Positions 1-33,374 of a DNA stretch of 33,374 nucleotides are shown here, in pieces. Location: NCBI GenBank assembly GCA_902612235.1, contig CACMCJ010000010.1:1-33374 (forward strand), given 5' to 3'. The notes below the pieces were generated by a model. The model searched no databases. It was not told where the DNA came from and saw only the letters and a program-made list of their open reading frames with translations. A program made the position numbers and the translations under genes. Position 1 is the stretch's first letter; the number at the start of each line of letters is the position of its first letter. Source of the DNA: an uncultured Pelagibacteraceae bacterium. Its GTDB lineage: Bacteria; Pseudomonadota; Alphaproteobacteria; Pelagibacterales; Pelagibacteraceae.

Positions 1-186
1 TTTAGTAGAACCTCTAATCTGATTTCTTTGTTTAGTTTTTGCTGTTCGAGGTTTTGAGTGATTGAGTTGCCAATCAATCACTGATTTTATCAATTTATGA
101 TTCACTTTGAGCTTGATCATTTTGTCTGACACTTCAATTGTCTCGTTCTTTTTTGAAACATCGATATTTAAAAGTGGTAATTTCAT
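1..186 (-). CDS. rplD: 50S ribosomal protein L4, N-terminal part (cut by window edge)
   Basis: Only the first 62 codons lie in the window; the gene continues past position 1. The translation begins MKLPLLNID and reaches the L4 hallmark KPRTAKTKQRNQIRGSTK, which matches the conserved basic segment that introduces the rRNA-contacting loop of L4. L4 binds 23S rRNA and lines the peptide exit tunnel. It starts 3 nt after the rplC stop, so it is cotranscribed and probably translationally coupled with rplC, as in the S10 operon of other bacteria. In E. coli L4 also represses the S10 operon through a leader upstream of rpsJ, and that leader has no room here because rpsJ lies 2 nt after fusA. The N-terminal identification is firm; nothing can be said about the missing remainder. 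Confidence 0.93.
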   Translation of the reverse strand, partial: MKLPLLNIDVSKKNETIEVSDKMIKLKVNHKLIKSVIDWQLNHSKPRTAKTKQRNQIRGSTK

Positions 187-189
187 GAT

Positions 190-894
190 TTATTTTTTAC
201 CTTTCTTTGACTCAGCTTTTTTAACTTTTGCATCATATTTTTCTGAAATAGTTTTCTTTGTGATATTTTTTACAGACTCTCTCAAAAAAACTGTGGTATT
301 TTTTGAGCCAGGTATTGATCCTCTTAAATATAACAAATTGTTTTCTAGATCTGACTTAATAATTTCTAAATTAAGCATTGTTCTTAATTTGTCTCCCATA
401 TGTCCTGCCATTTTTTTCCCTTTAAAAACTTTACCTGGGTCTTGTCTTTGTCCTGTTGAACCATGTGATCTATGCGAGACGGAAACACCGTGTGATGCTC
501 TTAATCCTCCAAAATTCCATCTTTTCATAACACCTGCAAATCCCTTACCAATTGTTTTTGATCTTACATCTAAGAATTTTTTATCTTTAAATACCTCTAA
601 ACCAAGTTCATTTCCTTCTTTGAATGTTTCATTATTTTCTACTCTAAATTCTTTAAGTAACTTTTTTGGTTCTGTTTTTTTTTTAGCAAAATAACCTTTC
701 ATTTGTTTTGTGAGTTTTGAATTTTTAATACTAAAGAATCCAACTTTTATAGCGTTATATCCTTGTTTGTCTTTAGTGATAACATCCATCACTCTACCTT
801 TTTCAATTTTTATTACAGTCACAGGAACAGACTGACCGCTTTTCATAAATTCACGAGTCATTCCAATTTTAGTTCCTATCAATCCTATGCTCAT
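190..894 (-). CDS. rplC: 50S ribosomal protein L3
   Basis: Translation of 234 residues starting MSIGLIGTKIGMTREF, the classic L3 opening. The central segment around residues 130-170 (GGLRASHGVSVSHRSHGSTG, then QDPGKVFKGKKMAGHMG) is the conserved L3 loop that reaches toward the peptidyl-transferase centre. L3 is a primary 23S rRNA-binding protein needed early in 50S assembly. The length exceeds the E. coli protein (209) because of a lysine-rich C-terminal tail (KKAESKKGKK), which is common in alphaproteobacterial L3. The ATG is 1 nt after the rpsJ stop and the stop is 3 nt before rplD, so it sits inside a continuous operon. The conserved glutamine of the GQRQDPG stretch, methylated by PrmB in other bacteria, is present. 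Confidence 0.98.
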   Translation of the reverse strand: MSIGLIGTKIGMTREFMKSGQSVPVTVIKIEKGRVMDVITKDKQGYNAIKVGFFSIKNSKLTKQMKGYFAKKKTEPKKLLKEFRVENNETFKEGNELGLEVFKDKKFLDVRSKTIGKGFAGVMKRWNFGGLRASHGVSVSHRSHGSTGQRQDPGKVFKGKKMAGHMGDKLRTMLNLEIIKSDLENNLLYLRGSIPGSKNTTVFLRESVKNITKKTISEKYDAKVKKAESKKGKK

Positions 895-895
895 T

Positions 896-1204
896 TTAAA
901 TTTTTATCTCTATGTCTACCCCTGAAGCTAAGTCTAATTTCATTAAAGCTTCGACTGTTTGTGGAGTTGGTTCAATAATATCAATTAATCTCTTATGTGT
1001 TCTTGACTCAAACTGTTCTCTACTTTTTTTATCAATATGTGGTGAACGTAAAACAGTATATCTCTCAATTCTTGTAGGTAATGGGATTGGTCCTTTAACC
1101 TGTGCTCCGGTTCTTTTAGCTGTGTTTACAATCTCTTCTGTAGAAAGATCTAATATTTTATTATCGTAAGCTTTAAGATGTATTCTTATATTTTGATTTT
1201 CCAT
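896..1204 (-). CDS. rpsJ: 30S ribosomal protein S10 (NusE)
   Basis: A 102-residue protein of normal S10 length, with [14 protein letters not shown] at the N-terminus, [19 protein letters not shown] in the middle and the [16 protein letters not shown] segment. S10 belongs to the 30S head and, as NusE, pairs with NusB and NusG in antitermination and transcription-translation coupling. Its start lies 2 nt from the fusA stop. In most bacteria tuf sits between these two genes and a long regulated leader precedes rpsJ; both are absent, so rpsJ must be transcribed from the str promoter or from a promoter inside fusA. NusG, its partner, is encoded in the upstream cluster at 14643-15167. Confidence 0.98.
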
Positions 1205-1206
1205 AA

Positions 1207-3282
1207 TTATGCTAGTTTTTTTGTTACTTCATCCTGTACGTTTTGTGGGACTTTATCATAATGACTAAATTGCATCGTATATTGAGCTCTTCCTTGAGTA
1301 GAAGATCGTAGATTATTAATATAACCAAACATATTTGCTAAAGGCACAGTTGCATTAATCGCTGTAGCATTTCCTCTAGGTTCGGTAGAGCCAACTTGTC
1401 CTCTTCTACTATTCAAATCACCAATTACATCGCCCATAAATTCTTCTGGCGTAACTACTTCGACTTTCATCATTGGCTCCAATAATTTTAAAGTAGCTTT
1501 TTGACATGCGTCTCTAAAGCAAGCTCTACTCGCAATTTCGAAAGCTAATACACTAGAGTCAACTTCATGATGTAAGCCGTCTAAAATTTTCACTTTATAA
1601 TCGATTATTGGAAACCCAGCTAAGATTCCGCTGTCAGAAACACTTTCAACTCCTTTTTCAACGCCTGGAATAAACTCTTTAGGAATGGAACCACCCTTAA
1701 TCAAATTTTCAACTTCCCTGCCTTTTCCTGCCTCCAGAGGTTCTACACTCAATTTAACTTTTGCAAATTGACCAGCACCACCACTTTGTTTCTTATGTAT
1801 GTATTCCATTTCAGCAGAACCCAGTATTGTTTCTCTATAAGCTACTTGCGGAGCACCTATGTTCGCCTCTACTTTAAACTCCCTTTTCATCCTATCTACA
1901 ATTATATCTAAATGTAATTCACCCATACCTTTAATTATCGTTTGACCTGATTCTTCATCAGATGAAACTCTAAATGAAGGATCCTCTTTAGCTAATCTTG
2001 CTAATGCTTCACCCATTTTTTCTTGATCACCTTTTGTTTTAGGTTCAACTGCAATTTCTATTACTGGGTCTGGAAATTCCATAGGTTCTAATAAAATTGG
2101 ATTTTTTGAATCGCACAAAGTATGGCCAGTTATAGTATGTTTTAAACCGGCTAAAGCAACAATATCTCCTGCACTAGCTGTCTTTATATCTTCTCTACTA
2201 TTAGCATGCATAAGTAGCATTCTTCCTATTCTCTCATCTTTATCTTTTGATGAATTTAAAATAGAAGTACCTGCATTTAAAGTTCCTGAATAAATTCTGA
2301 TAAATGTTAAAGAACCAACAAAAGGGTCATTAGCAACTTTAAAAGCTAAAGCTGAGAAGTTTTCCTTTTCATTAAAATTAATTGTTACTTTTTCATCTGA
2401 GCCTACTTTTGTTCCATCAATTGATTTTAAATCACTAGGACTTGGTAAATAGTCTATGACTGCATCAAGTAAAGGTTGCACACCTTTATTTTTAAATGCT
2501 GAACCTGTTGTTATAGGTACAAAATTAAAAGCTAGTGTCCCTTTTCGAATGCATTTAATTAATTCTGCTTCTGAAGGTTCTTTTCCATCTAAATAAGACT
2601 CCATCAGTTTTTCGTCTTCTTCAACCGCTGCTTCTACTAGTTCTTTTCTATATTTTTCAGTTTTTTCTTTTAACTCTGCAGGAATGTCTACATATTCAAA
2701 TTTTGCACCTAAATCCTCGTTTTGCCAAACAATTCCTTTCATTTTTACTAAATCAACTACACCCTTTAGGTCTGCCTCAGAACCAATAGGAATTTGAAGT
2801 ACTAATGGTTTACAGCCAAGTCTATCTTTAATCATATCAACACATCTATAAAAATCAGCTCCAGTTCTATCAAGTTTATTTACAAAACAAATTCTTGGAA
2901 CTTTATATTTATCTGCTTGACGCCATACTGTTTCAGATTGAGGTTCAACACCTGCAACTCCATCAAAAACAGCTACAGCTCCGTCTAAAACCTTTAATGA
3001 TCTTTCCACTTCAATTGTGAAATCTACGTGACCTGGTGTATCGATTATATTAATTCTATGGTCTCTCCAAAAACATGTTGTTGCTGCTGAAGTAATAGTA
3101 ATACCTCTTTCTTGTTCTTGTTCCATCCAATCCATAGTCGCTGCACCATCATGGACCTCACCTATTTTGTGGCTTTTGCCAGTATAATATAAAATTCTTT
3201 CGGTAGTGGTTGTTTTACCGGCATCTATATGCGCCATGATGCCTATGTTTCTATATTTATCCAATGTATATTTTGTTGCCAT
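1207..3282 (-). CDS. fusA: Translation elongation factor G
   Basis: A 691-residue GTPase that drives ribosomal translocation and, with RRF, ribosome recycling. GTP-binding motifs are intact: P-loop AHIDAGKT at residues 17-24, switch I RGITIT near 59-64, DTPGH at 81-85 with the catalytic His84, and NKLD at 135-138. The later domains include the EF-G hallmarks GMGELHLDI (domain III), AYRETI (start of IV) and the C-terminal [18 protein letters not shown]. The length is standard for bacterial EF-G, with no sign of a second, diverged copy in the window. It is 6 nt from rpsG upstream and 2 nt from rpsJ downstream; the usual downstream tuf gene is missing. The ATG is fixed by homology ([20 protein letters not shown]). 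Confidence 0.99.
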
Positions 3283-3288
3283 ATTTTT

Positions 3289-3759
3289 TTACCACCTAAA
3301 GTGAGCAAAAGCTTTATTAGCCTCTGCCATTTTATGTGTATCCTCTCTTTTTTTAATAGCTGAACCTTTATTTTGAGACGCATCAATTATTTCAGAATAT
3401 AATTTATCTGCCATTGTTTTATTTTTTCTTTTTCTAGTAGCGTCCATTATCCATCTTAATGCTAAAGCTTGAGCTCTTTTTGATTTTACTTCTACTGGTA
3501 CTTGATAGGTTGCTCCACCCACTCTTCTCGATCTACATTCTAAATTTGGTTTTACATTACTTATCGCAGTGTTAAATATTTTTAAAGGATCTTCTTTATT
3601 TTTGGATTTAATTTTATCCAATGCATCATATAATATTTTTTCTGCAGTAGATCTTTTTCCGTCATACATTATTGAATTAATAAATTTAGAAATAATTTCC
3701 GAATGAAATTTAGGATCAGGATAAACTTTTCTAATTGGTGCTTTTCTTTTACGTGACAT
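3289..3759 (-). CDS. rpsG: 30S ribosomal protein S7
   Basis: A 156-residue protein with the S7 opening ([18 protein letters not shown]), the conserved [18 protein letters not shown] helix pair, [16 protein letters not shown] in the beta-hairpin, and the C-terminal segment ending AFAHFRW. S7 nucleates assembly of the 30S head by binding 16S rRNA and contacts the E-site tRNA. In E. coli it represses the str operon by binding the rpsL-rpsG intergenic RNA. Here that gap is 3 nt, so an S7 site of the E. coli type cannot exist in the spacer. It lies 6 nt before fusA in the same operon. Confidence 0.99.
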
Positions 3760-3762
3760 AAT

Positions 3763-4134
3763 TTATTTGGGTTTTTTTGTTCCGTACAATGATCTTCTTT
3801 TTTTACGATTAGCTACACCTTGTGTATCTAAGTTTCCTCTTAAAATATGATAACGTACACCAGGCAAATCTTTTACTCTTCCACCTCTTAGCAAAACTAC
3901 AGAATGCTCTTGCAAGTTATGCCCTTCTCCTGGGATATAAGCAGTAACTTCAAAGCCGTTTGATAATCTAACTCTAGCTACTTTTCTGAGTGCTGAGTTA
4001 GGTTTCTTTGGAGTTGTAGTATAAACTTTGACACAAACACCACGCTTAAGTGGTTGTTTTTCTAAAGCAGGCACTTTGTTTCGAGCTATGGGTTTAACTC
4101 TACTTCGTTTTATCAACTGATTTATAGTCGGCAT
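3763..4134 (-). CDS. rpsL: 30S ribosomal protein S12
   Basis: A 123-residue S12, first gene of the str operon after a 150-nt leader. The decoding-centre loops are canonical: [11 protein letters not shown] at residues 41-51 and GGRVKDLPG at 84-92. Lys43 and Lys88, where substitutions give streptomycin resistance in other bacteria, have the wild-type residue, so the ribosome is predicted streptomycin-sensitive at this protein. Asp89, the residue methylthiolated by RimO in E. coli, is present. The ATG lies about 90 nt downstream of the predicted str promoter start. The gene is followed 3 nt later by rpsG. Confidence 0.99.
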
Positions 4135-4187
4135 AATTATATTTTGAAGTTAAAGTAAGATAAGCTTATGTGTTTCTGGTTAGTGTT

Positions 4188-4207
4188 TAAGGCTATAATA
4201 TGCCTTA
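4188..4207 (-). promoter_or_regulatory. Small hairpin in the str-operon leader
   Basis: A perfect 6-bp inverted repeat, TAAGGC and GCCTTA, encloses an 8-nt loop (TATAATAT on the plus strand) in the untranslated leader of rpsL. It is the only clear fold in the 150-nt rpoC-rpsL spacer. There is no U-tract next to it, so it is not a canonical terminator. On the minus strand the loop contains TATTAT, which could be a second -10 box, with a weak TTTGAA-like -35 around 4217-4222. Hairpin and second promoter are alternatives I cannot separate from sequence alone. Confidence 0.35.
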
Positions 4208-4231
4208 CTTCTAACATTCAAAATGTGCCGT

Positions 4232-4259
4232 AAACTAGCATTGAAATTGTAAAAGTCAA
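4232..4259 (-). promoter_or_regulatory. Predicted sigma70-type promoter of the str/S10 operon
   Basis: On the minus strand, -35 TTGACT (4254-4259) is separated by 16 nt from -10 TAGTTT (4232-4237), which is preceded by TGC, an extended -10 element. Transcription would start near 4225 and give a leader of about 90 nt before rpsL. It is the best promoter match in the rpoC-rpsL spacer (4135-4284). No terminator is seen between rpoC and this promoter, so readthrough from rpoBC is also likely. Confidence 0.55.
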
Positions 4260-4284
4260 CTTATATTGAGGTTATTATTTTAGA

Positions 4285-7200
4285 TTAAGTTGTTTGTTCT
4301 GGAGCCTTTTGGGCATCCTCTATCTGCTGTTTTTTTAAATCTTCCAGTCTTGCTTTATCTTGCTCTCTCGCCTGTTTGTCCCACTCCATTTTTGTTAACC
4401 CTGTTCCTGCTGGGACTAATCTTCCGACTATTACATTCTCTTTAAGGCCTTCAAGTGTATCTGTTTTACCCTTTATGGAAGCGTCAGTTAAAACTCTTGT
4501 CGTTTCCTGGAAAGATGCAGCTGATATGAATGAGTTTGTTTGTAAAGAAGCTTTTGTTATTCCTAAAAGAATTCTTTCAAAAACTGCTGGTTTCTTCTTA
4601 TTAACAACTAGTTCGTCATTAATCTTATTAATTTCAAGAAGATCAATAACTTCACCCATTAATAAATCTGAATCACCGGGATCTTTAATTTCTACTCTTT
4701 TTAACATTTGTCTTACAATTGTTTCAATATGTTTATCATTGATTACTACACCTTGCATCCTGTAAACTTCTTGTACTTCTGTCACAAAATATTCAGTTAA
4801 TTTTTCTACTCCTAAAACTCTTAAAATATCATGAGGTAGTGGAGCTCCATCAAGAAGGTACTCACCTTTTTTAATTTTTTCACCTTGATTGAAATTTACG
4901 TGTTTACCTTTAGGTATTAGATAATTCGAATTCTCTCCATTAGCAGAAACTATTGAAATCTTTTGTTTTCCTCTTACCTCTTTTCCAAATTCAATTACTC
5001 CATCATTTTCAGCAATGATAGCACTATCTTTTGGTTTTCTTGCCTCAAATAACTCTGCTACTCTTGGCAAACCTCCGGTTATATCTTTGGTCTTTGAAGT
5101 TTCTTTTGGTAATCTTGCCAAAACATCACCTGCAGATATTTTTTGACCATCTTTCACTGATAAAATTGTATCAGGAACTAAATAGTATCTTGCTTCATTA
5201 CCATCCGCTTTTTTAATAATTTCACCTTGATTATCTCTTAATGTAATTCTGGGCTTTAATTCAGAATTTTTCGATAAAGATTTCCAATCTGTAACTGATT
5301 TTGAAGATAAGCCTGTAGCATCATCTAAAGTTTCTGTTAAAGATACGCCTTCATTTAAATCCATATAGTTTACAATTCCTGATGTTTCAGCAATTACTGG
5401 CAGTGTATAGGGGTCCCATTCTGCAATTTTTTTTCCTTTAAATACTTTTTCTCCGTCTTTAAAAAATAATTTTGAACCATAATTAACTTTATATATAGCT
5501 AACTGTCTCCCGCTTTCATCCTCGATACTTAATTGAGTATTTCTACCCATTACAATCATATTTTTCTTAGAGTCTTCAATTAAGTTTTTATTTATTATGT
5601 TTAATTTACCATCAGTTTGAGCAACTATTTGTGATTCTTCTTTTATTTGTGCTGTGCCACCAACGTGAAAAGTTCTCATTGTTAGCTGAGTACCAGGCTC
5701 TCCGATTGATTGAGCAGCTATCATTCCTACAGCCTCTCCAATACTAACTAGCTTGCCCCGAGCTAAATCTCTTCCATAACATATCTGGCAAACTCCTTTA
5801 GTTGAAGCACAAGTTATTACTGAGTAAACATTTACTGATTTTACTCCAGCTGCATCTATTTTTTCACAATCAAATTCATCAATTAATTTATTTTTTTTAA
5901 TTATTATTTCACCCGTTACTGGATTTTTAATATTTTCAGCTATAACTCTTCCTAAAACTCTTTCAGACAAACTTACAAGAATGTTACCGCCCTCTATTAT
6001 TTCAGAAATAGTAACGGAAGACCTTTTCTTGGGATCACATTCAGCTTTCGTTATTTGAACATCTTGGGCTACATCACATAATCTTCTGGTTAAATAGCCT
6101 GAGTTTGCAGTTTTTAAAGCAGTATCTGCTAATCCTTTTCTGGCTCCGTGAGTTGAATTAAAATATTCTAGAACTGAAAGACCTTCTTTAAAATTTGCAA
6201 TTATAGGAGTTTCGATAATTTCTCCAGATGGTTTAGCAATAAGTCCTCTCATTCCAGCTAACTGTTTCATTTGTGCTTGGGATCCTCTTGCGCCAGAATC
6301 TGCCATCATGTAAACAGAATTAGTTTCAATTCTATCGTCGTCGTAAACTTTTTCAGCAGAAGAAATCTCTTTCATCATTTCATTAGCAACCGTATCTGTG
6401 CATTTTGACCATATATCAACTACTTTATTATATTTTTCTCCACGAGTGATTAGGCCGTCTGAATATTGTTTTTCATATTCTTCTATTTGTTTTTTTGTAT
6501 TACCTATTAAATTCTCTTTAGTCTTGGGGATTAATAAATCATCTTTCCCGAAAGAAATACCAGCTTTAAAGGCATGCTTAAATCCAAGAGATTTAATTCT
6601 ATCACAAAAAATTACTGTTTCTTTTTGACCGCAAAATCTAAAGATTGTGTCTATTATTTCAGAAACATTTTTTTTAGTTAAAAGTCGGTTAACTAAGCTA
6701 AATTTAATATTAAAATTAGCTGGCAGCACGTTTGCTAGCAAAAATCTGCCTGCTGTACTTGTGTATTTTTCAACTTTTGGGCTCCCATCTTGATTCACTG
6801 TCTTGAAAGTGGAGATAATTTTTGTATGCAAACTAATTGATTTATTTTCTAAAGCCTGTTCAATTTCATTAATACCATAAAAAATACCTTTTGGTTTTTT
6901 CTCATTTTCAGTGGCTTGAGATAGGTAATAAATACCAAGCACTATATCTTGGCTAGGCACAATAATAGGTCGTCCATTTGAAGGACTAAGAATATTGTTT
7001 GTTGACATCATTAAAACCCTCGCTTCTAGTTGGGCCTCTAAACTAAGAGGGATATGAACTGCCATTTGATCACCGTCGAAATCTGCATTAAATGCTGCAC
7101 ATACAAGCGGGTGTAACTCAATTGCATTCCCTTCTATTAATTTGGCTTCAAAAGCTTGAACACCTAGTCTGTGTAAAGTTGGAGCTCTATTGAGAAGAAC

Positions 7201-8472
7201 TGGATGCTCTCTAATAATATGTTCAAGAGAGTCCCAAACTTCACTTTTTTCTTTTTCTACTAATCTTTTGGCTTGTTTAATTGTTGTTGCTAAACCAAGT
7301 TTATCTAACCTAGCATAAAGAAATGGTTTAAATAATTCTAAAGCCATTTTCTTTGGTAAACCACATTGATGTAATTTTAATTCTGGACCAACTACAATTA
7401 CTGAACGTCCTGAGTAATCAACTCTTTTACCAAGTAAATTTTGTCTAAATCTACCTTGTTTGCCTTTAAGCATCTCTGCAAGAGATTTAAGAGGTCTTTT
7501 ACCTGTTCCTGTAATTACTCTACCTCTTCTACCATTATCAAATAAAGCATCTACCGACTCCTGAAGCATTCTCTTTTCGTTTCGAACGATGATGTCTGGG
7601 GCTTTTAAATCTAAAAGTCTTTTTAACCTATTATTTCTATTAATAACTCTACGATAAAGATCATTTAAATCTGACGTGGCAAATCTTCCACCATCAAGCG
7701 GCACTAAAGGTCTCAATTCAGGTGGAATAACTGGTACTGATGTTAAAATCATCCACTCAGGTTTATTTCCCGATGAGATGAAAGACTCAATAAGTTTTAA
7801 TCTTTTGATAGTTCTTTCTTCTGTAACTTTAGACTTTATTTCTGGAAGTAAATCTCTTAGTTTTTTTTGTTCTTTTTTAAGATCCAAATTTAATAAAATT
7901 TCTCTTACAGCTTCTGCGCCAATACCTGCAGAAAAAGAGTCTTCACCAAACTCATCTTGTGCTTTCATAAGTGCTTCCTCGGATAATAGCTGGCCTTTTT
8001 TAAGAGTTGTTAATCCAGGCTCTATAACTATAAAACTTTCAAAGTATAAAACTTTTTCAACTTCTTTTAGTTTCATGTCTATCGCTAAAGATATTCGACT
8101 CGGCAATGATTTTAAAAACCATATATGGGCTACTGGACAAGCCAAATCTATGTGTCCCATTCTTTCTCTTCTGACGTTAGACTTAGTTACTTCAACTCCA
8201 CATTTTTCACAAATAATTCCTCTAAACTTCATTCTCTTGTACTTTCCACAAAGACATTCGTAATCTTTTACAGGGCCAAATATTCTTGAACAAAATAGAC
8301 CATCTTTCTCTGGTCTGAAAGTTCTATAGTTAATAGTCTCAGGTTTTTTTATTTCACCATAAGACCAAGATTTAATTTTTTCAGGGCTTGCCAGAGTGAT
8401 TTTTATATTATCAAAATTATTCTCTGGAACTACATTTTGATTATTAAAATTTTTTGTTAAATTCTTTTCCAT
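4285..8472 (-). CDS. rpoC: RNA polymerase beta' subunit
   Basis: A 1395-residue beta' subunit. The N-terminal zinc site is intact (C73, C75, C88, C91 in ECLCGKYKR...CEKCG). The catalytic Mg2+ motif NADFDGDQ is at residues 462-469. The second zinc site is also present (CDVAQ..., ITKAEC, then [17 protein letters not shown]), followed by the bridge-helix/trigger-loop stretch ([23 protein letters not shown]). The C-terminus carries the usual [10 protein letters not shown] segment. It assembles with beta, alpha and omega; the clamp and half of the active site are in this chain. Length is normal for an alphaproteobacterium, without large lineage insertions. The start is 1 nt after the rpoB stop. 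It is last in the upstream cluster before the rpsL leader. Confidence 0.99.
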
Positions 8473-8473
8473 T

Positions 8474-11400
8474 TTAATTTAATTCTATATTTAAACCTAA
8501 AGCTCTTATTTCTTTTACTAAAACGTTAAAAGACTCTGGTACACCTGATTCAAAATTATTATTACCTTTAACAATTGTCTCGTAAACTTTTGTTCTTCCA
8601 GCTACGTCATCCGACTTGACAGTCAAAATTTCTTGCAATGTATATGATGCTCCATAAGCCTCTAGCGCCCAAACTTCCATTTCACCAAATCTTTGGCCAC
8701 CTAATTGTGCTTTACCGCCTAGAGGTTGTTGAGTAACTAAACTGTATGGACCAGTTGATCTAGCGTGAATCTTATCTTCAACCAAATGATTCAGCTTCAA
8801 CATATATATTATTCCAACAGTAACAGGTCGATCAAACTTTTCTCCTGTTTGACCGTTCCACAACTGTGTTTGACCTGAATTTGGTAATTTTGCCAGATCA
8901 AGCATTTTAGAGATATCATCAGTACTAGCACCATCAAATACTGGAGTAGATATGGGAACGCCCTTTGAAATATTTTCTACTAACTCAGCTATTTCTTTTT
9001 TATTCAATTTAGATATGACGTTTTCAAAGTATTCTTTTCCGTAAATTTCTTTTAGTTTTTCTTTAATTTTATCAATTTTATTTTCAAAATCTTTAAGATA
9101 AACTCTTATTTGTTCTCCGAGTTCTGAACAAGACCAGCCTAGATGTGTTTCCAAAATCTGACCAACGTTCATTCTACTAGGTACACCTAAAGGATTTAGC
9201 ACTATATCTACCGGTTTACCATTTGCTAAATACGGCATATCTTCAACTGGTACTATCTTACTAACTACTCCTTTGTTGCCATGCCGTCCTGCCATTTTAT
9301 CACCCGGCATCAATCTTCTCTTAACTGCAACAAAAACTTTAACTACTTTCATTACTGTTGGCAAAAGATCGTCACCTGATTGAATTTTAGAAACTTTATC
9401 TTCAAATCTTAGTTTAATATCTTCAGAGGCTTCTTCAAATTGATTCTTTAATTTTTCTAAATTTTCATTTATTTCATTTTTTGAAAATGAAAATTTCCAA
9501 AGATCTTTTAGATTTAAGTTTTCAAAGTCATTTTTGTTTAAAGTTGTGCCTGGTTTCAAGTCTTTATATTGTTTGTTAATACTTTGGTTATTTAATAAGT
9601 CAATAGCTCTCAGTTTTATATTTCGATTAAGAATTTCTTCCTCAACCTTTTTATCTTCTTGAACTGATTCTATTTCTGCTCTCTCTATTGCAATAGATCT
9701 TTCATCTTTTTCTATTCCATGCCTATTAAATACTCTAACATCGATAACTACACCGGTGCTTCCTGACGGAAGTTTAAGTGAAGAATCTCTAACATCTGTT
9801 GCCTTTTCACCAAAAATTGATCTTAATAGTTTTTCTTCTGGACTTGAAGATGTTTCACTTTTAGGAGTAACTTTTCCAACTAATATATCACCAGGTTTTA
9901 CCTCCGCACCAACATAAACAATTCCTGACTCGTCTAAATTTCTTAAACTCTCTTCACTAACATTCGGTATATCTCTAGTAATTTCTTCAGCACCAAGTTT
10001 TGTATCTCTAGCCATAGACTCGTATTCTTCAATGTGTACAGAAGTAAATACATCGTCAGTAACACATCTTTCAGAAATTAAAATAGAGTCTTCAAAATTG
10101 TAACCTTGCCAAGGCATAAAAGCTACAGTTACATTTTTACCTAATGCAAGTTCACCAAGTTTAGTAGCTGGGCCGTCAGCAATAATGTCTCCTTTTTTTA
10201 TTTGGTCACCAACTTTAACTAATGGTTTTTGATTTATACATGTGTTTTGATTGGATCTTTGAAATTTAGAAAGGTTATAAATATCTACTGCTGACTGAGA
10301 TAAATCAGTTACTTCAGTAGCTTTCACAACTATTCTTTTACCATCAATTTTATCTACTACTCCGTTTCTTTTAGCTACAATTGTTACTCCTGAATCTAAA
10401 GCTACATCGGACTCTATACCAGTGCCAACCAAAGGAGACTCTGGTTTTAATAATGGAACTGCTTGCCTCATCATATTGGATCCCATCAAAGCTCTATTAG
10501 CATCATCATTTTCTAAAAAAGGAATTAATGCAGCTGCAACTGAAACTAGTTGTTTTGGAGAGACATCTATAAAATCAATATTTTCTCTATTTGATAATTC
10601 AAAATTTAAATTTTTTCTGCAAGCGACAAGTTCTTCTTCGAAAGTTCCATCTTTTTTTGTTTTTGAGTTAGCTTGAGCAATGGTATATTTTTCTTCTTCA
10701 ATGGCAGATAAATATTTTATTTCTGAGGTTACTTTACCATTAACAACTTTCTTATATGGACTCTCTATATATCCAAATTTATTTACTCTACAATAAGTTG
10801 CTAAACTATTTATCAAACCAATATTTGGTCCCTCTGGCGTCTCTATTGGACATATTCTACCATAGTGCGTAGGATGAACATCACGAACTTCAAAACCGGC
10901 TCTTTCTCTAGTGAGGCCACCAGGACCTAAAGCTGATACTCTTCTTTTATGAGTAATTTCAGATAAAGGATTGGTTTGATCCATAAATTGTGAGAGTTGT
11001 GAAGTAGCAAAAAAGTCTTTTAAAGAAGTTGTAATAGGCTTAGCATTAATTAGATCTTGTGGCATAGCAGACTCAATTTCTAAAAAAGTAGACATTTTCT
11101 CTTTTACTGTTCTTTCCATTCTTAAAAGACCTATTCTAAAATGATTTTCAACTAATTCTCCTACTGATCTGACTCTTCTATTCCCTAAATGATCGATATC
11201 ATCAACATCTCCTTTTCCATCTCTTAAATCCAACATAAATTTAATAATTTCAACAATATCTTCTTTACTCAGAATAGTTTTTTTATCACTAATTTTTAAA
11301 GCTAATTTAGAATTTAATTTTACTCTACCTACTTCTGATAAATCATATCTTTCTTTTTTAAAATATAAGTTATTAAAAATTTCTTCTGCAACTTCAATTG

Positions 11401-12565
11401 AAGGAGCTTCGCCAGGTCTTAAAACTTTATAAATATCGTTTAAAGCTTCTGATTTGTTTGAGTTTTTATCAATTTTCAAAGTTTCTAATAAATAAGGTCC
11501 TTTGTTTATTGGATCTATATTTACCAACGTTAGAGTTTTTTCTTCTGAAGCTATAATTTTTTCTAACTGCTCTTCTGTAATGTCAAATCCAGCTGAAACT
11601 ATTATATTCCCGTTTTTGTCTTTAATATCTTTTACAATGTACTTTCCAATAATTTGATCATTCGATATAGAAATTGATTTTAAACCTTTTTCATGAAGTT
11701 TTTTTGCAATTATAAAATTTAATTTTTCACCTTTATTTAACAACTTTTTATTATTTTTTGAGTCAATTAAATCATATGATAATTTTATAGGTCTTTTATA
11801 ATTATCCGGATTAAAATCTGTGGTCCATTTTTTGTTTTCTAAATCATATTTATATTCGTCTGTCTGATAAAAACTGTTTATTATTTTTTCTTTTGTAAAA
11901 CCTAATGCGTATAAAATTGTGGAAATAGGAAGTTTCTTTTTTCTATCAATTCTAAAATATAAAATGTCTTTAGGGTCAAACTCGAAATCTAACCAAGATC
12001 CTCTACCAGGAATAATTCTGCAGCTAAATAAAAGTTTTCCACTTGAATGGGTTTTCCCTTTATCATGATCAAAAAAAACTCCAGGACTTCTGTGCATTTG
12101 ATTAACAACTACCCTCTCAACACCGTTAGTAATAAATGTAGCACTTGGAGTCATTAAAGGTAAGTCACCAATGAAAACTTCTTGTTCTTTAGCAGAAAGT
12201 ATTTGTTTTGTATTTTTTTCTGCATCTATATCATAAACGACTAATCTTAAATTAGCTTTAAGAGCAGCTGAATAAGATAAACTTCTTTGCTTACACTCTA
12301 TGACGTCAAATTTAGGCTTTTCGAGTTTGTAGGAAATATATTCTAACGTGGCTTTGTCAGCTCCATCTTCAATTGGAAATATGCTCTTGAATACTTTATC
12401 AATACCTTTTGAAATTTCATCTAATTGCTTTTCTAAAGATTTAGACTCCAAAAATTCATTATATGAGTTTTTTTGGACCTCTATTAAATTTGGGATAGAC
12501 AAACCCTCTATTAGTTTGCCAAAATTTTTTCTAATATTTTTCTTTTGAGTAAAAGATAATTCCAT
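8474..12565 (-). CDS. rpoB: RNA polymerase beta subunit
   Basis: With the start chosen here the protein has 1363 residues and begins [18 protein letters not shown], which lines up with the usual alphaproteobacterial RpoB opening before [12 protein letters not shown]. An in-frame ATG 33 nt upstream (12598) would add [11 protein letters not shown], which does not resemble RpoB family N-termini; neither start has a strong Shine-Dalgarno sequence. The rifampicin region is wild type ([24 protein letters not shown] keeps the Asp, His and Ser resistance positions), so sensitivity is predicted. C-terminal hallmarks include [14 protein letters not shown] and [18 protein letters not shown]. The gap from rplL is about 60 nt, or 27 nt with the longer start. 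The long attenuator spacer of E. coli is absent. Confidence 0.97.
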
Positions 12566-12625
12566 CAATAATAAAAATTCTACTACATTTTTTGTCATGC
12601 AGTAAAATTTAGTCTTAAAATTTGT

Positions 12626-12997
12626 TTACTTTAATTCTACTTTAGCTCCAGCTGCTTCTAGTTTTTTCTTAAATTCTTCAGCTTCTTTTTTAGCTACACC
12701 ACCTTTAATTTCTTTTGGTGCGCCCTCTACTAAATCTTTAGCCTCTTTTAAACCCAGTCCTGTTATTGCTCTCACTTCTTTAATAACATTAATTTTTTTG
12801 TCTCCTGCTGCTGCTAGAAAAAGTGAAAATTCAGATTTTTCTTCCCCTGCTGGTGCTGTTCCACCTGCTGCTGCTGCTGCTGCAACTGGTGCAGCTGCTG
12901 TTACGCCCCACTTTTCCTCTAACTGTTTAGAGAGTTCGGCTGCTTCTACAACTGTTAATGTTGATAACTCTTCTATAATTTTATTTAAATCTGCCAT
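12626..12997 (-). CDS. rplL: 50S ribosomal protein L7/L12
   Basis: A 123-residue stalk protein. It has the N-terminal dimerisation/L10-binding part (residues 1-33), an Ala/Gly/Pro-rich flexible hinge (about 34-52; the GCTGCTGCT-like run at 12855-12900 is only its alanine codons), and the C-terminal factor-binding domain with [24 protein letters not shown] and the ending [14 protein letters not shown]. Multiple copies bind L10 and recruit EF-Tu, EF-G and other translational GTPases; EF-G and EF-Tu are both encoded in this cluster. The gene follows rplJ by 15 nt and precedes rpoB. Confidence 0.99.
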
Positions 12998-13012
12998 TTT
13001 AGATCCTATGAA

Positions 13013-13525
13013 TTAATTTTTTAAACTCTTTGCGCGCGCTAAATTAGCAATTTTTGAGCCAGGTGCAAGCAAAATACTTACTAATTTTTGTGCTGGAGAA
13101 GCTAAAATACCCACAATTTTAGCTCTGGCTTCCTCTAGAGAAGGTAGTGTGGCGATTATAGCCACTTCTTTTTGGTCCAAAACCTTACCGTCCATGAATC
13201 CAGCAACTATTTTTAATTTGTCATGTGATTTTGCAAATTTAGTTAAAATTTTTGCAGTAGAAATAGGATCCGAAGAGATTGCTGCAGCTGTAGGTCCAGT
13301 AAAATACTTTTCTAAATCTTTAACTGGAGTTTCCTTAATTGCAATTTTTGTAATCGTATTTTTTGTTATTTTAAATAAAATACCTTTTTCTCTTAATTGC
13401 TTACGAAGTTCGTCAAGCTCGTTTACATTTAAACCTTTGTATTGAGCAATCATTACAGACTCGTTTGATGAAAAATTTTTTTTCATCTCCTCTATATAAT
13501 TTTTTTTTGCTTCTTTGCTTAACAT
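13013..13525 (-). CDS. rplJ: 50S ribosomal protein L10
   Basis: A 170-residue L10 of usual size. The N-terminal rRNA-binding region contains IAQYKGLNVNELDELRKQLRE and FKITKNTITKIAI, followed by FTGPTAAAISSDP. The C-terminal helix, which carries L7/L12 dimers, includes LASPAQKLVSILLAPGSKIANLARA. It anchors the stalk at the GTPase-associated centre. In E. coli L10 bound to L7/L12 represses its own operon through a leader upstream of rplJ. Here the rplA stop is 5 nt away, leaving no leader in the spacer; any such site would have to lie within rplA. Confidence 0.98.
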   Translation of the reverse strand: MLSKEAKKNYIEEMKKNFSSNESVMIAQYKGLNVNELDELRKQLREKGILFKITKNTITKIAIKETPVKDLEKYFTGPTAAAISSDPISTAKILTKFAKSHDKLKIVAGFMDGKVLDQKEVAIIATLPSLEEARAKIVGILASPAQKLVSILLAPGSKIANLARAKSLKN

Positions 13526-13530
13526 AGTCT

Positions 13531-14217
13531 TTATTTAGTTTTAACTTTGTAAGAAATACCCATAGTTGATGTAATAAATATATTTTTTATAAAATCGCCT
13601 TTAATAGTGTCAGGTTTTTCTTTTTTAATAAAATCAACAAAATAATTATAATTTTCAACTAATTTTTCTGAAGTAAAACTCTTCCTGCCGATAGTAGAAC
13701 CTAAATTTCCATCTTTATCATTTCTAATCTCTACTAAACCATTTTTAATATCTTTTACAGCTTTAGATATATCGCTTGTAACAGTCCCGAGCTTTGGGTT
13801 TGGCATTAGACCTTTAGGTCCTAAAATTTTGCCTAATTTTCCAATCTTGGCCATCATAGATGGTGTACAAATTAATTTCGTAAAATCAAATTTACCAGCA
13901 CTTATTTTTTCTAGAAGATCGTCGGATCCTACAACATCTGCTCCAGATTTTTTTGCTTCATCAACTTTTCCAGTTTCACATAGTACTGCGACTTTATTTT
14001 TTTTACCAGAACCATTAGGAAGATTAGCTACAGTTCTTAAACTTAAATCACCGCCTTTTGATTGCTTTAAATTTATTCGCATAGATACATCGATTGACTC
14101 GTCAAATTTAGCTGAAGCATTTTTTTTTACTAAATCTACAATTTCCTTTATTTCAAGTTTTTTATCCGTAGATTTGTTTTTATTAATTTCTTTATACCTT
14201 TTTGATCTATTATTCAT
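13531..14217 (-). CDS. rplA: 50S ribosomal protein L1
   Basis: A 228-residue L1. Recognisable segments are FDESIDVSMRINLKQSKGGD, VAVLCETGKVDEAKKSGADVVGSDDL, the highly conserved KLGKILGPKGLMPNPKLGTVT and the basic C-terminal half. L1 forms the mobile stalk that helps release deacylated tRNA from the E site. Its ATG shares one base with the rplK stop (TAATG), so it is probably translated by reinitiation after L11. In E. coli L1 represses rplKA by binding the leader before rplK; here rplK follows nusG with no gap, so that leader is absent. Confidence 0.98.
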   Translation of the reverse strand: MNNRSKRYKEINKNKSTDKKLEIKEIVDLVKKNASAKFDESIDVSMRINLKQSKGGDLSLRTVANLPNGSGKKNKVAVLCETGKVDEAKKSGADVVGSDDLLEKISAGKFDFTKLICTPSMMAKIGKLGKILGPKGLMPNPKLGTVTSDISKAVKDIKNGLVEIRNDKDGNLGSTIGRKSFTSEKLVENYNYFVDFIKKEKPDTIKGDFIKNIFITSTMGISYKVKTK

Positions 14218-14642
14218 TATTCTTTAACCTCAATTCCCATTGATCTAGCTGAACCACAAATAATTTTAGTAGCCTCTTTTAAATCAAAAGCATTTAGATC
14301 TTTCATTTTTTCTTTTGCAATTGACTCTGCTTGCTTCATTGTAATTGAGCCAGCAACAACTCTTCCGGGTTCACTCGATCCACTTTTTAATTTTGCTGCC
14401 TCTCTTATAAAGTGAGAAGCCGGTGGAGATTTAATTATAAAATCAAATTTTTTATCTTTATAAACAGTAATAACTACTGGGACAGGTTTGCCCATAAATG
14501 ATTTTGTTTTTTCATTAAATGCTTTACAAAATTCCATAATATTTATTCCTCTTTGGCCTAAAGCTGGCCCTACAGGAGGAGCAGGATTAGCTTGTCCTCC
14601 TTTAATTTGTAATTTTACGTAACCTGTTATTTCTTTTGCCAT
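14217..14642 (-). CDS. rplK: 50S ribosomal protein L11
   Basis: A 141-residue L11 of standard length. It has the N-terminal domain with [32 protein letters not shown] and the C-terminal 23S rRNA-binding domain with [21 protein letters not shown] and [10 protein letters not shown]. The proline-rich [10 protein letters not shown] segment, the contact area for thiopeptide antibiotics and for RelA activation, is conserved. The gene starts at the base right after the nusG stop and its stop shares one base with the rplA start. Confidence 0.99.
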
Positions 14643-15167
14643 TTAATTTTTCTCCACTTGATTAAATTCTAAATCTACAGGAGTAGGCCTACCAAATATA
14701 GAAACTGACACTTTAAGTCTAGATTTTTCTTCATCAATTTCTTCAATTAATCCATTAAAAGACGCAAATGGACCGTCACAAACTTTAACTTTTTCACCAA
14801 TTTCAAAAGTAATGCCGCTTTTTTGACTAATTGCACTCTCAGATACTTGTCCAAGAATCCGCTGAATCTCTTTGTCAGATATTGGAGTAGGCTTGTCCGA
14901 AGAACCTAAAAATCCACTCACCTTCTGCAAATTTTTTATCAAATGATAAATTTGTTTTGTTAACTCTATTTTTATTAATACATAACCTGGAAAATATTTT
15001 TTTTCTTTCTTTGTTCGTTTACCTTTTTTTACTTCCGTTATTTGATGTGTTGGAACTAATATTTCACCTAAATTATCTAATAATTTATTCTTTTTTAATT
15101 CATCTTTAATAGACTCAACGACCTTTTTTTCAAAACCTGAGTATGCTTGAACTATGTACCAATTCAT
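14643..15167 (-). CDS. nusG: Transcription elongation/termination factor NusG
   Basis: A 174-residue NusG. The N-terminal NGN domain starts MNWYIVQAYSGFEKKVVESI and contains the RNA-polymerase-contacting KKYFPGYVLIKIELT segment. The C-terminal KOW domain includes FEIGEKVKVCDGPFASFNG and the end FGRPTPVDLEF. NusG suppresses pausing, links polymerase to the lead ribosome through S10 and recruits Rho. With no hairpin terminators evident in this window, Rho/NusG-dependent termination may matter in this organism (inference). It lies 3 nt after secE and directly abuts rplK. Confidence 0.98.
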   Translation of the reverse strand: MNWYIVQAYSGFEKKVVESIKDELKKNKLLDNLGEILVPTHQITEVKKGKRTKKEKKYFPGYVLIKIELTKQIYHLIKNLQKVSGFLGSSDKPTPISDKEIQRILGQVSESAISQKSGITFEIGEKVKVCDGPFASFNGLIEEIDEEKSRLKVSVSIFGRPTPVDLEFNQVEKN

Positions 15168-15170
15168 AAT

Positions 15171-15362
15171 CTAAAAATTAATTGTTAGGACTAAATTTAA
15201 AAAAAATCTTAAAATTTGATCTAAAATAAGAAAAAATATTGCTGCAACAGAAGCTAATGCAAAAACCATTACTGCCCCCATCATAGTATCTTTTTTTGTT
15301 GGCCAAGTAATTCTAAAAGTTTCTTGTTTAACTTCTTGGATAAATTTTAAAGGGTTTTTCAT
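15171..15362 (-). CDS. secE: Preprotein translocase subunit SecE
   Basis: A 63-residue small SecE with the conserved cytoplasmic amphipathic helix FIQEVKQETFRITWPTKKDT followed by one membrane segment (about residues 28-58). This is the single-span alphaproteobacterial type. SecE clamps SecY in the inner-membrane translocon. The ATG lies just 10 nt after the encoded CCA of tRNA-Trp, and that stretch is almost all A, with no Shine-Dalgarno sequence. If the tRNA is excised from the cotranscript, secE would be left with a leader of about 10 nt. The secE-nusG pairing is near-universal and supports the call. Confidence 0.96.
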   Translation of the reverse strand: MKNPLKFIQEVKQETFRITWPTKKDTMMGAVMVFALASVAAIFFLILDQILRFFLNLVLTINF

Positions 15363-15372
15363 ATTTTTTTTT

Positions 15373-15448
15373 TGGCAGGAGCGGAGGGACTCGAACCCAC
15401 AACCTCCGGTTTTGGAGACCGGCGCTCTACCAATTGAACTACGCTCCT
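15373..15448 (-). tRNA. tRNA-Trp (anticodon CCA)
   Basis: A 76-nt cloverleaf on the minus strand with a 7-bp acceptor stem (AGGAGCG / CGCTCCT), discriminator G and encoded CCA. The anticodon stem is CCGGT/ACCGG with loop CTCCAAA, which gives anticodon CCA for the UGG codon. The T-arm contains GTTCGAGTC. It is wedged between tuf (6 nt upstream) and secE (10 nt downstream), so it must be cut out of a protein-coding transcript. Confidence 0.98.
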
Positions 15449-15454
15449 AAGCGT

Positions 15455-16654
15455 TTATTTAATAATTTTAGTTACTACTCCAGCTCCAACTGTTTTTCCA
15501 CCTTCTCTAATTGCAAAATTTAATTTTTCACTCATCGCAATAGGTGTAATTAATTTAACAGTGAATTTTCCATCATCTCCTGGCATAACCATTTCTGTTC
15601 CAGAAGGTAATGTAACTTCACCAGTAACGTCAGTTGTTCTAAAATAAAACTGTGGTCTATATTTTGTAAAGAAAGGTGTATGTCTTCCGCCCTCCTCCTT
15701 TTTCAAAATATAAGCCTGACACTCAAACTCTGTGTGGGGAGTTATCGAACCTGGTTTACATAGAACTTGACCTCTTTCGACGTCTTCTCTTTCAACTCCT
15801 CTTAGTAACGCACCAATGTTATCTCCAGCCTCACCGCTATCTAAAAGTTTTCTAAACATTTCTACACCGGTGCAAACAGATTTTTTTGTCTCCCTAATTC
15901 CAACTATTTCAATTTCTTCACCTACTTTAATAACTCCTGACTCAACTCTTCCAGTTACAACTGTTCCTCTTCCAGAAATAGAGAAGACATCTTCTACAGG
16001 CATAAGAAATGGTTTGTCTTTTGGTCTGTTAGGTTGAGGGATAGTATCATCAACAGCCTTCATTAATTCCATTATAGCATTTTTACCAGTTGCTTCATCT
16101 TTGCCTTCAACTGCATTAAGTGCTGATCCTTTAACTATAGGAATCTTGTCTCCTGGAAATTTATAAGATGTTAATAATTCTCTAATTTCTTCCTCAACAA
16201 GATCAACTAATTCTTTATCTTTTACTGTATCGATCTTATTTAAAAATACTACTATTGCTGGCACACCAACTTGACGAGCAAGAAGAATATGTTCTCTTGT
16301 TTGTGGCATAGGACCGTCTGCAGCATTAACAACTAGTATAGCTCCATCCATTTGAGCTGCACCTGTTATCATATTTTTTACATAATCTGCGTGTCCAGGA
16401 CAATCAACGTGAGCGTAATGCCTTTTTTCAGTTTCGTATTCAACGTGCGCAGTAGAGATTGTTATTCCTCTTTCTTTTTCCTCAGGTGCTTTATCAATTT
16501 GATCGTAAGCAACAAAGTTTGCGCTCGACTTACCTCCTGCCTCAGATAACACTTTTGTTATCGCTGCAGTTAATGTTGTTTTACCGTGGTCTACGTGTCC
16601 GATTGTACCAATGTTACAATGCGGTTTATTTCTCTGAAACTTTTCTTTTGACAT
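15455..16654 (-). CDS. tuf: Translation elongation factor Tu
   Basis: A 399-residue EF-Tu. GTPase motifs: GHVDHGKT at residues 19-26, RGITI near 62-66, DCPGH at 84-88 with catalytic His88, and NKID at 139-142. Domains 2 and 3 follow, with [11 protein letters not shown] and the C-terminal [15 protein letters not shown]. It delivers aminoacyl-tRNA to the ribosome. The ATG has a good Shine-Dalgarno sequence (GAGGA, 9 nt upstream). This is the only tuf in the window, in the 'tufB' position between tRNA genes and secE; the 'tufA' position after fusA is empty. It is cotranscribed with tRNA-Tyr and tRNA-Gly upstream and tRNA-Trp downstream. Confidence 0.99.
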
Positions 16655-16689
16655 TTTATTTTTTCCTCACTTTATTAATTTGTTTATTT

Positions 16690-16763
16690 TGGAGCGGGTA
16701 AAGGGAATCGAACCCTTACATCCAGCTTGGAAGGCTAGCGTTCTACCATTGAACTACACCCGC
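16690..16763 (-). tRNA. tRNA-Gly (anticodon TCC)
   Basis: A 74-nt cloverleaf on the minus strand. Acceptor GCGGGTG pairs with TACCCGC (one G-U pair), followed by discriminator T and encoded CCA. The anticodon arm has loop CTTCCAA, giving anticodon TCC, which reads GGA and GGG. It lies 42 nt after tRNA-Tyr and 35 nt before tuf, the same Tyr-Gly-tuf order seen in many proteobacteria. Confidence 0.98.
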
Positions 16764-16805
16764 AATATCCAAACTTATCGCGCTCTTGTTATTGAACTTC
16801 AAAGT

Positions 16806-16891
16806 TGGTGGAGGGGGAAAGATTCGAACTTTCGAAGACCGAAGTCAACGGGTTTACAGCCCGCCCCATTTGACCGCTTTGGTACCCCTCC
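16806..16891 (-). tRNA. tRNA-Tyr (anticodon GTA)
   Basis: An 86-nt class II tRNA on the minus strand, with acceptor GGAGGGG/CCCCTCC, discriminator A and encoded CCA. The anticodon stem GCGGG/CCCGT holds loop CTGTAAA, which gives anticodon GTA. A long variable arm with a TTCGGTC core is typical of bacterial tRNA-Tyr. It is the first gene downstream of the predicted cluster promoter. Confidence 0.98.
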
Positions 16892-16902
16892 TTAATATCT
16901 AA

Positions 16903-16919
16903 TTAGGGATACCCCCTAA
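16903..16919 (-). promoter_or_regulatory. Small hairpin just upstream of tRNA-Tyr
   Basis: A perfect 6-bp inverted repeat, TTAGGG and CCCTAA, with a 5-nt loop. It lies 11 nt upstream of the tRNA-Tyr 5' end and about 20 nt after the predicted transcription start. It would be in the 5' leader of the precursor RNA. No U-tract follows, so it is not a classic terminator. It could shape 5' processing or protect the transcript end; function unknown. Confidence 0.3.
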
Positions 16920-16945
16920 CTTAAAAAGTATTCAACAACAAGGGT

Positions 16946-16973
16946 TTTATAAGCAATTGTATAATAAATGCAA
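16946..16973 (-). promoter_or_regulatory. Predicted promoter of the tRNA-tuf-secE-nusG-rpl-rpo cluster
   Basis: On the minus strand, -35 TTGCAT (16968-16973) and -10 TATAAA (16946-16951) are separated by 16 nt, with TGC just ahead of an alternative -10 register (TTATAA). The predicted start is near 16939, about 48 nt before tRNA-Tyr. The base run after the -10 (ACCC) is locally GC-rich for this genome, a feature associated with stringent control in other bacteria (weak inference). It is the only convincing promoter between rlmB and rpoC; the divergent rlmB promoter must lie within the same 135-nt spacer (16892-17026), where I see no clear plus-strand match. Confidence 0.55.
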
Positions 16974-17026
16974 TCAATCATTTATCCTTAAAATATGCTA
17001 ATTATTTAAAAAAATTACATAAATTT

Positions 17027-17773
17027 ATGAAAAAAACCACATTTTTTATAGTCGGCAAACATGCTGTAGTAGAGGCTCTTAAAAATCCCTCTCGTAAAAT
17101 AGAGAGAGTTTTTTTGACTGAGGATGCTCAAAAAAAACTAAATAGGGAAAACCAATCATTAAATTTACTTAAAAATATTCATGTATTTTATAAATCTAAA
17201 AGAGAGTTAGATAATTTATGTGGAAGAGATGAGACGGCACATCAAGGATTAATAGCAGAGGTTGAGCATTTAGAGGAAATTACGTTAAAAGAATTCTTAT
17301 TGAATAATAAAAATAGAAATATCAACTTAATAGCTTTGGAAGATGTAACTGATCCTAGAAATATTGGTTCAATAATAAGGAGTGCGGTTGCTTTTAGTAT
17401 AGATGGAATAATTGTAAAAGAGAGATCTTTTCCATCAAAAAGTAAATTACTTTATAAAAGCGCTAGTGGAGGAACTGAATATTTACGAATCTTTAAAGTT
17501 TCAAACATAAATACTTCTTTAAAATTTTTGAAAACAAAGGATTTTTGGGTTAGTGCTTTTGATTTATCAGCTACCAAAGACTTTACAGAAAATGACTGGA
17601 AAGGTAAAAATGTTCTACTGTTTGGTTCTGAAGGTTATGGTTTAAAATCAAAGACGTTAATGCATTCAGATTTTAAATTCAGAGTTAAAATTAACAAAAA
17701 TATGGAAAGTTTGAATATTTCAAACACTGTATCTGTTGTTTGCCATTATATTAGTCAATCAAAAAATAAATAA
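17027..17773 (+). CDS. rlmB: SpoU/TrmH-family rRNA 2'-O-methyltransferase, probable 23S G2251 enzyme
   Basis: A 248-residue SPOUT methyltransferase. An N-terminal substrate-binding domain (about residues 6-80, starting FFIVGKHAVVEAL, the usual RlmB 'GxHAVxEAL' opening) precedes the knotted SAM-binding domain. Its three motifs are DPRNIGSIIRSA at 109-120, FGSEGYGLK at 199-207 and ESLNISNTVSVV near 227-238. RlmB 2'-O-methylates a guanosine in the peptidyl-transferase P-loop of 23S rRNA. The N-terminal domain favours RlmB over the shorter tRNA enzymes TrmH and TrmL, but exact target specificity is inferred. It is transcribed away from the tRNA-tuf cluster. tRNA-Thr follows 47 nt downstream without an obvious terminator. 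Confidence 0.88.
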   Translation: MKKTTFFIVGKHAVVEALKNPSRKIERVFLTEDAQKKLNRENQSLNLLKNIHVFYKSKRELDNLCGRDETAHQGLIAEVEHLEEITLKEFLLNNKNRNINLIALEDVTDPRNIGSIIRSAVAFSIDGIIVKERSFPSKSKLLYKSASGGTEYLRIFKVSNINTSLKFLKTKDFWVSAFDLSATKDFTENDWKGKNVLLFGSEGYGLKSKTLMHSDFKFRVKINKNMESLNISNTVSVVCHYISQSKNK

Positions 17774-17782
17774 ATATTTATA

Positions 17783-17811
17783 TTGTGTTTTTTAATAATT
17801 TGCCTTAAAGA
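17783..17811 (+). promoter_or_regulatory. Weak candidate promoter for tRNA-Thr
   Basis: TTGTGT (17783-17788), a 17-nt spacer and TAAAGA (17806-17811) would place a start about 3 nt before tRNA-Thr. The -10 match is poor. A direct repeat CTTAAAG-AATT-CTTAAAG covers 17804-17821 and ends on the first tRNA base. Readthrough from rlmB is an equally good source of this tRNA. Confidence 0.25.
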
Positions 17812-17820
17812 ATTCTTAAA

Positions 17821-17896
17821 GCCCTCATAGCTCAATTGGTAGAGCAATTGATTTGTAATCAATAGGTTCGCGGTTCGAGTCCGTGTGAGGGCACCA
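17821..17896 (+). tRNA. tRNA-Thr (anticodon TGT)
   Basis: A 76-nt cloverleaf. Acceptor GCCCTCA/TGAGGGC, discriminator A and encoded CCA. The anticodon stem ATTGA/TCAAT holds loop TTTGTAA, giving anticodon TGT, which reads ACA and related threonine codons. It ends 2 nt from the stop codon of the oppositely oriented nadK, so any readthrough makes RNA antisense to nadK. Confidence 0.98.
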
Positions 17897-18683
17897 CATT
17901 AATTGATTTCTCTCTTTAACTGTTCGAGCTTTATTTTTTTTTGTAAACTTCTGTTACTGTCGTATAAAAGATTAAATTTTATTTTCTTTTTAATTTTAAT
18001 TCTTATAGTTTTTGCATTTCTTATTTCTACATTATCAGCCACTGCACTTATTGGTCTTTTTTTTGAGTTTAAATTTTTGATTATAATTTTAGATTTGTCA
18101 CTAACTATTCTGCCTTTCCAACGTCTTGGTCTAAAGGGACTGATAGGAGCTACAGAAATCTTTTTAGAGTTTAAACTTAAAATTGGCCCATGAACTGACA
18201 TATTGTAAGCAGTGCTTCCTGCTGGCGTTGAAACAAGGACTCCGTCAGCAATTAATTTTTTAATTAAATATTTTGAACCAATCTTTAAAGAAATTGATGC
18301 AGCCTGCCTACTTTGCCTGAGAATTGAGACCTCGTTGACCGCTAAACATTTTGTTTTCTTTTTATTATTTTGAACTTCCATTTCTAGTGGTGATATTTTT
18401 ATCATTTTAGCTTTTGATAAATTTTTTATTATTTGTTTTTTTACAAACTTATTCATCAAAAAACCGTAACTGCCAGAATTAATTCCATAAAAAAGATTTG
18501 AGGACTTTTTATTATTTTTCAGTGTTTTTAACATGAAACCATCTCCCCCAATTACTATTATTAAATTAGTTCTTTTAATTGGATTCTGCTTAATTTTTTT
18601 TAATAAATAATTTCTGATTCTCGACGATTTATTATTTTTATCTGAAATTATAATAGGTTTAATCATTTTTTAGTGGTGCCCTC
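17888..18683. repeat. 11-bp inverted repeat formed by two tRNA 3' ends flanking nadK
   Basis: GAGGGCACCAC at 17888-17898 (end of tRNA-Thr plus 2 nt) is the exact reverse complement of GTGGTGCCCTC at 18673-18683 (end of tRNA-Leu plus 1 nt). The two arms bracket nadK completely. Most of the match comes from related acceptor stems and the shared CCA, so it has a simple explanation. It still makes a perfect inverted repeat around one gene. Confidence 0.8.
17899..18666 (-). CDS. nadK: NAD kinase
   Basis: A 255-residue protein with the defining NAD kinase motifs: GGDG at residues 40-43 in IVIGGDGFMLKTL, the NE pair at 111-112 (AVNEVSILRQS), and the glycine-rich TPAGSTAY at 147-154 followed by HGPILS. 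It phosphorylates NAD to NADP in the cytosol and so sets the NADPH pool. The short N-terminus and overall size fit the compact alphaproteobacterial form. The ATG is 7 nt downstream of the tRNA-Leu CCA end. The nearest Shine-Dalgarno-like bases (GAGGG) belong to the tRNA acceptor stem, 12 nt before the ATG. Excision of the tRNA would therefore leave an almost leaderless message. The start is supported by the absence of upstream in-frame coding space. Confidence 0.95.
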   Translation of the reverse strand: MIKPIIISDKNNKSSRIRNYLLKKIKQNPIKRTNLIIVIGGDGFMLKTLKNNKKSSNLFYGINSGSYGFLMNKFVKKQIIKNLSKAKMIKISPLEMEVQNNKKKTKCLAVNEVSILRQSRQAASISLKIGSKYLIKKLIADGVLVSTPAGSTAYNMSVHGPILSLNSKKISVAPISPFRPRRWKGRIVSDKSKIIIKNLNSKKRPISAVADNVEIRNAKTIRIKIKKKIKFNLLYDSNRSLQKKIKLEQLKREIN

Positions 18684-18759
18684 GGCCAGACTCGAACTGG
18701 CACTCCCAAAAGGGCAAGGATTTTAAGTCCTTTGTGTCTACCAATTTCACCACGAGGGC
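18674..18759 (-). tRNA. tRNA-Leu (anticodon TAA)
   Basis: An 86-nt class II tRNA on the minus strand. Acceptor GCCCTCG/CGAGGGC, discriminator A and encoded CCA. The anticodon stem AAGGA/TCCTT holds loop CTTAAAA, giving anticodon TAA for UUA and UUG. The long variable arm (TGCCCTTTTGGGAG) is typical of tRNA-Leu. It is followed 7 nt later by the nadK start codon on the same strand, so the two are almost certainly cotranscribed. Confidence 0.98.
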
Positions 18760-18785
18760 ACGTCATTATTTTTATTGTTAATGTT

Positions 18786-18791
18786 ATTATA
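18786..18791 (-). promoter_or_regulatory. Candidate -10 box for tRNA-Leu/nadK
   Basis: A perfect TATAAT on the minus strand lies 26 nt upstream of the tRNA-Leu 5' end, well placed to start transcription about 20 nt before the tRNA. No recognisable -35 element is found 15-18 nt further up. The rest of the 103-nt spacer (18760-18862) is A/T only in character, and I see no clear plus-strand promoter for the membrane-protein gene in it. Confidence 0.35.
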
Positions 18792-18862
18792 TTAATACTT
18801 TAAGTTAGGTATATATATGAAAAAATCATGATTTATAACTTTAAATTCTATATAAACCTAAA

Positions 18863-20716
18863 ATGATTAAATTGCGTAATTTCAATAAATTTCTCAAAGT
18901 TCCAAATAATTTAAACAAAATCACTATTCTTATATTAATATTATTTTCGTCTACGATATTATCTTTATTTTTATGGGAGCACATCAATATTCCGGTTGAT
19001 AAAAGTTCAGAGTATGGAGGTGATTACTATGATAAATCCTATAATAAAAATAATGATACTCTAAGATTTATAGTCTTTATAACTTTAAGTATATTGCCTT
19101 TCTTAGTTTCATATATCTTTTTATTTAAAGAGAATAACACAAAAATAAATCAATTTTTATTTTTAAATGATGCCAATAAATCAAGTAAGGATAAAGTTTC
19201 AAATTTTATAATTTTTTCAATTTTTATTTTTTGCATATTAGAATTTTTTATAATTGACTTAACTTTTTTTATTTCTGATTTAGATTTATTCCATGAAGGA
19301 CTTTGGCTTACGCCTTCTTTTAACTTTAGCTTAACTCAAAAATTCTGGGCTGAAAATTATATTGGTAGAGGTTTATTTGGTAACTTTTATCCAGTTTTAA
19401 TATGGAATTTGATTAATGAGATGACCATAGGATCAGTAAGATTTTTTAACATTTTTTTATTACTTTTAAATAAATTACTTCTTATTTTTTTAGCAAAACA
19501 AATATCTGAAAATATAAATTTTTCACTAATCAAGAAGACTATTTTTTTTATTTCATTAAGTTTGTTGCTAGTTTCTTTAGTAGATTACTATAATAAAGAA
19601 GAATTTGTTAAGCGTTCTCCTTTAATTATACTTTTTTTGAACTTTCTTTTATTTTCACTTAAGGACTATAATAAATATAGCATTAATTTTTTCTGTTTGG
19701 GTATTTTTTCAATTATTTCATTTTTATGGTTTATTGATGTTGCTGCTTACTTAAATTTTGTTTTGATATTTATTATTGTTTTTTATTTAATCAAAATGCA
19801 ATTTAAAATATCCCTTTCAATACTCTCTGGTATTACTTTTGGTTGGGTTTTGTTTTTAGTTACTTTTCCAGATAATGAAATAAGTGCTTTTTTTTCTAAC
19901 ACTTTAAACATTTATAAAAGTATTGATCAAATTCACGGAATTGTTTTTCCTGAACCTTTCTCGGGCAATACTAGGGCTCTAAGAACTTTACTTTTGTTTG
20001 TTATTGGAGGAGTTTTCTCAATATTTATATGCCTTGATCAAAATAAGTTTAACAAAAGAAATAAATATTTTTTTCTTTTTTTATTTATATTAGCTTTAGT
20101 TTCTTTCAAAACTGGACTAAGCAGATCTGATAACGGTCATATACGAACAGCAACTGGGCCATTGATGATAATACTATATACATTTGTGGTTTATTGGATA
20201 ATAGATTTTGTTAATTTTGATAAATATAAATACTTTTCAAGTAAATCTATAATTTTTAAATTAATTTTTTTTGCACTAATTTTTATTAACTTTAAGACTT
20301 ATAATATTAATAAATTATTGAACTTTAATGATAATTTAAATTCGTTGATATATGCAGAAGATAAAATTTATTTTAGAAATGAAAAAAGTCAGTACCTAGG
20401 TTTAATAAATCATTATAAAAAAATTTCAAAAAAAGATAATTGTATACAAATAATAACAGAAGAAACTGCACTTCCTTATTTGCTTAAAAAAAGGAACTGC
20501 ACAAATTATTTTTCTCCATGGTATGTATCACCCAAAAATATTCAAAAAGACTTTATAAAACAGCTTATGAAATCACAACCACCTATAATTTTATTTAGTT
20601 CAAGAGAAATAAGATTTATGCCAAAATTTAAACAAGTAGTATTATATATTGAGGAGAATTATGAACTACACAGCAAATATGAAAGTTGGACTTTCTTGAA
20701 AATAAAAAAAAAATGA
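18863..20716 (+). CDS. Large polytopic membrane protein, possible GT-C type glycosyltransferase
   Basis: I do not recognise a specific family. The 617-residue protein has roughly 11-14 hydrophobic segments (for example near residues 20-38, 68-88, 114-137, 193-210, 275-335, 377-395, 405-420, 437-452 and 464-482). A hydrophilic C-terminal domain of about 130 residues ends in a segment of the type PPIILFSSRE...YIEENYELH...WTFLK. An acidic motif DLDLFHEG (139-146) follows the third membrane segment. Multi-span topology, an acidic loop motif and a C-terminal soluble domain are the layout of GT-C enzymes that use polyprenyl-phosphate sugars, so that role is suggested but unproven. Two cysteines in the C-terminal domain (near 532 and 552) could form a disulfide if it is periplasmic. 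The next gene is a glycosyltransferase overlapping by 4 nt. Strong Phe/Ile/Lys/Asn content reflects the AT bias. Confidence 0.75.
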   Translation: MIKLRNFNKFLKVPNNLNKITILILILFSSTILSLFLWEHINIPVDKSSEYGGDYYDKSYNKNNDTLRFIVFITLSILPFLVSYIFLFKENNTKINQFLFLNDANKSSKDKVSNFIIFSIFIFCILEFFIIDLTFFISDLDLFHEGLWLTPSFNFSLTQKFWAENYIGRGLFGNFYPVLIWNLINEMTIGSVRFFNIFLLLLNKLLLIFLAKQISENINFSLIKKTIFFISLSLLLVSLVDYYNKEEFVKRSPLIILFLNFLLFSLKDYNKYSINFFCLGIFSIISFLWFIDVAAYLNFVLIFIIVFYLIKMQFKISLSILSGITFGWVLFLVTFPDNEISAFFSNTLNIYKSIDQIHGIVFPEPFSGNTRALRTLLLFVIGGVFSIFICLDQNKFNKRNKYFFLFLFILALVSFKTGLSRSDNGHIRTATGPLMIILYTFVVYWIIDFVNFDKYKYFSSKSIIFKLIFFALIFINFKTYNINKLLNFNDNLNSLIYAEDKIYFRNEKSQYLGLINHYKKISKKDNCIQIITEETALPYLLKKRNCTNYFSPWYVSPKNIQKDFIKQLMKSQPPIILFSSREIRFMPKFKQVVLYIEENYELHSKYESWTFLKIKKK

Positions 20717-21666
20717 AGAAAATTTTAATATATAATTCTGGAGGTGGCCTAGGAGATTCTATCCAGTTGTTCCCGCTTTTAATTAGTCTTAAAAATCATT
20801 TTAAAAAAGCAAAATTTTATTATTTAGGGTCTCACGCTAATCACTTTAACGGTAAATTAAAAGAGTATAAGATAAATTTAGAAACTGTAGATTTAGGTCT
20901 AAAATATTTTGGCTTTAGATGGTGGCATCTTATTCTAGCAAAAAAAAGATTTGTAAATAAATCGTATAGCAAATTTGATCTCATAATAGATTTACAAACT
21001 AAATTTAGAAATTCGTTTATTTTAAAAAGAATTCCTCATGGTTTATTCTATTCAAGAACATTCAATGGTTTATTTTCTTCAAAAAAAATAAATTCAAAGT
21101 CATCCGATCATTTAGAAAATTTAAGTTTGTTTATAGAAGAAGATGTTATTAAACTAGAATTTAAAATAGATAGAATAGCCAAAGAAATTTTGTCTGAAGC
21201 AAAAAAATTGCTTCCGAATTCTAATTACGTTGGTTTTTCTATTACTCAAGGAAATCAATACAGAAAAAAAAGCTGGTCAATTTACAAATTTACTGCCCTA
21301 GCAAATAAAGTAACATCTAAAAATAAAACTCCTGTTTTTTTTATAGAAAAAAACCAATTTGACTTAATTCAAAAAATAAAAAATCAAGTTCCCTCAGCAT
21401 TGTTCCCTGAGTTAAAGTCCAAATACGCATGTCCGGCTCTTGTTACAGCCTTATCTTCGAGACTTGAAACAGCTATCTCTATTGATAATGGTATTATGCA
21501 CATGATGGCTTTATCAAATGTTCCAATGGTAGTTTTATTTGGTCCTACAAATTCTGATAAGTTTGCCCCAAAGAATCCTTATACAAAAATTTTAGATAGC
21601 AAAAAGATGCATAAAACTAAAGATATAAATTCAATTGAAGTTGATGAAGTTCTTAGCCTTATTTAA
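20713..21666 (+). CDS. Glycosyltransferase family 9 (heptosyltransferase-like)
   Basis: A 317-residue protein with the ADP-heptosyltransferase fold signatures. Its N-terminal nucleotide-binding opening is MKKILIYNSGGGLGDSIQ (GGGLGD at residues 10-15). The C-terminal donor-binding stretch at 256-285 (SIDNGIMHMMALSNVP, then VVLFGPTNSDKF) corresponds to the family's D-x-G-x-M-H and FGPT motifs. GT9 enzymes act at the cytoplasmic face of the inner membrane on LPS core or similar glycans; the sugar used here cannot be told. The start was chosen at the ATG overlapping the upstream stop (ATGA) because it gives a family-like N-terminus; a TTG at 20686 would only add nine lysine-rich residues. A run of ten A's precedes it. 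The stop shares TTAA with the convergent neighbour's stop. Confidence 0.88.
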   Translation: MKKILIYNSGGGLGDSIQLFPLLISLKNHFKKAKFYYLGSHANHFNGKLKEYKINLETVDLGLKYFGFRWWHLILAKKRFVNKSYSKFDLIIDLQTKFRNSFILKRIPHGLFYSRTFNGLFSSKKINSKSSDHLENLSLFIEEDVIKLEFKIDRIAKEILSEAKKLLPNSNYVGFSITQGNQYRKKSWSIYKFTALANKVTSKNKTPVFFIEKNQFDLIQKIKNQVPSALFPELKSKYACPALVTALSSRLETAISIDNGIMHMMALSNVPMVVLFGPTNSDKFAPKNPYTKILDSKKMHKTKDINSIEVDEVLSLI

Positions 21667-22421
21667 ATTTTTAAAATCTTAATTTTTTTAGACTTAACGA
21701 GATTTAATAACTCTTTATTAACCTGACCTAACTTTAATTTATATGTTGACCTTGTTACTACAGAAACACCAATTTTTCCCAGTCTAAAAAAAGGATAACT
21801 TCCTATTTCTACAAATTTGTTATATTTCTTTTGAATGTTTCCTAATTCTTTAGAAATATTGCTCTCTACTGTAAAGAGATTAATAGTTTTGCTGTGAACT
21901 TTTAAGCCTTTCACTAAATATCTTTTACAATTTTCAATCATTGAGTTAAGAATTGAAGGGACACCAGGTAAAGAAAAAACATTCTTGGTCATAAATCCTG
22001 GCGCAGCACTAGAGGGATTATAAATTAATTTAGAACTTATAGGCATCTTTGCCATTTTTTTTCTGCCATCATTAAACTTTTTTTTTCCATAATAACTTTC
22101 TAGTATTTTATAAGCTTCTTTGTGAAATCCATACTTTAATTTAAAAGCTTTAGCTAAAGATTGAGCCGTTATGTCGTCGTGTGTAGGGCCAATACCTCCT
22201 GTTGTAAAAACATAATTAAATTTTTTTGATAAAAGTTTAATGTTATTAATAATTTCTTTTTCAACGTCAGGTATAATTCTGACTTCAGATACTGAAATAC
22301 CACAGTTAGAATTTAGCCATTTACTGATAAATGATACATTTTTATCTTGAGTTCTACCGGATAAAATTTCATTACCAATTATTAAAATTGCAGCATTTAC
22401 TTTTTTGGTTTTTTTCTTCAT
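21663..22421 (-). CDS. CinA N-terminal-type (MoaB/Mog fold) molybdopterin-binding-domain protein
   Basis: A 252-residue protein. Residues 8-20 (VNAAILIIGNEIL) and TGGIGPTHDD at 74-83 are the signature of the MoCF/CinA-N domain, followed by APGF and LPGVPSILNSMI. In full-length CinA a C-terminal PncC domain (nicotinamide-mononucleotide deamidase) follows; here the protein ends after the first domain plus a short lysine-rich tail. This matches a stand-alone COG1058-type form found in many alphaproteobacteria. The CinA N-domain has been linked to ADP-ribose or NMN-adduct pyrophosphatase activity in some species, but the role of the stand-alone form is not established. It is divergent from sfsA across a 16-nt gap and convergent with the GT9 gene, overlapping by 4 nt. 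Confidence 0.85.
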   Translation of the reverse strand: MKKKTKKVNAAILIIGNEILSGRTQDKNVSFISKWLNSNCGISVSEVRIIPDVEKEIINNIKLLSKKFNYVFTTGGIGPTHDDITAQSLAKAFKLKYGFHKEAYKILESYYGKKKFNDGRKKMAKMPISSKLIYNPSSAAPGFMTKNVFSLPGVPSILNSMIENCKRYLVKGLKVHSKTINLFTVESNISKELGNIQKKYNKFVEIGSYPFFRLGKIGVSVVTRSTYKLKLGQVNKELLNLVKSKKIKILKI

Positions 22422-22423
22422 AG

Positions 22424-22435
22424 ATAATTAATTAT
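22424..22435. promoter_or_regulatory. 12-bp palindrome centred in the divergent gap
   Basis: ATAATTAATTAT is a perfect 12-bp palindrome whose centre is exactly the centre of the 16-nt space between the two divergent start codons (22422-22437). On the minus strand the same bases, with one more, give TATAAT (22431-22436), a perfect -10 box that would start transcription 0-3 nt before the CinA-like gene. Chance is possible in such AT-rich DNA. Confidence 0.35.
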
Positions 22436-22437
22436 AC

Positions 22438-23136
22438 ATGAACTTTGAAAAAACATTAATATCAGGAGAATTTATAAAAAGATACAAGCGTTTTTTTGTT
22501 GATGTAAAGATACAAGATAAAATAGTGACGGCTCATTGCCCTAATACTGGTTCTATGATGGGTTTGCTTAAGAAAGGCAATAGAGTGTGGTTGAGTAAAA
22601 CTAATGACCCAAGTAGAAAATTAAAATATACATTACAAATCATTGAAGATGAAAGATCAAAAGTTGGGGTAAATACCCATCTTACAAACAAAATCGTGCT
22701 TGAGGCGATATACGATAAATCAATTAAAATTTTTAAAAATTTTAACATCATAAATCGTGAAGTAAAATTTGGTAAAAATACTAGATTTGATTTTCAAATT
22801 ATTAATGAAAAACAAAAATCTTTTATAGAGGTTAAAAATGTCACTCTTTCTAGAAATAAAGGTTTAGCTGAATTTCCTGATGCAGTGACCTCTAGAGGTC
22901 TTAAACATATAAAAGAATTATTGAGGGCATCTAAACAAGGATATGAAATATACCTTTTGTATATTATTCAAAGAGAAGATTGTGAAGAGTTAAAAATAGC
23001 TAAAGATATAGATCCTGAATATCATGAATTTTTAATAAAAGCTGTTAAAAAAAAATTAAATGTGCTTTGCTATGATTGTAAATTTTCCACAAAAGGAATA
23101 AAACTTAACCGTAGAATAAAATTCAAAATAAAATGA
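22438..23136 (+). CDS. sfsA: SfsA family protein (sugar fermentation stimulation protein A)
   Basis: A 232-residue protein with the SfsA hallmarks: FIKRYKRFFVDVK near the start (the family's 'RYKRFLADV'), then AHCPNTGSMMGLL at residues 32-44, and VNTHLTNKIV. The second half carries a PD-(D/E)xK-like nuclease signature, TRFDFQI with D118 and FIEVKNVTL with E131 and K133, as reported for the family fold. E. coli SfsA binds DNA and affects maltose metabolism genes, but its true biochemical activity is not settled. It opens the plus-strand operon that continues with map 1 nt downstream, an arrangement shared with other alphaproteobacteria. Confidence 0.93.
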   Translation: MNFEKTLISGEFIKRYKRFFVDVKIQDKIVTAHCPNTGSMMGLLKKGNRVWLSKTNDPSRKLKYTLQIIEDERSKVGVNTHLTNKIVLEAIYDKSIKIFKNFNIINREVKFGKNTRFDFQIINEKQKSFIEVKNVTLSRNKGLAEFPDAVTSRGLKHIKELLRASKQGYEIYLLYIIQREDCEELKIAKDIDPEYHEFLIKAVKKKLNVLCYDCKFSTKGIKLNRRIKFKIK

Positions 23137-23137
23137 A

Positions 23138-23887
23138 ATGAGTGAAAGTTACAAAGAGGCTTTTGAAAAAACTAGATCAGCGGGTATCATAGCCGCTGGG
23201 GCTCTTGATGAAGTAGCTAAAATTGCTCATCCAGGAACTCGAACAGATGAAATTGATAAACTTTGTTATGAGTTTATTAATGATCATGGAGCATATTCTG
23301 CTCCTTTATTTTACAGAGGTTTTCCTAAATCATGTTGTACGTCTACGAACCATGTAGTTTGTCATGGAATACCATCAGAAAAAGTTTTGAAAGAAGGAGA
23401 CATTGTAAACGTTGATGTTACTGCTTTAAAGGATGGATGGCATGGTGATACAAGTAGAACTTTTGAAATTGGAGAAGTGTCTATCAAAGCAAAAAAATTA
23501 GTGAAAACAACTCATGATGCAATGATGAAAGCGATCAAAATTGTTAAAGAGGATATTCATTTAGGTGATATTGGAGATATTATACAAAGTCATGTTGAGG
23601 CTGAAGGATTTTCAGTAGTACAAGATTTTTGTGGTCACGGAATTGGACAAATATTTCATAAAGAACCGAATATTTTACACTATGGAAAAAAAGGGACTGG
23701 TGAAAAAATAAAGGCTGGTATGATTTTTACAATAGAACCTATGATAAATATTGGTAATTATGAAACAAAAACATTAAATGATGGGTGGACAGCTGTAACA
23801 AAAGATAAATCCTTATCAGCACAATTTGAACATACTGTAGGTGTAACAAAAGATGGTTATGAAATTTTTACTCTACCAAAAAATTGA
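23138..23887 (+). CDS. map: Methionine aminopeptidase, type I
   Basis: A 249-residue type I enzyme that removes the N-terminal methionine from nascent proteins. The five metal ligands are visible: D93 (NVDVT), D104 (HGDTSRTF), H168 (GHGIG), E201 (TIEPM) and E232 (FEHTV). His76 in NHVVCHGIPS corresponds to the conserved substrate-binding histidine. There is no N-terminal extension or zinc finger, so this is the compact type Ia form. It starts 1 nt after the sfsA stop and is followed by purB after 13 nt. Nothing is unusual in the active site. Confidence 0.97.
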   Translation: MSESYKEAFEKTRSAGIIAAGALDEVAKIAHPGTRTDEIDKLCYEFINDHGAYSAPLFYRGFPKSCCTSTNHVVCHGIPSEKVLKEGDIVNVDVTALKDGWHGDTSRTFEIGEVSIKAKKLVKTTHDAMMKAIKIVKEDIHLGDIGDIIQSHVEAEGFSVVQDFCGHGIGQIFHKEPNILHYGKKGTGEKIKAGMIFTIEPMINIGNYETKTLNDGWTAVTKDKSLSAQFEHTVGVTKDGYEIFTLPKN

Positions 23888-23900
23888 GAACAAAATTTAA

Positions 23901-25199
23901 ATGATTGAAAGATACTCTAGAAAAGAAATTAAAAATATTTGGGATGATTATAACAAATACTCTATATGGTTAGAAATAGAATTAGCTGCTGCACAAGCTA
24001 TGGAAAAACTTAAAATTATTCCTAGAGGTATTGTTAAAAAGGTAAGAAAAAAAGCTAAAATTGACGTAAAAAGAATTTTACAAATAGAAAACAAAGTTAA
24101 GCATGATGTAATAGCCTTTCTAACTTCAATTAATGAGAAGGTAGGATTAGATGCTAGATATCTACACAAAGGTATGACTTCATCAGATGTGTTAGATACA
24201 TGCTTTAATCTTCAACTTAAACAATCTGGTGAAATTCTATTAAAAGATATAGACCAATTGCTAAATTCAATTAAAAAACAAGCCATAAAACATAAATTTA
24301 CTTTATGCATTGGGCGAAGCCACGGTATTCATGCGGAGCCAATTACTTTTGGACTAAAAATGTTATCCTTCTATCAAGAGTTTGTAAGAAACAAAAAAAG
24401 ATTAGAAAACGCTATTAAAGAAATATCAACTTGTGCTATCTCTGGTGCAGTAGGAACTTTTGCAAATATTGATCCAAGAATAGAAAGTTATGTTGCAAAA
24501 AAACTTAAATTAAATATTGAACCAATATCTACACAGGTCATACCAAGAGATAGGCATGCATGTTATTTTTTAACTCTCGGAATCATTGCAAGTTCTGTAG
24601 AGAGATTTGCTACAGAAATTAGACATCTACAAAGAACCGAAGTATTAGAAGTTGAGGAATTTTTTGGAAAAAAACAAAAAGGTTCTTCAGCAATGCCACA
24701 TAAAAAAAATCCTATCTTAAGTGAAAATTTAACTGGCTTGTCTAGACTTATAAGATCAACTGTAGTTCCCGCTCTTGAAAATGTTGTATTATGGCACGAA
24801 AGAGATATCTCACATTCTGCAGTTGAAAGAAATATTGGCCCTGACGCAACTATTGCTCTAGATTTTGCTCTAGATAGATTAAGTAATATTGTAAAGAACC
24901 TTAATATTTATCCTAAAAATATGAGGAAAAATTTAGATATTACAAATGGAATTTTTTTTTCGCAAAGAATTTTACTTGAATTAACAAATGTGGGTTTTTC
25001 TAGGGAAGAGTCTTATAAAATAGTGCAAAAAAATGCTATGAATGCATGGAAAGAAAAATCCTCATTTTTCAACAATATCATTTCTGATAAAAAAATTACT
25101 GCAAAAATACCTGTTAATAAACTAAAAAAACTATTTAATTTTAGTTATCATACTAAAAAAATTAATATAATTTTTCATAGAAGTCTTAAAAAAAAGTAA
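23901..25199 (+). CDS. purB: Adenylosuccinate lyase
   Basis: A 432-residue member of the fumarase/aspartase superfamily. It cleaves SAICAR to AICAR plus fumarate and adenylosuccinate to AMP plus fumarate, so it acts twice in purine synthesis. Visible motifs: MTSSDVLDT at 92-100, GRSHGIHAEP with His141 at 138-147, and the superfamily signature SSAMPHKKNP at residues 262-271, whose flexible serine loop closes the active site. Length is normal. It sits between map and purC, and the SAICAR made by PurC is its substrate. The start MIERYSRKEIKNIW matches the family. Confidence 0.97.
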   Translation: MIERYSRKEIKNIWDDYNKYSIWLEIELAAAQAMEKLKIIPRGIVKKVRKKAKIDVKRILQIENKVKHDVIAFLTSINEKVGLDARYLHKGMTSSDVLDTCFNLQLKQSGEILLKDIDQLLNSIKKQAIKHKFTLCIGRSHGIHAEPITFGLKMLSFYQEFVRNKKRLENAIKEISTCAISGAVGTFANIDPRIESYVAKKLKLNIEPISTQVIPRDRHACYFLTLGIIASSVERFATEIRHLQRTEVLEVEEFFGKKQKGSSAMPHKKNPILSENLTGLSRLIRSTVVPALENVVLWHERDISHSAVERNIGPDATIALDFALDRLSNIVKNLNIYPKNMRKNLDITNGIFFSQRILLELTNVGFSREESYKIVQKNAMNAWKEKSSFFNNIISDKKITAKIPVNKLKKLFNFSYHTKKINIIFHRSLKKK

Positions 25200-25203
25200 T
25201 CAC

Positions 25204-25995
25204 ATGAATAAAGGAAGTAAATTATACGAAGGAAAAGCTAAAATTCTTTACGAGACCAAAGATAAAAATTTGGTTATTCAGCATTTTAAAGATGATGCAA
25301 CAGCTTTTAATAATCTTAAAAAAGCAAAAGTTGAAGGTAAAGGGGTTTTAAATAATAGAATTTCAGAATATATTTTAACAAATTTAGCTCAATGTGGAAT
25401 TAAAACCCACTTCGTTAAAAGATTAAACATGAGAGAGCAGCTAATTAAAAAAGCTGAAATTTTTCCCATTGAATTCATAGTAAGAAATATCGCTACGGGA
25501 TCTTTAACAAAAAGACTTGATATTTCTGAGGGCACTGTTTTAGAAAGACCTCTCTTAGAATACTGCTATAAAAAAGATCAACTTCAAGACCCTCTTATAT
25601 CAAAAGAACACATCTATTCATTTGGTTGGGCCACTGAGACTGAAATAAATCAAATAGATAAAATGACTTTAAGAATAAATGATTTACTTTTAGGAATATT
25701 TAGAGGAATAGGGATTAAATTAGTAGATTTTAAAATTGAATATGGGAAAACTTGGAATAAAGACACTGACGAGAAAGAAATTGTTTTAGCCGATGAAATA
25801 AGTCCTGACACTTGTAGATTATGGGACGTAAAAACTGAAAAGAAATTAGATAAAGATAGATTTAGAAAAGATCTAGGAAATGTAATTCAAGGGTATCAGG
25901 AAGTTGCAAGAAGATTGGGTATAATGCCTGAAGAAACTAACATAAGTGAAGTAAACTTTGGAAAAACAACTTCAATAAAATTTAAAAAAAAATAA
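25204..25995 (+). CDS. purC: SAICAR synthase (phosphoribosylaminoimidazole-succinocarboxamide synthase)
   Basis: A 263-residue ATP-dependent ligase joining CAIR and aspartate. Motifs include the N-terminal LYEGKAKILYET, FKDDATAFN, EFIVRNIATGSLTKRL, LVDFKIEYG and LADEISPDTCRLWD, all typical of bacterial PurC. It is slightly longer than the usual 237-254 residues because of a C-terminal extension (RLGIMPEETNISEVNFGKTTSIKFKKK). It follows purB by 4 nt and is followed 1 nt later by purS, which begins with TTG. Confidence 0.97.
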   Translation: MNKGSKLYEGKAKILYETKDKNLVIQHFKDDATAFNNLKKAKVEGKGVLNNRISEYILTNLAQCGIKTHFVKRLNMREQLIKKAEIFPIEFIVRNIATGSLTKRLDISEGTVLERPLLEYCYKKDQLQDPLISKEHIYSFGWATETEINQIDKMTLRINDLLLGIFRGIGIKLVDFKIEYGKTWNKDTDEKEIVLADEISPDTCRLWDVKTEKKLDKDRFRKDLGNVIQGYQEVARRLGIMPEETNISEVNFGKTTSIKFKKK

Positions 25996-25996
25996 A

Positions 25997-26239
25997 TTGA
26001 AATTTTCAATCACAATTACATTAAAAAAGGATGTGTTAGACCCTCAAGGAAAAGTAGTTCAAAATACCTTACAAAACCTTAATTTCAAAAATCTCAAAAA
26101 TATTAGACAAGGAAAATATTTTGAAATTGAAGTTAATAACGATGATCAGAAAGATGTAGAAAAAAAAATAGATGAAATGTGCAAAAAATTATTAGTAAAT
26201 TTAATAATAGAGGATTATAAAATAAATAAGATTTCATGA
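25997..26239 (+). CDS. purS: FGAM synthase subunit PurS
   Basis: An 80-residue PurS. Family features are KFSITITLKKDVLDPQGKVVQNTL, then IRQGKYFEIEV and the C-terminal MCKKLLVNLIIEDYKI. PurS bridges the small PurL and the glutaminase PurQ in the three-part FGAM synthase, which makes formylglycinamidine ribonucleotide. The start is TTG: it immediately follows the purC stop (1 nt), gives the exact family N-terminus, and no other start codon is available before the conserved region. The stop overlaps the purQ start by 4 nt (ATGA), consistent with balanced production of the subunits. Confidence 0.94.
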   Translation: MKFSITITLKKDVLDPQGKVVQNTLQNLNFKNLKNIRQGKYFEIEVNNDDQKDVEKKIDEMCKKLLVNLIIEDYKINKIS

Positions 26240-26913
26240 ATTCTACAGTTATTGTTTTTCCTGGTTCAAATTGCGATAGAGATATAGCTGTTGCTTTAGA
26301 GAAGATGCAGTTTAAAAATAAGATGATTTGGCACAAAGAAACTAAGCTACCAAAATCCGACTTAATAGTGATACCAGGAGGTTTTTCTTACGGTGATTAT
26401 TTAAGATCTGGGGCTATAGCTGGCAAGTCTTTAATTATAAATGAAGTAATTAAAGTGGCTAACCAAGGTTGTTTAGTTCTAGGTATATGTAATGGTTTTC
26501 AAATACTTACAGAAACAGGATTGTTAAAGGGAGTGCTTCTGAGAAATAAAAACCTTAAATTCATAAATAAAGATGTAAATATTAAAGTAATCGATAATAA
26601 TAATAAATTTTTAAAAAAATATAAAAACAATCAAATTTTAAAAATCAACATTGCTCATAATGAAGGTAATTTTTTTACAAACAAAGATCATTTAAAAGAG
26701 CTTAATGAAAAAAAGTTAATTGCATTTAAGTATTGTGATGAAAATGGTGAAATAAATGAGGACTCAAATCCTAATGGTTCAATCGATAATATCGCGGGAA
26801 TTTTTAACTCAAAAAAAAATATACTAGGAATGATGCCTCATCCGGAAAGGATGATAGATAATTTAGTTTCAAATACTGATGGCACAAATTTATTTTCAAG
26901 TTTGCTTAATTAA
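26236..26913 (+). CDS. purQ: FGAM synthase glutaminase subunit PurQ
   Basis: A 225-residue class I glutamine amidotransferase. The catalytic triad is visible: Cys85 in LGICNGFQIL, and His202 and Glu204 in MMPHPERM. The N-terminus VIVFPGSNCDRD and the PGGFSYGDYLRSGAIA stretch are specific to PurQ rather than to GuaA or CarA. It releases ammonia from glutamine and channels it to PurL. It overlaps purS by 4 nt and precedes purL by 3 nt, so the three subunits are encoded together. Confidence 0.97.
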   Translation: MNSTVIVFPGSNCDRDIAVALEKMQFKNKMIWHKETKLPKSDLIVIPGGFSYGDYLRSGAIAGKSLIINEVIKVANQGCLVLGICNGFQILTETGLLKGVLLRNKNLKFINKDVNIKVIDNNNKFLKKYKNNQILKINIAHNEGNFFTNKDHLKELNEKKLIAFKYCDENGEINEDSNPNGSIDNIAGIFNSKKNILGMMPHPERMIDNLVSNTDGTNLFSSLLN

Positions 26914-26916
26914 ATT

Positions 26917-29097
26917 ATGGAAATTAATGAAAAGTTAGTAAAAAAACATGGTTTAAGTTTAGAAGAATACTCCAGTATCAAAAGACTTCTAGGAAGAGAT
27001 CCAAATTTTTTAGAGCTTGGTATTTTTTCAGCGATGTGGAATGAACATTGCTCATATAAATCTTCAAGAAAACATCTCAAAATTTTACCGACAAAAGGAA
27101 AACAAGTAATACAGGGGCCTGGCGAAAATGCAGGAGTAATCGATATTGGTGACAATGATGCGATTATTTTTAAAATTGAAAGTCATAACCATCCCTCATA
27201 CATAGAACCTTACCAGGGTGCAGCAACTGGGGTAGGAGGAATTTTAAGAGACGTCTTTACGATGGGTGCCAGACCAATTGCACTTCTAAACTCTATACAT
27301 TTTGGATCTCCTAAACATTTTAAAACAAAAAGTTTATTAAATGGTGTTGTCTCAGGAATAGGCGGTTATGGAAATTGTATTGGTATTCCTACAGTGGCAG
27401 GTGAAACAAAATTTAATAGTACTTATAATGAAAATATTTTAGTAAATGCAATGGCGGTAGGTCATGCCAAAAAAGATAAAATTTTTTATTCAAAGGCCAA
27501 AGGAATAAATAAGTCTGTTGTCTATGTAGGATCTAAAACCGGTCGTGACGGAATACATGGTGCTTCAATGGCTTCTGCAGAATTTGATGAAAACTCGGAA
27601 GATAAAAAACCAACAGTTCAAGTTGGAGATCCTTTTACAGAAAAATTATTAATGGAAGCATGCTTGGAATTAATGAAAGATAATTCAGTTATATCTATTC
27701 AAGATATGGGTGCTGCTGGATTAACATCTTCAAGTGTTGAGATGGCCTCTAAAGGTGAATTGGGAATAGAACTGAATTTAGATAAAGTTCCATGTAGAGA
27801 AGATAATATGAGTCCATATGAAATGATGTTGTCTGAAAGTCAGGAGAGAATGCTCATAATATTAGAAGATGGAAAAGAAAATCATGCAAGAAAGATTTTT
27901 GAAAAGTGGGACATTGATTTCGTTATTATTGGGAAAACTACAAAGGATAATAACTTACTCCTAAGGTATAAAAATGAGATAGTAGGAAAAATTCCTATTG
28001 AAGCTTTGGCTTCAAAGGCACCAATTTATGATAGAAAATGGACTAAGAAAAAATTACCAAAAAAAAAAATTAATTCTAAAAAATTAAATAAGTTGAACTT
28101 AAAAGATGCAATGATAAAAATTTTATCCTCGCCTAATCATTCAAACAAAAGTTGGATTACTGACCAATATGACCAAATGGTAATGTGTGATACTATACAG
28201 AAATCTGGATCAAATGCTGCAATTATAAGAGTCCATGGTAAAGAAAAAGCAATAGCAGTTAGTGTAGACTCATCAGCTAATTATTGTAAGGCTCATCCAT
28301 TAACAGGTGGGAAGCAAATAGTGTGTGAAAATTGGAGAAATTTAATTTCAGTTGGTTCTAAACCGCTAGCTATTACGAATTGTTTAAATTTTGGAAATCC
28401 AGAAAATCCTGAAATAATGGGAGAGTTCGCTGAGTGTTTAATTGGAATAAAAGAGTCCTGTGAATTTCTTAATTACCCAGTAGTTTCGGGAAATGTTTCT
28501 TTTTATAACGGGACAAATAATAAAAACATTTGGCCAACTCCGGTAATTGGTGGAGTAGGACTCATTGATAAATTAACAAAACCAATGAATCATTTATTTA
28601 AAAAGGATAATAGTACAATCATAATTGTAGGCAAAACTTTTGGACATTTAGAACAAAGTGTTTTTTTAGAGGAAATTTACTCAGACTTAGATGGCCAACC
28701 ACCTGAAATTAATCTAAATAATGAGAAAAATAACGGGGAAATTGTCTTAGATATTATAAAAAACAATTTAGTATATGCTGTTCATGATATATCACAGGGT
28801 GGCTTATTAGTAGCATTGGCAGAAATGTGTATAGGTAGTAAATTAGGAGCCAATATAAGAAAACCAAAAAAATTAGGAAATATATTTGAGTACTTTTTTG
28901 GTGAGGATCAAAGTAGATATATTTTAGAAGTAGATAAAAAAAATTTAACAAAGGTAGAAAAGTTATTAGAAAATAATAACATTTTTTACGAAGATATTGG
29001 TTATACGCAAAGAGAGAAACTGGAAATAGAAAAAGAAATGACTGTAGACATAAAAGATCTATGCGAAATAAATAATCAATGGTATAAAAATTACTAA
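26917..29097 (+). CDS. purL: FGAM synthase large subunit PurL (small-type)
   Basis: A 726-residue ATP-grasp-unrelated, PurM-like synthetase. Its length marks it as the 'small PurL' that needs PurS and PurQ, both encoded just upstream, rather than the roughly 1300-residue fused enzyme. Motifs: [36 protein letters not shown], the conserved [23 protein letters not shown] and a C-terminal [10 protein letters not shown] stretch. It converts FGAR to FGAM using ATP and ammonia. Its last stop base is also the first base of the bolA start (TAATG). Confidence 0.98.
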
Positions 29098-29327
29098 TGG
29101 CTTTACCAAAAGAAGAGATCAAAAAACTTATTTTGTCATCAATACCAGACGCAGTGATTGATATAAAAGATCTTATGGGTGACAATAATCATTACTCTGC
29201 TAATATAAAATCTAAAATGTTTAATGGTTTAAGTAAAATTGATCAGCACAAATTAGTTTACAAAGCTCTTAAAGGCAAAATGGGAAATGAATTACATGCA
29301 CTTTCTTTAAATACGGAGGTTAAATAA
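29097..29327 (+). CDS. bolA: BolA family protein
   Basis: A 76-residue BolA/IbaG-type protein with the conserved helix-turn-helix-like KMFNGLSKIDQHKLVYKALKGKMGNELHALSLNT segment, including the family histidine. BolA proteins pair with monothiol CGFS glutaredoxins to bind a [2Fe-2S] cluster and take part in iron sensing and Fe-S delivery. The partner grxD starts at the last base of the bolA stop, which supports joint action. Coupling to purL is conserved among alphaproteobacteria. Which BolA subgroup it belongs to (BolA1 or the YrbA/IbaG group) cannot be fixed by eye. Confidence 0.93.
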   Translation: MALPKEEIKKLILSSIPDAVIDIKDLMGDNNHYSANIKSKMFNGLSKIDQHKLVYKALKGKMGNELHALSLNTEVK

Positions 29328-29644
29328 TGGAGATAAAAGAAAAAATACAAAAATTAATAAATGAAAATAATATTTGTCTATTTATGAAAGGGACTCCCGA
29401 CGCACCTCAATGCGGTTTTTCAATGGCAGTTTCTAATGTCCTTAAACATCTGAAAGTAAATTTTAATTCTATTAATGTTTTAGAAGATGAAAAAATGAGA
29501 CAAGGTATAAAAGATTTTAGTGATTGGCCAACTATACCTCAACTATATATTAAAGGTAATTTTATTGGTGGTTGCGATATTGTAAAAGAAATGTTTGAAA
29601 ATGGTGAATTAAAAACACTTCTAGAGAAAAAAAAATTAATTTAA
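29327..29644 (+). CDS. grxD: Monothiol glutaredoxin (Grx4/CGFS type)
   Basis: A 105-residue glutaredoxin with the single-cysteine motif CGFS at residues 29-32 (MKGTPDAPQCGFSMAV), the cis-proline WPTIPQLYI, and the glutathione-binding GGCDIVKEMF. These proteins carry and transfer [2Fe-2S] clusters with glutathione and BolA. It is the last gene of the plus-strand operon, translationally coupled to bolA (shared base TAATG). Its TAA shares the tetranucleotide TTAA with the stop of the convergent methyltransferase gene. The MEIKEKIQKLI start fits the family. Confidence 0.96.
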   Translation: MEIKEKIQKLINENNICLFMKGTPDAPQCGFSMAVSNVLKHLKVNFNSINVLEDEKMRQGIKDFSDWPTIPQLYIKGNFIGGCDIVKEMFENGELKTLLEKKKLI

Positions 29645-30384
29645 ATTTTCTTGATAAAGCATATATCTGAGTCCTCTAGGTTTCCCCTATAGATTTTAAT
29701 TTCACGTATATTTTTATGTAAATATATTTGGTCTTCTTCTGCAAAAATATTAGATGGGAAAAACTTTTTCTTTATAAGATTTTGTAAAAATTCATCAACC
29801 AAGATGTGCTTTATATCTCTATTGTAGTTATAATAATTTGGATGCTTGTAATCTTCAATTACATAAATTCCACCTTTATTTAAGAAGCTAAAAAATTTTT
29901 TTATATTAAATAAAATATCACTTAAATTATGCGAACCATCATCGATAATTATATCGAAAAAGTTAGAATTAGACTTAATGCTGATTTCGTTTAATAACTT
30001 GTTAATTTTTTTTTCATTTTTTATATCTACACCAAAAACATGAATATTTTTTGAATAATAAATAAAATTAGAAATATTTATGTCAAAACAATAAACATTT
30101 GAATTTAAAAAATATTTGGAAAAAGCAGCCGCAGATGCTCCAGCGTAAGATCCTATTTCTAATATTTTTATATTTTGTTGTTTAAGGTGATTAAATTCTT
30201 TAGTATAAAAATCTGCAAAGCCATGACCTTTTGAATTCTTAATTCTAAATTCATTTGCTTTATCACTTCCATAATGGTGAAATAATTTATCTAAAGTTTT
30301 TTGGTTAAGTGTTTCCTGGTCGATATTTATTTTTTTCTTTAATTGATAAAGAAGTTTTCTCTTAAATAAACTGAAGAAATTCAA
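29641..30384 (-). CDS. Class I SAM-dependent methyltransferase, possibly a sugar O-methyltransferase
   Basis: A 247-residue protein with SAM motif I ILEIGSYAGAS (residues 74-84), an acidic motif II position CFDI (D101) and IIIDDGSHN at 146-153. The opening LDKLFHHYGSDKA...GHGFADFY and the DDGSH motif resemble metal-dependent sugar O-methyltransferases of the MycE/TylF-like group, so glycan methylation is a reasonable guess, not proven. No methionine occurs in the protein, so the start must be a non-ATG codon; TTG at 30384 immediately follows the rpsD stop and is in the same frame. No Shine-Dalgarno sequence precedes it. It separates grxD from rpsD, neighbours in related genomes, which suggests insertion of an accessory gene. 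Its end overlaps grxD by 4 nt. Confidence 0.82.
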   Translation of the reverse strand: MNFFSLFKRKLLYQLKKKINIDQETLNQKTLDKLFHHYGSDKANEFRIKNSKGHGFADFYTKEFNHLKQQNIKILEIGSYAGASAAAFSKYFLNSNVYCFDINISNFIYYSKNIHVFGVDIKNEKKINKLLNEISIKSNSNFFDIIIDDGSHNLSDILFNIKKFFSFLNKGGIYVIEDYKHPNYYNYNRDIKHILVDEFLQNLIKKKFFPSNIFAEEDQIYLHKNIREIKIYRGNLEDSDICFIKKI

Positions 30385-31002
30385 TTATCTAGAATAATAT
30401 TCAATTACAAGGTTTGGTTCCATGATAACAGGGTATGGAACTTCTGAAAATTTTGGCACACGTACCAATTTTGCTGTTTTTTTCTCATTATCTAATTGAA
30501 TGTATTCTGGTACATCTCTTTCTTTGCTTTGTAGGGCATTATCTATGAATGTTAATTTTTTTGATTTGTCCCTGACTTCAATTAAATCTGTATCTTTTAC
30601 AAGATAACTTGAAATATTAACTCTTTTTTTATTTACCTTAATGTGACCGTGATTAATCATCTGTCTAGCAGAAAACACGGTTGTTGCAAACTTTGCTCTG
30701 TAAATAACTGTATCTAGTCGGCTTTCAAGTAAAGCAATTAAGTTTTCTGTAGTATCGCCTCTTTTTGCAAGTGCTTTCCTATAAATATTTCGAAATTGTC
30801 TTTCATTAATATTGCCATAATAAGATTTAAGTTTTTGTTTGGCTTGCAATTGGATGCCAAAATCAGTTGGTTTACCCTTTTTATTCTGACCATGTTGGCC
30901 TGGAGGATAAGCTCTAGAGTTAAAAGGGCTTTTTGGTCTGCCCCATAGATTAGATTTTAGTCTTCTATCTACTTTGTGTTTTGATTTAATTCTTTTTGTC
31001 AT
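30385..31002 (-). CDS. rpsD: 30S ribosomal protein S4
   Basis: A 205-residue S4. The N-terminus ([21 protein letters not shown]) lacks the zinc-binding cysteines, so it is the zinc-free form. PYPPGQHG-type residues (AYPPGQHGQ), [13 protein letters not shown] and the S4 RNA-binding domain ([15 protein letters not shown], then [13 protein letters not shown]) follow. S4 initiates 30S assembly and takes part in mRNA helicase activity and antitermination. It is not in the alpha operon here but between trmJ (37-nt gap) and a methyltransferase, as often seen in alphaproteobacteria. Its TAA is directly followed, in frame, by the TTG start of the next gene. Confidence 0.98.
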
Positions 31003-31039
31003 TATTTGAAAGGGGTTTACTAGGTTTAGGGGGTGAATG

Positions 31040-31768
31040 TCAATTATGCTTTTTTTTATTTTTAGCTAAAGACCCAATTAAACTCGCTAAAATCCTCAAT
31101 TCTTTGTCATTGGCCTCCATCCTATAAAATAAATTGTTAATATTTGTGATCATTGAATTTTTCTTCTCTGGAGGTTTGAAAAAATTTTTTTTTTCTAAAT
31201 AAAAATGCAAAAGTTTTAAAACTGATGTCAATTTTCCCTTTTTACCAATTTTTTTTGTGAAAGATGATTGGTTAAGTGGTTTTAATTTCTTTAATTTAAA
31301 TATTTCATAACAAACTATTGATACAGAGTGGGAAAGATTTAATGATTTAAACTTTGAAGATGAGGGTATTTGAACAAGATAATTTGAAAATGAAAGATCA
31401 TAATTTGATAATCCAGATGCTTCAGGACCAAACATTAGTCCAATTTTTTTATTTTTTATCTTTTTAATTAATTTTAAAAATTCTGACATACTAATATGTT
31501 TTTTATTCACATCTCTTTTTCTGCCTGTAAAAGAAAAAATTATATCAAATTTATCTATTACTGCGGTAGTACTATTTAAAACTTTAGTTCTTTTTAAAAT
31601 ATCATATGCCTCAACTGAAGTAGCCTTTGCTTTAACATTAGGCCATCCATCTCGTGGAGAAGTTATTAAAAGATCTTTTAATTCAAAGTTTTTTAAAATT
31701 CTTGCTGATGCACCGATATTCTCACCAAGTTGAGGTTTTATTAAAATAACACCAAACTTATTTTTCAT
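31040..31768 (-). CDS. trmJ: SpoU-family tRNA 2'-O-methyltransferase, TrmJ-like
   Basis: A 242-residue SPOUT methyltransferase with motif 1 [18 protein letters not shown] (residues 11-28), SPRDGWPN at 37-44, motif 2 [12 protein letters not shown] and motif 3 [14 protein letters not shown]. The 'PRDGWP' stretch and the C-terminal extension after the catalytic domain are typical of TrmJ, which 2'-O-methylates tRNA position 32. The start was placed at [13 protein letters not shown] because the motif begins within 10 residues in the family; an upstream start at 31819 would lie inside cimA and add an unrelated segment. It overlaps the cimA end by 11 nt. A lysine-rich tail closes the protein. Target base specificity is inferred. 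Confidence 0.87.
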
Positions 31769-33362
31769 GAATATTTGCAGGAGCCTTTTCTTTAAATAGT
31801 TTATATTCCAAACTATCAATTAAGGCCTTAAAGGATGCTTCAATAATATTCTGGGAAACACCTATCGTAAACCAGCTCTTACCAGTCTTATCTGTGCTTT
31901 CTATAGAGACTCTTGTTGTTGCACCGGTGCCAGTATTTAAAATTCTTACTTTGTAGTCTAAAAGCTTAAGATCAGAAAAATATTTGTAGTATTTTTCAAC
32001 CTTTTTAAAATTTGATCTAATTGCATTATCCAGTGCATTCACAGGTCCATTTCCTTCACCCTGACAATGGATTTCCTTACCATCAATTATAAAAGTAACC
32101 TCTGCAGTTGTTTTTAATTCATTATCTTTTTTTACATTCACATTATAGTTTTTAACTTTCAAATATTCTGGGAGTTTACCTAATAATTTGTTTGCCAAAA
32201 GTTCAAAAGATGCATCAGCACCATCGTACGAGTATCCAGTAAATTCTCTTTCTTTAACTTCATTTAAAATTTTTTGAACATTGGTGTCTTTTGAATCAAT
32301 TTTTATTCCATAATTTTCAAGTCTGGATATTATATTTGATCTTCCTGCTTGATTTGAAACAATAATATTTCTATGATTACCAACTTCTTTTGGATCTATA
32401 TGTTCGTAGGTTTTTGGATCTTTTTTAACTGCAGAAACATGTAATCCTCCTTTATGAGAAAACGCGGATCCACCAACATAAGCCATGCTTTTGTTTGGTT
32501 TTTTATTAAGAACTTCATCTAAAAACCTAGAACATTCAGTTAATGATGAAAGTTTCTTTTTGTTTATATTTAAATCAAATTTGTCACTAAAAGTTTTTTT
32601 TAAAAAAAGTGTTGGAATAATAGACATTAGATTTGCGTTTCCACATCTTTCTCCTAAACCATTAATAGTTCCTTGTATTTGTCTAGCTCCTGCTAATACA
32701 GCCGTTAATGAGTTGCTTACAGCATTTTCTGTATCGTTATGAGCATGAATACCTAAATTTTTTCCTGGTATTACTTTGGTAACACTATTAATTATTTCTC
32801 CAACCTCATTCGGTAAGGTTCCGCCATTTGTATCACATAAGACTACCCATCTAGCTCCCTCATCATAAGCTTGTTTTAAACAATCAAGTGCATAATTAGG
32901 ATTATTTTTATATCCGTCAAAGAAATGTTCAGCATCAAAAAGAAATTCTTTATTATTTTTTACAAAATGCTTAGCTGTTTCTTTAATGTTTTTCAAATTA
33001 TCCTCGTTTTTTATACCTAAAGCAGTTTTAACGTGAAAATCCCAAGTTTTTCCAACAACGCAAACTGTTTTACAATCAGCGTTCATTAAAGGAGATAAAT
33101 TTGGATCATTATCTGCACTAACTCCATTCTTCTTTGTCATCCCAAAAGCTGTAAATTTTGAGTTTCCAAGATTAGGGGATTTATCAAAAAATTCGTTATC
33201 CACAGGATTTGCACCTGGCCAACCACCTTCTATGTAATCTACTCCAATATTAGATAGAATTTTTGCAATCTTATTCTTATCTTCAACTGAAAAATCGACT
33301 CCTTCAGTCTGTGCACCATCTCTTAAAGTCGTATCAAAAATGTATATTTTTTCTTTGTTCAT
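31758..33362 (-). CDS. cimA: (R)-citramalate synthase
   Basis: A 534-residue member of the LeuA/HMGL-like family. The TIM barrel opens with FDTTLRDGAQTEGV (catalytic R and metal-binding D in residues 10-16), has HAHND at 206-210 and NGLGERCGN at 234-242. A linker with GGSAFSHKGGLHVSA follows, and then a C-terminal regulatory domain (about 405-525, with TGTGATTRVSIES). The length and 'DGAQTEG' (not 'DGEQ') favour citramalate synthase over isopropylmalate or homocitrate synthase. It condenses pyruvate and acetyl-CoA to citramalate, a threonine-independent entry to isoleucine; the C-domain usually senses isoleucine. The ATG is 12 nt from the window end, so its promoter is not visible. Confidence 0.9.
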   Translation of the reverse strand: MNKEKIYIFDTTLRDGAQTEGVDFSVEDKNKIAKILSNIGVDYIEGGWPGANPVDNEFFDKSPNLGNSKFTAFGMTKKNGVSADNDPNLSPLMNADCKTVCVVGKTWDFHVKTALGIKNEDNLKNIKETAKHFVKNNKEFLFDAEHFFDGYKNNPNYALDCLKQAYDEGARWVVLCDTNGGTLPNEVGEIINSVTKVIPGKNLGIHAHNDTENAVSNSLTAVLAGARQIQGTINGLGERCGNANLMSIIPTLFLKKTFSDKFDLNINKKKLSSLTECSRFLDEVLNKKPNKSMAYVGGSAFSHKGGLHVSAVKKDPKTYEHIDPKEVGNHRNIIVSNQAGRSNIISRLENYGIKIDSKDTNVQKILNEVKEREFTGYSYDGADASFELLANKLLGKLPEYLKVKNYNVNVKKDNELKTTAEVTFIIDGKEIHCQGEGNGPVNALDNAIRSNFKKVEKYYKYFSDLKLLDYKVRILNTGTGATTRVSIESTDKTGKSWFTIGVSQNIIEASFKALIDSLEYKLFKEKAPANIHEK

Positions 33363-33374
33363 TTATAGTTCCAA

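Follow-up and report, generated by a model that had tools for sequence, protein, structure and literature searches.

A probable GT-C-type glycosyltransferase gene as an occasional occupant of a hypervariable tRNA-Leu locus in SAR11

Our analysis suggests, with moderate confidence, that a 617-aa membrane protein encoded in a genome of an uncultured Pelagibacteraceae bacterium is a GT-C-type glycosyltransferase, and that its gene turns up occasionally in a hypervariable, cassette-filled stretch between tRNA-Leu and a GT9 family glycosyltransferase gene. SAR11 are among the most abundant marine bacteria and have streamlined genomes, and for this reason gene gain and surface variation in this group are worth explaining. 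The locus lies in the window, by which we mean the whole 33,374-nucleotide stretch of DNA that was analysed, and comprises the following features:

17899..18666, minus strand: nadK (NAD kinase) homologue, named by eye; left anchor of the variable spot
18674-18759, minus strand: tRNA-Leu(taa), target gene of the integration spot
18721..18759, minus strand: 39-nt 5' half of tRNA-Leu, the putative attachment core
18760..18798, no strand assigned: cassette left-arm remnant (type 1) replacing the native tRNA leader, 36/39 identical
18863..20716, plus strand: 617-aa polytopic membrane protein with an ATG start, of an undescribed SAR11 family; probable GT-C glycosyltransferase
20713..21666, plus strand: GT9 family glycosyltransferase, 317 aa from the ATG at 20713; resident gene of the locus
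21663..22421, minus strand: cinA/MoaB-like gene, named by eye; right anchor

The 5' end of the tRNA faces the 617-aa gene across a gap of 103 bp, and the 617-aa and GT9 open reading frames overlap as ATGA. The sequence-only reading had described this arrangement, a large membrane protein coupled to a GT9 protein beside tRNA-Leu, and the open reading frames and tRNA coordinates confirm it. A scan of 18650-18900 for sigma-70 promoters and terminators found none. Homologues of nadK and of the cinA-like gene were each present in 47 of 61 relatives.

Variable DNA had been suspected beside the tRNA, and comparison across the genus bears this out. Among the 28 genus genomes in which a single stretch spans both tRNA-Leu and GT9, the interval between them is empty (63-132 bp) in 11 and filled with 1.3-14.4 kb in 17; this count excludes 13 other genomes, in which the stretch was without tRNA or GT9 or which belonged to another genus, as well as 20 stretches inspected for cassettes, which were mostly picked for extra copies of the 39-mer. 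Some cassettes carry restriction enzymes, and transport and pilin-like genes also occur. An autonomous element would hold its own tyrosine integrase, and of 23 PF00589 matches in a search of 26 genomes, none fell in the spot; these matches were distributed over 22 genomes, mostly as one 309-325-aa frame per genome, and all 14 control genomes were positive. Two phage or satellite integrases likewise gave no match in 41 spot stretches.

The 39-nt 5' half of tRNA-Leu recurs in these genomes, with at least two copies (≤2 mismatches) in 28 of 121 genus genomes, always on the same strand when on one contig; a reversed-pattern control returned 0. The extra copies bound stacked cassettes at the spot. 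Most cassettes have repeats in their arms: a pair spaced by 11 bp, which the two arms often share, and a triple repeat spaced by 10 bp, which lies at a constant distance from the 39-nt core. In its strict form the triple-repeat pattern is matched by 19 of 31 partial copies; the 12 misses are mostly close variants, with G401 having no repeat and G033 and the outer copy of G079 being poor. Some leaders fit none of three types, for example those of G016, G448 and G467 and copies of G020, G229 and G546. In G401 the sole 39-mer, itself partial, lies at another place, beside a gltX-like gene. Most likely, DNA cassettes that insert into the tRNA-Leu 5' half repeatedly fill the tRNA-Leu/GT9 stretch in this genus; every insertion would provide the tRNA with a fresh 5' half and leader and displace the previous 39-nt half to the far edge. 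In the literature searched we met no account of tRNA-Leu cassettes without an integrase in SAR11.

In the window, positions 18760-18798 abut the tRNA exactly and are identical to the type 1 arm at 36 of 39 positions, where shuffles predict 0 such matches. The 75 bp beside the tRNA score 41.5 against type 1 (500 shuffles: mean 13.9, maximum 26.5) and reach 19.5 when compared with the native leader, for which the shuffle mean is 17.6; the native leader is absent from both sides of the 617-aa gene. A partial tRNA-Leu repeat had been proposed as a marker of the far edge; the relatives described above carry such repeats, whereas the window's genome holds one copy of the 39-mer and no second, even with up to 3 mismatches allowed. 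Since the far-edge repeat is missing, the link between the window and the cassettes rests on one 39-bp arm. By eye, most cassette genes read towards the tRNA, and the 617-aa gene reads away from it. The window has kept one cassette arm beside its tRNA and lacks both the far-edge repeat that would match this arm and the native leader of GT9, probably after a rearrangement, so that the 617-aa gene now continues directly into GT9. Such local rearrangement, and not an old functional pairing, is the likeliest source of the ATGA overlap, and the 617-aa gene itself could be cassette cargo or could have arrived another way.

One may postulate an alternative history, partly overlapping with this one, in which the spot varies by homologous recombination between its conserved flanks and the 617-aa gene is unrelated to tRNA cassettes, despite the use of this tRNA by cassettes in other strains. 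We regard this as a somewhat doubtful possibility. It would account for the single tRNA copy in the window's genome and for the position of the family members in G009 and G222, which lie on the GT9 side of the spot, beyond other cargo; family members away from the spot, moreover, adjoin gltB or sit in sugar gene surroundings. It does not readily explain why an arm remnant exactly abuts the window tRNA, or why the native leader is gone on both sides of the 617-aa gene.

Of 61 relatives, 8 carried a member of the 617-aa family, mostly at other loci; all of these 8 belong to the set of 37 genus genomes. Across the order, 45 of 397 sampled genomes had a member. A preference of the family for tRNA neighbours was considered and dropped: a tRNA was present at 5 of 34 homologue loci (Leu-tag, Leu-gag and three Ser-gga) and at 3 of 30 shorter PMT_2 control loci. 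Four longer homologue stretches (L253-L256) contained no extra tRNA fragment.

The sequence-only reading had gone further and suggested a two-gene glycan module, a compact system whose membrane enzyme and cytoplasmic transferase could build or decorate one surface glycan; as a dedicated module, the two genes would also move as a pair. The comparison largely refutes an inherited unit. GT9 is a resident gene of the locus: a search of the 37 genus genomes, which are incomplete, detected it in 21, and in all 21 it lay within 11 bp of the cinA-like gene. The 617-aa family occurs at the spot in three genomes, namely the window, G009 and G222, which fall in separate parts of the tree and are not sisters. 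Only the first two are among the 21 genus genomes with GT9, and 17 of these 21 have a complete tRNA-Leu to GT9 stretch with no family match; as for the remainder, the stretch of G018 is cut by a contig edge and no family member was found in G005. A module would be consistent with the ATGA overlap, with both proteins being probable glycosyltransferases, and with a family member next to GT9 in G009 and near it in G222; the homologue in G009, however, lies in the opposite orientation, a GT2-like gene intervenes in G222, and in G032 an unrelated PQQ dehydrogenase abuts GT9 equally tightly. Taken with the distribution among genomes, these observations make a dedicated module improbable. The label 'heptosyltransferase-like' given to the GT9 protein holds at the family level (PF01075 Glyco_transf_9, E 1.9e-14, with 54 bits where 22 would suffice) and fails for heptosyltransferases I and II specifically, the NCBIfam equivalog cut-offs being far missed (34.7 against 185.3 bits for I, TIGR02193; 33.0 against 134.6 bits for II, TIGR02195).

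The 617-aa protein had no match in Pfam or NCBIfam at E≤1, no Pfam GT-C match appeared in any family member scanned, and no homologues were found in viral contigs, a phage collection, PHROGs or PDB sequences. The family has a motif set of its own: D141xxH144, R421SDxxH426 and C527/C546. The acidic DLDLFHEG motif noticed in the initial reading is indeed there, at residues 139-146, and within it D141 and H144, which follow the third hydrophobic segment, are invariant in 32 of 32 aligned members. This alignment consists of the window and 31 other loci and was filtered for RSD or RTD, so the conservation of the R-S-D-x-x-H motif is partly built in; the G222 member, excluded from the alignment, lacks R-x-D-x-x-H. 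An AlphaFold model of the full-length protein was too poor for use (pLDDT 47.7), its input having been limited to few sequences and hence to a shallow five-sequence alignment. A separate model of residues 485-617 (pLDDT 73.6, pTM 0.68) backs the earlier suggestion of a C-terminal soluble domain.

We compared the 32-member profile with PMT_2 (GT-C) profiles, of which the best gave E 4.2e-5 (P 69.6) over 403 columns, against 0.21 for the column-reversed template. The other two PMT_2 profiles gave E 1.7e-3 and 7.6e-3 and only weakly beat their reversed controls (0.025 and 0.021), and an untyped 332-aa membrane protein, L151, scored as well as these two profiles did (E 4.9e-3, reversed 0.12). Six non-GT-C controls typed by Pfam, with one member each (two ABC permeases, MFS, BacA, TrkH and PQQ), and two untyped membrane proteins all gave E≥0.15. 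The C-terminal alpha/beta domain shows some resemblance to those of ArnT, DPY19 and AglB: in a comparison with VIA, GT-C enzymes made up 8 of 50 rows (ALG12, three of DPY19, the AglB C-terminal domain, two of ArnT, and AftD) with Z 4.6-6.3, tied with unrelated Rossmann-like rows. Foldseek with this domain found no match at E≤1e-3. The profile comparison and the C-terminal fold lend moderate support to the earlier GT-C idea, and point to a probable GT-C enzyme using polyprenyl-phosphate sugars.

A competing interpretation is that the protein is polytopic and acts on glycans but is of another kind, for instance a flippase, a ligase or a polymerase. The family libraries searched give it no name, its full-length model is poor, and one relative has a weak Wzy_C match that, at 16.5 bits, stays below the cut-off of 31.7. 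Against these stand the PMT_2 match, for which the reversed template and the non-GT-C controls were clean in a set consisting of PMT_2 and the controls listed, and the possible similarity of the C-terminal domain to GT-C periplasmic domains; we consider such an identity unlikely. As a GT-C enzyme, the protein would use a polyprenyl-phosphate donor and pass its sugar on to a surface glycan on the periplasmic side, with the D141/H144 loop and the R421-S-D-x-x-H426 motif probably near the active site. Like known GT-C enzymes (PMT_2 PF13231, ArnT and Gtr-type serotype-conversion enzymes), the family is polytopic; it may also share with them a conserved acid/His loop motif and profile similarity, and it differs from them in its motif set and in having no Pfam match; it would represent an undescribed group of probable glycosyltransferases. 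A GT2 gene was found in the flanks of 17 of the 31 other family members, on the same strand in 9, which recalls gtrB-gtr operons; the window locus differs from Gtr-type loci in that it has no GT2 neighbour. A scan of neighbouring genes took in 83 of the 103 ORFs, drawn from 30 of the 31 loci, and left out 20 (the L105 set, gltB pieces, and edge or short ORFs).

The agent that moves the cassettes may be viral. Integrase-bearing HTVC019P-type pelagiphages share the tRNA-Leu 5' half with the spot: HTVC105P and MedDCM-OCT-S35-C6 carry the identical 39 nt beside an integrase gene (100% match in HTVC105P), and they lack the arm repeats carried by most cassettes. The HTVC105P integrase had no match in the spot stretches, and an integrase of this type was dropped as a candidate mover since the HTVC105P attP is without the triple arm repeat. 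A closer resemblance was seen in L174, an IMG/VR contig from viral metagenomes that encodes an integrase and a primase, has 7.7 kb between its two 39-mers, and shares with the cassettes their core and triple arm repeat. Four contigs, L174 included, carry an integrase at least 70% identical to that of L174; one of them, L193, misses the strict triple-repeat pattern. L174 can be likened to small marine phage satellites, virion-encapsidated integrative elements among them. The cassettes differ from this satellite-like contig in that no such integrase was found in them, and a search of the 121 genus genomes, run without a positive control, found none of the L174 type. We tentatively propose, at slightly below an even chance, that integrase-less SAR11 cassettes stack in the tRNA-Leu(taa) 5' half and depend for their movement on an integrase supplied in trans by small, virus-packaged satellites with the same core and arm repeats. 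If so, the locus would be a cassette array loaded by viral particles; it would contain restriction systems and also, as a result of rearrangement, enzymes for surface glycans, the 617-aa protein being one, and one tRNA gene would serve as a landing site common to pelagiphages, small satellites and integrase-less cargo.

Related systems are known. The original paper on Prochlorococcus tycheposons reportedly describes cargo-bearing islands at tRNA genes. For pelagiphages, PMC3861242 reports one with a 46-bp tRNA-Leu match. Like tycheposons and further genomic islands bound to tRNA genes in marine bacteria, the spot holds cargo at a tRNA, and tRNA fragments recur beside one island described in PMC10872708. 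The spot differs from these islands in that the tRNA 5' half is replaced, in its units, which are stacked and often 1-8 kb long, and in the absence of a tyrosine recombinase within it. Variable glycan genes in SAR11 also occur in the hypervariable O-chain cluster between the 23S and 5S rRNA genes, which is another locus (PMC11898729); the tRNA-Leu spot additionally takes restriction, transport and pilin-like cargo.

The analysis confirms the features described in the sequence-only reading, two reading frames overlapping by ATGA and a tRNA-Leu(taa):

18674-18759, reverse strand, tRNA-Leu(taa); its 39-nt 5' half (18721-18759, the 39-mer) is the inferred attachment core
18863-20716, forward strand, 617-residue polytopic membrane protein
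20713-21666, forward strand, GT9 glycosyltransferase (PF01075)

The interpretation placed on them, a two-gene glycan module in a variable tRNA site, was half right: 39-mer repeats in relatives bear out the variable tRNA spot, but the two genes do not form a unit. The partial tRNA-Leu repeat proposed for the other edge is present in relatives, and it uncovered a cassette spot between tRNA-Leu and GT9 that is the most interesting part of the locus.

Measured in the 28 genus genomes where a single stretch spans tRNA-Leu and GT9, the spot is 63-132 bp long in 11, and the other 17 have 1.3-14.4 kb there. Many relatives carry exact or near-exact extra 39-mers within the spot or at its far edge; across 121 genus genomes the 39-mer occurs in 86, with two or more copies in 28 and a maximum of four, and the reversed pattern, used as a control, in none. 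Past the outermost 39-mer, the sequence picks up the native leader of GT9 seen at empty sites in G006, G023, G029, G079, G365, G403, G406, G496, G502 and G547 (G020, G229 and G546 do not show this clearly), which indicates that insertion swapped out the tRNA 5' half together with its leader. G513 has units of 1.0-1.4 kb set apart by one full tRNA-Leu copy and three partial ones. Towards nadK from the full gene, the same genome has a second copy of the tRNA-Leu 3' part (positions 31-86, 98%; stretch L231, 1214-1269).

The cargo varies. By eye it comprises glycan gene clusters, pilin-like genes, and a phosphorylase-like gene accompanying a sugar transporter, whose permeases have Pfam matches. 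Restriction or defence-related proteins occur there too: G365 has a type IIG enzyme, G229 a type IV enzyme alongside type II methyltransferases, G490 a type III methyltransferase, and G035 a protein with matches to candidate defence families. Restriction, methyltransferase or candidate-defence cargo lies at the following positions of the fetched stretches:

L163, 9638-14891
L232, 3061-7884
L137, 1101-5696
L234, 3927-6134

Arrays in which two to four tRNA-Leu copies stand between units of ~1-5 kb are seen in L231 (G513), L232-L233 (G365) and L234 (G490); several of their genes open with a near-identical signal-peptide-like stretch, MKKLLxIVVLGLLW, and then diverge. A second variable slot lies on the tRNA 3' side, with extra genes from nadK to tRNA-Leu in L144, L147, L149, L160, L165, L167 and L170.

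Three kinds, native, type 1 and type 2, account for most left leaders. On the right arm, 19 of 31 partial copies show AGTC-N6-AGTC-N6-AGTC, with an offset of 23 from the core in 18 cases; no shuffled flank out of 6,200 had it. Of 26 units, 18 show an 11-bp-spaced repeat pair in both arms, and in 14 of these the two arms share it; for pairings between different units the share is 115 of 442. These counts are not independent, as several units are near-copies of one another. Tyrosine recombinases (PF00589) were searched for in the window's genome and in 25 others that have extra 39-mers. Of these 26, 22 gave a match, 23 matches in all and mostly a single 309-325-residue frame per genome, and all 14 control genomes registered a match; a second, weak match in G489 lies elsewhere in its genome. 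None of the 23 matches falls in the spot, which supports the cassette reading: the cassettes there lack their own tyrosine recombinase. G401 yielded a single 39-mer, in a partial tRNA copy that has a type 1 leader and lies next to a gltX-like gene, off the usual spot (L241, 2285-2328).

An identical 39-mer lies directly 3' of the integrase gene in pelagiphage HTVC105P and the uncultured phage MedDCM-OCT-S35-C6; HTVC109P matches positions 3-39 at 94.6%, and among viral contigs the 39-mer occurs in 23 stretches. One viral-metagenome contig, L174 (1-7799), encodes an integrase and a primase and has two 39-mers, one near each end and 7.7 kb from the other; it is probably a small satellite of SAR11 phages. 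Like the cassettes, L174 and the viral contigs L189 and L195 have the triple AGTC repeat at offset 23, whereas by strict pattern it is absent from L193, whose integrase is related to that of L174; HTVC105P and MedDCM-OCT-S35-C6, unlike the cassettes, lack it. The L174 and HTVC105P integrases had no match in the 41 stretches searched, nor had that of L174 in 121 genus genomes, a search run without a positive control; movement of the cassettes in trans is for this reason something we infer. Contig L177 (1-3867) runs from a type 2 cassette leader through the 39-mer into a gene that by eye resembles a phage RNA polymerase, and looks like a prophage junction in a host bearing the cassette leader.

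At the window's own site, 36 of the 39 bp abutting the tRNA (18760-18798) are identical to the type 1 arm, and the 60 bp past 18798 show no obvious continuation of it. The native leader before GT9 is missing, since the 617-residue frame occupies its place. No second 39-mer was found in the window's genome, which is incomplete (0.97 Mb, 84% complete) and of which the window is one entire 33,374-base contig. Homologous recombination could also have produced this arrangement; a decayed or partly deleted insertion is the simplest account.

The two genes are distributed differently. GT9 has strong matches (E below 1e-50) in 21 of 37 genus genomes (61 relatives searched), with a cinA-like gene within 11 bp in all 21, but the 617-residue family occurs in 8 of the 61 relatives, all within the genus, and in 45 of 397 genomes across the order. 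Three family members sit at the GT9 spot: that of the window, that of G009 (adjoining GT9, opposite strand) and that of G222 (same strand, separated from GT9 by a GT2-like gene). A tree of 33 members places the window protein with the gltB-site proteins of G006, G018 and G401 (support 87/69, not strong), pairs the G009 member with G014 (100/99) and groups the G222 member, on a long branch of unsure placement, with G162 and G072 (96/86). These separate groupings, and identities of 26-29% among the three spot members, fit independent arrivals at the GT9 spot.

In G006, G018 and G401 the family gene lies between gltB and an epimerase-like gene (epimerase by Pfam in G018); this downstream side of gltB, before the epimerase-like gene (L150-L153), is a second recurring place. 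The family protein of SAG-MED28 (L150) is identical to that of G401 (L105), a genome of the window's genus, which places SAG-MED28, assigned to SAR11 subclade IIa.B in PMC7542561, in that genus. A PQQ-dependent dehydrogenase (PF01011) in G032 abuts GT9 just as the 617-residue gene does (L138, 1150-3252), and G489 has a homologue on the other strand (by eye). Copies with many internal stops on contigs G363:C14 and G223:C17 are decayed genes, showing that the family undergoes loss besides gain.

The 617-residue protein had no match in Pfam, NCBIfam or PHROG, nor had a seven-member family profile among PDB sequences. W38, D141, H144, R251, D292, F366, R371, R421, D423, H426, C527, K543 and C546 are invariant in 32 of 32 aligned members, which were pre-filtered for RSD or RTD, making the R421-D423 invariance partly one of selection; as the G222 member moreover lacks this motif, that detail is weakened. 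Profile comparisons (single-comparison E-values) favour PMT_2, a GT-C family: one PMT_2 profile matched at 4.2e-5 over 403 columns and two others at 1.7e-3 and 7.6e-3, against 0.21, 0.025 and 0.021 for reversed templates and 0.15 or worse for two ABC permeases, BacA, two untyped membrane proteins and an MFS, a TrkH-like and a PQQ protein; an untyped 332-residue membrane protein, L151, reached 4.9e-3 (reversed 0.12), on par with the weaker PMT_2 profiles. The C-terminal domain (485-617) gave an acceptable predicted model, for which GT-C enzymes make up 8 of 50 VIA rows, ArnT 459-570, DPY19 535-684 and the AglB C-terminal domain among them, with Z tied with unrelated alpha/beta proteins. The surroundings of other members abound in glycan genes: among 83 neighbouring proteins scanned at 30 loci were Glycos_transf_2 (17), DegT (7), Epimerase (5) and Glyco_transf_17 (4); a GT2 gene flanks the member in 17 of 31 loci, on the same strand in 9. 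The window's genome has two matches to this GT2 type, 0.4 and 2.3 kb from PMT_2 matches (contigs C15 and C1). The most likely predicted function is that of a polyprenyl-phosphate-dependent GT-C enzyme.

Some family members stand divergent at the 5' end of tRNA-Leu(tag) or tRNA-Ser(gga) (L005 1333-1417, L118, L124, L126). The tRNA-Leu(tag) so flanked adjoins the trigger factor gene, and PMC6811365 gives it as an integration site of HTVC011P and HTVC025P.
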